A stretch of 64,000 nucleotides of DNA from Dehalococcoidia bacterium (GTDB lineage: Bacteria; Chloroflexota; Dehalococcoidia; DSTF01; JACRBR01). The notes under the pieces are model-generated. The model was not told the origin of the DNA, did not search any database, and was given only the letters and a program-made list of their open reading frames with translations. Shown here piece by piece: positions 1 through 64,000 of this stretch. The translations under genes were made by a program, and so were the position numbers. Position 1 is the first letter of the stretch; the number at the start of each line of letters is the position of its first letter. The stretch is from NCBI GenBank assembly GCA_015478665.1, contig JADMII010000007.1, forward strand, positions 1 through 64,000, in the 5' to 3' direction.

Positions 1-233
1 GCGTCGCCCTGGCCGATGTCCAGGCAGTCGCAGTAGGCGGCGAAGATCGAGCGGTCGAGCAGGCGCAGGCCGGCGTCGTTCAGCTCCTCGAAGTGGTCGC
101 GGCGCAGGCGGAGCAGACGGCGCAGGCGGTTCAAATAGCCATCCTTCAGCTGCTCGGGGCGGGCGCGCGCCACATCGGGCATCATCGCACGGACATCGGC
201 CGCGCGGCGGCGGGGGGTCTGCGTCTTCGCCAT
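1..233 (-). CDS. Small hypothetical protein, cut by the left edge
   Basis: The reading frame opens with ATG at 233-231 and stays open for 77 codons to the window edge, so only the N-terminus is visible. It begins MAKTQTPRRRAADV and is rich in Arg, Leu and Glu, with a predicted helical stretch (YLNRLRRLLRLRRDHFEEL) followed by DRSIFAAYCDCLD. There is no signal peptide or membrane segment. Its ATG shares one base with the TGA of the response regulator upstream (TGATG), so the two are probably translationally coupled in one transcript. I do not recognise the family; the clean coupling and codon pattern are the reasons to call it a gene. Confidence 0.6.
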   Translation of the reverse strand, partial: MAKTQTPRRRAADVRAMMPDVARARPEQLKDGYLNRLRRLLRLRRDHFEELNDAGLRLLDRSIFAAYCDCLDIGQGD

Positions 234-961
234 CACCCTACCGCCGTCTCTTCCGTGCCCAGCTCCGGACCGCTGTCCAGCCCGACGATGCCCTTGCGGA
301 TCGCGTAGCGGATGAGGTCGGTGCGGTTCTGGGCGTGGAGCTTGGACATGATGTGCGCCTTGTGCGCCTCGACCGTCTTGACGCTGATGAACAGCTCGCC
401 AGCGATCTTCTGGTTCGAGTAGCCCTCGGCGATGAGCTGGAGCACCTCGCGCTCGCGGCTGGTGAGCAGGTCGAAGCCGGTCTTGGCCTCGGGCTTCTTC
501 GCCTGCCAGAGGTAATCCTGTACGGCGTCGCCATCGCTGATCGATGAGCTGAAGTACGTGTTGCCGCGGTGCACGGACTGGATGCCGAGCAGCAGCTCCT
601 GGACATCGGACTTCTTGACGACATAGCCGCTGGCGCCGGCGCGCAGGGCGGCGAGGATCTGCTCGTCCTCCATGTAGCCGGTGAGGATCAGTACCTTCGC
701 CTTGGGGGCGCGGCGCCGGATCTGGCGCGTCGCCTCGAGGCCGTTGAGGCCCGGCATCACCATGTCCATCAGCACGACGTCCGGGTGCAGCCGCTCGACG
801 GCGTCGAGCGCCTCGCGCCCGTTGCCGGCATCGCCGACGACATCGACCTCGCTCTGCGCTTCGAGGAGCAGCTTCAGCGCCTGGCGGAGCACCGCGTGGT
901 CATCGACGATGAGCACCTTGATGCGGCCTGCGTGCGCCCGTGGGACAGTTCCACCGATCAT
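233..961 (-). CDS. LuxR/NarL-family response regulator
   Basis: This is a two-component response regulator of 242 residues. The receiver domain fills residues 14-130: the acidic pair D20-D21 (LIVDDH), phospho-acceptor D66 (VVLMDMVMPG) and the lysine in GYVVKK. A LuxR-type helix-turn-helix follows at about 173-220 (LTSREREVLQLIAEGYSNQKIAGELF...VKTVEAHKAHIM). The frame is open further upstream, but ATG at 961 is preferred because GGAGGG lies 6 bases before it and the protein then starts just before the receiver domain. No histidine kinase is visible nearby. It follows the zinc-ribbon gene on the same strand and overlaps the next small gene by one base. Targets are unknown; the inverted-repeat cluster upstream of the zinc-ribbon gene is a natural candidate for autoregulation. 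Confidence 0.9.
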   Translation of the reverse strand: MIGGTVPRAHAGRIKVLIVDDHAVLRQALKLLLEAQSEVDVVGDAGNGREALDAVERLHPDVVLMDMVMPGLNGLEATRQIRRRAPKAKVLILTGYMEDEQILAALRAGASGYVVKKSDVQELLLGIQSVHRGNTYFSSSISDGDAVQDYLWQAKKPEAKTGFDLLTSREREVLQLIAEGYSNQKIAGELFISVKTVEAHKAHIMSKLHAQNRTDLIRYAIRKGIVGLDSGPELGTEETAVG

Positions 962-1101
962 CCGGATCCCTCCATCCTCTGCCCGACAGGCGGGGGCCAG
1001 CGCCGCCCGTCCGTCGGAGCATCCTTGCCATTGTCCGTCCCTCTCGGGCCCTGGGGCTCGCGGCCGCGGCCCCTGGGTTTCCCAAGGGAGTCTGCCCAAT
1101 A

Positions 1102-1335
1102 TTACGCGACGGCCAGCGCCGCCAACGGCTCCGGCTCGAAGTCGGGCAGCAGCTTCACCGTCTGCACGATCGAAGCGGCTTCCCGGTCCGATGCGACGCG
1201 GGTCGCCTGCTCGACGGAAGCGGGATACTGGCGCATGGCGCCGCAGCGCTTGCAGCGGCCCTCGATCATGTCGTCTCCCGGAGCGCCGAGCAGCCAGTGA
1301 TGGATGCAGGCGGCCGTCGTCGGTGCGTCTTCCAT
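1102..1335 (-). CDS. Small zinc-ribbon-like protein
   Basis: The product is 77 residues. The start at 1335 is supported by GGGGGAGGT five bases upstream; an in-frame ATG further out at 1395 has no such site. The sequence MEDAPTTAACIHHWLL...MIEGRCKRCGAMRQYP holds C-x-H-H and C-x-x-C elements that look like a single zinc-binding knuckle, followed by an acidic and Ala-rich tail. No enzyme motif is seen. It lies about 140 bases upstream of the response regulator on the same strand, so the two may share a promoter. The function is unknown; a small regulatory or adaptor protein is a guess from size and zinc motif. Confidence 0.7.
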   Translation of the reverse strand: MEDAPTTAACIHHWLLGAPGDDMIEGRCKRCGAMRQYPASVEQATRVASDREAASIVQTVKLLPDFEPEPLAALAVA

Positions 1336-1365
1336 GTGAGTACCTCCCCCTACCTGAACGACGGG

Positions 1366-1454
1366 ATTATCCGCATATTGCGGGTCATCTCCCATAAGGG
1401 ATTCCCCTGAGAAGCCGTAGGGGAGAACCCCTAATTTCCGTAGGGAGCGTAGGG
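1366..1454 (-). promoter_or_regulatory. Promoter and operator cluster for the zinc-ribbon/response-regulator genes
   Basis: Read on the minus strand, a -10 hexamer GATAAT (1371-1366) lies about 30 bases before the start codon with only a weak -35 (TGGGAG, 17-base spacer). Stacked around it are short inverted repeats: CCGCA-TAT-TGCGG (1371-1383) in the spacer, TCCC-ATAA-GGGA (1390-1401), AGGG-ATTC-CCCT (1397-1408) and TAGGGG-AGAA-CCCCTA (1418-1433). The heptamer CGTAGGG also occurs three times (1416, 1439, 1448). A weak -35 plus upstream dyads fits an activated promoter. That the neighbouring LuxR-type regulator binds here is inference. Confidence 0.5.
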
Positions 1455-1739
1455 GGTGCGTCGGAGTCGGACGGCGAAGGCGGGGTCGCGCCAGCCCGGC
1501 AAGTGTGCGCGATGGTGGCGATGGTGGATGGTGGCGGTGCGATGACCGGCTACTACGTCAGGGACGTGCGCGAGGAGGAGGCGAGGCGTGCCTGAATGCG
1601 TCGGTTCCGGCGCCTCACCACACTGCCTCACCACACGATGGAGGAGAAGCAGGCGCGTGCGAGCGCCGGGGTGCGACCGCGACCGCCGGACCGAGCTGGA
1701 CGACCTCACAGCCAGGACCGGCGACCGGCGACCGGCGAC
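1455..1739. other. Non-coding stretch downstream of leuB
   Basis: No credible gene is seen between the operator cluster and the end of leuB. The only structure is a seven-base unit (GACCGGC) repeated about 3.6 times at 1716-1740, ending in the leuB stop codon. Confidence 0.5.
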
Positions 1740-2819
1740 CTACGGTCCCAGCGCATCGGCGATCGCTTCGCCCAGGCGCTCGGTGCTGACGGCGACGTCG
1801 CCGGGCGCGGCGATGTCCGGCGTGCGGAGGCCGGCGGCGAGGGCGCTGCGGACGGCCGACTCGATGGCGGCGGCCTCCGCTTCAAGCTTGAACGAGAGGC
1901 GCAGCATCATCGCGGCGCTGAGGATCATGGCGATCGGGTTCGCTGTCCCCTGACCGGCGACGTCCGGAGCTGAGCCGTGGATCGGCTCGTACATGCCGAA
2001 GCCGGCGGCGTTGAGGCTCGCTGAGGCGAGCATGCCGAGTGAGCCGGCGAGCACGCTGGCCTCGTCGCTCAGGATGTCGCCGAACATGTTGTTCGTGAGG
2101 ATGACGTCGAACTGGCGGGGGTTGGCGATGATCTGCATCGCTGCGTTGTCGACGTGCAGGTAGTCGTGCGTGACGTCCGGGTACTCCGGGGCGATGCGGG
2201 ACAGCACGTCGCGCCAGAGGACGGAGCTGTCGAGGATGTTCGACTTCGCGACGAGCGTCACGTGCTTCCGTCGCGTGCGGGCAACCTGGAAGGCCCCGTG
2301 GGCGATGCGTGCGATCTCGCCCTCACTGTAGGCCTCCGTGTCCCAGACCGTGCGCTCGCCCTCGACGACGCGCTCGCCGCGCTCGCCGAAGTAGATGCCG
2401 CTCGTCAGTTCGCGCACGATGAGCATGTCGGCGCCCTCGACAATCTCCGGCCGCAACGGCGAGAGCGCGACGACTTCGGGGTAGACGACGACCGGCCGCA
2501 GGTTCATGAAGAGGTCGAAGGCGCGGCGGAGGCCGAGGATCGCCGTCGTTTCAACGCCGCTCCACTTCGGCGAGTGCAACTCGCTGAGCGGACCGCCAAA
2601 CGGCCCCTTCAGGATGGCGTCGGCGCTGCGGCAGATCTCGAGCGTGGCGGCGGGGAGGTGCTCGCCGAAGCGCTCCCACGCCTCGCCGCCGGCGTACGCC
2701 TCGACGGTCTGGAACTCGTGCCCGAAACGGCGCCCGACGGCGTCGAGCGCGCGAAGGGCCTCCTCCGTGATCTCCGGGCCGATGCCGTCGCCGCGCAGGA
2801 GCGCGATGGTGAAGTTCAC
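1740..2819 (-). CDS. leuB: 3-isopropylmalate dehydrogenase (or close beta-decarboxylating dehydrogenase)
   Basis: LeuB oxidatively decarboxylates 3-isopropylmalate with NAD in leucine synthesis. The 359-residue product has the family landmarks in order: LLRGDGIGPE at the N-terminus, an LRP block (FDLFMNLRPVVVYP) with substrate arginines, RELTSGIYFGE, the catalytic lysine region LVAKSNILDSS, the metal aspartates in DVILTNNMFGDILSDEAS, and the NAD-site PIHGSAPDVAGQGTANP. Length matches the family. The chosen start is GTG at 2819, directly before NFTIALLRGDG; the frame is open far upstream but that part is not protein-like. There is no ribosome-binding site; a TACGCT -10 box six bases upstream suggests a leaderless mRNA. 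No other leu genes are near. Isocitrate or tartrate dehydrogenase paralogues are less likely. Confidence 0.87.
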   Translation of the reverse strand: MNFTIALLRGDGIGPEITEEALRALDAVGRRFGHEFQTVEAYAGGEAWERFGEHLPAATLEICRSADAILKGPFGGPLSELHSPKWSGVETTAILGLRRAFDLFMNLRPVVVYPEVVALSPLRPEIVEGADMLIVRELTSGIYFGERGERVVEGERTVWDTEAYSEGEIARIAHGAFQVARTRRKHVTLVAKSNILDSSVLWRDVLSRIAPEYPDVTHDYLHVDNAAMQIIANPRQFDVILTNNMFGDILSDEASVLAGSLGMLASASLNAAGFGMYEPIHGSAPDVAGQGTANPIAMILSAAMMLRLSFKLEAEAAAIESAVRSALAAGLRTPDIAAPGDVAVSTERLGEAIADALGP

Positions 2820-3128
2820 GCCGTGAGCGTACCGACGAAGCGCCCGTGGGGCGAATGATGCGGCAGTGTCGTGAGACGATCGTGGAAGCTCACCGCTCGA
2901 ACCCGCCGATCCGCACTTGTGCCGGCATCCCGGTGAGTGAGCGGCATGCGCTGCAGGACGAGGAGCGTCCGGCCGCGGCAGGCGTATAGTTCCGCGATGC
3001 CGACGGTCTCGGTCACCCGGCTGGACTCGCCGTCCTCCGTCGCCCGTCGCTGTTGTCTCTCGGCTGCCGTTCCCGGATAGTGCTCCCATCGGCGACGCTG
3101 GACAAGACCGTCCGAAAGGAGCAGCTGG
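2820..3128. promoter_or_regulatory. Divergent intergenic region leuB / EEP gene
   Basis: It carries outward start signals on both sides. On the minus strand TACGCT (2831-2826) lies six bases before the leuB GTG. On the plus strand TATAGT (2985-2990) would start transcription near 2997, leaving a leader of about 130 bases before the EEP gene, which has its own AAAGGAG site. No good -35 accompanies either box. No convincing gene lies between. Confidence 0.4.
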
Positions 3129-3887
3129 ATGCCCGCTGTCACGATCGCGACGCTGAACCTGTTCAACCGCATGGGCCAATGGGGCCTGCGGGCGCCGCTG
3201 CTGATCGACCAGCTCGAGGAGCTGGCGCCGGACGTGCTCGGGCTGCAGGAGGTCGACCTGACGCTCGACCAGGGGATGTGGGTGAGCCGCCAGATCAACA
3301 AGCGGCGGGCGGAGCGGCCGCACTATCGCATCAAGCACGCCACCAATCCCGACACGCGCGCCAGCTACCACGCGATCGCGACGCTCTCCTGTATCCCATT
3401 CGAGGAGCACGAGGTGCTCGACCTGATGTCGTTCGAGCGCGTCGCGCAGCGGATGGTGTTCCGCTGCGGCGACAGGCCGTTCGTCTTCGTCAACACGCAC
3501 CTGCACCACCCGCCGGAGGCGCAGCAGGAACGTGTGGAGCAACTCGAGCGGCTGATGGCGTGGCTCGGACGCGACACGCGCGGCCTGCCGACGGTGATCG
3601 CCGGCGACTTCAACGCCTACGCTGAGCCGCCGGAGCCGGCGGTGCGGCTGATGAAGTCGCGGTTCCGCTCGGCGGTGGAGACGGCGCAGGGGCGGGAGCC
3701 GGAGAAGACGTGGACGACGCCCGTGAACACGTACGACGACTCGCCGCACGGCACACTGGACTACATCTTCGTCTCGGGCCAGTGGCAGGTGCTCGCAGCC
3801 GGCCTCGCGTTCGACCGGCCATCGCCGCTCGACCCGAACGTCTATCCCTCCGACCACCTGGGCCTGTACGCGCGGCTGGCGCTGTAG
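3129..3887 (+). CDS. Endonuclease/exonuclease/phosphatase (EEP) family hydrolase
   Basis: The 252-residue protein has the full metal-dependent EEP signature: ATLNLFNR (Asn), LQEVD (metal Glu), NTHLHH (His), AGDFNAYAEPPE (Asp/Asn), DYIFVSG and the C-terminal YPSDHLGL catalytic Asp-His. Such enzymes cleave phosphodiester or phosphomonoester bonds in nucleic acids, nucleotides, inositides or sphingolipids; the substrate cannot be told here. There is no signal peptide or membrane segment, so it is cytoplasmic. AAAGGAG lies just upstream of the ATG. It appears monocistronic. A 12-base direct repeat (GCGACGAACGCG at 3888 and 3921) follows the stop codon. Confidence 0.85.
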   Translation: MPAVTIATLNLFNRMGQWGLRAPLLIDQLEELAPDVLGLQEVDLTLDQGMWVSRQINKRRAERPHYRIKHATNPDTRASYHAIATLSCIPFEEHEVLDLMSFERVAQRMVFRCGDRPFVFVNTHLHHPPEAQQERVEQLERLMAWLGRDTRGLPTVIAGDFNAYAEPPEPAVRLMKSRFRSAVETAQGREPEKTWTTPVNTYDDSPHGTLDYIFVSGQWQVLAAGLAFDRPSPLDPNVYPSDHLGLYARLAL

Positions 3888-4124
3888 GCGACGAACGCGG
3901 GCCGACGGCCACGGCGTCGCGCGACGAACGCGCGGCCGTACCTCGGGCCGGCGTCGCTCGCCGCGCGGGGCGGCGGAGCGCGGAAGGTGGTGGTTGACAC
4001 GCCGGTGCAACGGCTGATCCGGCGCGCCTTCGACCGCTGCAACTTCTTCTGCGTTAGCTTCAGGAGGCAGATGACGGCGCGCGGTCGATCAGCGCGCGGG
4101 CGATGAGACAGGAGAAGGCGCGAG

Positions 4125-4664
4125 ATGGTGAACACAGCGACGAAGAAGATCGAGCAGGAAGGGCCGATCACGGATCAATATCTGGCCGATCCGGCGCAAG
4201 TGCGCGAGAAGTTGAACGCGCTCCGGAGCACGGAGATCGCCTCCTACTTGCAGTACAAGCAGCACGCCTATATGGCCGTGAGCATGGTCGGGCTGGCGGT
4301 CGCGGGCGAATTCATCGAGCACGCGAACGAGGAGCTGCAGCACGCCGACATGCTGGCAAAGCGCGTGCAGGCGCTCGGTGGCGTGCCGATCTTCGACCCG
4401 GACGAGATCGCCAAGTGCTTGCGCGGCATGAAGATCACGCCGGAGCAGGGGCCGACGCTGCACGATATGGTGCAGGAAGACCTCGAACTCGAGCGGACGC
4501 AGGTGGCGATCTACTCGAAGCTGATCCGGGAGATCGGCGACAAGGACATCGTCACACGCCGGATGCTGGAGGAGATCCTCGAGATGACGGAGAACCACGC
4601 ATCGGAGATGCACGACCTGCTCCAGTCCCGCTCCGAAACACGCGGCGCCGACGGTCACCGGTAG
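4125..4664 (+). CDS. Ferritin-like (bacterioferritin-type) protein
   Basis: The product (179 residues) is all-helical and has the four-helix ferritin pattern: E37 in helix A (RSTEIASYLQYKQHAY), the E70-x-x-H73 pair in helix B (NEELQHADML), an acidic helix C (QEDLELERTQVAIYSKLIREI) and a last helix with ENHASEMHDLL. It would bind and oxidise iron, acting in storage or peroxide protection in the cytoplasm. The final E-x-x-H of the classical site is imperfect (ENH and EMH instead). No haem-ligand methionine can be assigned. Length fits bacterioferritin or the related Dps-like ferritins. AGGAG precedes the ATG. It stands alone and converges on the tetR-type gene. Confidence 0.8.
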   Translation: MVNTATKKIEQEGPITDQYLADPAQVREKLNALRSTEIASYLQYKQHAYMAVSMVGLAVAGEFIEHANEELQHADMLAKRVQALGGVPIFDPDEIAKCLRGMKITPEQGPTLHDMVQEDLELERTQVAIYSKLIREIGDKDIVTRRMLEEILEMTENHASEMHDLLQSRSETRGADGHR

Positions 4665-4711
4665 CGAAGCGGCGGGCGGCTGCCCGTCGGCGGCAGTGCG
4701 CGCCGCCTCAT

Positions 4712-4728
4712 CACCGCGCGTTGCGGTG
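4712..4728 (+). terminator. Hairpin terminator after the ferritin-like gene
   Basis: CACCGC-GCGTT-GCGGTG forms a 6-bp stem with a 5-base loop and is followed by a T-rich TTGTCGTCGT. A second GC hairpin (CGGGC-GGCT-GCCCG) lies at 4673-4686. Both sit between two converging genes and could serve either strand. Confidence 0.45.
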
Positions 4729-4764
4729 TTGTCGTCGTGCCGTGGTCGCAGCGTGTCGGCGCGA

Positions 4765-5385
4765 TCAGTTCGTCGTCGTGATCGGGCCGCGATCCCGGGG
4801 GTACGATGCAGGCGCGCCGCACGCACGCAGGACGAAGCGGAAGAGGGCATCGGCAGTTGCGGGGTAGCCGCGTGACGCGGCGAGTTGCGCGATCTGGCCG
4901 GAGACGACGACCGAGCGCAGGACGCCGATGGCGACGTCCGGATCCAGTTGCGGATCGAACGCGCCGCCGGCGACGCCGCGCTCGAAGAGGCCGGGGAGTA
5001 ATTCAGCGACGTCGTCGTGCTGCGCCGGGAGTGTGGCGCGCATGTGGGCGGCGATGGCGAGCTCCATCAGCGCGCCCAGCCGCGCGTGCGTGCCGACTGC
5101 CACATCGATCACCTCTCGCAAGCCGGCGCACGGGTCTTCCGCCGCCGTCGCGGCGCGCATGCGCGTCGTCAACTCGTCGCCCGTCCGGGCGATGATGGCA
5201 TGGAGCAACTCGTGGCGATTGGCGAAGTGCCGATACAGGGTGCCGACGCCGACGCCGGCGGTTGCGGCGATCTCTTTCATCTCGGCATGCGGCCCCCGCT
5301 GGCGGCAGACGTCGCGGGCGGCGGCGATGATGCGCTCCCGGTTGGCGGCGGCGTCGGCGCGTTCGCCCGTCGAGGGGATAGTCAT
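4765..5385 (-). CDS. TetR-family transcriptional regulator
   Basis: This 206-residue protein has a typical TetR N-terminal helix-turn-helix (RERIIAAARDVCRQRG...MKEIAATAGVGVGTLYRHFANRHELLHAII, about residues 17-64) and a helical ligand-binding C-terminal part with a FERG/LDPDVAIGVL pattern seen in TetR_C domains. It would repress until a small hydrophobic ligand binds. It is transcribed divergently from the MMPL transporter gene with 96 bases between the start codons, and a perfect 10-base palindrome lies inside the MMPL promoter. The natural reading is a local repressor of the exporter; this is inference from position. Confidence 0.88.
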   Translation of the reverse strand: MTIPSTGERADAAANRERIIAAARDVCRQRGPHAEMKEIAATAGVGVGTLYRHFANRHELLHAIIARTGDELTTRMRAATAAEDPCAGLREVIDVAVGTHARLGALMELAIAAHMRATLPAQHDDVAELLPGLFERGVAGGAFDPQLDPDVAIGVLRSVVVSGQIAQLAASRGYPATADALFRFVLRACGAPASYPRDRGPITTTN

Positions 5386-5412
5386 CGTCGGAAGAGTATC
5401 ACCGCCCGGGCC

Positions 5413-5441
5413 TTGATGGAAGCGGAATTCCGGTTCATAAT
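5413..5441 (+). promoter_or_regulatory. MMPL promoter with palindromic operator in the spacer
   Basis: TTGATG (5413-5418) and CATAAT (5436-5441) are separated by exactly 17 bases, a good sigma-70-type promoter. The spacer contains the perfect palindrome CGGAATTCCG (5423-5432). A TetR dimer bound there would block RNA polymerase. The ATG of the MMPL gene follows at 5482. Confidence 0.6.
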
Positions 5442-5481
5442 GGTCTGATTCAGTTCACCCAGCAGCTCCACGAGGCCCCGC

Positions 5482-7679
5482 ATGCAATCCTCCACGTCCT
5501 TCGTCTTCGACCGCTATCCTCGCTTCGCCGTCCGGCGTCCGTGGCACGTGCTCGCCGTCACCGTGCTGCTGTTCGCCGCGATCCTGGCCGCTGCGGTGCT
5601 CTTCGGCGGCAGCTACAGCGACGCCTTCAGCATCCCGAACGCCGAATCGCAGCGCGCCCGCGACCTGCTGCAGGCGCGCTTTCCTGAGCAGTCCGGCGAT
5701 GCGGCGACCGTGGTGGTGAAGGCGCCGGCCGGGATCAACGACCCGCAGGTGCGCGCGCGCGTCGAGGCGCTGGACGCGAAGCTGAGGGCGTTGCCGGACG
5801 TCGTCGACGTGGCGTCGCCCTACGCACAGCCGGCGACGATCTCGAAGGACGGCACGATCGCGCGCATCAACGTGCAGTACGACAAGCGGGCGCTGGATGT
5901 GCCGCAGTCGAGCAAGAGCGCGCTCGAGGATCTGCGCAAGCAAACGTCGACGAGCACGTTCCAGGTGGAGACGGGCGGCGCCATCTTCGATGCACACGGC
6001 CGCCCGGGAAACTCCGAGCTGGTGGGAGTCGCGGCGGCGGTGATCATCCTCCTCATCGCCTTCGGTTCCGTCGTCGCGATGGGGCTGCCGATCGTCACGG
6101 CGCTGCTGGCGCTCGGCTCCGGGCTGCTGATCGTCACGATCCTCGCGCGCTCGCTCTCGATGCCGGCATTCACACCACAGTTCGGCGCGATGATCGGCCT
6201 CGGCGTCGGCATCGACTACGCGCTGCTCACGGTGACCCGCTTCCGCGAGGGGCTCGCGGCGGGTCATGACGTGGAGACCGCCGTCGTCCAGGCATCGGCG
6301 ACGGCGGGGCGGTCGGTGCTCTCGCCGGCATGACGGTCGTCATCGCGATGCTCGGACTGTGGGCCGTCGGCATCCCGTTCATCGCCTACGTGGGGTCGGC
6401 GGCGGCGCTCGTCGTGGCGCTGGCGGTGGCCGTGACGCTCTTCGTGCAGCCGGCGGTGCTGCGGCTGGTGGGACGGCACATCGATCGCTGGCACGTGCCG
6501 CTGGCGGCGCGCGGCGCGGCGTCGGCCGATTCGGGCATCGGCTACAGGTGGAGCCGGATCATCCAGCGCGCGCCGGTGCCCGCGCTCGTCGTGACGCTGG
6601 CGCTGCTGCTGACGCTGTCGGTGCCGCTCCTCAGCATCCAGCTCGGCTTCTCCGACGCGGGCAACAGCCCGACGAGCACGACGACGCGAAGGGCGTACGA
6701 CCTGCTGTCGGAGGGGTTTGGCGCCGGCTTCAACGGTCCCGTCGTCGTCGCGGTGCAGATCGACCGGCCCGCGGCCGTGGCGGCGGTGAACGCATTGCCG
6801 GCGGAGCTGCGGCAGATCCAGGGCGTCGCCGAGGTCTCGCCGGTGCTCTTCAACCCTGACCGGACGGCGGCGACGATCATCGTCACGCCGACGACCTCGC
6901 CGCAGTCGGCGGAGACACCGCGACTCGTGCATCGTCTCCGCGATGACCTCGGGCCCGACCTCCGGGGCAGCGGCGCGACCGCGCTCGTCGGCGGAGCGAC
7001 GGCGGCGTTCATCGACGTCGACAACCGGATCACGAGCCGCCTGCCGTACTTCTTCGCGGCCGTCATCGGGCTGAGCTTCCTGCTGCTGATGGCGGTCTTC
7101 CGCTCGCTGCTTGTGCCCGTGAAGGCGGCGTTGATGAACCTGCTGTCGATCGGCGCGTCGTACGGCGTGCTGGTCGCCGTATTCCAGTGGGGCTGGGGAG
7201 GCGGGCTGCTCGGCATCAAGCCGGGGCCGGTCGAGTCGTTCCTGCCGATGATGCTCTTCGCGGTGCTCTTCGGGCTATCGATGGACTACGAGGTATTCCT
7301 CGTGAGCCGGATTCGCGAAGAGTACCTCCTGAGCCACGATTCGACGGCCGCCGTCGCGCGCGGCCTCTCGCTCACGACGCGCGTGATCAGCGCGGCGGCG
7401 GCGATCATGGTCGCTGTCTTCGTCAGCTTCGCGTTTGGCAACGAACGCGTGATCAAGGAGTTCGGCATCGGCCTGGCTTCGGCGATCTTCTTCGACGCGA
7501 CGCTCGTGCGCCTCGTGCTGGTGCCCTCGTTCATGGAGATCGCCGGCGACTGGAACTGGTGGTTCCCGCGCTGGCTGGATCGCATCATGCCGAGGATCAG
7601 CATCGAAGGGCATCACCTGGAGCCGGTACCGGCGGCGGCGCCGGCGCCCGCACCCGTGGCGGCGGGCGAGCGGGGGTAA
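5482..7679 (+). pseudogene. MMPL-family (RND-type) membrane transporter, frame broken by one base
   Basis: Two abutting frames encode one MMPL protein of about 732 residues. The first (5482-6333, 283 residues) holds the first transmembrane helix, the first periplasmic domain and helices 2-4, ending TAGRSVLSPA. The second (6330-7679, 449 residues) continues MTVVIAMLGLWAVGIPF, then a second periplasmic domain and helices including LFGLSMDYEVFLVSRIREEY. The family reads TAGRSVL(F/S)AGxTVVIA across this point, so one base (probably a T at about 6322, giving CTC-TTC-GCC-GGC) is missing. Such proteins export lipids or hydrophobic compounds, driven by the proton gradient. Either the gene is recently inactivated, translation is coupled through the ATGA overlap into two halves, or the sequence has an error. 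The divergent TetR gene probably controls it. Confidence 0.85.
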
Positions 7680-7729
7680 TCCGCAGGCCGGCGCCGGCCG
7701 CGCCGGTCGCGCTCGCGTCGCCGATTGGC

Positions 7730-7735
7730 GATACT
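7730..7735 (+). promoter_or_regulatory. -10 box next to the CPBP start codon
   Basis: GATACT ends eight bases before the ATG at 7744, and no ribosome-binding site is present. Transcription would begin at or within two bases of the start codon, giving a leaderless mRNA. The -35 region is not recognisable. Confidence 0.4.
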
Positions 7736-7743
7736 GTCCGCGC

Positions 7744-8568
7744 ATGGCCATCCCCGCAGACGCTCCCGCCTCGCCCTCGGACCGGTTCGACTCCCAGCGC
7801 GTCCCGTGGACCGGGCGCGACGTCGGCGCCGGCATCGCCTGGTTCATTGGCGCGTTCGTCGGCGGGCAGATCCTGGTCGCATTCGCCGCGATCATCATCG
7901 GCTCGACGACGAGCCGTTCGACGTATGCCGCGGCGTTCGTCATCGGCGCCGTGGTCGAGGTCTCCTTCGGCGTCATCGCCTGGCAGCTGACCGTCGGCAA
8001 GTATCGCGGCGGCCCGCGGCTGATCGGCGTCGGTCCGATGACGGGCCGCACCCTGGCGTGGGGAGGGTTCGCCTTCGTCGCGGCCCTGCTGGTCTCGCTG
8101 GTCTACGGCGTGGTCATCCAGGGCCTGCACATCGAGCAGCTGCAGACGCAGTGCGCGGAGCAGATCCCGGACGGCGTGCGGCATAGCCGCTGGCTGCTGG
8201 CGCTGGCGAGCCTCGTCGTCATCATCTTCGCGCCGCTGTTCGAGGAGCCATTCTTCCGGGGGTTCCTCTTTCCCGGCCTCGCCCGTCTCTGGGGCGTCGC
8301 GCCGGCGATCGTGGTCAGCGGCCTGCTCTTCGCCGGCGCTCACCTCGACTACAAGTCCTTCATCCCGATCGCCGGCGTCGGCATGGTGTTCGCGTTCACG
8401 TACTGGAGGTCGGGCGCCATCTTCTCGGCTGTGATCGGCCATCTGGCGTTCAACAGCACGTCGATCGCCCTCATCGCCGCCGGCAGTTGCGAGAGCGTCG
8501 CCGGCCGTCCAGGGGCGCTGCTGCTGACGCAGCTGCTGACGGCGCTGCCCGCGGTGCACGCGCTGTGA
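7744..8568 (+). CDS. CPBP-family intramembrane metalloprotease
   Basis: The 274-residue protein has about six to eight hydrophobic segments and the CPBP/Abi (Rce1-like) motifs: EE at 167-168 with R172 (FEEPFFRG), H200 (LLFAGAH) and H233 with N237 (GHLAFN). These form the glutamate/histidine active site buried in the membrane. Bacterial members cleave membrane peptides or act in bacteriocin self-immunity; the substrate is unknown. Its stop codon overlaps the trpA GTG by four bases (GTGA), so it is co-transcribed and coupled with trpA although no functional link is known. Confidence 0.85.
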   Translation: MAIPADAPASPSDRFDSQRVPWTGRDVGAGIAWFIGAFVGGQILVAFAAIIIGSTTSRSTYAAAFVIGAVVEVSFGVIAWQLTVGKYRGGPRLIGVGPMTGRTLAWGGFAFVAALLVSLVYGVVIQGLHIEQLQTQCAEQIPDGVRHSRWLLALASLVVIIFAPLFEEPFFRGFLFPGLARLWGVAPAIVVSGLLFAGAHLDYKSFIPIAGVGMVFAFTYWRSGAIFSAVIGHLAFNSTSIALIAAGSCESVAGRPGALLLTQLLTALPAVHAL

Positions 8569-9368
8569 GCCGCATCTCTGCGGCCTTCACGCGGAGCCGC
8601 GATGACGGGCGCGTCGCCGTCTTCCCGTTCTTGACGGTCGGCTACCCGGACTACGACACGCACCTTGCTCTCGTGCGAGCGATGGTCGCCGCCGGCGCCG
8701 ACGGCATCGAGCTCGGCATCCCCTTCAGCGACCCGCTCGCGGACGGGCCGACGGTCCAGCGGGCTTCGCAGGCGGCGCTGGCAGCGGGCGCGACGCCGGC
8801 GATGGCGATTGACGCCGTGCGCGATTTGCGCGCCGCCGGGGTTGAAGTGCCGCTGATTCTTATGGGATACTGCAACACGTTCCTCGCTTATGGCGAGGGA
8901 CGGATGGTCGCTGACGCGGCAGACGCCGGCGCCGACGGGTTCATCATCGTGGACCTGCCGCCGGAGGAGTCCGACGCGATGCTGGATCGCTGCCGGACGC
9001 GGGGTCTCGACCTCGTCTATCTGGTGGCACCGACCTCTGACGATGGGCGCATCGCCGAGATCACGCAGCGGGCGAGCGGCTTCGTGTACTGCGTCGGCGT
9101 CGTCGGCGTCACGTCGGCGCGCGATGCGCTCGCCGCCGAGCTGCCGGGTTTCCTGCAGCGGCTGCGGGCGAAGACGGCTCTGCCGCTGGTCGTCGGCTTC
9201 GGCATCTCGCGACCGGAGCATGTCCGGGCGCTGCGGGGGATCGCCGATGGGGTCGCCGTCGGCAGCGCGATCATCGATGTCGTGGAGTCATCGCCTCGTT
9301 CCGAGCGAGTGAAACGGGTTCAGGACTATGTTGAGGTGCTCACCGGCCGTACGGAGGCCAGCGTCTAG
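8565..9368 (+). CDS. trpA: Tryptophan synthase alpha subunit
   Basis: TrpA cleaves indole-3-glycerol phosphate to indole and glyceraldehyde-3-phosphate and passes indole to TrpB. The 267-residue TIM barrel has catalytic E49 (GIELGIPFSDP) and D60 (LADGPTVQRAS), the loop-2 region LILMGYCNTFLAYG, and the phosphate-binding ends GVVGVTSAR and VVGFGIS...GVAVGSAII. The start is GTG, overlapping the CPBP stop (GTGA), with the sequence beginning VSRISAAF as in other TrpA proteins. No trpB is next to it, which is unusual since trpB normally lies directly upstream. Downstream aroH and aroF form a small aromatic amino acid cluster. Confidence 0.95.
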   Translation: MSRISAAFTRSRDDGRVAVFPFLTVGYPDYDTHLALVRAMVAAGADGIELGIPFSDPLADGPTVQRASQAALAAGATPAMAIDAVRDLRAAGVEVPLILMGYCNTFLAYGEGRMVADAADAGADGFIIVDLPPEESDAMLDRCRTRGLDLVYLVAPTSDDGRIAEITQRASGFVYCVGVVGVTSARDALAAELPGFLQRLRAKTALPLVVGFGISRPEHVRALRGIADGVAVGSAIIDVVESSPRSERVKRVQDYVEVLTGRTEASV

Positions 9369-9523
9369 AGCCAGCGCAGGTTGGTTGCCGACCTCCGATG
9401 GCCGCACGTATGCCTCCCCGGTCGGCGTCTTTGGACGCCGTCAGTAGCGGCCGCCCGCCCGAGGCGGATGGCCGGCCGCTCCAGGGAGCACTCCAGACGT
9501 CCGAAGGCCGGCCGGCCGGGAGT

Positions 9524-9904
9524 ATGGACGAGGCGATGCGCCTGCGCGGGATCCGCGGCGCCACGACGGTGGACGCCAACACCAAAGCGGCGATCCTGGC
9601 AGCCACCGATGAACTCCTCGGGGCCATCATCGAAGCCAACGGCGTCGAGCGCGACGACGTCGCAAGCGTGTTCTTCAGCACCACGCCGGACCTCGATGCG
9701 GAGTTCCCCGCGGTAGCGGCGCGTAACCTTGGCTGGACGAAGGTCGCCCTGATGTGCGCGCACGAAATGCGCGTCCCCGGCAGCCTGCCGATGTGCCTGC
9801 GCATCCTGATGCACGTCAACACATCGAAGGCTGCCGCGGAGATCGAATTCGTGTACCTGCACGGGGCGCGCGCCCTCCGGCCCGATCTGGCCACCGGAGA
9901 TTGA
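9524..9904 (+). CDS. aroH: Chorismate mutase, AroH type
   Basis: AroH converts chorismate to prephenate. The 126-residue product matches the small trimeric class: [82 protein letters not shown] and [13 protein letters not shown]. The active-site Arg of RGATT, the CAHEM segment and the YLHGARALR arginine are present. Start is placed at ATG 9524; ATG 9536, four codons later, is as good. The frame is open further upstream but not homologous. It lies between trpA and aroF on the same strand. Confidence 0.93.
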
Positions 9905-9945
9905 CATTCACCCCGGCACACACCGGGCGGAGGAGTAGAATCGGC

Positions 9946-10986
9946 ATGATGGTCGTGATGAAAGCGGGACACACGAAAGAAGAGTTCGATGGCGTGATGC
10001 GCCGTCTGGAAGAGGTCGGTCTCTCCGGTCATCCGATCGAGGGGGCCGAGCGGACCGTGATCGGCGTCGTCGGCATCGTCTACCCGGAGCTTGGCGATGA
10101 CCTGGAGACGATGCCGGGCGTCGAGAACACGGTGCGGATCAGCAGCCCATACAAACTCTGCAGCCGGGAGTTCAAGCCGGCCGATACGGTCGTCGACATC
10201 AACGGGACGCTCATCGGCGCGGGCACGGTGACGGTGATCGCGGGGCCGTGCGCGATCGAGAGCGAAGAGCAGCTGATGACGACGGCACGCGCGGTGAAGG
10301 CGCGCGGCGGCTCGATGCTGCGCGGCGGCGCCTTCAAGCCGCGCACGTCGCCGTACAGCTTCCGCGGGCTCGAGGAGCAGGGGCTGAAGCTCTTGGCGCA
10401 GGCGCGCGAGGAGACCGGCCTGCCGGTCTGCACGGAAGTGATGTCGGAGGCGACCGTCGAGGTCGTGGCGAAGTACGCCGACGTGCTGCAGATCGGCACG
10501 CGCAACGCGCAGAACTTCTTCCTGCTGGAGGAAGTGGCGATCACCGGCAAGCCGGTGCTGCTGAAGCGGGGCATGTCGTCGTCGGTGATGGACTGGCTGC
10601 TGGCGGCCGAGTACATCCTGGCGAAGGGCAACCGGAACGTCATCCTCTGCGAACGCGGCATCCGGACGTTCGAGACGGCGACGCGGAACACGATGGACAT
10701 CAACGCCATCCCGCTCGTGAAGGAGCTGAGCCACCTGCCGATCGTCGCCGACCCGAGCCACGGCACGGGCAAGTGGCACCTGGTCGAGCCGGTGAGCCTG
10801 GGCATGGTGGCCGCCGGCGCCGACGGCCTCATCCTCGAGGTGCACCCGAGCCCGGAGCACGCGCTCAGCGATGGCGCGCAGTCGCTGACGTTCGAGTCGC
10901 TCGGCAGCCTGATGGAGCACACCGCGACGATCGCCCACGCCATCGGCAAGCGGATGGAGCGCGAGGCGGCGCAGGTGACGGCGTAG
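9946..10986 (+). CDS. aroF: 3-deoxy-7-phosphoheptulonate synthase (AroG/Q-like type I beta)
   Basis: This enzyme joins phosphoenolpyruvate and erythrose-4-phosphate as the first step of the shikimate pathway. The 346-residue protein has an N-terminal ferredoxin-like regulatory domain ([23 protein letters not shown]...) as in the Thermotoga type, then a TIM barrel with [53 protein letters not shown] and the metal site VADPSHGTG. Start ATG 9946 has GGAGGAG ten bases upstream. It follows aroH by 41 bases, so chorismate synthesis and use are co-expressed. Feedback inhibition by Tyr or Phe through the N-terminal domain is known in the family and likely here. Confidence 0.95.
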
Positions 10987-11029
10987 CGGCGTCCGCCCGC
11001 CCGGCGCCCGATGGGCGTTCGCGCCGCGA

Positions 11030-11059
11030 GCGAAGGGGCTGCTGCGGCGGCCCCTTCGC
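11030..11059 (+). terminator. Strong hairpin between aroF and the converging PRC gene
   Basis: A perfect 10-bp stem (GCGAAGGGGC / GCCCCTTCGC) closes a 10-base loop. No T-run follows. It lies between two converging operons and could act in both directions. Confidence 0.5.
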
Positions 11060-11143
11060 CGCGCCCCGGACGCAATCGTGCATCCGGCCGCGGCAGCGCC
11101 TGTCGGCGTCTTCCCTCGCCGGTCGGCTCGCGCGAGTGCGCGT

Positions 11144-11488
11144 TCAATCGCCGGGCTCGACGACTTCGAGCTCGTCCTTGAGCGCGTGGAGGCAGACCTT
11201 GTGCGGTTCGATCGACGCGATCTGGGCCCAGCGCACGCGGCGGACCTCCGGTCGCCACGCCGCGAAGCGGAACAGCGCCCCGAGCGCCCGCAAGGCGGGG
11301 ACGAAGCCGACGCGCTCGAACCAGGCCAGCACGCCCACATGCAGGCCGTCGACGACGTACTGGTCGCCGCGGCGCCTCAGCGGCACTTCACTGACGGCCG
11401 CGATCTTTCGGCCGTCCCGGTCGTAGACGCCACGGCCGACGAGCAGGTCGAGTTGGAGCAGCGCCGGCCTCTCGCTCTGCGGCCGCAT
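11144..11488 (-). CDS. PRC-barrel-like protein, second partner of the Nramp-like transporter
   Basis: A 114-residue soluble protein. The segment LVGRGVYDRDGRKIAAVSEVPLRRRGDQYVVDGLHVG followed by VRRVRWAQIASIEP has the layout of PRC-barrel domains associated with MgtE-type and Nramp-type transporters: a G-x-x-V-x-D-x-x-G strand turn and an RxxW basic strand. Its ATG directly abuts the stop codon of the preceding PRC-like gene, with no spacer. It is the last gene of a four-gene operon. A role as a cytosolic regulatory domain of the transporter is inferred from the operon. Confidence 0.65.
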   Translation of the reverse strand: MRPQSERPALLQLDLLVGRGVYDRDGRKIAAVSEVPLRRRGDQYVVDGLHVGVLAWFERVGFVPALRALGALFRFAAWRPEVRRVRWAQIASIEPHKVCLHALKDELEVVEPGD

Positions 11489-11848
11489 CTACTTGAGCCC
11501 GACGATGAAGCGCGCAAGATGCGCTCGCACCCAGTCCTCGGCGTGGGTGGCGCCGGTGGCGCGCGCCTCGATGCGGAGGCGGACGTCAGGGCCGACGTCC
11601 GAGACGTCGGACCAGGGGATGCGGACGGTGCGTCTGCCGCCGGTGATGCGGCGCGCGACGTCGCCGAGCTGCCCGTTGACGCGACGCGCGAGCGGTTCCG
11701 GGCCGACGAGGAGGCAGCGGACGACGGGTTCGCCGCCGGCAGCCGGCAGCTCCACCTCGACGCCGGCCACCTTCGTCACGCGTGCGCCGCGCACGTCGAG
11801 GATCTGGTTATCGACGATGTCGCGCATCAACAGGATGTGGTCGTTCAT
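11489..11848 (-). CDS. PRC-barrel-like protein, first partner of the Nramp-like transporter
   Basis: The 119-residue product begins MNDHILLMRDIVDNQILDVRGARVTKVAGVEVELP, a typical PRC-barrel strand pattern (RDIVDxQIxDxxGxRVxKVxxVEL), and ends with an RIPWSDVSDV strand and a helical tail. It has no membrane segment. Its ATG shares a base with the transporter's TGA (TGATG), and GGAGGTGG within the transporter's last codons serves as its ribosome-binding site. In other bacteria the two PRC halves occur in one chain with an MgtE N domain; here they are two short proteins. The function is inferred. Confidence 0.68.
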   Translation of the reverse strand: MNDHILLMRDIVDNQILDVRGARVTKVAGVEVELPAAGGEPVVRCLLVGPEPLARRVNGQLGDVARRITGGRRTVRIPWSDVSDVGPDVRLRIEARATGATHAEDWVRAHLARFIVGLK

Positions 11849-13074
11849 CAGCCACCTCCGGCAAGGAACGTCAGCGGCAGGACGATCACGCTCAAGGCGA
11901 AGGCCATCAGCGTGATCAGCAGCACGGCGATATTCGCGACCCAGTGGTTCGTCTGATCCTGGAGGTAGGTGGGGTCGTTCATGATGACGAGGAACGGGAT
12001 GACATCGGCCGGCAGCACGAGGGCGATCAGCACCATTGTGACGAGGGTGAGCTGCAGCGGGTCGATCCCCGACGCGGCGATGAACACCATGCTCGCGATC
12101 GGCAAGACGGTGTAGAGCACGGCGAAGATCGGGACGTCCACCGGCCGCGCGTCGACGCCGTAGCTCCATCCCATCATCTGCGTGATTTCGAATGGGAGCG
12201 TGAGCGCCAGCTCGATCGCCGCGCCGAACGAGCAGACGAAGAGCGTGATCGCGAAGAGGTAGACGCCAGCACTCCCAAACGCCGCGACCAGCGACAGCCC
12301 GACCGTCTGGAGTTGGTTGACTTCGATGCCGCGCGGCTGCAAGGCCACGGCGGCAGTCATCAGGATGGCGATTGTGAGGACGGCGCCGAAGCCCATGCCG
12401 CCGGCGGCGACGATGCGGTTCTGGCGGATCATCGAGCGGGTCCAGCCCTCTTCGTGGGCGCCGGAGGAGTAGAACGTGAGGAGATACGGCGAGAGCACAG
12501 CGCTCACGAGGCCGGTCGCGATGTAGAAGTACGGCACGGCGCCGCCGCCGCCCGTATCGGGCGTGATGATGCCACGGCCGGCCGCAGTCCAGTCCGTGTT
12601 GAGCGTGAAGAGCGCGGCGACGAAGCACAGCGTGACGAGGCCGAGCACGCTCGGTCCGTTCTCGATCAGCCTGAAGCGGGCGTTCGTCAGCAGGACGAGG
12701 AGCGCCAGCCCCACGACGACAGCCCAGATGCGGAACGAGACGCCCGTGAGCAGATACAGCGCGAAGCCGGCGCCGCCGATCTCCGCGGCGAGCAGGAGGA
12801 AGTTCGTCACCATATCGGCCAGAAGCGGCACGAGCGCGAACTTGATCCCGAACTTCTCGCGGACGATGTCGGCGTAGGCGCGGTCGCTGACCGCCGTGAG
12901 GCGGCCGACCATCTCGATGAGGAAGACGACGGCGACGGCGCCGAGCACGATGGCCCAGACGAGGCTGAAGCCGTACTTCGAACCGGCTTCGCTGGCCGTG
13001 GCGATGTTCCCCACATCGACGAAGCCGCCAATCGCCGTGAGCAGGCCCAAGGCGATGCCGGAGAGCCGGATCAC
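11848..13074 (-). CDS. Nramp-related divalent metal transporter with altered metal-site motifs
   Basis: The 408-residue protein has about eleven hydrophobic segments and is related to Nramp transporters. Helix 1 reads GGFVDVGNIATASEAGSKYG, aligning with the Nramp DPGN motif but with Val for Pro. Helix 6 reads LSPYLLTFYSSGAHEEGW, where classical Nramps have a metal-binding Met before the Pro and an H/YLHS after it. The lost Met argues against classical Mn/Fe selectivity; Mg-type selectivity as in Nramp-related Mg transporters is possible. The start is GTG at 13074, overlapping the lipoprotein stop (GTGA). Downstream partners are two PRC-barrel-like proteins. Confidence 0.82.
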   Translation of the reverse strand: MIRLSGIALGLLTAIGGFVDVGNIATASEAGSKYGFSLVWAIVLGAVAVVFLIEMVGRLTAVSDRAYADIVREKFGIKFALVPLLADMVTNFLLLAAEIGGAGFALYLLTGVSFRIWAVVVGLALLVLLTNARFRLIENGPSVLGLVTLCFVAALFTLNTDWTAAGRGIITPDTGGGGAVPYFYIATGLVSAVLSPYLLTFYSSGAHEEGWTRSMIRQNRIVAAGGMGFGAVLTIAILMTAAVALQPRGIEVNQLQTVGLSLVAAFGSAGVYLFAITLFVCSFGAAIELALTLPFEITQMMGWSYGVDARPVDVPIFAVLYTVLPIASMVFIAASGIDPLQLTLVTMVLIALVLPADVIPFLVIMNDPTYLQDQTNHWVANIAVLLITLMAFALSVIVLPLTFLAGGG

Positions 13075-13451
13075 GTGCCGGACAGCTTCGCGGCGTCGGC
13101 GCGCAGCCGGCTGGCGGCGGAGCGCGCGGCGTCCTTCGTGATGCCGGCGGACAGCGCGGCGAGCACCGATCGCGCATCGGCTACCGCCGCCGCCTCCTTC
13201 GTGCCGGCTGCCGACCCGCGGAGTGTGGCAGCGCTCGCCCGGAGAGCGGCCGCGTACTGCTGGATGCTCGCCTGGGTAAACGTGCGGGTGCTCGCTCCGT
13301 CGGCGTAGCGTTCGAGCGCGAATGCCGACGCCACGATGTCCGAGCGTGCCTGGCCCACCGTCTGGTCCACGCTCTGGGCGCGGCAGCCGACGCCGAACAC
13401 GAGCGAAAGCGCGAGCAACGGGGCGAGCGGCCGGGTACGCAGTGTGTTCAC
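13071..13451 (-). CDS. Small alanine-rich lipoprotein
   Basis: The product is 126 residues. It starts MNTLRTRPLAPLLALSLVFGVGCRAQSVDQT, a lipoprotein signal peptide with the acceptor Cys at about residue 23 (lipobox FGVGC, a little unusual). The mature part is Ala-rich and helical, probably one coiled helical hairpin. I recognise no family. It is the first gene of the Nramp operon, overlapping the transporter by four bases. Its start is GTG, without a ribosome-binding site but with a TAGCCT -10 box six bases upstream. Confidence 0.7.
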   Translation of the reverse strand: MNTLRTRPLAPLLALSLVFGVGCRAQSVDQTVGQARSDIVASAFALERYADGASTRTFTQASIQQYAAALRASAATLRGSAAGTKEAAAVADARSVLAALSAGITKDAARSAASRLRADAAKLSGT

Positions 13452-13457
13452 GCCCGC

Positions 13458-13463
13458 AGGCTA
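13458..13463 (-). promoter_or_regulatory. -10 box next to the lipoprotein/Nramp operon start
   Basis: TAGCCT (13463-13458 on the minus strand) is followed by six bases and then the GTG start codon at 13451. The same TAGCCT hexamer serves the thi riboswitch promoter at 56048. A leaderless transcript is suggested. Confidence 0.4.
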
Positions 13464-13670
13464 CGCGAGCATGCCCCTGCGCTCATATAATCCGTTCCGC
13501 TGAGAGATCCGGGGGCACGCGTCCGGTCGCCGCCCGCCTGCGCCCCGAGGCCGCGTCTCTCGATCTGCCACTGCCCAGTGCCGCGGCGAGTGTCGCATGT
13601 TGCCGCAGCGGCTCGGCTGGGGCCACGCCTGGTTCGCCCGGCGTGCCGCGGTGCTGGCGCCGATGTGGCC

Positions 13671-14159
13671 CTACCGCCTCGACCAGTCGGACGCGAGCAG
13701 CGCCGCGAGCAGCAGGATGGCGACGGAGAGGACGAAGACGACAGACGAGAGGACGATCGACCAGCGGCGCGTCGCGGCGAGCTCGGCCTCGCCCGCGCCC
13801 TCGCGTTGGAGGCGGAGGAGGCGGCGCCCCAGCACGCCGCCGTGCAGCAGCGTCAGTACGACGACAACGGCGACCAGCGCGAGCTTCAGTTGCAGGACGA
13901 ATGCGTAGCGGTTGAAGTCAAGCAGCCCCGTATCAGAAGCGTGCATGTAGTTGCCGATGCCGGTCAGGATCAGCACGAGCAGCGCGCCGCCGCCGATCCA
14001 GCCGAAGCGCGATGTCACCACCCTTGTCGCCTTCAGGCGCGCCTCGACGTCGTCGATGGTGCGCATGGCGGGAACGGCGGCCATGAACAGGAACGCCTGT
14101 GGGCCGACGAAGAGCGTCGCCGCGAGGATGTGCAGCCAGAGGACCAGCGCGGAGCCCAT
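13671..14159 (-). CDS. CopD/DUF4149-like four-helix membrane protein
   Basis: This 162-residue protein has four transmembrane helices: ALVLWLHILAATLFVGPQAFLF, GGGALLVLILTGIGNYMH, YAFVLQLKLALVAVVVVLTLLHGGVL and WSIVLSSVVFVLSVAILLLAALLA. The histidine in WLHILAATLFVG and the overall layout resemble CopD or DUF4149 domains, which are linked to copper handling or small-molecule transport. The start at 14159 (MGSALVLWLHI) is chosen because the open part upstream is not hydrophobic or conserved. It stands alone, divergent from the M23 gene. The function is uncertain. Confidence 0.65.
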   Translation of the reverse strand: MGSALVLWLHILAATLFVGPQAFLFMAAVPAMRTIDDVEARLKATRVVTSRFGWIGGGALLVLILTGIGNYMHASDTGLLDFNRYAFVLQLKLALVAVVVVLTLLHGGVLGRRLLRLQREGAGEAELAATRRWSIVLSSVVFVLSVAILLLAALLASDWSRR

Positions 14160-14315
14160 GCGCAAGCATGGTCGCGCGTCGGCGCCTCTGGGGCAACGTG
14201 GCCACGCCTGCGTGACCGTCACAACGAATGTAACAATCGGCGGCTCACGCTTGTCCGGACGGCACCGCGTCCGTACCCTGAACCGTCGTCAGCCCGGACG
14301 AAAGGTTGCATCTTC

Positions 14316-15041
14316 CTGCGACGCGCACTCCCCGCCTGTCTGGTTCTGGCTTTCGTCGTGTTGCTCGCCGCCTGCAGCGGCGGCGGGTCGTCGCCGACCG
14401 GCACGCGCACGCGCGAGCCGGCAGCGACGCAGCGCACGGCGACGCCGGCGCCGCCTGACCTCACCAAATTTCGCGGCTTCATCTACCCCGTGAAGGGGGC
14501 CTGTCTGCCATCCAGCGACAACCTGATGCCCAATGCCCCGCGCGCGTATCGCAATGGCATCCACGAGGGGATCGACTTTTACGAAGTCGACAGCTGCACG
14601 ACGATTCGGCTCGGGACGCCGGTACTGGCGGCGAAGGACGGCACGGTGATCCGGGCCGATACGGGCTACCAGGACCTGACGCAGCCGCAACTCGATGCGC
14701 TCAACACGCGGATCGCGAACGGGGAAGCCAACGCTCCGGATATCATCGACACGCTGCGTGGCCGGCAGGTCTGGGTAGACCACGGAGGGGGCATCGTGAC
14801 GCGATACGACCACCTGTCGGCGGTCGCGTCCGGCATCCGCGCGGGCTCGAAGGTGATTCAGGGGCAGACGATCGCGATGGTCGGCAACTCCGGGACGCCG
14901 GAGTCAATCGCGGACAAGAAGACGGTCGAGATGCACCTGCAGTTCGAATTGCGCATGGGCGATCGGTACCTGGGGCAGGGGCTGCCGCCGGCCGAGGTGC
15001 GCGCGCTCTACGCGGCGCTCTTCACGCCGCTGGCGCCGTGA
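14316..15041 (+). CDS. M23-family peptidase-like lipoprotein
   Basis: The 241-residue protein carries a lipoprotein signal (RRALPACLVLAFVVLLAAC, lipobox LAAC), a Ser/Thr/Pro-rich linker and an M23 (LytM-like) domain. The first zinc motif HxxxD is present (GIHEGIDFYEV), as are VDHGGGIVTRYDHLS and the G-x-x-V-x-x-G-Q-x-I-A-x-V-G-N-S-G strand. The last motif reads MHLQFEL: the catalytic His is present, but the second His of HxH, a zinc ligand, is Gln. The domain may therefore be degenerate, acting as a peptidoglycan-binding or activator protein. No ATG or GTG fits the signal peptide; the best start is CTG at 14316 with AAAGG ten bases upstream. The start is the weak point of this call. Confidence 0.75.
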   Translation: MRRALPACLVLAFVVLLAACSGGGSSPTGTRTREPAATQRTATPAPPDLTKFRGFIYPVKGACLPSSDNLMPNAPRAYRNGIHEGIDFYEVDSCTTIRLGTPVLAAKDGTVIRADTGYQDLTQPQLDALNTRIANGEANAPDIIDTLRGRQVWVDHGGGIVTRYDHLSAVASGIRAGSKVIQGQTIAMVGNSGTPESIADKKTVEMHLQFELRMGDRYLGQGLPPAEVRALYAALFTPLAP

Positions 15042-15298
15042 GTGCGTCGCCAGTACACAGATATGCGCGGCCGTGCGTTGGAGCATAGGCAGGCGAAGCT
15101 GTCAGAATAGACCCGGCCGGGATCCGGGTGGTACGCGGTCGTGGCGGCGGCCCGCAGGAACGCGGCGGATCTGCCGGCGACGGGCCGTCGCCGCCGGCAT
15201 CGATGACCCGGAAGGGTGCCCGGGGAGGGCGGCGGTGGCGCATGATCAGCAGAGGCTTGCCAGCACCGGGCGAGGAACGGGCACGAGCGTGAAGACCG

Positions 15299-16945
15299 AT
15301 GGCGACCGCTAGGCCTCTCGCGGCCCGGGCGCGCCGGCCGTCGCTCGACATCTTCCAGCCGATCTACCGGCTGCTCACATCCGTCCGCGTCGCTGTGCTG
15401 TTCATCGCCGTGCTCGCCCTGCTCGGGCTCCTGGGCGTCGCCATCCCGCAGGTGCCGGCAGCGGTGCGCGGGAACCCGGTGGCGACGCAGCAGTGGCTGG
15501 ACGGCGAGCGCAGCATGTTCGGCCCGCTGACCGACCCCATGCAACGACTGGGCCTGTTCGACGTCTTCCGCGCCAAGTGGTTCCTCTTCGCCCTCGGATG
15601 GCTCGTGGTGAACGTCACCACCTGCACGTTCAACCGCTGGTCGCCGACGTTCCGTAACGTGTTCAAGCCGCCGGAGCGCGTGCCGGACACGTTCTTCGAA
15701 CGCGCACACAACCGGACGACGTTCGCGCCGGTTCCCGTGGCCACAGCCGAGTCAACGCTCCGCCGTGCCCGATTCAAGGTGCGGCGGCGCGAAGAGAACG
15801 GCGCCATGTACCTCTTCGCCGACCGCTACCCGTGGGCGCAATTGGGTACGTTCGTCAGTCATCTCGCCCTCGTCCTGTTCATCTCGGGCGGGCTGATCAC
15901 CCGTCTGACGGCGTTTGAGGCGCCACTGTTCGCCGGGGAGGGCACTACCTCGCCGGTCTTCGCTGTCAGCAACCCGAACCAGCTGCAGGTGCGCATCGAC
16001 GAAGCGATCGGCCGGTTCAGCAGCCAGGGCGGTCCCATCGACTACCGGACGCGTCTGACGATCTTCAAGAATGGGAAGCAGGTGGCGAGCGGCGTGACGA
16101 CCGTGAACAAGCCCCTGAAGTACGGCGGCTATCGCTTCCACCAGGTGGCCTATCAGCCGTGGGGCGCCGAACTGAAGATCCGCGACCTGACGACGGGCAA
16201 CACCGTCTTCCGAGAGACCTTCGCGCTCCAGGACACCACGGCCGCGCCGTCGGTCACCGTCAGCGGCGCCTCCGGTCAGACGCTGCTTGCGGACGTGATC
16301 CCGCCGACGGACTTCTTGCCGACGGCGAGCGGTGCGTTGGTGACGGTACCAGGCAGCGGCAGGACGATCTGGGTGGGCATCACACCGAAGGGCGCCAAAG
16401 CGTGGCAGCTCGTCGCGTTCGATCCGCAGGCGGGCGCGCAGGGGGGCGAGCTGCGGGTGGACGAAGGTGCGAGCGGCTCCCTGAGCGGCTTGCGGGTGCG
16501 CTTCGACAAGGTGACACTGCTGCCTTCGTCGCTCGGCTTCGGTGTCGGCGGCGACCAGGAGCTGGCGGAGCTGACGACCGGGCCCGACGGGCAGCCGGCG
16601 CTGACGCTCATCGCCCGCAATCAGCCGGCGATCGCGCTGGCGGCGGGCCAGCCGACGACGGTCGGGGGGTACGAGTACACGTTCGCGGGCATCCGGCACT
16701 TCTCCGGGATCGCCGTGAAGAAGGACTACGGCGCGACGTTCATCTGGGTGGCGACGGCTATGCTCCTCTCCGGGCTTGCGCTAACCTTCTACGTGCCACG
16801 GCGACGGCTCTGGTTGAAACTCACAGACGAGCGGACGCAGATTGCGGCTCTCACCGAGAAGAGCGGCGGATTTGAGAAGGATATGAGGAACCTCGCGACC
16901 CGGCTTGGCGTCCCGGTGCCGAGGGAGTTCGAGGAGGAACGCTAG
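15299..16945 (+). CDS. resB: Cytochrome c biogenesis protein ResB
   Basis: ResB works with ResA/CcsA in system II cytochrome c maturation, bringing haem and reduced apocytochrome together outside the membrane. The 548-residue product has the ResB plan: three N-terminal membrane helices (VRVAVLFIAVLALLGLLGVAIPQ; FLFALGWLVVNVTTCTFNRW; LGTFVSHLALVLFISGGL), a large extracytoplasmic beta-rich domain, and a last helix (FIWVATAMLLSGLALTFYVPRRRLWLKL). The haem-linked His of SHLALVL and the late IRHFSGIAVKKDYG segment are present. Its stop overlaps the lgt start by one base. No ccsA is seen next to it. Confidence 0.88.
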   Translation: MATARPLAARARRPSLDIFQPIYRLLTSVRVAVLFIAVLALLGLLGVAIPQVPAAVRGNPVATQQWLDGERSMFGPLTDPMQRLGLFDVFRAKWFLFALGWLVVNVTTCTFNRWSPTFRNVFKPPERVPDTFFERAHNRTTFAPVPVATAESTLRRARFKVRRREENGAMYLFADRYPWAQLGTFVSHLALVLFISGGLITRLTAFEAPLFAGEGTTSPVFAVSNPNQLQVRIDEAIGRFSSQGGPIDYRTRLTIFKNGKQVASGVTTVNKPLKYGGYRFHQVAYQPWGAELKIRDLTTGNTVFRETFALQDTTAAPSVTVSGASGQTLLADVIPPTDFLPTASGALVTVPGSGRTIWVGITPKGAKAWQLVAFDPQAGAQGGELRVDEGASGSLSGLRVRFDKVTLLPSSLGFGVGGDQELAELTTGPDGQPALTLIARNQPAIALAAGQPTTVGGYEYTFAGIRHFSGIAVKKDYGATFIWVATAMLLSGLALTFYVPRRRLWLKLTDERTQIAALTEKSGGFEKDMRNLATRLGVPVPREFEEER

Positions 16946-17820
16946 TGCCTGCGTTGCTGCACGTGTTGACCATCACGATCGGCTGGGATCCAAACATCGC
17001 CAAGTTCGGCAGTCTGCAGCTGACGTGGCATGGCATCTTTACCGCCGTCGGCATCGCGCTCGGCGTCTATCTCGGCGTCTGGCTGGGGCGCCGCCAGGGG
17101 TTCACGGAGGACGACGGATACAGCATCGCCCTCGTCGGCGTGCCGGCCGGCATCATCGGCGCGCGGGCAATGTTCGTGCTCGAGAACCGCGCCCAGTTCG
17201 CGGGCCGCTGGGTCGACGTGCTGCGGATCAATGAGGGCGGGATTACGCTGTACGGCGCCATCGTCGGCGGCGTCCTGGCGGCGGTGATCTACGGCCTCAT
17301 GCGCAAGCTGCCGGTTCGGCGCGGGCTCGACGCCGCCGGCTTCGGGCTGCTGCTTGGGATGGCGGTTGGCCGCATCGGCGACCTGATCAACGGCGAGCAC
17401 ATCTCCAAGGTCTCGCACCTGCCCTGGGCGGTGCTGTACTCGAACCCCAACAGCACTGCCTGGCAGCTGGGGCCGATGCACCCGGCGACGACGTACGAAC
17501 TGATCGGCGACCTCCTGATCATCGGTCTCATGGCGGCGTTGTTCGCGAAGTTCTGGCGCTCTCGGCCGGGCGTCGCATTCTTCTCCGGCGTCGTGCTGTA
17601 TTCGGCGATGCGCTTCGGCGTCAGCTACCTGCGGGTCGACTCGACGTTCGTGGTGAAGGACTGGATCACGTTCCCGCAGGCGGTGTCGATGGGCACGTGG
17701 CTGATCGGGATGGTCGGGTTGGGCTGGACGCTCTTGCGCCGGCCTGAGCGCTCGGAACCGGCGCAGACGGCCGGCATCTCGCCGCCGGCGAAGGCGCGCA
17801 CGGCGACGCGAAGCGCGTGA
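16945..17820 (+). CDS. lgt: Prolipoprotein diacylglyceryl transferase
   Basis: Lgt moves a diacylglyceryl group from phosphatidylglycerol to the lipobox cysteine of prolipoproteins in the membrane. The 291-residue protein has seven hydrophobic segments and the Lgt landmarks: LTWHGIFTAVGIALG (the HG motif), ENRAQFAG, GGITLYGAIVGG and the signature GMAVGRIGDLINGEHIS (Asp where Asn is usual in GNFINGE), then HPATTYE and a late arginine in SAMRFGVSYLR. The start is GTG sharing one base with the resB TAG (TAGTG). Several lipoproteins in this window are its likely substrates. Confidence 0.92.
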   Translation: MPALLHVLTITIGWDPNIAKFGSLQLTWHGIFTAVGIALGVYLGVWLGRRQGFTEDDGYSIALVGVPAGIIGARAMFVLENRAQFAGRWVDVLRINEGGITLYGAIVGGVLAAVIYGLMRKLPVRRGLDAAGFGLLLGMAVGRIGDLINGEHISKVSHLPWAVLYSNPNSTAWQLGPMHPATTYELIGDLLIIGLMAALFAKFWRSRPGVAFFSGVVLYSAMRFGVSYLRVDSTFVVKDWITFPQAVSMGTWLIGMVGLGWTLLRRPERSEPAQTAGISPPAKARTATRSA

Positions 17821-18065
17821 GTCGCGACGTCACGCTGTACACGCGCACGCACTGCGGGCTCTGCGAAGAGGCCGAGGATGAGCTTCGCCGCCTGGAACCG
17901 GAGTTCGGCTTCACCCTGACGACCTGCGATGTCGATGCCGACCCCACGCTGCGGCTCGAGTACAACGCCCGCGTCCCGGTGATCTGCGTCGACGGGCGCG
18001 AGGTCGCGGCGGCGCCGATCGACCCCGGCAGGCTGGCGACGGTGCTGAGGACGACGCTGCGGTAG
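17817..18065 (+). CDS. Glutaredoxin-like thiol-disulfide protein (DUF836 type)
   Basis: The 82-residue thioredoxin-fold protein has a C-x-x-C active site (TRTHCGLCEEAEDELRRLE) and the cis-Pro segment NARVPVICVDGRE, followed by a short helix. This is the layout of the YfcD/DUF836 glutaredoxin-like family, cytoplasmic with no signal peptide. Its GTG start overlaps the lgt stop by four bases (GTGA). Placement after resB and lgt puts it in an envelope-biogenesis operon; a role in supplying reducing equivalents for cytochrome c maturation is possible but unproven. Confidence 0.82.
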   Translation: MSRDVTLYTRTHCGLCEEAEDELRRLEPEFGFTLTTCDVDADPTLRLEYNARVPVICVDGREVAAAPIDPGRLATVLRTTLR

Positions 18066-18421
18066 GGCGCCTGATCGCGTCACTGATTCGTCGGGATGCG
18101 TTCGGCCGCGCCGGAACGTCCGCGGTGCAACGTCAACAGAACAGATGCGGCGGGTTCCTGTACCACTGTTCGCAGTTGCGTCTCATGCGGCCGACGGCGA
18201 GAAGAATCGACGAACCCTCACGACGGACGGTGGGGATTCGCGTCGCGAAGGTGTGCAGAACGGCGCAGCGCGACCCGGACCTCGAGCCGTCCAGGACGCG
18301 ACGATGCGGTTGAAACACGCCGGTGGATCTCGTCATCCGAGGAGATCGGACGGTCGGAACCCGCGCCGTCAACCCGCGACGCCGTGCCGGTCACCAGCGC
18401 ACTCCTGACGTGGAAGCGCGG
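18066..18421. other. Non-coding stretch before rnpB
   Basis: No credible gene or clear RNA is seen. Frames here lack a ribosome-binding site and protein-like composition. The right end holds the rnpB promoter. Confidence 0.5.
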
Positions 18422-18427
18422 TATACT
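18422..18427 (+). promoter_or_regulatory. -10 box of the RNase P RNA gene
   Basis: TATACT ends seven bases before the mapped 5' end of the RNA at 18434, as expected for a sigma-70-type promoter. The -35 is not clear. Confidence 0.6.
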
Positions 18428-18433
18428 GCCCCT

Positions 18434-18796
18434 GCCAGCGGGCCGGGTGGCCGCTCCCGGCGACGGGAGAGGAAAGTCCGAACTCCACAGGGCAGGATGC
18501 CGGCTAACGGCCGGGCGCTGCGAGGCGACGGAAAGTGCCACAGAGACATACCGCCCGCTTCGGCGGGTAAGGGTGAAATGGTGCGGTAAGAGCGCACCGG
18601 CGTCGTGGAGACACGGCGGCCGGGCAAACCCCATCCGGAGCAAGGCCACGTAGGGGACCATGTCCGCCGCGGCGGAATCAGGACGGCCCGTCCGAGCGTC
18701 CCGGGTACGCCGCACGAGCTGCCGGGCAACCGGCAGCCCAGATAGATGGCCACCGCCCGGCAACGGGTACAGAATTCGGCTTACAGGCCCGCTGGC
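18434..18796 (+). ncRNA. rnpB: RNase P RNA, bacterial type A
   Basis: This is the catalytic RNA that trims tRNA 5' leaders. The ends pair perfectly as helix P1 (GCCAGCGGGCC at 18434 with GGCCCGCTGGC ending at 18796). Universal core elements are present: GAGGAAAGTCCGAACTCC near the 5' end, a GGGTGAAATGGTGCGGTAAGAG stretch in the middle (conserved region II-III), and ACAGAATTCGGCTTACAG near the 3' end. Length about 363 bases fits type A. It has its own promoter. Confidence 0.95.
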
Positions 18797-19132
18797 ATGC
18801 CTCCCGCCGACGCACCGGGCCGGCGCGCCCCGCCGCCATGGACGCCTGGTATGCGCGGCGGCACGTGCGCCCGCAGATATGTTGGGAAGTTCGGCCGTGC
18901 TGTCGCAGGCCGGTGGCACGCAGATCCAGACGACCACGGCGCGCGTCCAGCAGCGGAACCCGGCCTTCTCCAACGAGCCACGCACCGGGTGAGCTTCGAC
19001 GACGGCAGCGGCATCACCGCCTATCTCAGAGCGATGAAGGCTGGAGCTTCCGCGTGCGGCCTCCAACCGCCGTCCGCCGAGGCCATGCCCGCGCTGCATA
19101 CAGCGCTCCATCGCCGCTGTACACTGCCTGAG
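18797..19132 (+). promoter_or_regulatory. Spacer between rnpB and dxr with a start-proximal -10 box
   Basis: No credible gene lies in this spacer. Near its end TACACT (19120-19125) precedes the dxr ATG at 19133 by seven bases and there is no ribosome-binding site, so dxr may be translated from a leaderless mRNA. Confidence 0.4.
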
Positions 19133-20317
19133 ATGAGTGATCGGCCGATCGGCGTCGCGGTGCTCGGTTCGACCGGATCGATCGGACGCCAGACGCTCGA
19201 TGTCATCCGCGGCCTGCCGGGGCGCTTCCGCGTCGTGGCGCTGGCCGGCGGCTCGAACCACACCCTGCTCGAAGATCAGGCGCGCGAGTTCCGCCCGGAG
19301 CTGATCTGGTGCCAGGCGTCCGAGCGCCACATGGACCTGAAGAACGCAGCCGGCCGCAGGACGCGCTGGGCGCCGATGGAGGAGATGGCGGCGCACGACG
19401 ACGTCGAGCTCGTGCTGACCGGCACCAGCGGCCGCGCCGGCCTCGCGCCGACGCTCGCCGCCCTGCGGCGCGGCAAGTCCGTCGCGCTGGCGAACAAGGA
19501 GGTGCTGGTGATGGCCGGCGCCGTCGTGACGCGCGCGGCCGAGGAGCACGGCGCCGAGCTGCGGCCCGTCGACAGCGAGCACAGCGCGATCTGGCAGTGC
19601 CTCTGGGGCGAGGACGCCTCGGCCATCTCGAAGCTCGTGCTGACGGCCTCCGGCGGCGCCTTCCGCGATCTGCCGGCGCGCGACCTCGAGCGCGTGACGC
19701 CGCAGCAGGCGCTGCGTCATCCCACATGGGACATGGGTCGCAAGATCACCGTCGATTCGGCGACGCTGATGAACAAGGGCTTCGAAGCGATCGAGGCGCG
19801 CTGGCTCTTCGACGTGCCGATGGAGCGCATCGAGATCGTCATGCACCGGGAGAGCATCGTGCACTCGCTCGTCGAGTTCTGCGACGGCAGCGTGAAGGCG
19901 CAGCTCGGCGAGCCGGACATGCGCCTGCCGATCCGCTGTGCCCTCTGTTACCCTGAGCGTGTTGCATCCGAATCGCCGCCCCGCCTGAACCTCGCCCGGA
20001 TGCAGGCGCTGAACTTCGGCGAGCCCGACCTCGGCCGCTATCCGTGCCTGCGGCTGGCGCTCGAAGCGGGGACGAAGGGCGGCACCTGGCCGGCGGTGCT
20101 CGCGGCGGCCGACGAGGTGGCCGTCGAGCAGTTCATGCGCGGCGAGATCCGCTTCACCGACATCGCGCGGGCGGTCGACGCGGCGCTGTCGGCGCACACG
20201 GGGACGGCTGACCCTTCACTCGACGAGATCCTCGATGCGGACGCCTGGGCTCGGGAATTCACCATCCGTCCGGCCTCAGCCGGCCGGGTGTGGGCGGCCG
20301 CCGTGGACCGCTCGTGA
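19133..20317 (+). CDS. dxr: 1-deoxy-D-xylulose-5-phosphate reductoisomerase
   Basis: Dxr makes 2-C-methylerythritol 4-phosphate with NADPH, the committed step of the MEP isoprenoid pathway. The 394-residue product has the NADPH fold (AVLGSTGSIGRQTLDV), LANKEVLVMAG, the metal and substrate motifs PVDSEHSAIWQCL and TASGGAF, the flexible-loop region HPTWDMGRKITVDSATLMNKGFEAIEA, and FDVPMERIEIVMHRESIVHSLVEF. Length is normal. The start MSDRPIGVAVLG is the only one that fits the fold. It leads the conserved dxr-rseP-ispG block. Confidence 0.96.
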   Translation: MSDRPIGVAVLGSTGSIGRQTLDVIRGLPGRFRVVALAGGSNHTLLEDQAREFRPELIWCQASERHMDLKNAAGRRTRWAPMEEMAAHDDVELVLTGTSGRAGLAPTLAALRRGKSVALANKEVLVMAGAVVTRAAEEHGAELRPVDSEHSAIWQCLWGEDASAISKLVLTASGGAFRDLPARDLERVTPQQALRHPTWDMGRKITVDSATLMNKGFEAIEARWLFDVPMERIEIVMHRESIVHSLVEFCDGSVKAQLGEPDMRLPIRCALCYPERVASESPPRLNLARMQALNFGEPDLGRYPCLRLALEAGTKGGTWPAVLAAADEVAVEQFMRGEIRFTDIARAVDAALSAHTGTADPSLDEILDADAWAREFTIRPASAGRVWAAAVDRS

Positions 20318-20360
20318 CCGGGGCGGCGGCGCGCGGGACGGACAGCGGCGCTGAGGCGAC

Positions 20361-21743
20361 ATGGACGTACTGACTCGCTCCATCCTGCCCTTCGCGGTGA
20401 TCCTGCTCGGGCTCGTCGTGATCCACGAGGCGGGCCACTATGTCACGGCGAAACTCTTCGGCGTGAAGGTGCTCGAAGCCGGCATCGGCATTCCGCCGAA
20501 GATCTGGGGCGTGCGTTGGCGGGGCACCGAGTACTCGATCAACGCGCTGCCGCTGGGCGCCTTCGTGCGCATGCTCGGCGAGGAAGACCCGTCGGACCCG
20601 GAGAGCCTGGCGGCGCAGCCGAAGTGGAAGCGGACGATCATCATCGGCTCGGGCGCCTTCCTGAACGTCCTGGTGGCGGTGATCCTGTTCTCCGTGGCGC
20701 TGATGATCCCGCACACCGTGTCGGTCGGCGGTGCGAAGATCGCCTCCGTGGCGCCGGACAGCCCCGCGGCGCGCGCCGGGCTGCAGGCGGGCGACCAGAT
20801 CACGCAGGTCAACGGCCGGGCCGTGAAGAGCTTCGAGGACGCTTCGTACCTGATTCGGCTCTATCAGGGCTCCCGCATCGACTTCGCGGTGATGCGGCCG
20901 AACCCGCAGACCGGCGCCGCACAGAGGACGGAGATCGACAACGTCTACGCGCGGTGGAACCCGCAGCCGTACACCGATGCCTGCGGCGTCAAGCAGAAGG
21001 AAGGCCCGACCGGCATCACCATCGGCTACGGCGCGGTCGTGCCCGTGGGTCGCACCGCCACCGAGACCGCGCAGCTGTTCAACCAGTCGAAGCAGGATTA
21101 CCAGGCGTACACGCGGGACGCGGCGGCGAGCGCCCCGCCCGGCTGCGGCGCCTCGAAGTTCGGCTTCGACGCGCTGACGGCGGCGCGCTGCAGCGGCCTG
21201 GGACCGCAGCAGCAGGCGGAGGCGCGGGCGCTGAAGGCGGAACTGTTCGCCGGCACACCGAACCCCTGCTGGGTGTTCAATCCGCCGCAGGCGTTCGAAG
21301 CCCGGACGACATCCGTCCGGCAAGCGCCGCTCCCGGCGTTCAAGACCGGCGCGCGGATGACGCTCGAGACCGTGATCCTCGGGCGGAACCAGGTGTGGGG
21401 CCTCGTGCGCGGCTTCACCGGAGCGCAACCGCTCACGGGGCCGGTGGGCATCGCGCAGGCGACGGGCGAGGTCGTGAATCAGGCCGGCTGGCAGTCGCTG
21501 ATCCTGCTGGCGGCGAGCATCAGCATCAGCCTCGGCATCCTGAACTTCCTGCCCATCCCCATGCTCGACGGCGGCCGCCTGTTCTTCATCTTTATCGAGT
21601 TCCTGCGCGGCGGCCGGCGTATCGCGCCGGAGAAGGAAGCCTTTGTACACTTGGTGGGACTGGTAGCCATGCTGACGCTGTTCGTGGTCGTCACGTACTT
21701 CGACATCGTCCGCATCGTGAGTGGAGGGAGCCTGCTGCGATGA
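20361..21743 (+). CDS. rseP: Site-2 protease RseP family (M50)
   Basis: RseP-type proteases cut membrane-bound anti-sigma factors or signal peptide remnants within the membrane. The 460-residue protein has the zinc motif HEAGH at 22-26 in the first helix, a PDZ domain (SVAPDSPAARAGLQAGDQITQVNGRAV), and the third-ligand motif NFLPIPMLDGGRL near the C-terminus. Between PDZ and the later helices lies an insert of roughly 120 residues with four Cys (DACGV, GCGAS, ARCSG, NPCWV) that typical RseP proteins lack; it should be extracytoplasmic and could be disulfide-bonded. The stop overlaps the ispG start (ATGA). Position between dxr and ispG is conserved in many bacteria. Confidence 0.93.
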   Translation: MDVLTRSILPFAVILLGLVVIHEAGHYVTAKLFGVKVLEAGIGIPPKIWGVRWRGTEYSINALPLGAFVRMLGEEDPSDPESLAAQPKWKRTIIIGSGAFLNVLVAVILFSVALMIPHTVSVGGAKIASVAPDSPAARAGLQAGDQITQVNGRAVKSFEDASYLIRLYQGSRIDFAVMRPNPQTGAAQRTEIDNVYARWNPQPYTDACGVKQKEGPTGITIGYGAVVPVGRTATETAQLFNQSKQDYQAYTRDAAASAPPGCGASKFGFDALTAARCSGLGPQQQAEARALKAELFAGTPNPCWVFNPPQAFEARTTSVRQAPLPAFKTGARMTLETVILGRNQVWGLVRGFTGAQPLTGPVGIAQATGEVVNQAGWQSLILLAASISISLGILNFLPIPMLDGGRLFFIFIEFLRGGRRIAPEKEAFVHLVGLVAMLTLFVVVTYFDIVRIVSGGSLLR

Positions 21744-22885
21744 CGCATCGAAGGGAATCCCGGCCGGTGTTCGTCGGCGACGTGCAGATCGGCGGCGGCG
21801 CGCCGGTTGCCGTGCAGTCGATGTGCTCGACGAACACGGGAGACGTGAAGGCGACGGTCGAGCAGCTGCACCGGCTCAAGGACGCCGGCTGCGACGTGGT
21901 GCGGATCGCCGTGCCCGACAAGGAAGCGGCGGAGGCGCTGCCCGAGATCGTCCGTCAGAAGCCGCTGCCGATCATCGCCGACATCCACTTCGACTATCGC
22001 TGGGCGCTGGCGGCGATCCGCGCGGGCTTCGACGCGCTGCGCCTGAACCCCGGGAACATCCGCGACGCCGACAAGGTGAAGCTGGTGGCGAAGGAGGCGA
22101 AGGAGCACGGCATGCCGATCCGCATCGGCGTCAACGCCGGCTCGCTGCCGCCGATTCGCGCGCTCGGGGAGGGAGAGCTGCCGCCGTCGCTGCCGGAGCG
22201 CATGGTGGACGCCGCGCAGTGGGAGGTCAAGCACCTCAACGACGCCGGCTTCAACGACATCAAGATCTCCATGAAGGCGTTCGACGTGCCGACGATGGTC
22301 GAGGCCTACCGCCGCATCGCGCCGCTGGTACCGTACCCGCTGCACCTCGGCGTCACCGAGGCGGGGACGCCGCGCGCCGGCTCCGTGAGGAGCGCCATCG
22401 GCATCGGCATCCTGCTCGCCGAGGGCATCGGCGACACGATCCGCGTGTCGCTCGCCGCCGATCCGGTGGAAGAGGTGCCGGTCTGCTGGGACATCCTCAA
22501 CACGCTCAATCTCCGCAAGCGTGGCGCCACGCTCGTCGCCTGCCCGACCTGCGGCCGCATCGAGATCGACCTCATCCCGCTGGCGAACAAGGTCGAGGAG
22601 CACTTCACGAAGCGCGGCAAGATCCTCACCGTCGCGGTCATGGGCTGCGTCGTCAACGGGCCGGGCGAGGCGAAGGCGGCTGACCTCGGCATCGCCGGAG
22701 GCAAGGGGCGCGGCGTCATCTTCCGGAAGGGCGAGATCGTGAAAACCGTCGACGAGCCGCAGTTCATGAGCGCGCTGATCGAAGAGGGCGAGAAGATCAT
22801 CGCGGAGATGGAGGCGGGGACATACACCTCCGTCAGTCACAACGACGATAACGTGATCCCGCTGATGGAAGTGCCGGCCCGCTAG
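21740..22885 (+). CDS. ispG: 4-hydroxy-3-methylbut-2-enyl diphosphate synthase
   Basis: IspG (GcpE) reductively opens the cyclic diphosphate in the penultimate MEP pathway step using a [4Fe-4S] cluster. The 381-residue product has VAVQSMCSTNTGD, DIHFDYRWALAAI, LRLNPGNI, RIGVNAGSL, HLGVTEAGTPRAG and the cluster cysteines in VACPTCGRIE and MGCVVNGPGEAKAADLG. Length is typical of the short bacterial form. The ATG overlaps the rseP stop by four bases. Confidence 0.97.
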   Translation: MTHRRESRPVFVGDVQIGGGAPVAVQSMCSTNTGDVKATVEQLHRLKDAGCDVVRIAVPDKEAAEALPEIVRQKPLPIIADIHFDYRWALAAIRAGFDALRLNPGNIRDADKVKLVAKEAKEHGMPIRIGVNAGSLPPIRALGEGELPPSLPERMVDAAQWEVKHLNDAGFNDIKISMKAFDVPTMVEAYRRIAPLVPYPLHLGVTEAGTPRAGSVRSAIGIGILLAEGIGDTIRVSLAADPVEEVPVCWDILNTLNLRKRGATLVACPTCGRIEIDLIPLANKVEEHFTKRGKILTVAVMGCVVNGPGEAKAADLGIAGGKGRGVIFRKGEIVKTVDEPQFMSALIEEGEKIIAEMEAGTYTSVSHNDDNVIPLMEVPAR

Positions 22886-22886
22886 G

Positions 22887-23344
22887 ATGGCGGCGGGCTG
22901 CGAGATCTGCGAACGCATCGCCCGCTTCACGCCCGACACTCCGTACCTGATCGCCGAGCTCGCGAGCGGTTATGCCGTGCTGTGCGACAACAGCTCTATC
23001 GCGGCTACACGATCTTCCTGGCGAAGCGCTGCGTGCCGGAACTGCACGAGCTGCCGGCCCCGGAGCGCTCGCTGTTCCTCGATGAGATGGCGACGGTCGG
23101 GGAGGCGGTTCATCGCGCCTTCACGCCGCGAAAGCTGAACTACGAGTTGCTCGGCAACGGCGTGCCGCACCTGCACTGGCACCTCGTGCCCCGCTACGCC
23201 GACGATCCGAAGCCGCAATGGCCGATCTGGAGCAATCCGGCATTCCTCGACGCGCCACCGGTGACGCCGATCGACGCAGCGGCGCTCGCGGATCTGCGGA
23301 CGCGCGCGCGGGCGGCGCTGACCGCCGTGCGTTCCAGACGCTGA
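22887..23344 (+). pseudogene. HIT-family hydrolase, frame broken by one base
   Basis: Two frames together encode a HIT-domain protein of about 152 residues. The first starts at ATG 22887, one base after the ispG stop, and reads CEICERIARFTPDTPYLIAEL...YAVLCDN. The second continues QLYRGYTIFLAKRCVPELHELP...NYELLGNGVPHLHWHLVPRY, containing the HxHxH nucleotide-hydrolase triad. Joining needs one extra C at about 22991 (AAC-CAG-CTC-TAT). HIT proteins act on nucleoside phosphates or adenylates. Whether this is a real mutation or a sequence error is open; the same kind of one-base loss occurs twice more in this window. Confidence 0.82.
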
Positions 23345-23563
23345 TGGCGGCGTCCGAGCGAGCAACTCATCGCCGGCGCCTCCACTTCAGTGGACGGGAG
23401 CCTGTAGCGCGGCAGCGTCGGCGTGGCGTCGTTCGGGCGTACCGCGCGCCCGCAACACGGGAGACGGGCAGCATCCAACGCGGACGCGGCGCCCCTGCTC
23501 GCTCTCGACGGGCGCCGGAACGCGTGACGAGGCGTCCGGCGTCGCCTTCCGGGCGCGGGCGCG
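23345..23563. other. Spacer between converging HIT and DUF2231 genes
   Basis: No gene, and no convincing terminator beyond GC-rich sequence, is seen here. Confidence 0.4.
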
Positions 23564-24163
23564 CTAATCACGCCGGTGGATGCCGGGGCGGAAGGGCTGG
23601 TAGCCGCGCTCGGCGCGCTGCTCGTAGCCGCGGCCGCGGCGACGCGGGGCAAAGCCGGTTCGCGGCTCGTAGCCCGCCTCGTAGGTTTCGTATTCCGCTT
23701 CCTGGCCCTCCTGCTCATCGAGCGGCACGACCGCCAGGTGGTGCTTGTACACCATCTCGCCACCGAGCCAGCCGGAGATGCCGAGCATGATGACGCCCAC
23801 ACCCTGCAGCGTGCCGACGGCGATCAGCTTCGCGCCACCGGTCGCGCTGTCATTGAGCATTAGCAGCACGGCCGTGAAGAAGAGCGCCAGCAGGCTCAGA
23901 TTGAGCACCATGTGCGTGACGCCGATGCGGTATGCGGCACTTCGCGCGCCGATCGTCCGCAGGTCGCCGAAGCCCGGGAGGGCGGCGATCAGCGCTGCCG
24001 AGAGCGCTGCGATGCCCGTCCAGAACGACATGCTGTACCAGAAGTGGGTCGTCGTCGTGAGGAAGATCAGCTGCGATGCGAACGCCCAGACGAAGAGGCC
24101 GATCGGCGCCTCGACGAGCGTCGGGTGCATCGGATGACCGAGAACTGAGTATCGGCTGCGCAT
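23564..24163 (-). CDS. DUF2231-family membrane protein with Arg/Tyr/Gly-rich tail
   Basis: The product is 199 residues. It starts MRSRYSVLGHPMHPTLVEAPIGLFVWAFASQL, where GHPxHPxLxxxPIGL is the DUF2231 hallmark (two conserved His). Four transmembrane helices follow. The C-terminal 45 residues are acidic, then rich in Arg, Gly and Tyr (RRRGRGYEQRAERGYQPFRPG), likely disordered and cytoplasmic. GGAGG six bases upstream supports the start at 24163. The function of DUF2231 is unknown; a redox or haem-linked role is often suggested because of the paired histidines. Confidence 0.85.
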   Translation of the reverse strand: MRSRYSVLGHPMHPTLVEAPIGLFVWAFASQLIFLTTTTHFWYSMSFWTGIAALSAALIAALPGFGDLRTIGARSAAYRIGVTHMVLNLSLLALFFTAVLLMLNDSATGGAKLIAVGTLQGVGVIMLGISGWLGGEMVYKHHLAVVPLDEQEGQEAEYETYEAGYEPRTGFAPRRRGRGYEQRAERGYQPFRPGIHRRD

Positions 24164-24502
24164 GGTAAGCCTCCGTGTCGTCTCGCGCGAGCGTCCTGTC
24201 GCCCACCATCGTGGTACCGCGCGCCGCGACCCCGTGACCATCGCCCGTGCGGTCGCCGCCGCGCCCGCCGCGGCGTGGATGAGAGCGTCCGAATCTCTGA
24301 ATCCCAACGTTCGGCGTCACCGGGCGACTGCAACGCGAATGCCAGCCGCGTCGCGGCTTCCGCAAGCATGGGTTGGCACCGCCTGTCGCATGATGAGCAC
24401 ATCATCGCTGCGAGGCAGCCCGCGCGCGGACGGCGCGGGATCGCCGTGGCGGCGGTCGCCCCCGGCGACCCGGCGCCGGCGCGACACAGGAAGGAGCACG
24501 GC
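24164..24502. other. Divergent spacer between DUF2231 and TPP-enzyme genes
   Basis: Only the two outward ribosome-binding sites (GGAGG on the minus strand, AAGGAG at 24491 on the plus strand) are recognisable. No clear promoter or gene is seen. Confidence 0.4.
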
Positions 24503-26290
24503 GTGAACGTCAGCGACTACATGGTGCAGCGCCTGTCCGAATGGGGAGTGCGGCGGATCTACGGCTATCCCGGCGACGGCATCAACGGCATCCTCGGCGG
24601 CCTCGACCGCGCGGACGGCGCGATCGATTTCGTGCAGACGCGCCACGAAGAGTTGGCCGCGTTCATGGCCTGCGCGCACGCGAAGTTCACCGGCGATGTC
24701 GGCGTCTGTCTCGCGACGTCCGGACCGGGCGCCATCCACCTGCTGAACGGGCTCTACGATGCGAAGATGGACCACCAGCCCGTCGTGGCGATCGTCGGCC
24801 AGGCCGCCACATTCTCGATGGGCGGCGAGTTCCAGCAGGAAGTCGACCTGACGACGCTGTTCAAGGACGTCGCCCACGAATATGTCGAGGTGGTGATGAC
24901 GCCGGAAGCCGTCCGTCACACCATCGACCGCGCCTTCCGCATCGCGCTCTCGCAGCGGACGGTGACGTGCATCATCGTGCCGAAGGACATCCAGGAGAAG
25001 CCGGCGGTGCCGAAGCCGCCGCACGAGCACGGCACCGTGCATTCGGGCGTCGGCTACACGCCGCCGCGCGTGATCCCGGCCGAATACGACCTGCAGCGGG
25101 CTGCCGACGTGCTCAACGCCGGCAGCAAGGTGGCGATGCTGATCGGCGCCGGCGCCTTGGGCGCGCAGAACGAAGTCATCGAGACGGCGGACGTCCTCCA
25201 GGCGGGGATCGCGAAGGCGCTGCTCGGGAAGGCGGCGCTTCCTGACGACCTGCCGTTCGTCACCGGCTCGATCGGCCTGCTGGGCACGCGGCCGAGCTGG
25301 GACATGATGACGGACTGCGACACGCTGCTGATGGTCGGCTCGAGCTTCCCCTACGCCGAGTTCCTGCCGAAGGAGGGCCAGGCGCGCGGCGTGCAGATCG
25401 ACATCGATGCGAGGATGATCGGCATTCGCTTCCCGATGGAGGTGAACCTCGTCGGTGACACGCGCGAGACGCTGCGCGCGCTGCTCCCGCTGCTTCGGCC
25501 GAAGCAGGATCGCTCGTGGCGCGAAGGCATCGCCGGGAAGCTGCGCGACTGGTGGTCGGAACTGGAGGCGCGGGCGATGATGAGCGCCGACCCGATCAAC
25601 CCGCAGCGGGTGTTCTGGGAGGCGTCGCCGCGGCTGCCGGACAACTGCATCCTCACCTCGGATTCCGGATCCGCCGCGAACTGGTTCGCGCGCGACATCC
25701 GGATCCGCGAGGGCATGATGTCCTCGCTCTCCGGCAACCTGGCGACGATGGGTCCCGGCGTGCCGTACGCGATCGCGGCCAAGTTCGCGTTTCCTGACCG
25801 CGCCGTCGTCGCCATGGTCGGCGACGGCGCCATGCAGATGAACGGCAACAACGGACTGATCACGGTCGCCAAGTACTGGCGTGAGTGGAGCGACCCGCGC
25901 CTCGTCGTGCTCGTGCTGAACAACCGCGACCTCAACCAGGTGACGTGGGAGATGCGCGCGATGGAGGGCGACCCCAAGTACGAGGCCTCGCAGGAGCTGC
26001 CCGACTTCCCCTACGCCCACTACGGCGAGATGCTCGGGCTGCGCGGCATCCGCGTCGACCGCCCGGAGATGATCGCCTCGGCGTGGGACGAGGCCTTCGC
26101 CTCCGATCGCCCCGTGGTGCTGGAGGCGTACACCGACCCGAACGTGCCGCCGCTGCCGCCGCACATCACGCTCAAGCAGGCGAAGTCCTTCGGGTCGGCG
26201 GTGCTCCACGGCGACGAAGACCGCGTGGGCTTCGTGAAGGAGAGCGTGAAGGAACTGGTCGCGGGCGTGCTGCCGGGCCGGGGGTCGTAG
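24503..26290 (+). CDS. Thiamine-diphosphate enzyme, pyruvate oxidase/acetolactate synthase-like
   Basis: The 595-residue protein has all three domains of the PoxB/IlvB superfamily: a pyrimidine-binding domain with the catalytic Glu (QTRHEELAAFMACAHAKFTGDVGVCLATSGPGA), a central domain (VAMLIGAGALGAQ...), and a TPP-binding domain with the motif GDGAMQMNGNN...LVVLVLNN. It decarboxylates a 2-oxo acid, but the acceptor and flavin use cannot be told. The start is GTG 24503 with AAGGAG six bases upstream. The family is often annotated as thiamine-pyrophosphate-requiring protein or pyruvate oxidase. Two bases after its stop begins an enolase-superfamily gene, so the two are probably one operon. Confidence 0.88.
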   Translation: MNVSDYMVQRLSEWGVRRIYGYPGDGINGILGGLDRADGAIDFVQTRHEELAAFMACAHAKFTGDVGVCLATSGPGAIHLLNGLYDAKMDHQPVVAIVGQAATFSMGGEFQQEVDLTTLFKDVAHEYVEVVMTPEAVRHTIDRAFRIALSQRTVTCIIVPKDIQEKPAVPKPPHEHGTVHSGVGYTPPRVIPAEYDLQRAADVLNAGSKVAMLIGAGALGAQNEVIETADVLQAGIAKALLGKAALPDDLPFVTGSIGLLGTRPSWDMMTDCDTLLMVGSSFPYAEFLPKEGQARGVQIDIDARMIGIRFPMEVNLVGDTRETLRALLPLLRPKQDRSWREGIAGKLRDWWSELEARAMMSADPINPQRVFWEASPRLPDNCILTSDSGSAANWFARDIRIREGMMSSLSGNLATMGPGVPYAIAAKFAFPDRAVVAMVGDGAMQMNGNNGLITVAKYWREWSDPRLVVLVLNNRDLNQVTWEMRAMEGDPKYEASQELPDFPYAHYGEMLGLRGIRVDRPEMIASAWDEAFASDRPVVLEAYTDPNVPPLPPHITLKQAKSFGSAVLHGDEDRVGFVKESVKELVAGVLPGRGS

Positions 26291-26292
26291 AC

Positions 26293-27420
26293 GTGGCGGC
26301 ACGCACGTTCGCTCCGACGAGGGTGCGGCTCGAGTCGCTGCGGCCCTCCGTCTACCGCATCCCGACGGACGCGCCGGAGTCCGACGGCACATTCGAGTGG
26401 GAGGCGACGACGCTCGTGCTCGTCGAAGCGCGCGCCGGCGGCGTCCTCGGCGCCGGCTACACGTACGCCGACACGGCGACTGCGACCCTGATCCACGGAC
26501 TCCTGGCGCCGCGCCTCGCGGATCACGACCCCATGGACGTGCCAGGCGCCTGGTCGCTGATGCTGCACGCCATCCGCAATCTCGGGCGGCCCGGCATCTG
26601 CTCGATGGCGATCGCCGCCGTCGACGCCGCGCTCTGGGACCTGAAGGCGCGTCTGCTCGGGCTGCCGCTGGTGACGTTGCTCGGAGCCGCCCGCCCGTCG
26701 ATCGCGGTCTACGGCAGCGGCGGCTTCACCTCCTACTCCATCGAGCGGCTGCAGGCGCAGCTCGGAGGCTGGGCGGCCGACGGGATCGGTGCCGTGAAGA
26801 TGAAGATCGGACGCGACGCCGCCGCGGACGTGGCGCGGGTGCATGCCGCGCGCGAGGCGATCGGCACGAACGTCACGCTGATGGTCGATGCGAACGGCGC
26901 CTACACGCGCACGCAAGCGCTGGCGCAGGCGGAACGCTTCGCGGCAGACGGCGTGCGCTGGTTCGAGGAGCCGGTGTCGTCCGACGACCTCGACGGCCTG
27001 CGCCTGATGCGCGACCGGGCGCCCGCCGGGATGGAGATCGCGGCCGGCGAGTACGGCTACGACTCGTGGTACTTCCGGCGCATGCTCGATGCGGGCGCCG
27101 TCGACGTGCTCCAGGCCGATGCCTCGCGCTGCGCGGGGATCACGGGCTTCATGCGGGCGGAGGCGCTGTGCGAAGCGCGCAGCATGCCACTGTCGGCGCA
27201 CTGCTGCCCGTCCCTGCATGCCCACGTCGCCTGCGCGCTGCCGAACGTCCGCAACATCGAGTACTTCCACGACCACGCGCGCATCGAGCACCTGCTGTTC
27301 GAAGGCGCGCTCTCGCCCGTCAACGGATCGCTGCATCCGGATCTCTCGCGCCCGGGCATGGGGCTCGAGTTCCGCAGCAGCGACGCCGCGCGCTACGCCG
27401 TCGATGCGAGCGCGATGTGA
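26293..27420 (+). CDS. Mandelate racemase/muconate lactonising enzyme family protein
   Basis: This 375-residue enolase-superfamily enzyme has an N-terminal capping domain and a barrel with the KxK base (VKMKIGRD), metal ligands D (VDANGAYT), E (WFEEPVSSDD) and E (AAGEYGYDS), and a C-terminal His (SAHCCPSLHAH). Members abstract a proton alpha to a carboxylate, as sugar-acid dehydratases or racemases. KxK plus the late His resembles the mandelate-racemase subgroup. The substrate is unknown. The start GTG lies two bases after the TPP-enzyme stop, so the pair may act on a sugar acid and the resulting 2-oxo acid; that link is inference. Confidence 0.88.
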   Translation: MAARTFAPTRVRLESLRPSVYRIPTDAPESDGTFEWEATTLVLVEARAGGVLGAGYTYADTATATLIHGLLAPRLADHDPMDVPGAWSLMLHAIRNLGRPGICSMAIAAVDAALWDLKARLLGLPLVTLLGAARPSIAVYGSGGFTSYSIERLQAQLGGWAADGIGAVKMKIGRDAAADVARVHAAREAIGTNVTLMVDANGAYTRTQALAQAERFAADGVRWFEEPVSSDDLDGLRLMRDRAPAGMEIAAGEYGYDSWYFRRMLDAGAVDVLQADASRCAGITGFMRAEALCEARSMPLSAHCCPSLHAHVACALPNVRNIEYFHDHARIEHLLFEGALSPVNGSLHPDLSRPGMGLEFRSSDAARYAVDASAM

Positions 27421-27477
27421 GCCGCACGGACATCCCGGGGTGTCACCCACCGCCCGCAGCACATGGGGGAGTCTGAG

Positions 27478-29757
27478 ATGGCGCGGACGCCGGCACGATC
27501 GAAGCCGGACGACGCCGGCGACGCATCGACCCCGCAGCGGCATCAACCGAAGACGCGAGCACGTGGGCAGACGGCGCTCGCCCAGAGCATCGCCAGCGCC
27601 GTCGTGATGAAGGACGAGGAGCTGTCCTTCCTGTGCAAGGACGACGGCTCCGTGCCGGCGCGCGGCGTCCACGGGCTCGGCCTCTACTACCACGACACGC
27701 GATACCTCAGCGCGTACGAGATCTCGCTCGCCGAGACGCGCTTCAACTCGCTCGCCGCGAACTCACGCGCGGGATATCGCGCCGTGATCGAGGTGACGAA
27801 CCCTGAGATGAAGCCCAGGGGCGGCGCTCAGATCAAGAAGGAGACGATCGGCGTCAAGCTGACGCGCATCATCGACCACGAGCGGCTGGCGTTGCACGAC
27901 CTGTACCGGTTCGAGAACTACGGCACGGAAGCTGTATCGCTGCCGCTGTCGTTCACCTGGGCGTCGGACTTCGCCGACATCTTCGAGGTGCGCAACGGGA
28001 GGCCCGAGCCACCGGGACAGGCGGAGCCCGCAGCCTGGGCCGACGGCACGTTGAGCTTCCTCTACCGCGGCAAGGACGGCGTGCAGCGCAGCATCGCCAT
28101 CGCAGTGACGCCCCCGTTGCGGGAACGCGCATCCGACGGCGGCACGCTCCTCGTCCAGGTCGATGCGGGCGCCACCCGGGAGATCCGCGTCTCGATCGCC
28201 GTGCACGAGTCGCGCGACGAGCAGACGGCGCGCGCGGCGCACCGGTCGAAGCCCGACCTCGAGCAGATCGAGCGGCGGCTGGCGCGCAACGCGCAGCAGT
28301 TCATCGATGAACGCGCCCAGGTGACGAGCGACGACCGCCGGCTGGCGCACACGATCGAGCGGTCGCTGGGCGACCTGCGTATGCTGCGCACCGACCTCGA
28401 TGGACAACGGTACTTCGCGGCGGGGGTGCCGTGGTACGTGACGCTCTTCGGGCGCGACAGCATCATCGCCTGCCTGCAGACGCTCGCCTTCGATGCGGCG
28501 CCGGCGGAGCACACGCTGCGGCTGCTGGCGAAGTATCAGGGCGCCAAGGTCGATGACTGGCGCGACGAGCAGCCCGGCAAGATCATGCACGAGCTCCGCG
28601 TCGGCGAGCTGGCGAACCTCAACGAGATCCCCCAGACGCCGTACTACGGCACCGTCGACGCGACGCCCCTCTTCCTCATCCTGCTCGCCCGGCACGCGGC
28701 CTGGACCGGCAGCACGTCGCTGTTCGAGGAGCTGCACGAGCACGCCGAGCGCGCGCTGCGCTGGATCGCCGACTACGGCGACCCGGCGGGCGACGGCTAC
28801 ACGGCGTACGAGAGCAAGTCGCAGCACGGCCTGACCAACCACGGCTGGAAGGACTCCGGAGACGCCATCGTCAACGCCGATGGCAGCCTCGCCCGGCCGC
28901 CGATCGCGCTCATCGAGGTGCAGGGGTACGTGTACGCCGCGAAGATGGAGACCGCCGCGCTCTTCCGGCGCTGCGGCGACGACACGCGCGCCCGGCAGCT
29001 CGAGCGCGAGGCGGCGGTACTCCGGGAGCGCGTCAACCGCGACTTCTGGATGGACGACGAGGGCACGTTTGCGCTCGCGCTGCAGCAGGGCGGCGAGCAG
29101 GTGCGCGTCGTCGCCTCGAACGCCGGCCAGGCGCTCTGGAGCGGCATCGCGGACGACGAGAAGGCAGCGCGCGTCTGCGAGCGCCTGATGCGCGACGACA
29201 TGTTCTCGGGCTGGGGCGTGCGCACGCTGTCGCAGGATGCCCGGCGCTACAACCCCATCGGCTACCACATCGGCACCGTCTGGCCGCACGACAACTCGCT
29301 CATCGGGGGCGGGTTCCGCCGCTACGGCCTTGACGACGCTGCGCACCGCATCTTCGCCGGCATCGTCGACGCCAGTGCGTACTTCAACGAGCACCGCCTG
29401 CCGGAGGTGTTCTCCGGCTTCACGCGCGCCGACTACGAGCGACCGGTGAACTATCCCGTCGCGTGTCATCCGCAGGCCTGGGCGTCGGGCGCGGTGCCGT
29501 ACCTGCTGACGTCCTGTCTCGGGCTCGACGCAGACGGTTTCGAAGGCCGGCTGCGCGTGGTCGAGCCGCTGCTGCCGGACTCATGCGGGTATCTCGAACT
29601 GCGCAACCTGCGCGTCGGCAGCAGGACAGTAGACCTGCGCTTCGAGCGAGTCGGCGGCGGCGTCCACACGCAGGTCTTGCGGACGGACGGGGGATTGCGC
29701 GTGACCTGCGAGGAGCGCTCGGGAGCATCGGGCCGCTCAAAGGACGCGAACGGGTGA
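27478..29757 (+). CDS. Glycogen-debranching/amylo-alpha-1,6-glucosidase-type glycoside hydrolase
   Basis: The 759-residue protein opens with a charged linker, then the glycogen-debranching N-terminal domain (VVMKDEELSFLCKDDGSVPARGVHGLGLYYHDTRYLSAYEI) and an (alpha/alpha)6 barrel containing GVPWYVTLFGRDSIIACLQTL, ESKSQHGLTNHGWKDSGDAI, IALIEVQGYVYAAK, RRYNPIGYHIGTVWPHDNSLI and GFTRADYERPVNYPVACHPQAWA. It should hydrolyse alpha-linked glucans or sucrose-like substrates. The start ATG 27478 has GGGGGAG seven bases upstream; ATG 27463 is possible. There is no signal peptide. No other glycogen gene is near. Confidence 0.87.
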   Translation: MARTPARSKPDDAGDASTPQRHQPKTRARGQTALAQSIASAVVMKDEELSFLCKDDGSVPARGVHGLGLYYHDTRYLSAYEISLAETRFNSLAANSRAGYRAVIEVTNPEMKPRGGAQIKKETIGVKLTRIIDHERLALHDLYRFENYGTEAVSLPLSFTWASDFADIFEVRNGRPEPPGQAEPAAWADGTLSFLYRGKDGVQRSIAIAVTPPLRERASDGGTLLVQVDAGATREIRVSIAVHESRDEQTARAAHRSKPDLEQIERRLARNAQQFIDERAQVTSDDRRLAHTIERSLGDLRMLRTDLDGQRYFAAGVPWYVTLFGRDSIIACLQTLAFDAAPAEHTLRLLAKYQGAKVDDWRDEQPGKIMHELRVGELANLNEIPQTPYYGTVDATPLFLILLARHAAWTGSTSLFEELHEHAERALRWIADYGDPAGDGYTAYESKSQHGLTNHGWKDSGDAIVNADGSLARPPIALIEVQGYVYAAKMETAALFRRCGDDTRARQLEREAAVLRERVNRDFWMDDEGTFALALQQGGEQVRVVASNAGQALWSGIADDEKAARVCERLMRDDMFSGWGVRTLSQDARRYNPIGYHIGTVWPHDNSLIGGGFRRYGLDDAAHRIFAGIVDASAYFNEHRLPEVFSGFTRADYERPVNYPVACHPQAWASGAVPYLLTSCLGLDADGFEGRLRVVEPLLPDSCGYLELRNLRVGSRTVDLRFERVGGGVHTQVLRTDGGLRVTCEERSGASGRSKDANG

Positions 29758-29843
29758 TGCCGACTCGCGGCCGATCCTGCTATGTCTGAGAAGCGATTCG
29801 GCGAAGCGGAGCGCCGAGCCTGTGACGGTGAGGATCGCCGATT

Positions 29844-30065
29844 GTGATCGTGCTGTTGTACCGCGAGTGGTTTCCGACGCAGCCATGGGACACGCTCCTC
29901 GCCATCGGCATCATCATCATTGTCGCCGGCGTGCCGACGGCGCTCGGCATCGGCGGCATGATCCTGAAGCAGCGGTCGGATGCCAGCCGCCGACTGCCGT
30001 GGCTGGCATCGCGCGCCCGCGAGGCGGAGAGACGGCGGCGCGCGGAAGAGGCATCGCGCCGCTAG
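29844..30065 (+). CDS. Small single-helix membrane protein at the head of the cox operon
   Basis: The 73-residue product starts at GTG with GTGAGGAT upstream, has one hydrophobic helix (TLLAIGIIIIVAGVPTALGIGGMIL) and a strongly basic, Arg/Glu-rich C-terminal tail. It lies 17 bases before coxB. I do not recognise a family; by place it may be an accessory or small subunit of the oxidase. Confidence 0.6.
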   Translation: MIVLLYREWFPTQPWDTLLAIGIIIIVAGVPTALGIGGMILKQRSDASRRLPWLASRAREAERRRRAEEASRR

Positions 30066-30082
30066 GCAGAGCTCGCGAAGGG

Positions 30083-31006
30083 ATGCGCATGCGACAGGGG
30101 GAAGGCTGCTCTCGCAGCGGGCGGCGGTGGCGGCGCGCCGCCGCCCTGCTCTCGCCGGCGCTCTTCGCCACGCTGACCGGCGCCTGCGGCAAGGGCGCGC
30201 TCGATGCCCACAGCAGCGACGCGATGCGCATCGCGCAGCTCTGGTGGGTCGTCTTCAGCATCGCCGGCCTGCTGTTTATCATCATCATGGGGATCCTCGC
30301 GTACGCGCTGTTCCACCGGCGCGGGCCGCGCGCCTCCACGTTTGAGCGGGAACCGGCGAAGGCGACGGCGTTCGTCCTCATCGCCGGCGGCCTCATCCCG
30401 CTGCTCATCCTCATCGGCGTCTTCGCGTATTCGCTGCAGGTGACGCGCGCCAACACCGCGCCGCTGCGCGAGCCGCTGCGGGTCACCGTCGTCGCGCACG
30501 ACTGGTGGTGGGAGTTCAAGTACCCGGATCTCGGCCTGCGCACGGTCAACTCGATCCACATCCCCGCCGGACGACCGGTGGAGTTCACGCTCACCGCCGA
30601 CGAAGTGATCCACAGCTTCTGGGTGGCGCAGCTCAACGGGAAGAGCGATGCGATCCCCGGCATCAACAACCGGCTGACGATCACGGCCGCGGACCCGGGC
30701 ACCTACCGTGGCGTGTGCGCCGAGTTCTGCGGCGTCGGCCACCTGTGCATGCAGTTCGACCTCGTCGTCGATGAGCCGACGAACTTCAGCGCCTGGGTGA
30801 CCCAGGTGAAGGCGATCCCCTACCAACAGCCCACACAGGCCGATGAGCAATACATGCTGAACGTCTGCGTGAACAAGAACCTGGTGCCCGTCTGCACGCC
30901 CTCCGGCTGCCCCGACCCGCTCCCGCCGGTCGCCGGCATCACGCCGACGATCCCGCAGTTCCAGCCGGCGCCGGGCAGTCCCGGCAACGACAACGGCCGT
31001 CCATAG
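30083..31006 (+). CDS. coxB: Cytochrome c oxidase subunit II
   Basis: Subunit II takes electrons from cytochrome c through the binuclear CuA centre. The 307-residue lipoprotein has a signal with lipobox Cys at about 35 (LTGAC), two membrane helices (WWVVFSIAGLLFIIIMGILAYALF; AFVLIAGGLIPLLILIGVFAYSL), and a cupredoxin domain with WWWEFKYP, H177 (VIHSFW) and CAEFCGVGHLCM giving C212, C216, H220 and M223. All CuA ligands are intact. The C-terminal 80 residues add a Cys- and Pro-rich extension; no haem c motif CxxCH is present. ATG 30089 with AAGGG six bases upstream is an alternative start. It leads coxA by 18 bases. Confidence 0.95.
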   Translation: MRMRQGEGCSRSGRRWRRAAALLSPALFATLTGACGKGALDAHSSDAMRIAQLWWVVFSIAGLLFIIIMGILAYALFHRRGPRASTFEREPAKATAFVLIAGGLIPLLILIGVFAYSLQVTRANTAPLREPLRVTVVAHDWWWEFKYPDLGLRTVNSIHIPAGRPVEFTLTADEVIHSFWVAQLNGKSDAIPGINNRLTITAADPGTYRGVCAEFCGVGHLCMQFDLVVDEPTNFSAWVTQVKAIPYQQPTQADEQYMLNVCVNKNLVPVCTPSGCPDPLPPVAGITPTIPQFQPAPGSPGNDNGRP

Positions 31007-31024
31007 GTTCGAGGAGGAGGGAGC

Positions 31025-32896
31025 GTGGCAACTGCCGCCGGGCGCCTGCGACGCGCGTGGGAAGCGCCGAACATCCTCGCGCACATCTTCGCGACGGTCG
31101 ACCACAAGCAGATCGGCATGCGCTACATGGTGACGGCGGCCGTCTTCTTTGCCGAAGGCGGCATCAACGCCATCGTCATGCGGTCGCAGCTGGCCGTGCC
31201 GGAGAACACGCTGGTGTCGCCCAACCGCTACAACCAGATGTTCACGCTCCATGGCACGGTGCTGATCTTCTTCTTCGCGACACCGATGGTCGTCGGCGGC
31301 TTTGGCAACTACCTCGTGCCGATGATGATCGGCGCGCGCGACATGGCGTTCCCGCGCCTCAACGCGTTCAGCTACTGGGTCTTTCTCTTCGCCGGCATGA
31401 TGATGTACTCGAGCTTCTTCGTCGGGAAGGCGCCGGACGGCGGCTGGTTCGCCTACGTGCCGCTGACCGGGCCGAAGTACACGCCGGGGCTGAACCTCGA
31501 CGTCTGGGCCTTGAGCCTGATCTTCCTCGGCATCTCGACCACGGCGGCGGCCGTCAACTTCATCGTGACGATCTTCCGCCTGCGCGCGCCGGGCATGTCG
31601 ATCAACCGCATGCCCCTCTTCGTCTGGGGGATCCTGGCGACGTCCGGCGCCATCATCTTCGCGCTGCCGCCGCTCACGGTCGGCGCCGCCCTGCTCGAGT
31701 TCGACCGGAAGTTCGGGACGCAGTTCTTCAATCCCAACGGCGGCGGCAGCGTGCTGCTCTGGCAGCACCTGTTCTGGATCTTCGGCCACCCGGAGGTGTA
31801 CATCCTCTTCCTGCCGGCCGTCGGCATCGTCTCGACGATCATCCCGACGTTCGCGCGCACACGGCTGGTCGGATACATGTTCCTGGCGCTGGCGACGGTC
31901 TCCATCGCCTTCATCAGCTTCGGCGTCTGGGTGCACCACATGTTCGCGACGGGGCTCAACCCGATCGCCCTGAACTTCTTCGGGGCCGCCGGCATGTCGA
32001 TCACGATCCCCAGCGGGATCCAGATCTTCGCCTGGATCGCGACGATCTGGAAAGGCAACGTCGTCTGGCGCACGCCGTTCCTCTTCATCTTCGGCTTCAT
32101 CATCCTGATCATCATGGGCGGCTTTACCGGCGTCATGATCTCGCTTGTGCCGCTCGACTGGCAGCTCACCGACAGCTATTTCATCGTCGCGCACCTCCAC
32201 TACGTGCTGTTTGGCGGCGTCGTCTTCCCCATCTTCGCCGGCTTCTACTACTGGATCCCGAAGATGACGGGGCGGATGATGAACGAGAAGCTGGGGAAGA
32301 TCCACTTCTGGCTGCTGTTCGCCGCCGTCAACATCACCTTCTTCCCGATGCACATCGCCGGCTTGCTCGGCATGCAGCGGCGCATCTACACCTACCCGTC
32401 GAGCCTGGGCGTGAGCGACCTGAACATGATCTCGACCGTCGGCGCCTGGCTGACCGCGATCGCCACGATCATCTTCCTGATCAACTTCGTGCACAGCGTG
32501 ATCTGGGGCGAGGTCGCCGGCGACAATCCCTGGCACGCCAGCACGCTGGAGTGGGCGACGACGTCGCCGCCGGAGCCCTACAACTTCCGCCACATCCCGA
32601 TCGTGGAGAGCGCAGATCCGCTCTGGGACGCGCCGCCGAACACGGGCTGGGACACGCGCCTCGAGGAGCCGGCAGGAGACCGGCGCGAGTTGTACGCGAC
32701 GAGCGTGCTCGAGCCGGAGCCGCAGATCCTCATGGTGATGCCCGAGGACACCTACCTGCCGTTGCTTGTCGCGCTGTCGATGGCGCTGGTCTTCGTCGGC
32801 ATCCTTCTCGACAGCATGGTGATGATCGGCTTCGGCGGCGCCTTCGGACTGCTCTTCGCCGCCTGGTGGTTCTGGCCGCAGGAGGGAATGGCATGA
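31025..32896 (+). CDS. coxA: Cytochrome c oxidase subunit I with C-terminal extension
   Basis: Subunit I reduces oxygen and pumps protons. Ligands are all visible: haem a H76 (FTLHGT) and H392, haem a3 H390 (VAHLHYVLFGG), CuB H255 and H304-H305 (WVHHMFATG), and the His-Tyr crosslink Y259 with the A1-type E257 (FGHPEVYILFLP). The 623-residue length exceeds the core 12 helices; after an extramembrane stretch two more helices (YLPLLVALSMALVFVGILLDSMVM; GGAFGLLFAAWWFWP) resemble a fused subunit IV. The start GTG 31025 has GAGGAGG upstream. The stop overlaps coxC (ATGA). Confidence 0.97.
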   Translation: MATAAGRLRRAWEAPNILAHIFATVDHKQIGMRYMVTAAVFFAEGGINAIVMRSQLAVPENTLVSPNRYNQMFTLHGTVLIFFFATPMVVGGFGNYLVPMMIGARDMAFPRLNAFSYWVFLFAGMMMYSSFFVGKAPDGGWFAYVPLTGPKYTPGLNLDVWALSLIFLGISTTAAAVNFIVTIFRLRAPGMSINRMPLFVWGILATSGAIIFALPPLTVGAALLEFDRKFGTQFFNPNGGGSVLLWQHLFWIFGHPEVYILFLPAVGIVSTIIPTFARTRLVGYMFLALATVSIAFISFGVWVHHMFATGLNPIALNFFGAAGMSITIPSGIQIFAWIATIWKGNVVWRTPFLFIFGFIILIIMGGFTGVMISLVPLDWQLTDSYFIVAHLHYVLFGGVVFPIFAGFYYWIPKMTGRMMNEKLGKIHFWLLFAAVNITFFPMHIAGLLGMQRRIYTYPSSLGVSDLNMISTVGAWLTAIATIIFLINFVHSVIWGEVAGDNPWHASTLEWATTSPPEPYNFRHIPIVESADPLWDAPPNTGWDTRLEEPAGDRRELYATSVLEPEPQILMVMPEDTYLPLLVALSMALVFVGILLDSMVMIGFGGAFGLLFAAWWFWPQEGMA

Positions 32897-33510
32897 CGCT
32901 GCCAGAGGCGCGACAGGCGCCGTTGCCGTCGTACGTGTCCGGGCCGCTGCAGCCGGCCTCGCTCGGCATGCTCGTGCTGATCATGACAGAAGGGATCTTC
33001 TTCGCGCTGCTCTTCACCACCTACTTCTACATCCGCTCCGGGACGCAGGCGTGGCCGCAGGGGGCCATCGAGCCGCAGGAGCTGGCGTTGCCCAGCGTCG
33101 GCACGTTCCTGCTCCTCTCCAGCAGCTTCCCGCTGATCCTCGCCGAAGCAGCGATCAAGCGCGGCGACCAGCTCGGCCTGCGCATCGGTCTGGCGGCGAC
33201 GTTCACCCTCGGCGTGGCCTTTCTCGGCCTGCAGATGTACGAGTACGCAAACGCCAAGTTCTTCGCCGATGAGAACGCCTACGCATCGCTGTTCTTCGTC
33301 ATCACCGGCTTCCACAGCGTGCACGTGTTCGTCGGCCTGATCATGAATCTCTTCGTGCAGGCCCGCGCCTGGCGTGGCCACTTCAACGAGAAGCGGCACC
33401 TCGCCGTACAGAACGTGAGCTGGTACTGGCACTTCGTCGACGCCGTCTGGGTCTTCATCTTCCTCATCGTCTACCTCTCGCCGCACTGGTACCGGTTCGG
33501 ACAGAGGTGA
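32893..33510 (+). CDS. coxC: Cytochrome c oxidase subunit III
   Basis: The product is 205 residues with five membrane helices, the short form of subunit III. Conserved features: MTEGIFFALLFTTYFYIRSG, GTFLLLSSSFPLILAEAAIKRGD, the GFHSVHVFVGLIMN helix with its conserved His and Glu-adjacent lipid site, and VSWYWHFVDAVWVFIFLIVYL at the end. It stabilises subunit I. Translation is coupled to coxA through ATGA. Confidence 0.95.
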   Translation: MTLPEARQAPLPSYVSGPLQPASLGMLVLIMTEGIFFALLFTTYFYIRSGTQAWPQGAIEPQELALPSVGTFLLLSSSFPLILAEAAIKRGDQLGLRIGLAATFTLGVAFLGLQMYEYANAKFFADENAYASLFFVITGFHSVHVFVGLIMNLFVQARAWRGHFNEKRHLAVQNVSWYWHFVDAVWVFIFLIVYLSPHWYRFGQR

Positions 33511-33514
33511 GCGC

Positions 33515-33901
33515 ATGACGATGCCTCCACTGCTCCGGCGCCGTGAGCCCGTGCGGCTCGTGCGCATCTGGATGGCCTACCTCACGCCGCCGATCGCCTG
33601 GAGCGGCCACCTCCTCATCATCTACCTCTTCGCCTCGTTCACCTGCGCCTACGGCGGCACCGCGACCGTCCGCGTGCTGATCGCCCTGACGACGGCGATC
33701 GCGCTCGGCCTGATCATCGCCGCCGGCCGGATCGCCTACACCGAGGCGCAGGAGCTGGGCGCCCTGAGCTGGACGCACGAGGAGGGGCGGATCCGCAGCC
33801 GCGGCTTCCTCGTGCGGAGCGCGATCTACTCGTCGGTGCTGTTCGCCATCGCCACGTTGTTCGAGGCGGCGCCGGCATTCGCGCTGCAAGGGTGCCGCTG
33901 A
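33515..33901 (+). CDS. Cox-operon membrane protein of unknown function
   Basis: This 128-residue protein has three hydrophobic helices (LTPPIAWSGHLLIIYLFASFTCAY; VRVLIALTTAIALGLIIAAGRIAY; LVRSAIYSSVLFAIATLFEAAPAF) and begins four bases after coxC with AGAGGTGA as ribosome-binding site. It has the Trp-Ser-Gly-His segment seen in small proteins trailing cox clusters in Chloroflexota-like genomes. An assembly or accessory role is inferred from position only. Confidence 0.7.
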   Translation: MTMPPLLRRREPVRLVRIWMAYLTPPIAWSGHLLIIYLFASFTCAYGGTATVRVLIALTTAIALGLIIAAGRIAYTEAQELGALSWTHEEGRIRSRGFLVRSAIYSSVLFAIATLFEAAPAFALQGCR

Positions 33902-34233
33902 CCGTCCGGCAACTGGCGGGCGAGCGCCGGCGCGGAGCATCGTCGCCTCGGCGAACCCGTGCGCTACGGCGGCCCGCCGAAGCGACGGGCTGCCGCGAGC
34001 GCAAGCCCGCCCAGCAGATCGCCCGCCGGGCGCGCGACCGCACTCATCCCACCGGACTGCCGGAGCCTGTGGCGTCAGTCCCGGCCCTGAAGACGTCTAC
34101 CAGTCAGCGGATTTCTGACCCGGGACCGGCAGAGCCGGCCAGCGGTTCTCGACGGACACCTGCTGATCCAACACCAACGACTTCACCGGCACGAACCCCG
34201 ATCCGTGCCCCGGGGTCCTGTAGGTCACACAGG
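33902..34233. other. Spacer between converging cox operon and LPDTG gene
   Basis: No gene is seen. One small hairpin (CCGGC-AGA-GCCGG, 34126-34138) may contribute to termination. Confidence 0.4.
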
Positions 34234-36471
34234 TCACTCACGACCCGCCACCGCACGGCGGCGCCCACGCCTCCGACGCGCGCCCACGCCGCACGCCAGC
34301 AGGCCGAGCGTCGCCGCGCCGGCGGCGACTGCGAGCGGCAGCCGACCGAGGCCGCTTCCGCCAGCGCTTCCCGACCCCGTGTCCGGCAGCGTGCGGCGCG
34401 GCGCCGGCGGCGCCACTGCGACACCACCGACGCCGACGAAGGCCAGCAGGCGCTGCTGGACTACCGCAAACAACCCGCCCCCGGTGCCCACCAGCGCGAA
34501 CGCCCGCTCCGGCGCGACGAATAGGATCGAGACGTCCGGAGGGTAGCCTTCCGATGCTGCGCCGGCCGGCTGCGCCAACCACGTCGCGCCGCCGTCCGCG
34601 CTGCGCCAGATCGTCGGCGTGCACTGCGACGCGCTGCACTGGTACCCGCCGGCGCGGCCCGTCTGTCCGTCGAAGAAGCGCAGGCCGAAGAGGGCCGCGC
34701 CGGGGATGCGGCCCGCCCGCCACGTCCTGCCGCCGTCGGATGTGCGCCACACCGTCGCCGCGCCGCTGCAATTCCGGCTGACCCAGGCACGCAGCGCATC
34801 GATCGCCGCGACCGGGTTGCTGCGGATGCATGAATCCGAGGGCGGGATGTCGGCGAGCCGCAGCCACGTATCGCCGCCGTCGGCGGAGCGGTAGGTGCGG
34901 GCCGGGCAGGTGCTGGCGCCGGGCGGGCAGGCGGCGGCGAAGGCCCAGAGCGTCCGCGCATCGACGAACGCGAGCTGCGCGTCCGGCTCGGGCGGCCGCT
35001 GCTGACGCCACGTCGCGCCGCCGTCGCTCGTGCGGAACAGCGCATTGTCGGGCGCAGCCGGCGAGGCGAGCCAGCCGTTACGGGAATCGACGAAGTGCAC
35101 CGTCGGGACGTCGCCGAGCTGCGTGTCGAACTGCCTCGACCAGGTCACGCCGCCGTCCGTCGAATGCAAGACGGTGATATTCGAGCAGTCAGGCTGACAC
35201 GCGCGCGTCACAGCCCAGCCCTCGCTCGCCGAAATGAAGTCCAGCGAGACCGGAACGAAATCGCTGATCGGCGTCCACGTCAGCCCCGCGTCCTCGCTGC
35301 GCAGCAGGCGCGACGCCGCGAGCCAGCCGCGCGATGCGTCGACGAAGTCGAATGCGCCGGAGCCGACGGTCATCGGGAAGTTCGCCAGCCCCCACGTCGT
35401 CCCGTCCGCCGTCCATTGCGGCGTCGCCGTGCCGAGCCAGACGCCGCGCTGCCGGCCGGCGAAAGCAACCGTGCGCAAGACGCCATCCGACGCGCCGATC
35501 TGCCTCCAGGTCTCGCCGCCATCGCTCGTCTCGAAGAGGCGCGAGGCGCAGCTGTTGCCGCAGACTTCGTCCGAGACGAGCAGATCGCTGGCGCCCAGCG
35601 CCTGCAGCGCGACCGCGCCGTCTCGCGTCGTCCGCACCGTCTTCCAGGTGCTGCCGCCGTCCGTCGTGCGCAGCACCTGCTCGTCACACGGATTGCCCGA
35701 ACTACAGCTGGTCGCCGCCGCCCAACCTGTATTCGCTCCCGTGAACGCCAGGCGGTCGATGAGCGAAGGCACCGGCGTCGTCTGCCACGAGGCGCCGCCG
35801 TCGTCGCTCCGCAGCAGCGCGTACTCGAGCGCCTGGCAGCCGACGCCGCCATGCGGGTTCGTCACCGACGCGCAGCGCTGGCCGGCCATCCAGATCCGTG
35901 CGCCGTCCGCAAGCGCGCTGATCGCGCCGATGGCGTAGTCGCCCGCGATCCGCAGCTCCCGCCACGAGGCGCCGGCGTCGTCCGTGCGGAGGATGACGCG
36001 CGGCGACGGATCGAGCATGACGACATCGCTGAAGCCGGCGCGAAAGCCGGCGGCGATTGCGCGATCGCCGCCGAGTGACGCGACCGCGAGGAGGTTCACC
36101 TGCGTGCCGGAAGTCTGGCGGCGCCACGTCATGCCACCATCGGCGGTGCCGAAGACGACGCCGTTCGGGCCGACAGCCCAGCCGTGCATGCCGTCCGGCG
36201 CGGCCGCGAGGCTGCTGTAGCCGCCGAAGTCCTCGGCGGTCTCCGCCAGCGACCAGCCACGTCCGCCGTCGGCCGAGCGGAAGATACCGCCGAAGCCCGT
36301 CGCCCAGACGACATCGGGCGACGCGAAGACGGCGTCATAGATCTCGCCCGATGGCAGCGTCAGGCGTGTCTGCCACCCCGGCTCCTGCCCTGCCTGGTCC
36401 GCCGATGCCCCGCCGGAGAGCGCGAGGAACAGCACCGCCGCCGCCAGCACGATCACCACCACGCGTCGCAT
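34234..36471 (-). CDS. Secreted YCF48/BNR-repeat protein with LPDTG sorting signal
   Basis: The 745-residue protein has a signal peptide (MRRVVVIVLAAAVLFLALSGGASA), then about a dozen repeats with the sialidase-type Asp-box core (RSADGG-x-W, RTDDAGASW, RTTDGGSTW, ETSDGGETW, RSEDAGLTW, HSTDGGVTW), as in YCF48/BNR beta propellers. It ends with a Pro-rich linker, LPDTG at about 695-699, a hydrophobic stretch and an Arg cluster (GARRRRGRRR), the layout of a sortase substrate. The start ATG 36471 has AAAGGTGG upstream; GTG 36480 is an alternative. Paired cysteines occur in several blades. It is probably a cell-surface anchored propeller binding a protein or glycan. No sortase gene is in the window. 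Confidence 0.85.
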   Translation of the reverse strand: MRRVVVIVLAAAVLFLALSGGASADQAGQEPGWQTRLTLPSGEIYDAVFASPDVVWATGFGGIFRSADGGRGWSLAETAEDFGGYSSLAAAPDGMHGWAVGPNGVVFGTADGGMTWRRQTSGTQVNLLAVASLGGDRAIAAGFRAGFSDVVMLDPSPRVILRTDDAGASWRELRIAGDYAIGAISALADGARIWMAGQRCASVTNPHGGVGCQALEYALLRSDDGGASWQTTPVPSLIDRLAFTGANTGWAAATSCSSGNPCDEQVLRTTDGGSTWKTVRTTRDGAVALQALGASDLLVSDEVCGNSCASRLFETSDGGETWRQIGASDGVLRTVAFAGRQRGVWLGTATPQWTADGTTWGLANFPMTVGSGAFDFVDASRGWLAASRLLRSEDAGLTWTPISDFVPVSLDFISASEGWAVTRACQPDCSNITVLHSTDGGVTWSRQFDTQLGDVPTVHFVDSRNGWLASPAAPDNALFRTSDGGATWRQQRPPEPDAQLAFVDARTLWAFAAACPPGASTCPARTYRSADGGDTWLRLADIPPSDSCIRSNPVAAIDALRAWVSRNCSGAATVWRTSDGGRTWRAGRIPGAALFGLRFFDGQTGRAGGYQCSASQCTPTIWRSADGGATWLAQPAGAASEGYPPDVSILFVAPERAFALVGTGGGLFAVVQQRLLAFVGVGGVAVAPPAPRRTLPDTGSGSAGGSGLGRLPLAVAAGAATLGLLACGVGARRRRGRRRAVAGRE

Positions 36472-36935
36472 CGCATCCACCTTTCAGCGCAGCCCTGCGT
36501 CCGTTAGAACGCCTCAATGCCGGCAAAGGTGAACGCCGGATGCGCTGAAATCGGCCGAATTGACGGCTCACGCAGACGCCGCGTCGCAGTCGCGGCGGCG
36601 GCGCGGCTGGAGAGCGAGCGCGCAAAGGCGCCGAAGCGTGCGGCGGCTGTGCGGTCGAAGGTCAACGATCGTCGTCGCCGCCGTTCGTCATGCCGCTCGC
36701 GTGCTGGCGCATCTGCGGTTGAAACGTCGGGCTTGGCGGGTCGATCCCGTCGCATCGAGCATTCCCTGCGCCAGAGCCGGTCACTCATCCCGGAACTTCA
36801 CGAGCCGTCGCGGCGGGCACGTGCTTCGCCGCTCATACGCCCGAACGCCAGCCGCACGGGGCTTCGGGCCAGATGATCAGGCCGCTGCCGGCGCGGGGCG
36901 TCACAGGAATGCGCCGAGGCCAGTGCCCGCCGGGG
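36472..36935. other. Non-coding stretch
   Basis: No credible gene. Frames here are Arg-rich and lack ribosome-binding sites. It must contain the promoter for the LPDTG gene on the minus strand, but I see no clear hexamer pair. Confidence 0.45.
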
Positions 36936-37811
36936 TCAGGCGACCGGGACGGGCAGAACGACGCCGGCATCATCGAGCAGCGCGACGATGCGCTCGAGCT
37001 TGCCTTCGCCATCGAAGCGGCTCTGCCCGTAGAGCGGCTCGATCACCGCCATCGTCTCGACCGTCGAGCCGGCGGTGGCGAAGACGGCCACCTCCTCGCG
37101 GCGGCCGACCACGCGGTCGAGCAGGTAGGGGCTGGGCTCGCCGCCGCCGGTGATCACCATGCAGCGCAGGTCGGTGAGCAAGGCGGCCAGCTGAATGTCC
37201 GTCTTGTCGAAGCGCGTGATGACGCAGATCCGCTCGCGGTTGGCGAAGTAGGGCGACGCGGCATCCGACGCGACCGTGCCGATCATGATCCGGTCGAAGG
37301 CGACCGGTTCCCCGGTACGATGCAGCCAGCGGGCATCGAGGGCGCCGGCGATGTCGTCCAGCGAGGGGACGGCGAGGATGCGGTCTTCCGGCAGCGCGGC
37401 GAGGATGCCCGCCCGCGCAGCGACGGTGGCGAGATCGGCAGCGGGCACGCGCGTGACGATCCGCCCGAGCAGCGCCGCTGCCGGCAGGTCGACGTCCGGC
37501 GATTTCGCGCCGCCCACGACGACGACGCGCGCGTCGAGTGTGCTCGCGGCGTCTCTGACCGCGCCCGCCGGCGCCTCGATGACGGCGTCGCCGGACAGCG
37601 ACGCCGCCTCCTCTGCCGAGAGCGGTCGATCCGGGGCCGAAAGATAGGGCAGCGCCGCGAAGGCCGCCGCGTCGGCGACCGCGCCGTCGTCGCCGGCGAG
37701 CCGCGCGAGCGTCACCGGCGCGCCGTCGCGCGCGAGACGGTAGGCGAGGCCGGCGGCGACGAGACTGCGGCCGACGCGCGGCTCTGCGGATGCGACGAGC
37801 AGTGTGGTCAT
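36936..37811 (-). CDS. BioD/DRTGG-like P-loop-family protein with degenerate nucleotide site
   Basis: The 291-residue protein resembles the N-terminal half of long phosphotransacetylases: a dethiobiotin-synthetase-like domain (MTTLLVASAEPRVGRSLVAAGLAYRLARDG) followed by a DRTGG-like domain (IMIGTVASDAASPYFANRERICVITRFDKTDIQLAALLTDLRCMVITGG). The Walker A lysine position is Arg (SAEPRVGRS), so ATP hydrolysis is doubtful. There is no phosphotransacetylase catalytic domain. Such stand-alone proteins are thought to sense acyl or nucleotide ligands. The start ATG 37811 has GTGAGGC upstream, and TATACT (37843-37838, minus strand) is a likely -10. Confidence 0.7.
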   Translation of the reverse strand: MTTLLVASAEPRVGRSLVAAGLAYRLARDGAPVTLARLAGDDGAVADAAAFAALPYLSAPDRPLSAEEAASLSGDAVIEAPAGAVRDAASTLDARVVVVGGAKSPDVDLPAAALLGRIVTRVPAADLATVAARAGILAALPEDRILAVPSLDDIAGALDARWLHRTGEPVAFDRIMIGTVASDAASPYFANRERICVITRFDKTDIQLAALLTDLRCMVITGGGEPSPYLLDRVVGRREEVAVFATAGSTVETMAVIEPLYGQSRFDGEGKLERIVALLDDAGVVLPVPVA

Positions 37812-38093
37812 CGAAGCCTCACGCTGGGTTCATGCCAGTATAGCAGCGGCCTTTCGTTGACAGCAGCGAGCGATGCCGCTGCAGCAGGCACGCGCAGGCC
37901 CGGCCGATCACGAGCTCCGCGCACGATGCGCTCGTGGCGCTCGACGCCGACGGCGTCGCGCTGCGAGTGCGTCGGCAAGACGGTTCGGCGAGTCGTCTCT
38001 CGGTGCTGTTCATGTGATGCGGTGTCTGTGACGGAATCACTTCCCCCCTACGGCGTGCCAGAACAGTGACCATCTACACAACGAGCCGTTCGC
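37812..38093. other. Divergent spacer upstream of tRNA-Phe
   Basis: Holds the minus-strand TATACT -10 box of the DRTGG-like gene at 37838-37843. Nothing else is recognised. Confidence 0.45.
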
Positions 38094-38123
38094 TTGCCCG
38101 CTCTCGCGGCCCGTCGATACACT
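38094..38123 (+). promoter_or_regulatory. Promoter of tRNA-Phe
   Basis: TTGCCC (38094-38099) and TACACT (38118-38123) are 18 bases apart and end nine bases before the mature tRNA. Confidence 0.6.
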
Positions 38124-38132
38124 CAGGCTCCA

Positions 38133-38208
38133 GCCGAGGTAGCTCAGGTGGTAGAGCACACGACTGAAAATCGTGGTGTCGCCAGTTCGACTCTGGCCCT
38201 CGGCACCA
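38133..38208 (+). tRNA. tRNA-Phe (GAA)
   Basis: The 76-base sequence folds fully: acceptor stem GCCGAGG/CCTCGGC, D arm GCTC-AGGTGGTA-GAGC, anticodon stem CACGA/TCGTG with loop CTGAAAA (anticodon GAA), T arm GCCAG-TTCGACT-CTGGC, discriminator A and an encoded CCA. The anticodon reads Phe codons UUU and UUC. Confidence 0.97.
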
Positions 38209-38225
38209 TCACACACGAACGCGCC

Positions 38226-38261
38226 AAGGCGGCGGCGGGAGCACATCCCGGCCGCCGCCTT
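38226..38261 (+). terminator. Hairpin after tRNA-Phe
   Basis: AAGGCGGCGGC and GCCGCCGCCTT pair perfectly over 11 bp around a loop that can itself pair (GGGA/TCCC). No T-run follows. Confidence 0.55.
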
Positions 38262-38402
38262 CGCACGCACGCTACAGCCCGATCGGCGTGCGACGACACA
38301 CGCGGCGGACGCGGCATCAGCGTGACACGTTGGAATGCGACTCCAGGGACCGCTCCGACGAAACGCGCGCGTGCTGTACCCGGCAGGATCGCAGGCAACT
38401 CG

Positions 38403-39362
38403 TCAGCCGGCGGCGAGCGCGCGGCGCAGGAAGGCGCCTGTGCGCTCGCTGGCATCGGTGATGGCGGCGAGCGCCGGGAAGAGCATGAAGTCGTGCGGCA
38501 TGCCGTCGTACTCGTGCAGCTCGACGGCGCGCCCGGCGGTCCGCAGCCGCTCGGCGAACTGCACGCCGTCGTCGTACAGCGGGTCGATGCCGCCGACGAC
38601 CACGCAGGCCGGCGGGAACGACGACAGGTCGCCTCGCAGTGGGCTGACGAGCGGCTGCGCCCACTGCTCGCTGTCCGGCGCGTAGCACGAGCGCCAGTGG
38701 CGCATCGTCGCGTCATCGATCAGCAGGTCGTCCGGACCGAAGGCCGCGAACGAGCGCGTTGCCATCGCCAGGTCGGTCCAGGCGCAGGTGAGGCCGACGG
38801 CGGCCGGCGGCTCGTCACCTTCCGCGAGCAGGCGCAGGCTGAGCGCCGCCGCGAGGTTGCCGCCCGCGGAGTCGCCGGCGACAGCGATCCTCGACGGGTC
38901 GCCGCCGAGCGACGCCGCACGATCCTTCAGCCAGCGGTACGCCGCCGCGCAGTCATCGAGCGGCGCAGGATACGGGTGCTCCGGCGCCCGCCGATAGTCG
39001 ATGCTGAAGACGAGCGCGCCCGCTTCGAGCGCCAGCTGCTTCGTAATGCGCGCCGTCGTCTCCGGCGACATGATGACGAAACCGCCGCCGTGCATGTAGA
39101 GGAGGACTGGCAGCGCGCGTCCGCCCGCGGGCTCGCCGGCGAACACCAGCGCCCGCATCTCACCGGCGGGCGTCGGGATGCGGATCTCCTCCTCGCGGGC
39201 GACGGTGGGCGCGCCGGCGTTGAACATCATCGCCAGCAGGGGGTCAGCGGCGCGCATCGCGGCAGCGGCCAGCTCGCGCTGCGGCGGCCGCGCGGCCACG
39301 ATGGAGTCGAAGAGCGCGCGCACTTCAGGCCGCAGCCCCTCGCGCGTGTACGACGTCGTCAT
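38403..39362 (-). CDS. Alpha/beta hydrolase of the hormone-sensitive-lipase family
   Basis: This 319-residue esterase has the HSL oxyanion motif HGGGFV, the nucleophile motif GDSAGGN, the acid Asp in GGIDPLYDDG and the His in GMPHDFMLFP. The N-terminal cap region (RPEVRALFDSIVAARPP...) is typical. It should hydrolyse short-chain esters in the cytoplasm. It lies 58 bases downstream of the CrtC/AttH-like gene on the same strand, probably one transcript. Confidence 0.9.
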   Translation of the reverse strand: MTTSYTREGLRPEVRALFDSIVAARPPQRELAAAAMRAADPLLAMMFNAGAPTVAREEEIRIPTPAGEMRALVFAGEPAGGRALPVLLYMHGGGFVIMSPETTARITKQLALEAGALVFSIDYRRAPEHPYPAPLDDCAAAYRWLKDRAASLGGDPSRIAVAGDSAGGNLAAALSLRLLAEGDEPPAAVGLTCAWTDLAMATRSFAAFGPDDLLIDDATMRHWRSCYAPDSEQWAQPLVSPLRGDLSSFPPACVVVGGIDPLYDDGVQFAERLRTAGRAVELHEYDGMPHDFMLFPALAAITDASERTGAFLRRALAAG

Positions 39363-39420
39363 CGGCGTCTCCTTCGTCGCAGCTTCCGGTCATCCTCCGG
39401 CGCTCTCGGCCGCCGGTGCG

Positions 39421-40548
39421 TCATGCCGGCGCGACGTCGCTCCACTGCCTGAAGCCGTACGGCTCGTAGGCGCCGAGCAGCAGGAATTCGATGATGCCGT
39501 GCCCGGTGCCCAGGCCGTCGATGCCCTCGACCGTGTAGTCGCAGATCGTCTCGCTCTGGCCCTGCACCCGCTGCAGGAGCGCCCTGTCGCGCAGGTCCCA
39601 CGCCTCCCCCTCGACGACGAGCGGGCCCTGGTACTGGCCGTGGCGCCAGCCGCCGCTGTACGAGTAGCCGGCGCCCGCCATGTGCAACGTCGTGCGCGGC
39701 GTCATCCGCACGAGCGCCTGCGTGCCGTCGCGGCGGGCGACGGTGAGCGTGCCCCGCTCGAAGGTGCGCGTGCCGGGACGCAGGACGATGTCGTGCGCCA
39801 CGACGGTCAGCTGCTCCGGCGGGCGCTCCTGCCCGTACGGGAAGAGCAACTCCGAAGCGGCGTGCCAGCGCGTGCCGTCGGCCGTCTCGCTGCAGGTGTA
39901 CATGAAGCAGGCGTCGTCGAACTGCACCGGCGTCCACACCCAGAAGAAGCCGACGGGACCGCCGTCCGGCGGTGGCGCAGACGGCGGCTCCGGCCCGCCC
40001 ACGCCGCGGATGCCCCACGAGTGGTCGCGCGCGCCCCACCACGTCGAAGGTTCGACGTCGAAGCGGCGGCCGGCGACGGTGAGGGCGCCCGACCAGCGCC
40101 CGTTCTGCGTGAGGCGCGTGTAGTCCATGACGGTGCGGTTTCCGGAGCGGCGGAAGAAGTGCGGCTCCTCGTAGGGAAAGGTGACGCCTTCGAAGGTCAT
40201 GTCGCAGGCGATGTCGTGCTCGTTCGGCGCGACGACGACGCGCAGGCGGCGCAGGCCTTCGAGCACCTCGACCCGGATCGGGCCGGCGCTCGTATCCATG
40301 CGCTCACTGCCCAGCGCCCGCGATGCGCGGACGATGTACTGCGTCGAGCCGTCGAGGACGCAGGTGACGAAGGCGTCGATGACGCCGATGTTCGGGTACA
40401 TCCCCATGGCGACGACGAGGAAGACGCCGCCATCGAGCGTGTGGGCGTTGAAGTAGTAGCGGTCGTAGAAGTTGCGGTCGCCCGTCGCCACATGGTCGAC
40501 AGTGTCGGACGTCTGATGGACCAGGTAATCGTCGAGCCGGGTGAGCAT
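39421..40548 (-). CDS. CrtC/AttH-like (lipocalin-fold) protein
   Basis: The 375-residue protein is beta-rich with the motif STWWGARDHSWGIRG and a second-half block (HMAGAGYSYSGGWRHGQYQGPLVVEGEAWDL). This is the twin lipocalin-like layout of CrtC hydratases and AttH-like proteins; several relatives act on terpenoid or steroid-like lipids. The start ATG 40548 has GGAGGCG four bases upstream; the frame is open beyond. It is divergent from the dehydratase operon and cotranscribed with the esterase. Exact substrate unknown. Confidence 0.62.
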   Translation of the reverse strand: MLTRLDDYLVHQTSDTVDHVATGDRNFYDRYYFNAHTLDGGVFLVVAMGMYPNIGVIDAFVTCVLDGSTQYIVRASRALGSERMDTSAGPIRVEVLEGLRRLRVVVAPNEHDIACDMTFEGVTFPYEEPHFFRRSGNRTVMDYTRLTQNGRWSGALTVAGRRFDVEPSTWWGARDHSWGIRGVGGPEPPSAPPPDGGPVGFFWVWTPVQFDDACFMYTCSETADGTRWHAASELLFPYGQERPPEQLTVVAHDIVLRPGTRTFERGTLTVARRDGTQALVRMTPRTTLHMAGAGYSYSGGWRHGQYQGPLVVEGEAWDLRDRALLQRVQGQSETICDYTVEGIDGLGTGHGIIEFLLLGAYEPYGFRQWSDVAPA

Positions 40549-40702
40549 CACGCCTCCGCCGCTGCCTGGCGGCCTGCCACTCCGCGGCATTGTAGGCGTG
40601 CGCGCCGGGAGTGGGAAGCGGGAACTGCGCGTCGCGGGCGGTAGGATGCGCCGGTCGTCTGCCCCTGTCGGCCGTCGTCCGTCGGCTGTCGTTCAGCGGG
40701 CG

Positions 40703-40731
40703 TTGCCCTTTGCTGGAGCCGGTGCTATCTT
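40703..40731 (+). promoter_or_regulatory. Promoter of the dehydratase/SDR operon
   Basis: TTGCCC (40703-40708), a 17-base spacer and TATCTT (40726-40731) precede the first gene by 57 bases. This promoter may serve all six genes to 45019. Confidence 0.5.
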
Positions 40732-40788
40732 CGATTCGCCGTCAACTCTGACGCGCACGTGAGACTTCGCACCAACCTGAGGTAGCCG

Positions 40789-41277
40789 ATGGCACAGGCA
40801 TCCTCCGTCGTCACCGACGACATGCGCGCCCTCGTCGGCGTCGAAGGCGCCCCCATGACGCTCGAGGTGGAGAAGACGAACTGCCGCATGTTCGCGCGCT
40901 CGGTCGGCCACACCGACGCGATCTACTACGACGAGGCGGCGGCGAAGGCGCGCGGCCACCGCAGCATCGTCGCGCCACCGGGCTTCATGGGCACGCCGGT
41001 GTTTCACCCCGGCCAGGCGCCGACGGGGCCGGCGCAGAGCCGCGGCTACAGCATCCCGTACAAGCGGGTGCTGAACGGCGGCACGGAGTATGAGTACTTC
41101 CCGGAGAACGGCGTCATCTGCGCCGGCGACACGATCACCGCGCGCAGCAAGATCAGCGCCTTCGAGGAGACGGAGGGCAGCCTCGGACCGATGCTGATCA
41201 CGACCCGCGAGACGACGTACACGAACCAGGACGGCAAGGTCGTCGCGAAGATGTACGGGACGACGATCCAGTACTGA
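40789..41277 (+). CDS. FAS1-like dehydratase (MaoC N-type), pair A first subunit
   Basis: The 162-residue single hot-dog protein matches the MaoC_dehydrat_N / FAS1-like dehydratase family: MARS-type core MFARSVGHTDAIYYDEAAAKARGHRSIVAPPGFMGTPVF and a central LNGGTEYEYFPENGVICAGDTITARSKI. It lacks the catalytic GDxNPxH motif. Such subunits pair with a catalytic MaoC partner to hydrate or dehydrate 3-hydroxyacyl-CoA or -ACP. The partner is the next gene, 58 bases on. It is about half identical by eye to the gene at 41949, so the pair is duplicated. Confidence 0.85.
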   Translation: MAQASSVVTDDMRALVGVEGAPMTLEVEKTNCRMFARSVGHTDAIYYDEAAAKARGHRSIVAPPGFMGTPVFHPGQAPTGPAQSRGYSIPYKRVLNGGTEYEYFPENGVICAGDTITARSKISAFEETEGSLGPMLITTRETTYTNQDGKVVAKMYGTTIQY

Positions 41278-41335
41278 TCCCCGGTCACTGGAGTCGGGGA
41301 CGCGCCAGAGCCGCGGCGCGGGCGGAGGTGAGAGC

Positions 41336-41767
41336 ATGGGCGAGCAGGTGTACTTCGAGGACGTCCGCGAGGGCGAGGAGATCCCGCAGCTCAAGAAGAA
41401 CTGCTCGACGCAGCAACTCGTGCTGTGGGCCGCGGGCTCCGGCGACTTCTACCAGATCCACTACGACAAGGACTTCGCACAGCGCACCGGCCTGAAGGGG
41501 CTGATCGTGCACGGCGCGCTGAAGAACGCCTTCCTCGGCCAGCTGCTGCACGACTGGGTCGGCGAGCAGGGCCAGATCCGGCGCTTCGGCTGCTCGTATC
41601 GCGGCATGGATGAGCCAGACCAGGACATCCTCTGCCGCGGCATCGTGACGAAGAAGCGCAGCGAGGATGGCCGGCACTACGTCGAATTGGACGTCTGGAC
41701 GGAGAACCCGGACGGCAAGAAGACATCGCCGGGCACGGCGATCGTGACGCTGCCGTCGCGGGCATGA
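41336..41767 (+). CDS. MaoC-like hydratase, pair A catalytic subunit
   Basis: The 143-residue hot-dog protein has the R-hydratase motif WAAGSGDFYQIHYDKDFAQ, with the catalytic Asp and His of the GDxxxxH signature, then GLKGLIVHGALKNAF and RRFGCSYRGMDEPD. It should add water to 2-enoyl-CoA or reverse, as a heterodimer with the preceding protein. Family consensus has GDxNPIH; here Tyr-Gln replace Asn-Pro, which may alter specificity. It is a paralogue of the gene at 42503. Confidence 0.85.
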   Translation: MGEQVYFEDVREGEEIPQLKKNCSTQQLVLWAAGSGDFYQIHYDKDFAQRTGLKGLIVHGALKNAFLGQLLHDWVGEQGQIRRFGCSYRGMDEPDQDILCRGIVTKKRSEDGRHYVELDVWTENPDGKKTSPGTAIVTLPSRA

Positions 41768-41948
41768 CGTACCCGGCCTCCGCCTGCGCCGGCGGGCGAA
41801 CGGTCGACGATCGAACGTGGGCGACGACATCGGACGCGCCGCGACGCTGCGATCGGCGCGAGCGCCGGGGGCAGACGGCGAACTGACAGCGCACGCGCGA
41901 TCGAAGGAGCGCGGGGCGGGACGACAGATGCAGGACGAAGGAGGAACC

Positions 41949-42449
41949 ATGCCGGATACCGAGACGAAGTTCGAGATCACGGACGAGATGCGCGCGCAGT
42001 ACGGCGTCGACAGCGCCCCGTGGACGTACGAGGTGACGACGACGAGCGTGCGCATGTACGCCCGCGGCATCGGCTCCGACGATCCGATCCACTACGACGT
42101 CGAGTTCGCGAAGGCACAGGGCTTCCGCAGTATCGTTGCGCCGCTCGGCTACATCGGCACACCCGTCTACCTGCCGGGCAAGAACGACCCGACGTTCGGC
42201 TTCCCGCGACGCGAGGGCGGGCCGCGGCTGAACATCCCGTTCCGCGGACTGCTCGACGGAGGCACGGAGACGGAGTACTTCGACTACATCTGCGCCGGCG
42301 ACGTGCTGGCCGAGACGTCACACCTGGCGGACCTGAAATACCGCGAGACCGGGCGGCCGATGCTCTTCGTCACGAACGAGTCGGTGTACACGAACGTCGC
42401 GACGGGCAAGGTCGTGGTGAAGCAGCGATTGACCTCGATCCACATGTAG
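41949..42449 (+). CDS. FAS1-like dehydratase, pair B first subunit
   Basis: The 166-residue product (MPDTETKFEITDEMRAQYGVDSAPWTYEV...) repeats the layout of the gene at 40789: VRMYARGIGSDDPIHYDVEFAKAQGFRSIVAPLGYIGTPVYLPG and LLDGGTETEYFDYICAGDVLAETSHL. It has no catalytic GDxNPxH motif. AAGGAGG five bases before ATG 41949 fixes the start. It comes from a tandem duplication of the two-gene pair. Confidence 0.86.
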   Translation: MPDTETKFEITDEMRAQYGVDSAPWTYEVTTTSVRMYARGIGSDDPIHYDVEFAKAQGFRSIVAPLGYIGTPVYLPGKNDPTFGFPRREGGPRLNIPFRGLLDGGTETEYFDYICAGDVLAETSHLADLKYRETGRPMLFVTNESVYTNVATGKVVVKQRLTSIHM

Positions 42450-42502
42450 AGCAGTCGCCGAGGAGCGTCGCAGCCGGCGGCCGATGGAACGTGAGGTGTG
42501 AG

Positions 42503-42940
42503 ATGGCGGATCAGAATTACTTCGAGGACGTGGCGGTCGGGCAGAAGCTGCCGCCGCTGACGATCGCGCCCGACAAGCAGCAGCTGGTGAAGTTCGCGGC
42601 GGGCAGCGGCGACTTCAACCCGCTGCACTTCGACGAGAACTTCCCGATGCTGAAGCCCATGGGCCTGAGCGAGAACATCGTCCACGGGCGCTTCAAGTAC
42701 GCGCAGGTGGGGCGCGCGGTATTCGCCTTCGCCGGCTACAAGGGGCGCGTGCAGCGCTTCGGCGTCAGCTATCGCGGCATGGACCCGCTGAACAAGGAGA
42801 TCACCGTCAACGGCGTCGTCACGGCGAAGCGGCAGGAGGGTGGCGAGCACATCGTCGAGCTGGACGTCTGGACGGAGAACGCCGACGGTCAGAAGACGAC
42901 GCCGGGGACGGCGGTGGTGGTGCTGCCGTCGCGGGAGTGA
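42503..42940 (+). CDS. MaoC-like hydratase, pair B catalytic subunit
   Basis: This 145-residue protein carries the canonical motif AAGSGDFNPLHFDENF, then ENIVHGRFKYAQVGRAVF and QRFGVSYRGMDPLN. The catalytic Asp and His are present and, unlike pair A, the Asn-Pro of the motif is kept. It is clearly paralogous to the gene at 41336 (the C-terminal VELDVWTENxDGxKTxPGTA is nearly the same). It should form a heterodimer with the preceding protein. Confidence 0.88.
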   Translation: MADQNYFEDVAVGQKLPPLTIAPDKQQLVKFAAGSGDFNPLHFDENFPMLKPMGLSENIVHGRFKYAQVGRAVFAFAGYKGRVQRFGVSYRGMDPLNKEITVNGVVTAKRQEGGEHIVELDVWTENADGQKTTPGTAVVVLPSRE

Positions 42941-42960
42941 CCCGCGGATGCGCAGAAGGG

Positions 42961-43005
42961 GCAGCTTGCCACGGCTGCGCGATCGGTGGATGTGTAGCAA
43001 GCTGC
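42961..43005. repeat. 9-bp inverted repeat between dehydratase and SDR genes
   Basis: GCAGCTTGC (42961-42969) and GCAAGCTGC (42997-43005) are perfect inverted repeats 27 bases apart; both are followed by CACGG. It can form a hairpin in the mRNA or bind a dimeric regulator within the operon. Confidence 0.5.
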
Positions 43006-43067
43006 CACGGGCGGGCTCGCGTCGGCCGGCTGGCGCTCGGCGTGGGAGCAATAGAGCGAGGTAGGAC

Positions 43068-44054
43068 ATGGGAGCGCTGGACGGAAAGACCGCCGTGGTG
43101 ACGGGTGCGGGGCGTGGCATCGGACGCGGGATCGCGCTGCTCTTCGCGCGCGAGGGCGCGAAGGTCGTGGTGGTCGACCCGGGCGTTAACACAGACGGCA
43201 CCGGCAACGACAATGGCCCCGCGGACCAGGTCGTCGCCGAGATCAGGGGCGAGGGCGGCGAGGCCGTCGCGAGCTATGAGTCCGTCGCCACGGTCGAGGG
43301 CGGCGAGGCGATCGTCAGGAAGGCCGTCGACACCTGGGGCCGCATCGATGTCCTCGTCAACAACGCCGGCATCCTGCGCGACCGGATGATCTTCAACATG
43401 AGCGAGGAGGAGTGGGACGCCGTCATCGCCGTCCACCTCAAGGGCCACTTCTGCTGCACGAAGCCGGCAGCGATCCTCATGCGGCAGCAGCGGTACGGCC
43501 GCATCGTCAACTTCAGCTCCGGCTCGGGGATCATCGGCAACCCCGGGCAGGCGAACTACGGCGCCGCGAAGTCCGGCATCGCCGGCTTCACGCGCGTCGT
43601 GGCGAAGGACCTCGGCCGCTACGGCGTCACCTGCAACGCCATCGCGCCGGGCGCGGCGACGCGCATGACGCAGTCGGTCAGCGACGAGTCGCGGCAGCTG
43701 CGGGCGCGCGCCGGCATCGGCGGACCGGGCGGCGCTGCCCGGCCGGCGGCGGCGCGGCTGCCGCAGCTGCGGGATCCGGAATACGTCGCGCCGATGGTCG
43801 CCTATCTGTGCAGCGACGACGCCTGGAACATCAACGGTCAGATCTTCCACGTCGCCGGCGGCAGCGTCGGCATCGCCCACCAGCCGACGCCGATGCGGAC
43901 GCTGTGGAAGGAGGCGATGTGGACGCTCGACGAGCTGGCGGCTTCGGTGCCGCAGCAGTTGATGGCGGGCATCGGCAACCCGGCGCCGCCACCGCCGGAC
44001 CTCGACGTCCGCGGGCGCGTCGTCGAGCAGCCGGCGAGCGGAGGTGCGGCGTAA
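43068..44054 (+). CDS. Short-chain dehydrogenase, MFE-2-type 3-hydroxyacyl-CoA dehydrogenase-like, copy 1
   Basis: The product is 328 residues. It has the NAD site TGAGRGIGRGIALLF, NNAG, the catalytic Ser in NFSSGSGIIG and Y-x-x-x-K in QANYGAAKSG. The long NTDGTGNDNGPADQVVAEI insert after the second strand and the RDRMIFNMSEEEW stretch are typical of the dehydrogenase unit of peroxisomal-type multifunctional enzyme 2. A C-terminal extension of about 70 residues ends in a Pro-rich linker. With the MaoC hydratases it would complete hydration and oxidation of an enoyl-CoA. Its TAA shares a base with the next ATG. Confidence 0.88.
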   Translation: MGALDGKTAVVTGAGRGIGRGIALLFAREGAKVVVVDPGVNTDGTGNDNGPADQVVAEIRGEGGEAVASYESVATVEGGEAIVRKAVDTWGRIDVLVNNAGILRDRMIFNMSEEEWDAVIAVHLKGHFCCTKPAAILMRQQRYGRIVNFSSGSGIIGNPGQANYGAAKSGIAGFTRVVAKDLGRYGVTCNAIAPGAATRMTQSVSDESRQLRARAGIGGPGGAARPAAARLPQLRDPEYVAPMVAYLCSDDAWNINGQIFHVAGGSVGIAHQPTPMRTLWKEAMWTLDELAASVPQQLMAGIGNPAPPPPDLDVRGRVVEQPASGGAA

Positions 44055-45019
44055 TGGCGCGGCTCGAAGGACGCACGGCGATCGTGACGGGCGCGGGTCG
44101 CGGCATCGGCCGCGGCGTCGCCATGCTGCTGGCGCAGGAGGGCGCGCACGTCGTCGTCAACGACTTCGGCGTCAACGTCGACGGCTCGGCGCCGAGCAGC
44201 GGGCCGGCGGCGGAGGTGGTGGACGAGATCAAGGCGGCGGGCGGCAGGGCGGTGGCGAACTTCGACACCGTCGCGACGGTCGAAGGCGGCGAGGCGCTCG
44301 TGAAGAGCGCGCTCGACAACTTCGGGCGGCTCGACATCCTGATCAACGTCGCCGGCATCCTCCGCGACCGGATGATCTTCAACATGAGCGAGCAGGAGTG
44401 GGACGACGTCATCGCCGTGCACCTCAAGGGGCACTTCTGCACGACGAAGCCGGCGTCGATCCTGATGCGCCAGCAGCGGTCCGGTCGCATCATCAACTTC
44501 TCGTCGATCTCCGGCCTTGGCGGTCTGCCGGGCCAAGCGAACTACGGCGCGGCGAAGGCGGGCATCGCCGGCTTCACGCGCGTCGTCGCCCGCGACCTCG
44601 GCCGCTACGGCGTCACCTGCAACGCGATCGCTCCGGGCGCCGCGACGCGCATGACGGCGACGGTGCCGCAGAACACCGGCCAGCTGCGGGCGCGGGCGGG
44701 CGTCTCGTCGCCCGTGCAGGCGCCGCGCGCTTCGAGCGTGCCGCCGATGCGCGAGCCGGAGTACGTCGCGCCGATGACCGTGTTCCTCGCCTGCGATGAA
44801 GCGTGGAACATCAACGGCAAGGTCTTCTACGTCGCCGGCGGGCGGATCTCGCTGGCGCACGAAGAGACGCCGATGCGGCAGCTGATCAAGAACGGCATGT
44901 GGACCGTCGACGAGCTGCGCGAGCTCGTGCCGTCACAGCTGCTGTACGGCACGCAGAACCCCGCACCGCCGCCACCTGACCTCGACCTTCCAGGCCGTCG
45001 CGTCGCCGTCGCGGACTGA
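44054..45019 (+). CDS. Short-chain dehydrogenase, MFE-2-type, copy 2
   Basis: The 321-residue protein is a close tandem paralogue of the preceding gene over its full length, including TGAGRGIGRGVAMLL, NVDGSAPSSGPAAEVVDEI, RDRMIFNMSEQEWDDVIAVHLKGHF, NFSSISGLGG, QANYGAAKAG and the same C-terminal extension ending NPAPPPPDLDLPG. NNAG is changed to NVAG. The active-site Ser, Tyr and Lys are kept. The start ATG overlaps the previous stop (TAATG) with GAGGTG upstream. Two paired dehydratases and two dehydrogenases suggest two related substrates or heteromeric enzymes. Confidence 0.88.
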   Translation: MARLEGRTAIVTGAGRGIGRGVAMLLAQEGAHVVVNDFGVNVDGSAPSSGPAAEVVDEIKAAGGRAVANFDTVATVEGGEALVKSALDNFGRLDILINVAGILRDRMIFNMSEQEWDDVIAVHLKGHFCTTKPASILMRQQRSGRIINFSSISGLGGLPGQANYGAAKAGIAGFTRVVARDLGRYGVTCNAIAPGAATRMTATVPQNTGQLRARAGVSSPVQAPRASSVPPMREPEYVAPMTVFLACDEAWNINGKVFYVAGGRISLAHEETPMRQLIKNGMWTVDELRELVPSQLLYGTQNPAPPPPDLDLPGRRVAVAD

Positions 45020-45096
45020 GCGGCGGCCGACCCGATGCTGTCGGCCCGCTGCCGCTTCCGCTTGACCAGCCGAGCGCGGCGGTCGATCGCGTCCGC

Positions 45097-45102
45097 TACT
45101 CT
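45097..45102 (+). promoter_or_regulatory. -10 box next to the YqhQ-like start codon
   Basis: TACTCT is followed by six bases and ATG 45109, with no ribosome-binding site. A leaderless transcript is suggested. Confidence 0.4.
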
Positions 45103-45108
45103 GGGTAT

Positions 45109-46038
45109 ATGGTGCCGAGGCCGACGATCTACTACGGCGGGCAGGCCGTCGTCGAAGGGGTGATGATTCGCGGCCCGCGGGAGATGGCGATCGCCGTGCG
45201 CGCGCCGGACGGGCGCATCGTGACGCGGTCGGAGCCGCTTTCTGGCGTCCACACGCAACTGGCCCGCCGCATCCCGATCGTGCGCGGCGTCATCGTCCTG
45301 TACGAGACCCTGGCGCTCGGCATTCGTGCCCTGACGTGGTCCACGCAGGTGGCGACAGGCCGCGATGAGGAGGACGTCAGCCGGATCCAGCTCTTCTTCA
45401 CGCTGGGGCTGATGCTCGCCTTCGTGGGCGCGATCTTCTTCGCCGGGCCGTTGCTGCTGACCGGCTGGATCGATCGGTACACCGGTTCGCATTATGTCGC
45501 GTTGCTCGCCGAGGGCATCATCCGCCTGGCGATGCTCGTCGGCTACGTCTGGCTCATCGGCCGCATGCCGGAGATCCAGCGGCTATTCGAGTATCACGGC
45601 GCCGAGCACCGCGCCATCCATGCGTATGAGCACGGGCCGGCACTCACCGCGGCCAGCGTGCTCGACTACCCGAACGAGCACCCGCGCTGCGGCACGGCGT
45701 TCCTACTGACCGTGATGCTGATCTCGCTCGTCGTGTTCCTCGTGCTCGGCACGCCGCCGCTCTGGGTGCGACTCGTCGAGCGGGTCGTGCTGATCCCGGT
45801 CGTCGCCGCGCTGGCGTACGAGGTGCTGCGGCTCGGGCAGCAGTATGGCGAACTGCCGATCGTCCGGCGGCTGTACGCGCCCAACCTCTGGCTGCAGAAG
45901 CTGACGACGCGCGACCCGGACGAGCAGCAGGTCGAGGTGGCGATCGCGGCGGTGGAGGCGGCGCTCGCCGTCGAAGCGTCGTTCGGCGTCCAGACGCGCG
46001 CGCCCGCGCTGCAGCCCGACGAACCGCCGCTCGCGTAG
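45109..46038 (+). CDS. DUF1385/YqhQ-family membrane protein
   Basis: The 309-residue product has the family hallmarks: GGQAVVEGVMIRGP near the N-terminus, IPIVRGVIVLYETLALGIRAL, two membrane helices, the central YHGAEHRAIHAYEHG, HPRCGTAFLLTVMLIS and a last LRLGQQYG segment. The conserved His, Glu and Cys residues suggest a metal or catalytic site, but no function is established. It ends nine bases from the converging J-domain gene. Confidence 0.92.
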   Translation: MVPRPTIYYGGQAVVEGVMIRGPREMAIAVRAPDGRIVTRSEPLSGVHTQLARRIPIVRGVIVLYETLALGIRALTWSTQVATGRDEEDVSRIQLFFTLGLMLAFVGAIFFAGPLLLTGWIDRYTGSHYVALLAEGIIRLAMLVGYVWLIGRMPEIQRLFEYHGAEHRAIHAYEHGPALTAASVLDYPNEHPRCGTAFLLTVMLISLVVFLVLGTPPLWVRLVERVVLIPVVAALAYEVLRLGQQYGELPIVRRLYAPNLWLQKLTTRDPDEQQVEVAIAAVEAALAVEASFGVQTRAPALQPDEPPLA

Positions 46039-46047
46039 CCGGCCGCG

Positions 46048-47235
46048 CTACGTCGACGACGCGCCCTTGCCCGGCCGCACGAGGACCTGCGCCGGCACCT
46101 CGAGCGTCCTGTCGCCCCAACGGAAGCTGATCGTTCCCGTCGGACGGACGCTGCGCTCGACCGCGAACGAGGCGGCCGCGCGCTCGATGATCGGTTGCCA
46201 GACGACGGCGAATTCGACGCGCACAGGCGTGTTCGTCGCGACCACGATGTCATCGCTGCGCGCGCGTCCGCTGCCGTCGACGCGGCGCAGCCACGCCGGC
46301 GGCGTCACGGACACGACGGCGGGAGCGCTGCTGATCAGCGCCAGCGCGCCGCGGGCGGGCGGTTGCGCCGGCTCGCCCACGAAGCGGCGGGAGGGCGCGA
46401 CGACTGTGCCGAGGTCGAGCGACTGCGGGCTGACGCTGACGATTGCCGGGTAGAGGGCGACGCCGTGGATGGGGATCCTCGCCTCGCCGCCGCCGGCCCA
46501 GCGGACGACGAGGGGACCGTCGAGAGTGTGCCCGCGCAGGCTCGGCTCGTGCGTGAACGCGTCATGCTGCCAGTCCACGTGCAACTCGATGGCGAATCGG
46601 CCGGGCATCGCCTTCGATGATGCCACCCGCGCACGGAGCGGCGCCGGCGCATCGACGCTGATCTCGTACGGCTGATGCCGCCGCCACGTGAGGCGGAAGC
46701 GACGCGCGTCGGCGGCGCCCCAGCCCAGGGTGCCGAAGTCGACGCGCGCCGGCAGGCCTTCGGGCATGCCGGGCGTGGCGGGCATGCGGGGAGCAGCCGG
46801 CATCGCGCGCGGGGGGCGCGGCGGCGGCGTCACGCGCACGCGCGGCGCGGCGCCGGGCGACGGCGTCACCGGCTTGCCGAAGTTCGCCACGGCCCAGGCG
46901 ACGCGGTCCGCCAGCCGGCGATGCGTCTCGAGCGTCGCCGCCAGCTGCGCGCCGACCCGCCGCGCCAGCTCCGGCTCGGCCCCGCGCGTCACGCCGAGGA
47001 CGAGCCACGGCTGCGATTCGTAGTGCCTGGCGACGTACTCGTTGGCCTTCGAGCCGCGGCCGCGCAGCGCGTCTCGCGCGACGTTGACGGCGCGGGCGAT
47101 CTCGGCGTCACCGCCCCGGTCGGGATGATGCCGGGCGATCTGCCAGCGCCACGCCGTCTCGATCACGCATTCGGGCGCGCCGTCGAGGAGCCCGAGACGG
47201 CTCCAATGCGGCGACGGGCGGGCGGGTACGGCCAT
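46048..47235 (-). CDS. J-domain protein with beta-rich C-terminal region
   Basis: The 395-residue protein starts with a short J-like domain: GAPECVIETAWRWQIARHHPDRGGDAEIARAVNVARDALRG, containing the HPD tripeptide that stimulates Hsp70 ATPase. After a helical segment (LARRVGAQLAATLETHRRLADRVAWAV) comes a Pro/Arg/Met-rich linker, then two beta-rich Ig-like regions, one with LDLGTVVAPSRRFVGEPAQ and a last one with FAVERSVRPTGTISFRWG. No glycine/phenylalanine region or zinc fingers occur, so it is not DnaJ itself. No signal or membrane segment is seen. It may deliver a specific client to DnaK. I know no named family for the whole chain. Confidence 0.72.
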   Translation of the reverse strand: MAVPARPSPHWSRLGLLDGAPECVIETAWRWQIARHHPDRGGDAEIARAVNVARDALRGRGSKANEYVARHYESQPWLVLGVTRGAEPELARRVGAQLAATLETHRRLADRVAWAVANFGKPVTPSPGAAPRVRVTPPPRPPRAMPAAPRMPATPGMPEGLPARVDFGTLGWGAADARRFRLTWRRHQPYEISVDAPAPLRARVASSKAMPGRFAIELHVDWQHDAFTHEPSLRGHTLDGPLVVRWAGGGEARIPIHGVALYPAIVSVSPQSLDLGTVVAPSRRFVGEPAQPPARGALALISSAPAVVSVTPPAWLRRVDGSGRARSDDIVVATNTPVRVEFAVVWQPIIERAAASFAVERSVRPTGTISFRWGDRTLEVPAQVLVRPGKGASST

Positions 47236-47370
47236 CGGTGTCGGGGCTCTCCGTCGTCTGCAACGAACTGTCGGTCGCGGTGCCGGAAGAGTGTAGCGGA
47301 CCGGGGCCCGGGGGCTCGTCCCTGCGGATTGGGACGCTGGTGATCGGTGCGGTGGGCGGATGTCGGCATC

Positions 47371-48510
47371 TCAGCCCTGGGAGGGCTTCGAGCTTTGGGC
47401 GATCTGGAAGACGTCACGCGGGCGCAGGCGCATCGCCCGGACGGCGAGCAGGCCGAGGATGACGTTGAAGACGATGCCGAACACGTGCGTGCCGATGGCA
47501 TAGGCGAGGGCCGAAGCGCTGCCGGCGCCATAGAGCGCGAGCACGCCCGTCACCAGAAACTCGTAGGCGCCGATGTTGCCGACCGTGACCGGGAACGTCG
47601 TGATCAAGGCCACGGCGACGGCGACAGAAACGTACGCCCCGAACGGCAGCGCAAGGTGAAACGCGAGCGCGTAGAGCCAGATCATCAGGACGTCTTCGCC
47701 CCAGCCGACGAGGTTCAGCAGCAGAGTGACGCCGAGCAGCCGCGGCCGGCGAATGAGCTCGAGGCCGGCGTGGAAGCGCGGCCAGTGGAAGCGCAGCCAT
47801 GCCACAGAGCGCTCCGGCAGCGGCCGGAGGATGCGCCAGTGCGGCAGCTGCTCGGGTAGCAGCAGACTCGCGGCTTCGGCGACAAGGAAGAGCGTGATCG
47901 TGGCCGCGACCATCAGCCAGAGAAGGACGCGCGGCGCGACGCTCGCGCCCGGGAGCGCGAACGCCAGCGCGACGAAGACGAGCATCATGATGGCGTTGAC
48001 GACGGCTTCGGCGCCACGCGTCGCGACGAGACCGGCGCGCGGCAGGTTGTAGCGGTTGGCGGCGATCTGCACCTTGGCGACGTCGCCGGCGCTGGCAGGC
48101 ACCACCGTGTTGACCAGCGTGCCGATGAGCAGCACGCCGAACAGCCCGAGCAGCGGCGCCCGGCCGACCTTCGTGAGCGCGATCCGCCACTCGATGGCGT
48201 GCAAGATGCGGGAGAAGACATAGACGGCGAAGACGGCGATCAGGAACTCGTATCGCGCGGTCTTGAAGGCGATGGCGACCTGGTGGAGGTCGATCTCGAA
48301 GTACGCGAGCGCGAGAAGGCCAACAAGCAGCAGGCCCTCGAACAGCCACGGGCTGGCGACGACGCGCAGCAGCCGACGCTTCCCGCGGCCGAGCGCCGGC
48401 CGGCGCGCGCCACGGCCGCCCGCTTCCGGGTCCGGCTGCTTCCTCACGACGCACCTTCGCACGCGGCCGGCACGTCCCGGGCGTACGGCATCAGCATAGG
48501 TGATGGCCAT
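47371..48510 (-). CDS. Lysylphosphatidylglycerol synthase TM-domain (UPF0104) flippase-like protein
   Basis: The protein (up to 379 residues) has about eight membrane helices in the UPF0104 pattern: FEIDLHQVAIAFKTARYEFLIAVF, VFSRILHAIEWRIAL, LIGTLVNTVVPASAGDVAKVQIAANRYNLPRAGLVATRGAEAV, and a late FPVTVGNIGAYEFLV. These integral proteins are related to the flippase half of MprF and to glycolipid-type transporters. The start is uncertain: ATG 48510 gives a 45-residue basic N-terminal tail, while GTG 48447 with AAGG upstream is also possible. It stands alone. Confidence 0.82.
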   Translation of the reverse strand: MAITYADAVRPGRAGRVRRCVVRKQPDPEAGGRGARRPALGRGKRRLLRVVASPWLFEGLLLVGLLALAYFEIDLHQVAIAFKTARYEFLIAVFAVYVFSRILHAIEWRIALTKVGRAPLLGLFGVLLIGTLVNTVVPASAGDVAKVQIAANRYNLPRAGLVATRGAEAVVNAIMMLVFVALAFALPGASVAPRVLLWLMVAATITLFLVAEAASLLLPEQLPHWRILRPLPERSVAWLRFHWPRFHAGLELIRRPRLLGVTLLLNLVGWGEDVLMIWLYALAFHLALPFGAYVSVAVAVALITTFPVTVGNIGAYEFLVTGVLALYGAGSASALAYAIGTHVFGIVFNVILGLLAVRAMRLRPRDVFQIAQSSKPSQG

Positions 48511-48657
48511 CGCATTCCCGCGCCAACAAGCGGCGACGCGCCCGAACGCATGATGCCAGGGTCACGCGCCCGACGGCGCCGTTTGCGCACGCGCGGTATC
48601 CTGCTGCGACCGGCGGAGGTGACCCGAAGTGCCGGTGGCGAGAGAAGGAAGACGACA

Positions 48658-49466
48658 ATGGACGCCGACGATGCCGCAGTCGGACGGCTTCTGAGCCGGC
48701 GCGAAGTTCTCGGTCTCCTCGGGGCGGCGACCGGCGTCGTCGCAGCGGTGGCCTGCAGCGGCGGCGGCGACGCGAAGCCGGCGTCGACGCCCGATGGCGT
48801 GACGGCTGTGCCATCGACGGCTGCCACGTCGGCAGCGGCCGCTGCGTCCGTCCGCCGGGCGCATCCGCGACGCCATCGTGCGTGGTCGTGCCGGCACTGA
48901 CGCAGGGACCGTACTTTGTCGACGAGCGGCTGAACCGCTCCGACATTCGGGCGGACACGGCGACGGGCGCGGTCGCCGAAGGCGCGCCGTTGGCGCTGAC
49001 GTTCGTCGTGTCGGCCGTCGGCAACCCGTGCGTGCCGCTCGCGGGCGCCAGCGTCGATGTCTGGCAGTGCAACGCGCTCGGGGTGTACTCGGACGCCCAG
49101 GATCCGGGCTTCGACACGCGGGGGCAAAACTTCCTGCGCGGCTATCAGAACACCGACGCCCAGGGCCGCGCGGCGTTCAAGACGATCTATCCCGGCTGGT
49201 ACCAGGGACGCGCCGTCCACATCCACTTCAAGGTGCGCACGGCCTCGGGGCGGCAGCAGACGAGCGAGTTTACGTCGCAGGTGTTCTTCGAGGACGCGCT
49301 GAGCGAGCGCATCTTCGCCTCGGCGCCATACGCGCAGAAGGGGCCGGGCCGGCTGCCGAACAGTGCCGACGCGATCTTTCAGCAGAGCAACGGACAGCTG
49401 ACACTCCAGCCAACGCGCGTCGGCGACGGCTACGCCGCCGTCTTTTCCCTCGGACTGCAGTTGTAA
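48658..49466 (+). pseudogene. Intradiol ring-cleavage dioxygenase-like Tat lipoprotein, frame broken by one base
   Basis: The gene starts at ATG 48658 (AGAAGGAAG upstream) with a Tat-like lipoprotein signal: SRREVLGLLGAATGVVAAVAC, twin Arg at 14-15 and acceptor Cys at 33. After a low-complexity Ser/Thr/Ala linker the frame runs into TGA at 48898. The conserved domain continues in the next frame from about 48850: CVVVPALTQGPYFVDERLNRSDIRAD, DVWQCNALGVYSD and PGWYQGRAVHIHFKV, giving the Tyr-Tyr-His-His iron ligands of intradiol dioxygenases. One base has been lost in the linker at about 48840-48870. The domain alone could be made from GTG 48882, but without the export signal. Exported relatives are common in soil bacteria; substrates are unknown. 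Confidence 0.8.
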
Positions 49467-49636
49467 GGTCGCCGGCCGGCGACCGAGGCCGCCGCTGGCG
49501 CACCAGGGCGCGCTTCGGCAGAACTGACAGCCTTCGGCGCACGACCCTCCCGCTAACGTGCAGGTGAAGGTAGGATGCGAGCGCTGCCGGCGCCGCGGAG
49601 TCTGCCCGCACATGCCCGCCGCGCGTTGTGAGGACG

Positions 49637-50047
49637 ATGCCCGAATATACGAAGCCGCTGCCGATCCCGAGCCCCGAAACGCAGCCGTTCTGGGACGCCT
49701 GCAAGCGGCACGAGCTGTCGCTGCCCTACTGCGCCGCATGCGACGCCTTCTTCTTCTACCCGCGGCAGTTCTGTCCGACGTGCTTCTCGTGGGACATCGA
49801 GTGGCGGCGCTGCAGCGGCAAGGGGACGCTGTACACGTTCGCCATCCAATATCGGCCACAGATGCCGGGCTTCACGCCGCCGTACGTGACGGCGATCGTC
49901 CAGCTCGACGAGGGGCCGCGGCTGCTGACGAACCTCGTCGGCATCGACCCATCGCCAGAGACGCTGCGCTGCGATATGCCGGTCGAGGTGACGTGGGAGG
50001 ACGCAACGGACGAGATCACGCTGCCGCTCTTCCGGCCGGCGTCGTAA
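49637..50047 (+). CDS. DUF35 zinc-ribbon/OB-fold protein, partner of the thiolase-like protein
   Basis: The 136-residue protein has an N-terminal helix, a rubredoxin-like zinc ribbon (C32-x2-C35 ... C46-x2-C49: CAACDAFFFYPRQFCPTC), and a C-terminal OB fold (GTLYTFAIQYRPQ...PYVTAIVQLDEGPRLLTNLVG). DUF35 proteins form complexes with thiolase-like enzymes and, in steroid side-chain degradation, with aldolases of the Ltp2 type. The start ATG 49637 is chosen over GTG 49628. The partner gene begins 21 bases downstream. Confidence 0.88.
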   Translation: MPEYTKPLPIPSPETQPFWDACKRHELSLPYCAACDAFFFYPRQFCPTCFSWDIEWRRCSGKGTLYTFAIQYRPQMPGFTPPYVTAIVQLDEGPRLLTNLVGIDPSPETLRCDMPVEVTWEDATDEITLPLFRPAS

Positions 50048-50068
50048 TCCGATGACGAAGGACGCACG

Positions 50069-51229
50069 ATGAGCTTGAAGCAGCGGGTGGCGATCGTCGG
50101 AGCCGACGAGACGGACGAGATCGGCATCGTCCCGAACAAGACGCCGATCATGCTCCACGCCGAGGCCGCGCGCAACGCGCTGCGCGACGCCGGCATCGAC
50201 AAGTCGGAGGTCGATGCGGTGTTCACCTGCGGCGTCGGCTTCATGGCGAGCACGCAGCTGGCGGAGTACCTCGGCATCATTCCGAAGTACACCGACAGCA
50301 CGGCGACCGGCGGGTCGTCGTTCGAGATCTACGTCGAGCACGCGGCGGCGGCGATCCACGCCGGCCTCTGCAGCGTGGCGCTGATCACGCACGGCGAGAC
50401 GGGGCACTCTGGCCGCATGCGGCGCGGCGGTGGTGGGCGCGGCGCCTTCGATGCATCGCTGCCGGCGGCGCAGTTCGAGATGCCATACGGCGTCGGCGGC
50501 GCTCCGAGCGCGTACTGCATGGCGGCGATGCGGCACATGCACCAGTACGGCACGACGAGCGAGCAGCTGGCGGAGATCGCGGTCGCGACGCGGAAGTGGG
50601 CGCAGCTCAACCCGCGGGCGATGATGCGCGAAGACCTGACGATCGAGGACGTTCTGGCGTCGCGGTGGATCGCTTACCCCTTCCACATCTACGACTGCTG
50701 CCTCGTGACGGACGCCGGCGGCGCGGTGGTCGTCGTCGGCGCCGACCGCGCGCGCGACTTCAGGAAGAAGCCGGTGTGGGTCCTGGGCACGGGCGAGGCG
50801 AGCGACCATCAGTCGCTGCTCGGCATGGCGGACATCACGACGACGCCCGCCCGCTACTCCGGCAAAGCGGCGTTCGAGATGGCCGGCGTCAGCCACGATG
50901 ACATCGACGTCTGCGAGATCTACGACTCGTTCACGTACACGGCGCTCGTCACGCTGGAGGAGCTGGGCTTCTGCGCGAAGGGCGAGGGCGGCGCCTTCGT
51001 CAGCAACCAGCGGACGGCGCCGGGCGGCGACTTCCCGATGAACACGAACGGCGGCGGCCTCTCGTACACGCACCCCGGCATGTACGGCATGTTCATCCTC
51101 ATCGAGGCCGTGCGGCAGCTGCGGGGCGAATGCGGCGCGCGGCAGGTGCCGGGCGCGAAGCTGGCGCTCGTCAACGGCACGGGCGGCACGCTGAGCGCCA
51201 CGGGCACGCTGATCCTCGGGGCGGATTAG
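50069..51229 (+). CDS. Thiolase-like (SCP-x/Ltp2-type) protein lacking the nucleophilic Cys
   Basis: The 386-residue protein has the thiolase fold in order, but the segment that carries the acyl-accepting Cys in true thiolases reads STATGGSSFEIYVEHAAAAI, with no Cys. Later motifs DVCEIYDSFTYTALVTLEELGF and LSYTHPGMYGMFILIEAVRQLRG keep tyrosines in the places used by Ltp2-type retro-aldolases, and the ending NGTGGTLSATGTLILG is normal. It should therefore be an aldolase or a non-condensing relative rather than a beta-ketothiolase. It forms a likely complex with the DUF35 protein upstream. Confidence 0.85.
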   Translation: MSLKQRVAIVGADETDEIGIVPNKTPIMLHAEAARNALRDAGIDKSEVDAVFTCGVGFMASTQLAEYLGIIPKYTDSTATGGSSFEIYVEHAAAAIHAGLCSVALITHGETGHSGRMRRGGGGRGAFDASLPAAQFEMPYGVGGAPSAYCMAAMRHMHQYGTTSEQLAEIAVATRKWAQLNPRAMMREDLTIEDVLASRWIAYPFHIYDCCLVTDAGGAVVVVGADRARDFRKKPVWVLGTGEASDHQSLLGMADITTTPARYSGKAAFEMAGVSHDDIDVCEIYDSFTYTALVTLEELGFCAKGEGGAFVSNQRTAPGGDFPMNTNGGGLSYTHPGMYGMFILIEAVRQLRGECGARQVPGAKLALVNGTGGTLSATGTLILGAD

Positions 51230-51752
51230 CCGGCCCACGCGCCCGTCGCGAGCTGCCGTCGCCTGGCCGGCGCGCGGCGACGGCGCGCCGGGCGCGCCAT
51301 CAGCCGGCCTCCGCGCCCGCGCCCGTCGGCGTCAAGCTCGCCAGCACCGTCGATGCGCCTCAAGCGAGCGAGACGCGAGCGTCCCTGGACGCCAGCGTGA
51401 ATCTGAATTTGGCCGTCGCGTCGCGGACAGCTGGATGGCGGAGAGCGTCTTACAACGCGTCAACATGGCCGAGAACGGCAGCGGACGGGAGATGCAAGGA
51501 GTTTGAAACTCCACCGCCTACCCCGTTCCGCCGCTGTAACGACGCTTCCGGCATAGTCGGGACATACCACGTCGCGCGCTTCGTCAGAAGGCCACGCCGC
51601 ACGCAGCGCCACCCGTGAAGGGGAGTGGGCGCCCGGCGGCGAGGGGTGAGCGCGGCCTTGCGGAGCGCGGGCGCTGCACGGTGAGGAGGGCGAGCGCCCA
51701 GGCGATCGCCGCGAGCAGGTTCGACCCGCAGGGGTTGAGGCAGGGAGACAGC
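51230..51752. other. Long non-coding region upstream of the second response regulator
   Basis: No credible gene in 523 bases. It contains a perfect 15-base palindrome at 51498-51512 and an AT-richer patch (CATAGT, about 51553) that may be a -10 box. Confidence 0.45.
51498..51512. promoter_or_regulatory. 15-bp perfect palindrome, candidate operator
   Basis: GGAGTTT-G-AAACTCC is a perfect dyad with seven-base arms and a one-base centre, conspicuous in this GC-rich sequence. It lies about 240 bases upstream of the response regulator gene. Candidate binding site for a dimeric regulator. Confidence 0.45.
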
Positions 51753-52493
51753 ATGGAGAACGGCACGAACGGCAGGTACGCGGGCCCGATCGATGCGCCG
51801 ATCCGCCTCCTCCTCGTCGACGAACAAAAGCTCTACCGGGAAGGCTTGACCGCCGTGTTCTCACGCTCCGGCAACATCCGCGTCGTCGGACAGGCGCGTA
51901 CGGGGCTCGAAGCGTGCGAGAAGGCGCGGCGCGTACGGCCGGATGTCGTGCTGATGGACACGCGCATCCCCGAGATGGATGGGGTGACGGCGGCGCGGTC
52001 GATCCTCAACGAGTTGCCGCTGACGCGCATCGCGATGCTGACGGAGTCTCATTCCGCGAACGACCTGCTGGATAGCATCAAGGCGGGCGCGCGCGGCTAC
52101 ATCACGAAGGACGTGAGCATCAGCAACCTCGTCGACGCCGTGAAGCGCATCGCCCAGGGCGAGGCGGTGATCACACCGGAGCTGGCGTCGCGCGTGCTCG
52201 ACGAGTTCGCGGCGATGGCGCGTGTGCGCGACCACGAAGCGGCGGCGATGGAAAGCGACACGGCGAAGGTGACCGACCGCGAGCGCGACGTGCTGGAGCT
52301 GCTGGTGCAGGGCGCGACGAACCGCGACATCGCGCGGCAGCTGCTGATCACGGAGAACACCGTGAAGGTGCACCTCCGCAACATCCTCGAGAAGCTCCAC
52401 CTGCGGAACCGGCAGCAGGCGGCGGCGTTTGCGATCAGTTCGGGGCTCGTGCGCCTCTCGCGCGAGGAGGCGGGCGTGCGGCAGCATGCCTGA
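51753..52493 (+). CDS. LuxR/NarL-family response regulator
   Basis: The 246-residue protein has a receiver domain (LLLVDEQKLYREGL with acidic pair D23-E24; phospho-acceptor D69 in VVLMDTRIPEMDG; LTESHS; GYITKD) and a LuxR helix-turn-helix (VTDRERDVLELLVQGATNRDIARQLLITENTVKVHLRNIL). A short helical linker connects them. The start ATG 51753 has AGGGAG upstream; an open frame further out is not protein-like. The PBP gene follows 30 bases later, so the two are likely cotranscribed. No kinase is nearby. Confidence 0.9.
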   Translation: MENGTNGRYAGPIDAPIRLLLVDEQKLYREGLTAVFSRSGNIRVVGQARTGLEACEKARRVRPDVVLMDTRIPEMDGVTAARSILNELPLTRIAMLTESHSANDLLDSIKAGARGYITKDVSISNLVDAVKRIAQGEAVITPELASRVLDEFAAMARVRDHEAAAMESDTAKVTDRERDVLELLVQGATNRDIARQLLITENTVKVHLRNILEKLHLRNRQQAAAFAISSGLVRLSREEAGVRQHA

Positions 52494-52523
52494 GGTGACG
52501 AGCCGGCAGCAGAGGGACACGAC

Positions 52524-54935
52524 GTGACACATGCACATCGATACCGGCGCCTGCGCCGGGGTCGCCGCGGCGCGCCCGCGGTCAGTTCGAAGCCGCTGTT
52601 CGTCGCGCTCATCGTGCCGCTCCTGCTGGTCATGGTGGCCGTCGGATCGGGCCTCACCGTCGGCGCCGTCAGCTACTACCGCGATGTGACGACCGGCGTC
52701 CTGCCGCCGCAGCAAGCGATCGACGCGCGCGGCGGCGGGGCGAAGATCTACGACCGGAATGGCACGTTGCTCTATCAGTTCCTCGACCCCAACTACGGCT
52801 ACCAGACGACCGTCACGCTCGACCAGATCTCGCCGCTGATCCAGCAGGCGACGATCGCTGCCGAGGACGCCAGCTTCTATTCGAACCCGGGCGTCAACGT
52901 CAAAGGGCTGACCCGGGCGGCGATCGAGAACCTGCAGCCGGGCGACAAGTTCCTGCAGGGCACCGGCGGCAGCTCGATCACCCAGCAGCTGGTGAAACAA
53001 CTGTACTTCAGCCCGAAGCAGCGACAGGAACGCTCGCTCTCGCGGAAGCTGAAGGAGGCCGTGCTGGCGGTGAAGCTGACGCAGGACTACGACAAGAACC
53101 AGATCCTGACGTGGTACCTCAACGAGGTGCCGTACGGCGGCGTCCTCACCGGCATCGAGGCCGCGTCCGAGGGCTACTTCGGCATCCCGGCGAAGGACGT
53201 CAACCTCGCGCAGGCGGCGTTCCTGGCCGGCCTGCCGCAGTCGCCGACGGACTACGACCCCTTCCAGCACATGGAGCGGGCGAAGCAGCGCCAGAGCGAA
53301 GTCCTCGACCTGATGGTCAAGCACGGCTACATCGACCAGACGACGGCGAACTTCGCCCGCCTCTACCAGATCAAGCTCAACCCGAAGCCGCAGCCGTTCC
53401 TCGCCCAGCACTTCGTCCTCTACGTCGCCGACTACATCAGGCGGACGCTGGGCGAGGACGCGCTGATGCGCGGCGGCCTCAGCGTCCTGACGACGCTCGA
53501 CCTCAACCTCAACACCCAGGCCAACCTCCTGCTCGAGAACAACCTCCGGAAGTACGAACAGTCGAGCGGCGGCCACAACGGGGCCGTCGTCGTCATCAAT
53601 CCGCCGACAGGACAGATCCTGGCGATGGTGGGCAGCCGCGACTACAACCGGGCGGACATCGACGGCACCGTCAACGCCGCGCTCGCCCTGCGCTCGCCGG
53701 GCTCGACGCTGAAGCCGTTCACCTACGTGACGGCCTTCGAACAGGGCTGGGGGCCGGAGTGGCCGATCGTCGACACGCCGATCACGTACACGTCGCCCGG
53801 GAGCCCGCCGTTCTCGCCCAGGAACCCGGACGGGCGGACGCGCGGCGTCATCCCGCTGCGCGTCGCGCTCGGCAACTCGTTCAATATCCCTGCGTTCAAG
53901 ACGATCTTGTGGGCGGGCGTCCAGAACGTGATCAATACGGCAAAGTCGATGGGCATCACGACGCTCGACGGCCGCGGTCTCGGCCCGGCGCTGACGCTCG
54001 GCGGCAGCGACGTGAAGCTGCTGGACATGGTGTTCGGCTACGCGACGTTCGCCAACGGCGGCGTGCAGGCTGGCGTGCGAGAGACGCAGAGCCTGCCCGC
54101 CGGCAACCGGCAGCTGGAGCCCAACCCGATCCTGGTCGTCCGGAACCGCGCCGGCGACATCCTGATGAACAACACCAAGCCGCAGACGCAGCAGATCATC
54201 AAGCCGGAGTACGCCTGGCTGATCACGAACGTGCTCTCGAACGACGTCAACCGCCAGATCACGTACGGCGTCGGCAGCAGCCTGAACATCCCCGGCTACC
54301 AGGTCGCGGCGAAGACCGGGACGAGCGAGCCGTTCCCGAACAGCAAGGCGATCGGCGACACGTGGACGTACGGCTACACGCCCGATGTCGCCGTCGGCGT
54401 GTGGGTGGGCAACAGCGACTACAAGCCGATGATCAACATCCTCAGCACAACGATCGCCGGCGCGACGTGGCACAGCGTGATGGTGGCTGCCCTGAACGCG
54501 GCGCCAGAACGCCGTCCCTTCGTGCAGCCGCCGGGCATCGTCACGGCGACGGTGTGCGTGCCGAGCGGCATCGTCAAGCCGCCGAACAGCACCTGCCCCA
54601 GCGTGACCGGCCTGTTCGCCGCCGACGCGCTGGCGAAGCAGGCCAACAACGATGCATGGTGGGGCGGACAGCAACTGCCCGGCGCGGTGCCGATCACCGC
54701 CCGCCTCTCGGGCATCCCCGCGGGCATCACAGGCTGGAAGCTGTACCTGGCGCAGGAGTACCTGCGCACCCTCGGCACGTCGCGGCAGCCGACACCGCCG
54801 CCACAGGCCCGCCGCGGCCCGGCGCCGATCGTACCCGTCGCACCGGTGCCCCAGTTGCAGCACCAGGTGGCACCGGTGCCGCAAACCGACGATCGTGGCC
54901 GTACGCCGCCGCGGCAGCAGCGTCGCGGCCGCTGA
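52524..54935 (+). CDS. Class A penicillin-binding protein (transglycosylase/transpeptidase)
   Basis: The 803-residue bifunctional enzyme polymerises and crosslinks peptidoglycan. After one membrane helix (LFVALIVPLLLVMVAVGSGLTVGAV) comes a GT51 domain with IAAEDASFYSNPGVNVKG (the usual His of EDxxFxxHxG is Asn) and GTGGSSITQQLVKQLYF. The transpeptidase domain has SxxK (SPGSTLKPF), SxN (GNSFNIPA) and KTGT (AAKTGTSE). The C-terminus is Pro/Gln/Arg-rich and disordered. The start is GTG 52524 with AGAGGGA upstream. It follows the response regulator by 30 bases, suggesting coordinated control of wall synthesis. Confidence 0.95.
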   Translation: MTHAHRYRRLRRGRRGAPAVSSKPLFVALIVPLLLVMVAVGSGLTVGAVSYYRDVTTGVLPPQQAIDARGGGAKIYDRNGTLLYQFLDPNYGYQTTVTLDQISPLIQQATIAAEDASFYSNPGVNVKGLTRAAIENLQPGDKFLQGTGGSSITQQLVKQLYFSPKQRQERSLSRKLKEAVLAVKLTQDYDKNQILTWYLNEVPYGGVLTGIEAASEGYFGIPAKDVNLAQAAFLAGLPQSPTDYDPFQHMERAKQRQSEVLDLMVKHGYIDQTTANFARLYQIKLNPKPQPFLAQHFVLYVADYIRRTLGEDALMRGGLSVLTTLDLNLNTQANLLLENNLRKYEQSSGGHNGAVVVINPPTGQILAMVGSRDYNRADIDGTVNAALALRSPGSTLKPFTYVTAFEQGWGPEWPIVDTPITYTSPGSPPFSPRNPDGRTRGVIPLRVALGNSFNIPAFKTILWAGVQNVINTAKSMGITTLDGRGLGPALTLGGSDVKLLDMVFGYATFANGGVQAGVRETQSLPAGNRQLEPNPILVVRNRAGDILMNNTKPQTQQIIKPEYAWLITNVLSNDVNRQITYGVGSSLNIPGYQVAAKTGTSEPFPNSKAIGDTWTYGYTPDVAVGVWVGNSDYKPMINILSTTIAGATWHSVMVAALNAAPERRPFVQPPGIVTATVCVPSGIVKPPNSTCPSVTGLFAADALAKQANNDAWWGGQQLPGAVPITARLSGIPAGITGWKLYLAQEYLRTLGTSRQPTPPPQARRGPAPIVPVAPVPQLQHQVAPVPQTDDRGRTPPRQQRRGR

Positions 54936-55059
54936 GCCGGCCAGTTCCGCGCCTCGTGTGACCTGGCGTCCGTACACGTGCGCGCCGGGCTCCGCTTCGG
55001 GATCCCGCCATCGCCGGGTAGCGCAACCTCGCGCTGCGGCGGCCGCCGCGCGCAGCGAC

Positions 55060-55087
55060 TTGCGACCTGCAACCCGCATCGTAGACT
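55060..55087 (+). promoter_or_regulatory. Promoter of the SDR gene
   Basis: TTGCGA (55060-55065), a 16-base spacer and TAGACT (55082-55087) lie 30 bases before the start codon. Confidence 0.5.
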
Positions 55088-55117
55088 GCGGCCAACACCA
55101 ACAGCGGAGAGCAGGCG

Positions 55118-55900
55118 ATGTCATCGAAGTGGGCACTGGTGCTCGGCGCGTCGAGCGGCTTCGGCGCCGCGACGTCAATTGCGTTGGCGCAGGCAGGCTA
55201 CGGCGTCTTCGGCGTGCACTTCGACCTGCGCTCCACGCTGCCAAACGCCGTGCGCGTGCAGGACGCGGTGAAGGCGGCCGGGCAGGAGGCGCTGTTCTTC
55301 AATGTCAACGCCGCCGACGAGAAGAAGCGCGCGACGACCCTCGACACCTTGCGCGAGAAGCTGGGCGGCGGCTACGTGCATGTGCTGCTGCACTCGCTCG
55401 CCTTCGGGACGCTGCTGCCGTTCGTCGCCGATGATCCGAAGGCCCGCATCAGCCGTATGCAGATGGACATGACGCTCGACGTCATGGCCCACAGCCTCGT
55501 CTACTGGACGCAGGACATGGCGCAGCGGCGCCTCCTCGGCCGCAACAGCCGCATCTTCGCGATGACCAGTTCCGGCTCGACGCGCGTCATCGCCGCCTAC
55601 GGCGCCGTCTCGGCGGCGAAGGCCGCGCTCGAGTCGCACATCCGGCAGCTGGCGTTCGAGCTGGCGCCGCTCGGCGTCACGGCCAACGCCATCCGGGCGG
55701 GCGTCACCGACACGCCGGCGCTGCGCCGCATCCCCGGCGGACCGGAGCTGCACGAGCGGGCGATGGAGCGCAATCCGTCGGGCCGGGCGACGACCCCCGA
55801 AGATGTCGCGCGGGCGATCGTCGTGCTCTCGAGCGAGGATCTGTACTGGATGACGGGGAACGTGATCGGCGTCGACGGTGGCGAGGAGCTCTCGGCATAA
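55118..55900 (+). CDS. Short-chain dehydrogenase/reductase, enoyl-ACP-reductase-like
   Basis: The 260-residue SDR has the cofactor motif LGASSGFGAATSIALAQAG, and a divergent FabI-like middle (HVLLHSLAFGTLLPF). The active site reads TSSGSTRVIAAYGAVSAAKAALESHIRQLAFELA, with Y-x-x-x-x-x-K spacing (Tyr then Ala-Val-Ser-Ala-Ala-Lys), which is the FabI-type spacing rather than YxxxK. It ends with a normal VIGVDGGEELSA. It may be an enoyl-ACP reductase or a related NAD(P)H reductase. GGAGA precedes the ATG. It stands alone between the PBP and the thi operon. Confidence 0.85.
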   Translation: MSSKWALVLGASSGFGAATSIALAQAGYGVFGVHFDLRSTLPNAVRVQDAVKAAGQEALFFNVNAADEKKRATTLDTLREKLGGGYVHVLLHSLAFGTLLPFVADDPKARISRMQMDMTLDVMAHSLVYWTQDMAQRRLLGRNSRIFAMTSSGSTRVIAAYGAVSAAKAALESHIRQLAFELAPLGVTANAIRAGVTDTPALRRIPGGPELHERAMERNPSGRATTPEDVARAIVVLSSEDLYWMTGNVIGVDGGEELSA

Positions 55901-56024
55901 GCCGCGGGAACGCGACGAGCGCCGACGCAGCAGCCACGGGCTGGCTCGCAGAGCATCCCGGCAGGCGAGGGTTGCGGTCCAGTTGCACACACGGCGCCCG
56001 TACGCTGCCGAACACATCGCGCGC

Positions 56025-56053
56025 TTGACGGCGTGAGGTGACGGGCGTAGCCT
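56025..56053 (+). promoter_or_regulatory. Promoter of the thi operon
   Basis: TTGACG (56025-56030), exactly 17 bases, then TAGCCT (56048-56053). The transcript would start near 56060, about ten bases before the riboswitch. Confidence 0.65.
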
Positions 56054-56070
56054 GAATCGTACGCACCACC

Positions 56071-56158
56071 GTTCTGCGGGAGCTGGGATCGCGCCCGGCT
56101 GAGAGGCCCACGAGGGCGACCGCCGAACCTGATCCGGGTAATGCCGGCGCAGGGAATG
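56071..56158 (+). promoter_or_regulatory. TPP riboswitch (THI element)
   Basis: The conserved thiamine-diphosphate aptamer is clear: a closing stem (TTCTGCGGG with CGCAGGGAA), the pyrimidine-sensing GGCTGAGAGG, and CCGAACCTGATCCGGGTAATGCCGGCGCAGGGAATGAG. It lies 54 bases before thiD. In this layout it should repress the thi genes when TPP is abundant. The expression platform is not obvious; the short distance suggests control of translation initiation or a hairpin in 56159-56211. Confidence 0.95.
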
Positions 56159-56211
56159 AGCAGCCTCACCGCCTCCCTCCCGGACGCCGGCATCCGCCCT
56201 TCGAGGCCGCC

Positions 56212-57078
56212 ATGGAGCAGCGCGACCGGGACTCCGACGACAACAAGGCGCCGCGTGCGCTGACCATCGCCGGCAGCGATTCGGGGGGCGGCGCCGGCAT
56301 CCAGGCGGACCTCAAGACCTTCGCGGCGCTCGGCGTCTATGGCGCCGCCGCCGTCACCGCCGTGACCGCGCAGAACACGCTGGAAATCGCGGCGGTCGCG
56401 CCGCTGCCGGCATCGATCGTCGGGCAGCAGATCGATGCCGTGCTCTCCGACATCGGCGCCACTGCGGTGAAGACCGGCATGCTGGCGAACGCCGCTGTCG
56501 TCGAAGCGACGGCCGCGGCCCTGCGCCGGCACGGCTCGAGCGCTCTCGTCGTCGACCCGGTGATGCGCGCGACGAGCGGCCGGCCGCTGCTCGATGATGC
56601 AGGCGTCGAAGCGCTCGTGCGCGAGCTGCTGCCGCTGGCGGCGGTGGTGACGCCGAACGTCGCCGAAGCGGAGGTGCTGTCCGGCCGCGAGGTCCGCAGC
56701 TGGGACGACGCCCGGGCGGCAGCGATGGCGATCGTCGAGCGCGGCGCCCGCGCCGTCGTGATCACGGGCGGGGACTTCGGCGACGGGGCGGCGGCGACAG
56801 ACGTGTACTACGACGGGCAGACGTTCCGCGACTACACATCGGTCCGCGTGCGGACGCGGCAGACGCACGGCACCGGCTGCACGTTCTCGGCGGCGATCGT
56901 GGCCGGTCTCGCCCGCGGGATGGAGCTGCCGGGCGCGATTTCGCTCGCGAAGTCGTACGTGACGCTGGCGCTCGAATACGCGTATCCGCTGGGGCGCGGC
57001 CATGGGCCCGTGCATCACTTCTATCGGTACTGGCAGCCCGTCGGGCCGCGGTACGTCTCGGGGGTGAAGGTGCGATGA
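56212..57078 (+). CDS. thiD: Hydroxymethylpyrimidine/phosphomethylpyrimidine kinase
   Basis: ThiD phosphorylates HMP and HMP-P to give HMP-PP for thiamine synthesis. The 288-residue ribokinase-fold protein has [66 protein letters not shown] and the anion-hole [14 protein letters not shown]. The C-terminal [11 protein letters not shown] segment is normal. It is the first gene under the TPP riboswitch. Confidence 0.96.
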
Positions 57079-57279
57079 ACGCATGCGCATCGGTGGCCTT
57101 CCGTGGTATGCGCCTGGGCTTCATCTCGTCCCGGGCCGGCGACCGGTCGCTTCCGGCGATGCACCGGTCCGCAACCTGCCCATCGAGGCGATGCCGGCCG
57201 ACCGCCGCGGCCACGCAGAACTGCCGGGCGAGGCGGGTGGGGATCGTCAGCCAGGCCGAGCGCCTGATGGAGGGGTGAG
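57079..57279. other. Operon spacer without a convincing gene
   Basis: A 67-codon frame starts at 57075, overlapping the thiD stop (ATGA), and runs to 57278, but it is Arg- and Cys-rich with no recognisable fold; another frame from 57083 is Pro/Gly-rich. Either a small unknown protein, a remnant, or plain spacer. Confidence 0.3.
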
Positions 57280-57531
57280 ATGCAGTTCCTCTGGCAGCGC
57301 TACACGCGCTCCGGCTACACGCCGCCGTGGTTCTACGCGCTGATCGCGCTGGGGTTCCTCGCGCTGGCGGCATGGGGCGCCTTCAAGCGCGACTGGACGA
57401 TCATGGCGATCGCACTCGTCATGGTCGGCGTCACCGCCGTCGGCTCGCGCGTCATGCGACGGCTCAGTGCAGCCGCGGAGGCATCGCGGCGACAGGTGGA
57501 AGCGGACGGAAAGGATGAGCACGATGGATGA
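57280..57531 (+). CDS. Small two-helix membrane protein in the thi operon
   Basis: The 83-residue protein has two hydrophobic helices ([40 protein letters not shown]) and a charged C-terminal tail. A strong ribosome-binding site (GGAGGGGTGAG) precedes the ATG. It lies between thiD and thiG and overlaps thiG by eight bases. I do not recognise the family. Control by the TPP riboswitch hints at a link to thiamine or its precursors. Confidence 0.72.
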
Positions 57532-58357
57532 CACGCCGCTGGTGATCGCCGGCAAGACGCTCCGGTCTCGGCTCTTCGTCGGCACGGGCAAGTACACGGG
57601 CCCGGAGCAGACGCTTGCGGCGCTCGACGCGTCCGGCGCGGAGCTGGTGACCGTCGCGATCCGCCGCCTGAACCTCGACGACCCGAAGGCGCGCACGGAG
57701 TTGGACTACATCGACTGGTCTCGCTTCGCCGTGCTGCCGAACACCGCCGGCTGCAGGACCGTCGATGAAGCGCTGCTGACAGCGAGGCTCGGGCGCTCTG
57801 TCACAGGCTCGCGCTGGGTGAAGCTGGAAGTGATCCCGGACCCCAAGTATCTGCTGCCCGACCCGATCGGCACACTGCGGGCCGCCGAGGCGCTGCTCGC
57901 CGAAGGATTCGTCGTGCTCCCGTACATCCACGCCGACCCGATCCTCGCCAGGCATCTCGAGGAGGCCGGCTGCGCGACGGTGATGCCGCTCGGCTCGGCG
58001 ATCGGCTCCGGGCAGGGGATCCTGACGCTCGACGAGATCAAGATCATCATCGAGAACGCGCGCGTGCCGGTCGTCGTCGACGCCGGCATAGGCGCCCCGT
58101 CCGACGCGGCATTGGCGATGGAGATCGGCGCCGACGCGGTGCTGGTGAACACGGCGATCGCGAAGGCGTCCGACCCAACGCTGATGGCGCAGGCGATGCG
58201 CCAGGGCGTCGAAGCGGGGCGCGCGGCGTACCTGGCCGGCCGGATCGCCGCGCGGCCGTACGCCTCGGCGAGCAGTCCGGCTGAGGGCGTCCCTGCGCCG
58301 GCCGCACAGCCGCCACAGGCGATCGCTTCAGGCGCCGCGCAGAGTTCGCCGCGCTGA
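57524..58357 (+). CDS. thiG: Thiazole synthase
   Basis: ThiG forms the thiazole ring from deoxyxylulose phosphate, a glycine imine and ThiS thiocarboxylate. The 277-residue barrel has [42 protein letters not shown], the Schiff-base Lys in [60 protein letters not shown] Pro/Ala-rich tail of about 20 residues is extra. Start is ATG 57524 with AAAGG seven bases upstream; ATG 57515 is alternative. Confidence 0.96.
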
Positions 58358-58421
58358 TGCGGCGCGCCGGAGGTTCCGCGCTGACGCCGAAGACGAACGC
58401 CCACCGCGGAGGACGCGCCGC

Positions 58422-59069
58422 GTGAGCGCGGAGCTCGTGCTCGTCAGCGACCGTACACGCCTGCGCGGGCGTGCGCTCGACGACATCGTCCGCGCCGCGG
58501 TCGAGGGCGGTGTGACGATGGTGCAGTTGCGCGACAAGGCGGCGTCGCACGCAGACCTGCTGCTCACCGGCGCGCGCCTGCGCAACGCGATCGCCGGCCG
58601 CGCGCGCTTCTTCGTGAACGGCGACGTCGACGCCGCGGTCGCGCTTCGTGCCGACGGCGTCCACCTGCCCGAGGACGGCGCCGCGGTCGCCGACGTGCGG
58701 GCGCGCGCCGGGCGCTCGATGCTGGTCTCGCGGGCGGTGCACGGCGTCGATGCAGCGCTGCGCGCCGAACGGGAGGGCGCAGACCTCGTGCAGGCGGGGA
58801 CGCTGTTCCCGACGACCTCGAAGCCCGGCGCGGCGCCACTCGGCCTTGAAGGCCTGCGCGCGATCTGCGCCGCCGTGCGACTGCCGGTGGTCGCCATCGG
58901 CGGCATCACGCGCGGGAACGCCGCGGCCGCGCTCGCTGCGGGCGCCGCCGGCGTCGCCGTGATCGGCGCCATCTTCGACGCGACGGACGCAGGCGCGGCG
59001 GCAGCGGCGCTTCGCGCGACGCTCGACGAGGCGCCGGCAGCCGGGCGGCGGCGGATCGAGGCGCAGTGA
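58422..59069 (+). CDS. thiE: Thiamine phosphate synthase
   Basis: ThiE joins HMP-PP and thiazole phosphate to thiamine phosphate. The 215-residue barrel has [54 protein letters not shown] (in place of the usual GxSxH), [16 protein letters not shown] and [30 protein letters not shown]. It starts at GTG 58422. Its TGA overlaps the thiS GTG (GTGA). Confidence 0.94.
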
Positions 59070-59275
59070 TCCGGATCATCGTGAACGGCAAGCCGCGCGA
59101 GATCGACGGTGAGACCGACCTCCCGGCGTTCCTGCGCGCCTTCGAGATCGACCCGCGGCTCGTCGCGGTCGCCATCAACGGCGACGTCGTGCCGAAGCAT
59201 GCCTACGCGGAGGCGCGGGTGCGCGACGGCGATACGGTCGAGATCGTGCGGATGGTCGGCGGCGGCGCTCGATGA
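59066..59275 (+). CDS. thiS: Sulfur carrier protein ThiS
   Basis: ThiS is the ubiquitin-like sulfur carrier for thiazole synthesis, activated at its C-terminal Gly-Gly. The 69-residue product matches ThiS throughout ([14 protein letters not shown]...VAVAINGDVVPKHAYAEARVRDGDTVEIVRMVGGG). It does not end in Gly-Gly: the reading frame adds Ala-Arg, giving GGGAR. The C-terminus must be exposed by removal of two residues, or the extension is tolerated. It overlaps both neighbours by four bases. Confidence 0.92.
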   Translation: MIRIIVNGKPREIDGETDLPAFLRAFEIDPRLVAVAINGDVVPKHAYAEARVRDGDTVEIVRMVGGGAR

Positions 59276-60390
59276 GCCGTGGCGCCGACGTCGTCATCGC
59301 CGGCGCGGGGATCGCCGGCGCTGCCTGCGCGTACGAGCTGGCGAAGCGGGGGGCGAGCGTCGTGCTGCTCGATTACGGGAAGGCCGGCATGCAGGCGACC
59401 AACGCCGCCGCCGGCATGCTGGCGCCGCTCACCGAGACGCAGGCGCGCGGGCCGATGCTCGACTTCGGCGTGGAGGCGCTCCGCGCGTACCCGGCGCTGG
59501 TCGACGAGCTGCAGGCGGCCGTCGGCTTCGACCTCGAGCTGCGCCTCAACGGCGTACTGAAGGTCGCATTCGATGAGGCGCTGGCGGACGCGCTGCGACG
59601 TCGCTGCGCCTGGCAGCGCGAGCTCGGATTCGACCTGCGCTGGCTCAATGATGCCGAGTGCCGCGAGCTGGAGCCGCGGCTGAGCGAGCATGCGATCTGC
59701 GGCGTCTTCTCGCCCGAAGAGGGGAACATCAGCAACCAGCGGCTCGCGCTCGCCCTCGTGCGCGCGGCAGTGGCGCGCGGGGCGACGATACACGAGCGCG
59801 CCGGCGTCCGCGGCTTCGCTCGCACACGGGGGCGGATCGTCGCCGTGAAGACGGCAGACGCCACGTACGCCTGCGAGGCGGTGATCATCGCCGCCGGCGC
59901 CCGCTCGGGGCAGCTCGCGGCGCGGCTCGGCGTGCGCCTCCCCGTCCGGCCGGTACGCGGGCAGATGCTGGCGCTCGGCGGCATGCGCGCGCCGGTCCGG
60001 CACATCGTCTGGGGGCCGGACGGCTACCTGGTGCCGCGCGCCAACGGACTCGTGTTCGCGGGATCCACGGTCGAGGACGTGGGATTTCGCCGCCGCACCA
60101 CGCGCGCCGGCGAACGCCGGCTGCGGGCCGCGGCCTCGAGGCTCGTACCGCAACTGGCGGCGGCGACGGTGCACTTCGCCTGGGCGGGGCTGCGGCCGGG
60201 GACGCCCGACGATCTGCCGGCGATCGGCCGCTTGCCCGGATATGAGAACGCCTACGCCGCGACCGGACACTATCGCAATGGCATCCTGCTGGGGCCGCTC
60301 AGCGGCCGGCTCGTCGCGGAAGCGATGACGAGCGGCGACTGGAGCGCGATCCCGGCGGCGTTCGGACCGGCGCGCTTCGGGACGCATTGA
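59272..60390 (+). CDS. thiO: Glycine oxidase ThiO
   Basis: ThiO is an FAD enzyme oxidising glycine to the imine used by ThiG in aerobes. The 372-residue DAO-family protein has the Rossmann motif VVIAGAGIAGAACAYELAKRGASVVLLD, ATNAAAGMLAP, GNISNQRLALALVRAAVARGATI, VRPVRGQMLAL, VFAGSTVEDVGF and the C-terminal GLRPGTPDDLPAIGRLPGYENAYAATGHYRNGILLGP. The start overlaps the thiS stop (ATGA). It is the last gene of the operon; ThiO rather than ThiH indicates oxygen-dependent imine supply. Confidence 0.94.
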   Translation: MSRGADVVIAGAGIAGAACAYELAKRGASVVLLDYGKAGMQATNAAAGMLAPLTETQARGPMLDFGVEALRAYPALVDELQAAVGFDLELRLNGVLKVAFDEALADALRRRCAWQRELGFDLRWLNDAECRELEPRLSEHAICGVFSPEEGNISNQRLALALVRAAVARGATIHERAGVRGFARTRGRIVAVKTADATYACEAVIIAAGARSGQLAARLGVRLPVRPVRGQMLALGGMRAPVRHIVWGPDGYLVPRANGLVFAGSTVEDVGFRRRTTRAGERRLRAAASRLVPQLAAATVHFAWAGLRPGTPDDLPAIGRLPGYENAYAATGHYRNGILLGPLSGRLVAEAMTSGDWSAIPAAFGPARFGTH

Positions 60391-60429
60391 CGTGCGGTAC
60401 CCCAGGGAGATCACCAGCGATGCGCCGGG

Positions 60430-60535
60430 ATGCGCTCGTCGGCTGGCTCGCGGCCGTGGGTGGCTCGCCGCGGACACCCGCGTTCTGCCACACCTTCTGG
60501 ATATGCGCTCGTCGGCTGGCTCGCGGCCGTGGGTG
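60430..60535. repeat. Two direct copies of a 33-bp repeat, 73-bp period
   Basis: Identical 33-base units at 60430-60462 and 60503-60535 begin ATGCGCTCGTCGGCTGG and end CGGCCGTGGGTG. They lie in the 304-base gap between thiO and the ABC transporter. No third copy was noticed in the window. It is not a CRISPR (two units, 40-base spacer, no cas genes). Possible dispersed intergenic repeat. Confidence 0.75.
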
Positions 60536-60694
60536 CCTCCTCTGCCAGGCGCGGGCGACGACGCCCGCACGATCGTGCGCTCCGCTCGATCCTCGCGGTT
60601 CTTGCCGGCGCGGGTCCCGTGCGTTGCCATCCCGCGCGATGCGTGCGATGATCCCCGGCAAGCCAGGGCGAGCGCGCCGGGGACGTGAGGTGAG

Positions 60695-61648
60695 ATGCAG
60701 GTTGCGCCGGAACGAGACGCGACGACGGCCGGCCGGGACGGCGACGTCGTCCTGCGCACGCGCGGCCTGAGCAAGCGGTTCGGACCTCGTCTGGCGGTCG
60801 ACGGGTTGGATCTCGGCGTCCGCCGCGGCCGCGTCTACGGGTTCCTCGGCCCCAACGGTTCGGGCAAGACGACGACGATCGGCATGATCTTCGGCCTCGT
60901 CCGCCCGGACGCCGGCGAGGTGTCGCTGTTCGGCGCGGACGCGCTGGAGCCGGCGCGCATCCTGCGGCGCGTCGGTGCTGTGCTCGAAGGGCCGTCGTAC
61001 CTGCCGCACCTGTCCGCGCGGGATAACCTGCGCGTCTTCGGGCTGCTCTCCGGCGGCATGCCGCCCGCCCGGCTCGACGCCGTGCTGGAGCTCGTCGGGC
61101 TGACGGCGCGTGCCGGCGACAAGGTCCGCACGTACTCGCTCGGCATGAAGCAGCGGCTGGCCGTCGCCGGGGCGCTGCTCCATGACCCGGAGCTCCTGAT
61201 CCTCGACGAGCCGACGAACGGCCTCGATCCCGCCGGCATGCGGGAGTTCCGCGACCTGATCCGGGAGCTGCCACGCGCCGGCAAGACCGTGTTCGTCTCG
61301 AGCCATCTGCTCGGCGAGGTCGAGCAGATGTGCGACGACGTCGGCATCCTCAAGGCGGGACGCCTGCTCACGCAGGGCCCGGTCGAGCAGCTGCTCGCCG
61401 CCGCCGGCGTGCTCGAGCTGCGCGTCACCGACGCCGACGCCGCCGTGCACGTGCTCGACGCGCTGCCTTGGGCCGGCGCCGTGACGCGCGACGGCGACCG
61501 CCTGACCGTCGAGGCGCCGCCGGAGCGCGCGGCCGACGTGAGCAGGGCGCTCGCGGAGCGCGGCATCTATCTCCGGGAGCTGCGGGCGCAGGAGAACCGG
61601 CTCGAAGACGTCTTCCTCCACGTCACCGGCGAGGCGGCCGATGCGTGA
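60695..61648 (+). CDS. ABC transporter ATP-binding protein
   Basis: The 317-residue ATPase has Walker A (GPNGSGKTTTIG), Q-loop region (VGAVLEGPSYLPHLSARDNL), signature YSLGMKQRLAVAGALL, Walker B LLILDEPTNGLD and the H-loop SSHLLGEVEQM. A C-terminal domain (about 90 residues, ending ENRLEDVFLHVTGE) is typical of ABC-2 exporters of drugs or lipids. The ribosome-binding site GAGGTGAG precedes the ATG. The permease gene overlaps by eight bases. Confidence 0.94.
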   Translation: MQVAPERDATTAGRDGDVVLRTRGLSKRFGPRLAVDGLDLGVRRGRVYGFLGPNGSGKTTTIGMIFGLVRPDAGEVSLFGADALEPARILRRVGAVLEGPSYLPHLSARDNLRVFGLLSGGMPPARLDAVLELVGLTARAGDKVRTYSLGMKQRLAVAGALLHDPELLILDEPTNGLDPAGMREFRDLIRELPRAGKTVFVSSHLLGEVEQMCDDVGILKAGRLLTQGPVEQLLAAAGVLELRVTDADAAVHVLDALPWAGAVTRDGDRLTVEAPPERAADVSRALAERGIYLRELRAQENRLEDVFLHVTGEAADA

Positions 61649-62519
61649 GATGGTGCAGGCCGAGCTGATGAAGGTGCGCACGCGCTGGCTGCCGTACGTG
61701 CTCGTCATCATCGCGCTGATCGGCGTCCTGCTGCAGGTGTGGCTCGGGGGTTACGTCACCTACGTCAATGCGCAGTACAGCGAGGACCAGCGGACGGCGC
61801 TGCAGCTGATGGCGCTGCCCTGGTCGTTGCCCTCGCTGCTCGAGTCCGGACAGTACTGGGGCTCGATCCTCATCGGCGTGCTCACCGCATCGTTCATCGC
61901 GACGGACTTCAACTGGGGGACGGTGCGCCAGTCGCTCATCCGCGGCCACACGCGCGGCGAGTACCTGGTCTCGAAGCTGCTGGCACTCCTGCTGCTCGCG
62001 ACGGTCGGGCTGGCGGTCGCGCTCACCGCCGGCATCCTGTCGTCCGTGCTGGCGACGGCGGCCGCCGGCGCGCCGGTGACGCTGCACGTCGCCGGCGGAC
62101 CGTCCGTGCCACAACTGGGCGCGATGATCCTGCGCGCCGGCTATGGCGTCCTGCCGTACGCACTGCTGGCCTTCGCGATCAGCGTCGTCACACGGTCGAC
62201 CGCGGCCGGCACGACGGCCGTGGTCCTGTACGTGTTCATCGAATCGGCGGTGCTGGGCATCTTCGGCCAACTTGGCGGCACCTGGTCCGATCTGCGCGTG
62301 CTGTTCCTCGGCCACAACGTCTCGGCGGTGCTCGCCGCGAACCGCATCGCCGGCGCCGACTCCTTCCCGTCGCTGGCGTTCCGGCCGCAGCCGTCGCCCG
62401 GCGACCTGCCGAACGCGATGACGGGAGCGCTGGTGGTGGCACTCTACTGCCTGGCCTTCGCGCTGATCTCCTACCGGGCGTTCGCGCGCCGCGATATCCG
62501 CGCGACCGAGGGCGGTTAA
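61641..62519 (+). CDS. ABC-2-type transporter permease
   Basis: The 292-residue protein begins MREMVQAELMKVRTRWLPYVLVIIALIGV, typical of ABC-2 permeases. It has six hydrophobic segments with a 50-residue outer loop after the first and another before the last. The motif DFNWGTVRQSLIRGHTRGEYLVSKLLA is the cytoplasmic coupling region seen in the family. It forms an exporter with the preceding ATPase; the substrate is unknown. Confidence 0.9.
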   Translation: MREMVQAELMKVRTRWLPYVLVIIALIGVLLQVWLGGYVTYVNAQYSEDQRTALQLMALPWSLPSLLESGQYWGSILIGVLTASFIATDFNWGTVRQSLIRGHTRGEYLVSKLLALLLLATVGLAVALTAGILSSVLATAAAGAPVTLHVAGGPSVPQLGAMILRAGYGVLPYALLAFAISVVTRSTAAGTTAVVLYVFIESAVLGIFGQLGGTWSDLRVLFLGHNVSAVLAANRIAGADSFPSLAFRPQPSPGDLPNAMTGALVVALYCLAFALISYRAFARRDIRATEGG

Positions 62520-62622
62520 CGCCGCCGCCCGCCGCAGGCATCAGCGACCAGCCCGCGCATCACCGCCGCGCACGCTGTGTTCTGCCGCCAGCCATCGCCG
62601 CTGCCGGTGCCCGACACCTTGC

Positions 62623-62628
62623 TACACT
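62623..62628 (+). promoter_or_regulatory. -10 box upstream of miaB
   Basis: TACACT ends six bases before an in-frame GTG at 62635. If used, that GTG would make a leaderless miaB mRNA and a 15-residue longer protein; the alternative TTG start at 62680 has a good ribosome-binding site. Confidence 0.4.
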
Positions 62629-62679
62629 GCGTCGGTGCGCGACGTGCCGTCGCGTCGTTCGGCGCGGAGGGACACCGGG

Positions 62680-64000
62680 TTGAAGTACTACATTTGGACC
62701 GTCGGCTGTCAGATGAACGTCGCCGACTCGCGCAAGCTCGCCGCCGGGCTCGACCGTGCGGGCTGCACCGCGACCGATGCCGCCGCCGACGCCGACCTCG
62801 TCGTGCTGAACACGTGCGCCGTTCGCGCGCACGCGGAGGACCGGGCGATCGGCCAGCTGGGGCGCCTGAAGAGGCTGCGCGAGCGCGGGAAGGACCTGCG
62901 CATCGCCGTCATGGGCTGCATGGTCGGCGCACGCAGCGACGACCTGCGCCGTCGCTTCCCGTACGTCGATGTGTTCGCGCGGCCGCAAGACTTCGCGCCG
63001 ATCCTGCGCGTGGCAGGCATCGACGACGGCGGCGGCGAGTTCTGGCCGTCCACCTTCGCGGAGCCGGACGCGCCGACGGCGTTCGTCCCTGTGATCCACG
63101 GGTGCGACAAGTTCTGCACCTACTGCATCGTGCCCTACCGGCGCGGGCGCGAGAAGAGCCGGACGATCGCCGAGATCAAGTTGGAGGTCGAGCACTACTG
63201 CGGGCGCGGCGTGAAAGAGATCACGCTGCTCGGCCAGACCGTCGAGGCGTTCGGCCGGGATCTCGGCGCAGGACGGTTCGTCGGCGCTGACTGGTGCGAG
63301 GAGCGGGGCGCTTCGGCCGCGCGGCCGCCGGATCTCGGCGACCTGATGCGCGCCGTACACGACATCGACGGCCTGGAGCGCATCCGCTTCCTGACGTCGT
63401 ACCCGAAGGACATGACGCCGCGCATCATCGATGCGGTCGCCGAGCTGCCGAAGGTGTGCGAGAACTTCAACATCCCGGTGCAGGCCGGCGACGACGGCGT
63501 GCTGGCGCGGATGCGACGCGGCTACACGCTCGCCGAGTACATCGACACGTTCGAGATGGTGAAGGCGCGCATCCCGGCGGCGGCGATGGTGACGGACGTC
63601 ATCGTCGGCTTCTGCGGCGAGACTGACGCCGAGTTCGCGCGCACGTGCGAGTTGCTCGAGCGGCTGCGCTTCGACAAGGTGCACGTCGCCGCGTACTCGC
63701 CACGCCCGGGAACGATCGCGCATCGCACGCTGGCGGACGACGTGCCGGCGGAGGTCAAGCAGGAGCGCGTGCAGGCGGTCGAGCGCATCGAAGCGCGGAT
63801 CTCGGCCGAGATCAACGCCGGCTTGCTTGACAGCGAGCAGGACGTACTTGTCGAACAGCGGCGCGAGGGGCGCTGGTCGGGGCGGAACCGGCTCGGCAAG
63901 CTGGTACACTTCGGGGGCGAGGCGGGCATCGGACAGATCGCCCGCGTGCGCATCGAGAGGGCAACCGCCTGGTCACTGCAAGGAAGAGCGCTCCCCGCGT
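62680..64000 (+). CDS. miaB: tRNA-2-methylthio-N6-dimethylallyladenosine synthase, cut by the right edge
   Basis: MiaB adds a methylthio group to i6A37 of tRNAs reading UNN codons. The visible 440 residues cover nearly the whole enzyme: the N-terminal cluster cysteines C10 (TVGCQMN), C46 (NTCAV) and C80 (MGCMV), the radical-SAM motif C142-x3-C146-x2-C149 (HGCDKFCTYCIVPYRRG), and the beginning of a C-terminal TRAM domain (DVLVEQRREGRWSGRNRLGKLVHFGG). The start chosen is TTG 62680 with GGAGGG eight bases upstream, matching the family start (KYYIWTVGCQMN). The frame is open at the window edge. Position 254 bases after the ABC genes suggests its own promoter. Confidence 0.93.
   Translation, partial: MKYYIWTVGCQMNVADSRKLAAGLDRAGCTATDAAADADLVVLNTCAVRAHAEDRAIGQLGRLKRLRERGKDLRIAVMGCMVGARSDDLRRRFPYVDVFARPQDFAPILRVAGIDDGGGEFWPSTFAEPDAPTAFVPVIHGCDKFCTYCIVPYRRGREKSRTIAEIKLEVEHYCGRGVKEITLLGQTVEAFGRDLGAGRFVGADWCEERGASAARPPDLGDLMRAVHDIDGLERIRFLTSYPKDMTPRIIDAVAELPKVCENFNIPVQAGDDGVLARMRRGYTLAEYIDTFEMVKARIPAAAMVTDVIVGFCGETDAEFARTCELLERLRFDKVHVAAYSPRPGTIAHRTLADDVPAEVKQERVQAVERIEARISAEINAGLLDSEQDVLVEQRREGRWSGRNRLGKLVHFGGEAGIGQIARVRIERATAWSLQGRALPA

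Follow-up and report, generated by a model that had tools for sequence, protein, structure and literature searches.

The window, that is, the whole 64,000-nucleotide stretch of DNA analysed here, carries on its minus strand an open reading frame (34234–36480) that is a genuine gene. Counted from a GTG codon at 36480 it encodes 748 amino acids; the start is probably the ATG at 36471, codon 4 of the frame, which gives 745 amino acids and is preceded at a distance of 6 nt by a ribosome-site-like stretch, AAAGGTG. The parts of this gene, together with a second gene of the window that bears on the cell envelope, are as follows.

34234–36471, minus strand: putatively anchored double-propeller protein (745 aa from the ATG; 748 aa from the GTG at 36480)
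36400–36471, minus strand: signal peptide, with MRR, a hydrophobic core and an ASA/DQ cleavage site (by inspection)
35356–36363, minus strand: first propeller, six canonical Asp boxes and a degenerate WTADGTTW (boxes by pattern; boundary and seventh box by reading)
34411–35355, minus strand: second propeller, six canonical Asp boxes (box pattern, AlphaFold2 model and Foldseek)
34375–34389, minus strand: sorting motif LPDTG, residues 698–702; P-x-T-G-x-G when the next two residues are counted
34279–34341, minus strand: hydrophobic stretch of the sorting signal (from the sequence)
34237–34278, minus strand: arginine-rich tail (from the sequence)
52494–54935, plus strand: class A penicillin-binding protein (Transgly 189.7 bits, Transpeptidase 96.2 bits)

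The window also contains a class A RNase P RNA (18435–18799) and a TPP riboswitch (56066–56173).

The initial annotation had read a signal peptide, many Asp-box repeats and a complete LPxTG-type sorting signal in this one chain, and each of these elements is borne out. The signal peptide has a counterpart of similar make-up in a homologue from the same genus (genome G002). Twelve canonical boxes of the pattern [ST]xDxGxxW were counted at residues 69–627, spaced 43–77 residues apart, and from this count and spacing the protein probably consists of two seven-bladed propellers, the closed form of which we infer. By reading, the seventh box is degenerate in the first propeller and missing in the second. 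At the C-terminus, a linker rich in Gly and Ser comes after the LPDTG motif, then a run of about 21 residues, most of them apolar, and finally the arginine-rich tail; the chain ends 46 residues past the motif.

The Pfam models for PSII_BNR/YCF48 (88 bits, cut-off 27), Sortilin-Vps10 (82 bits, cut-off 33) and BNR (46 bits, cut-off 27) all match the protein. An AlphaFold2 model of residues 352–690, corresponding to the second propeller and based on 21 alignment rows, is all beta (pLDDT 72.7, pTM 0.68); the model of the full-length protein, based on 10 rows, was poor (pLDDT 59.1) and was left out of the fold search. The likeness to the photosystem II assembly factor YCF48/HCF136 lies in the Asp-box propeller and in PF14870, which is over its cut-off here. 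Chains of that factor are, however, 326–437 residues long as against 748 here, and it is the present protein that bears a wall signal. With the YCF48 equivalog model (NCBIfam NF010237) the protein scores 102.6 bits, far under the cut-off of 326, and a YCF48 function was set aside for this reason.

The host assembly comprises 2.67 Mb in 66 contigs and is 98.86% complete. A match to RpoB was found in 22 of 24 genomes, and the tree was built from 21 rows, without that of Eremiobacterota, for which the marker pattern gave no open reading frame. In this tree the genome groups with Roseiflexus, Anaerolineae and other Chloroflexota (support 100/99), and its class-mates form their own clade within Chloroflexota, separate from both the Roseiflexus row and the Anaerolineae-containing group (100/98). 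DXR was unusable for placement, with no match in seven genomes that have named Chloroflexota loci.

The class A penicillin-binding protein reported initially is present in the window, and genes for a class B penicillin-binding protein, MraY and two Mur ligases, one of them of MurD type, lie in a stretch of contig 26. Omp85 gave no match in the genome and matched in 7 of the 14 control genomes. Because Omp85 is without a match and genes of peptidoglycan synthesis are present, the monoderm-like wall that the initial annotation proposed is plausible on gene content as a peptidoglycan-bearing monoderm envelope. There is a wall for a sortase to act on. Published views conflict on the outer membrane of Chloroflexota. 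As far as the available text of each source goes, cryo-tomography of Tepidiforma, of the Dehalococcoidia, showed a membrane, peptidoglycan and an S-layer, and Tepidiformales genomes are described as lacking outer-membrane genes (PMC10284905); some Chloroflexota have a diderm-like envelope in tomograms, yet are generally deemed monoderm and lack BAM genes (PMC13319060); and one author places Chloroflexi among the outer-membrane bacteria (PMC7203096).

A genome free of sortases had been named as the finding that would refute the anchoring proposal, and this condition does not hold. Three sortases score over the Pfam cut-off in this nearly complete assembly, one at position 113256 of contig 10 and a pair at positions 3233 and 3941 of contig 7. 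All three keep the conserved His, Cys and Arg, seen as GH, TC and two following arginines. The same search matched 3 of 14 control genomes (B. subtilis, C. glutamicum and L. lactis), all of them Gram-positives. For each sortase the best NCBIfam model is class F (NF033748), with 119.7, 118.3 and 57.0 bits against a cut-off of 166, and since all three fall under that cut-off their class and specificity are unproven. The third (57.0 bits) passes the general NCBIfam sortase model. In phmmer searches of the PDB one sortase found no match, and another matched class C sortases.

The propeller gene adjoins none of these enzymes. The nearest is that of contig 10, the contig to which the window belongs, about 77 kb away, whereas the other two share the 23-kb contig 7 with several surface proteins that end in PxTG, a hydrophobic stretch and basic residues. 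No anchored substrate was found in the 20-kb stretch around the contig 10 sortase, the nearest one found being about 14 kb off (position 99509). This contig 10 sortase may be a housekeeping enzyme; its gene (L041:9971–10675, near 113 kb of contig 10) adjoins a cytochrome c assembly gene. Sortases are present in 100 of 197 genomes of the class and in all six of the other members of the order that were checked (G001, G007, G014, G015, G016 and G017), and because they are so common in the order the co-occurrence of propeller and sortase carries little weight.

The sorting signal of the lineage was sampled in the sortase-holding stretches of 13 further genomes of the order and in the host's own contig 7. 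Twenty genes there encode proteins with a C-terminal hydrophobic segment plus basic residues, 16 of them with Px[TS]G in place; these 16 come from eight of the 13 relatives and from the host. The sortase stretches of the other five relatives, some of which are short contigs, yielded no gene with such a motif. The 16 tails, with the propeller excluded, were aligned to give a profile (A4) in which P and G are invariant and T and a second G nearly so, that is, P-x-T-G-x-G. Leu precedes the Pro in 4 of the 16 rows as aligned, and one more row carries LPASG as an additional motif closer to the C-terminus. Searched against 18 genomes of the order, A4 found a match (E ≤10) in every one, with best E-values per genome from 1.6e-22 to 4.5e-4; the host gave 11 matches at this threshold, the propeller among them.

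Tails held out from the profile were examined in the fetched stretches (n = 35). Px[TS]G occurs in 35 of 35, a figure owed in part to the motif being itself contained in the profile; the second Gly occurs in 33, and Leu precedes the Pro in 11 and is lacking in 24, counts to be read with the bias that the training rows lean away from Leu, that most loci were fetched through the profile, and that some tails are orthologous to each other or to training rows. Among the held-out tails of the host itself Leu is present in four of six. Strict LPxTG searches would thus miss many tails of the order, given the 24 of 35 without Leu. We lean slightly towards an order-specific sortase code, P-x-T-G-x-G, in which Leu would be dispensable and the second Gly would matter, and which class-F-like sortases would read to anchor the double propeller and Ig-like proteins, overlooked by the standard anchor models. 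As a lineage-specific version of the sorting signal it is a candidate, drawn from aligned tails.

The C-terminus of the propeller fits this profile. Although it was left out of A4, its tail is found in the host genome with an E-value of 1.2e-4 (23.9 bits), the motif columns included. In a six-frame scan of the window with the A4 rows the propeller tail came out best at 18.1 bits, the next being 8.9. A control scan of 840 kb from other genomes (80 loci) reached 15.0 bits at best, over profile positions 18–39 only, the hydrophobic part, and the reversed A4 model gave a maximum of 7.4 bits in the window. A codon-biased LPxTG DNA pattern had 35 matches genome-wide as against 19 for the pattern read backwards. 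Four of the 35 stand at the end of an open reading frame with a hydrophobic stretch and a basic tail: LPNTG on contig 7, LPDTG of the propeller, LPGTG on contig 36 and LPSTG on contig 53. The propeller tail was absent from the matches of the Pfam model Gram_pos_anchor (PF00746) even at E 10. A match to that model is a name-giving criterion and no mechanistic requirement for sortase substrates; what marks such a substrate is found here, namely an N-terminal signal peptide (by inspection), a C-terminal motif with hydrophobic stretch and basic tail, and a sortase in the same genome.

Further proteins of this type, for which a search had been proposed, are indeed encoded: at least nine proteins of the genome, the propeller counted, bear the C-terminal signal, and this number is a lower bound. 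Four are on contig 7 (LPNTG, LPASG/PNTG, PPVTG, and LPGTG at the start of the contig); the others are the propeller in the window, the proteins at 99509 of contig 10 and 51295 of contig 53 (both PNTGSG), that at 9883 of contig 53 (LPSTGSG) and that of contig 36 (LPGTGAG). PF00746 has no match over its cut-off in the genome and only weak ones, some of them on contig 7, and no NCBIfam anchor model was over its cut-off among the proteins scanned. Contig 7 also encodes Ig-like, cohesin and dockerin proteins. In its first 20,000 nucleotides (locus L042, 10430–17322) a cohesin (33.4 bits) and two dockerins (41.7 and 34.1 bits) are all over their cut-offs; two sortases and the anchored Ig-like proteins are encoded on this contig too. 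A second cohesin-like protein (L209:1639–2412) scores 16.8 bits, under the cut-off. From these domain matches a cohesin–dockerin surface scaffold is possible in Chloroflexota.

Two homologues of the propeller are from the same genus. That of G001 is 46–47% identical and has lost its N-terminus at a contig end, and it keeps MPGTGGG with the hydrophobic stretch and basic tail; that of G002 is 50% identical, and its contig ends before the tail. Four propellers from another family of the order (G014, G015, G016 and G017) are 28–30% identical. Their tails, as a set, read LPKVGAALPNGG, PPDTGSA, LPKVGAALPASG and LPDVG, all with hydrophobic-basic ends, and none of the four is among the A4 matches listed (down to about E 0.02); on both counts the motif does not strictly accompany the propeller. 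A contig scan with the propeller returned at least 80 distant propellers from many phyla, with 22–39% identity in the best segment and no close named relative among the matches listed.

In all four genomes of the other family the gene immediately upstream of the propeller encodes 718–743 amino acids and has a VWA match that reaches or narrowly misses the Pfam cut-off (L329:3805–5958, L330:6791–8944, L331:4984–7164 and L332:10640–12868); no VWA-match gene is found at this place in the window. In G001 the propeller gene, on a contig of 5.65 kb, is near dxr and an M50 protease gene, with no homologue there of the cytochrome oxidase of the window, and a link between the propeller and the convergent cytochrome oxidase genes was set aside for this reason. 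No relative turned up when viral contigs were scanned with the neighbouring cytochrome oxidase. G014 also encodes a paralogue (L049:2952–5288, contig 36 of that genome) in which a LuxR-type GerE domain is joined to an Asp-box propeller; by reading, a hydrophobic stretch separates the two. From its domain order it looks like a one-component transmembrane sensor, and the joining of the LuxR-type domain to the propeller suggests extracellular sensing by a propeller of this kind in one lineage.

Overall, the complete signal, the three sortases and the other signal-bearing proteins support the surface-displayed, sortase-anchored propeller of the initial annotation. We consider it likely that the protein is a secreted double propeller covalently anchored to the wall by a class-F-like sortase, where we infer the identity of the sortase, the covalent bond and the peptidoglycan target. 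Exported by Sec, the chain would fold extracellularly into a pair of Asp-box beta-propellers of the YCF48/GH74/sortilin type. Its C-terminal signal would then be cut between Thr and Gly of LPDTG by a class-F-like sortase and the cleaved protein joined to peptidoglycan, so that the propellers would stand on the cell surface as a ligand-binding or adhesive module. That they bind a polysaccharide or a protein is a guess from the fold.

The main rival to sortase anchoring is a plain membrane anchor: the tail would be an ordinary transmembrane segment, held uncut in the cytoplasmic membrane with the propellers outward, and LPDTG would be a relic or a product of chance. The distant propellers point this way, with a hydrophobic-basic tail that persists as the motif changes (LPDVG, LPNGG), as do the cohesin protein at L042:11501–12514 and the weak cohesin protein of L209, both of which end in a hydrophobic segment without PxTG. 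The match of the propeller tail to the profile of the order's sortase loci includes the motif columns, however, and PxTGxG is retained in the homologue from the same genus; on this evidence we regard a plain membrane anchor as unlikely. PEP-CTERM-type signals have the same three-part layout of short motif, hydrophobic stretch and arginines, and the tail could on that account be processed by an exosortase- or rhombosortase-type enzyme. This appears highly improbable, as PxTG is a known sortase cleavage motif and PxTG-type tails lie in the very stretches that hold sortase genes, in eight of the 13 relatives and in the host.

A different question, compatible with wall anchoring, is whether the ectodomain is a GH74-type glycoside hydrolase (xyloglucanase) and not a binding module. 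GH74 enzymes have two seven-bladed propellers each, built with Asp boxes, and two catalytic aspartates; the Asp-box repeat count and the fold match of the second propeller fit this two-propeller layout, the full-length model being poor. In the Foldseek search with the second propeller the best matches were GH74 xyloglucanases (7 of the top 10 chains), with YCF48 and sortilin also matching, and residues 433–544 show a weak and local sequence match (E 1.7e-4) to chain 4lgn, labelled 'Cellulose-binding, family II', which we take to be a GH74 enzyme. The fold matches, however, have 14–18% identity and query TM-scores of 0.38–0.59, and Ycf48-type chains match the sequence better, which leaves a hydrolase of this kind improbable.

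The anchored double propeller, as proposed, resembles the LPXTG substrates of Firmicutes and Actinobacteria in its signal peptide, ectodomain, PxTG, hydrophobic stretch and basic tail and in the sortases of its genome. It differs in its phylum, Chloroflexota, in the first motif position, often not Leu in the tails of the order, in the second Gly common to them, and in that the Pfam anchor model misses its tail. A motif without Leu has a precedent in another phylum: C. difficile SrtB, in the available text of PMC4155245, cuts (S/P)PXTG between Thr and Gly and is reported not to cut LPXTG. Leu-less PPxTG-type motifs are also seen in this genome; SrtB is, however, an enzyme of Firmicutes, whereas here the sortases are class-F-like and tails of both LPxTG and PPxTG type occur in one genome. 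Class F sortases, whose model is the best for all three enzymes, were first studied in Propionibacterium acnes according to the accessible part of PMC13251363; the present enzymes are under the model cut-off and belong to Chloroflexota.

The remark of the initial annotation that sortase anchoring is little described in such organisms fits the literature as regards anchoring: in open-licence papers, covered mostly by title and the start of the abstract, nothing was found that dealt with sorting signals of Chloroflexota or with anchoring of a YCF48-type protein. It does not extend to the enzymes, which are common in the class; a Chloroflexus sortase homologue was noted in 2006, in the available text without evidence of sortase action (PMC1586193), and sortase homologues in Chloroflexota are therefore not new. 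Most of what is known of wall anchoring by sortases comes from Firmicutes and Actinobacteria, and the envelopes of Chloroflexota are disputed in the question of monoderm and diderm organization. Wall attachment of the propeller is directly testable with the three recombinant sortases and short peptides. With a lineage-specific signal and the list of candidates, surface proteins of these mostly uncultured bacteria would become recognisable from their genomes.
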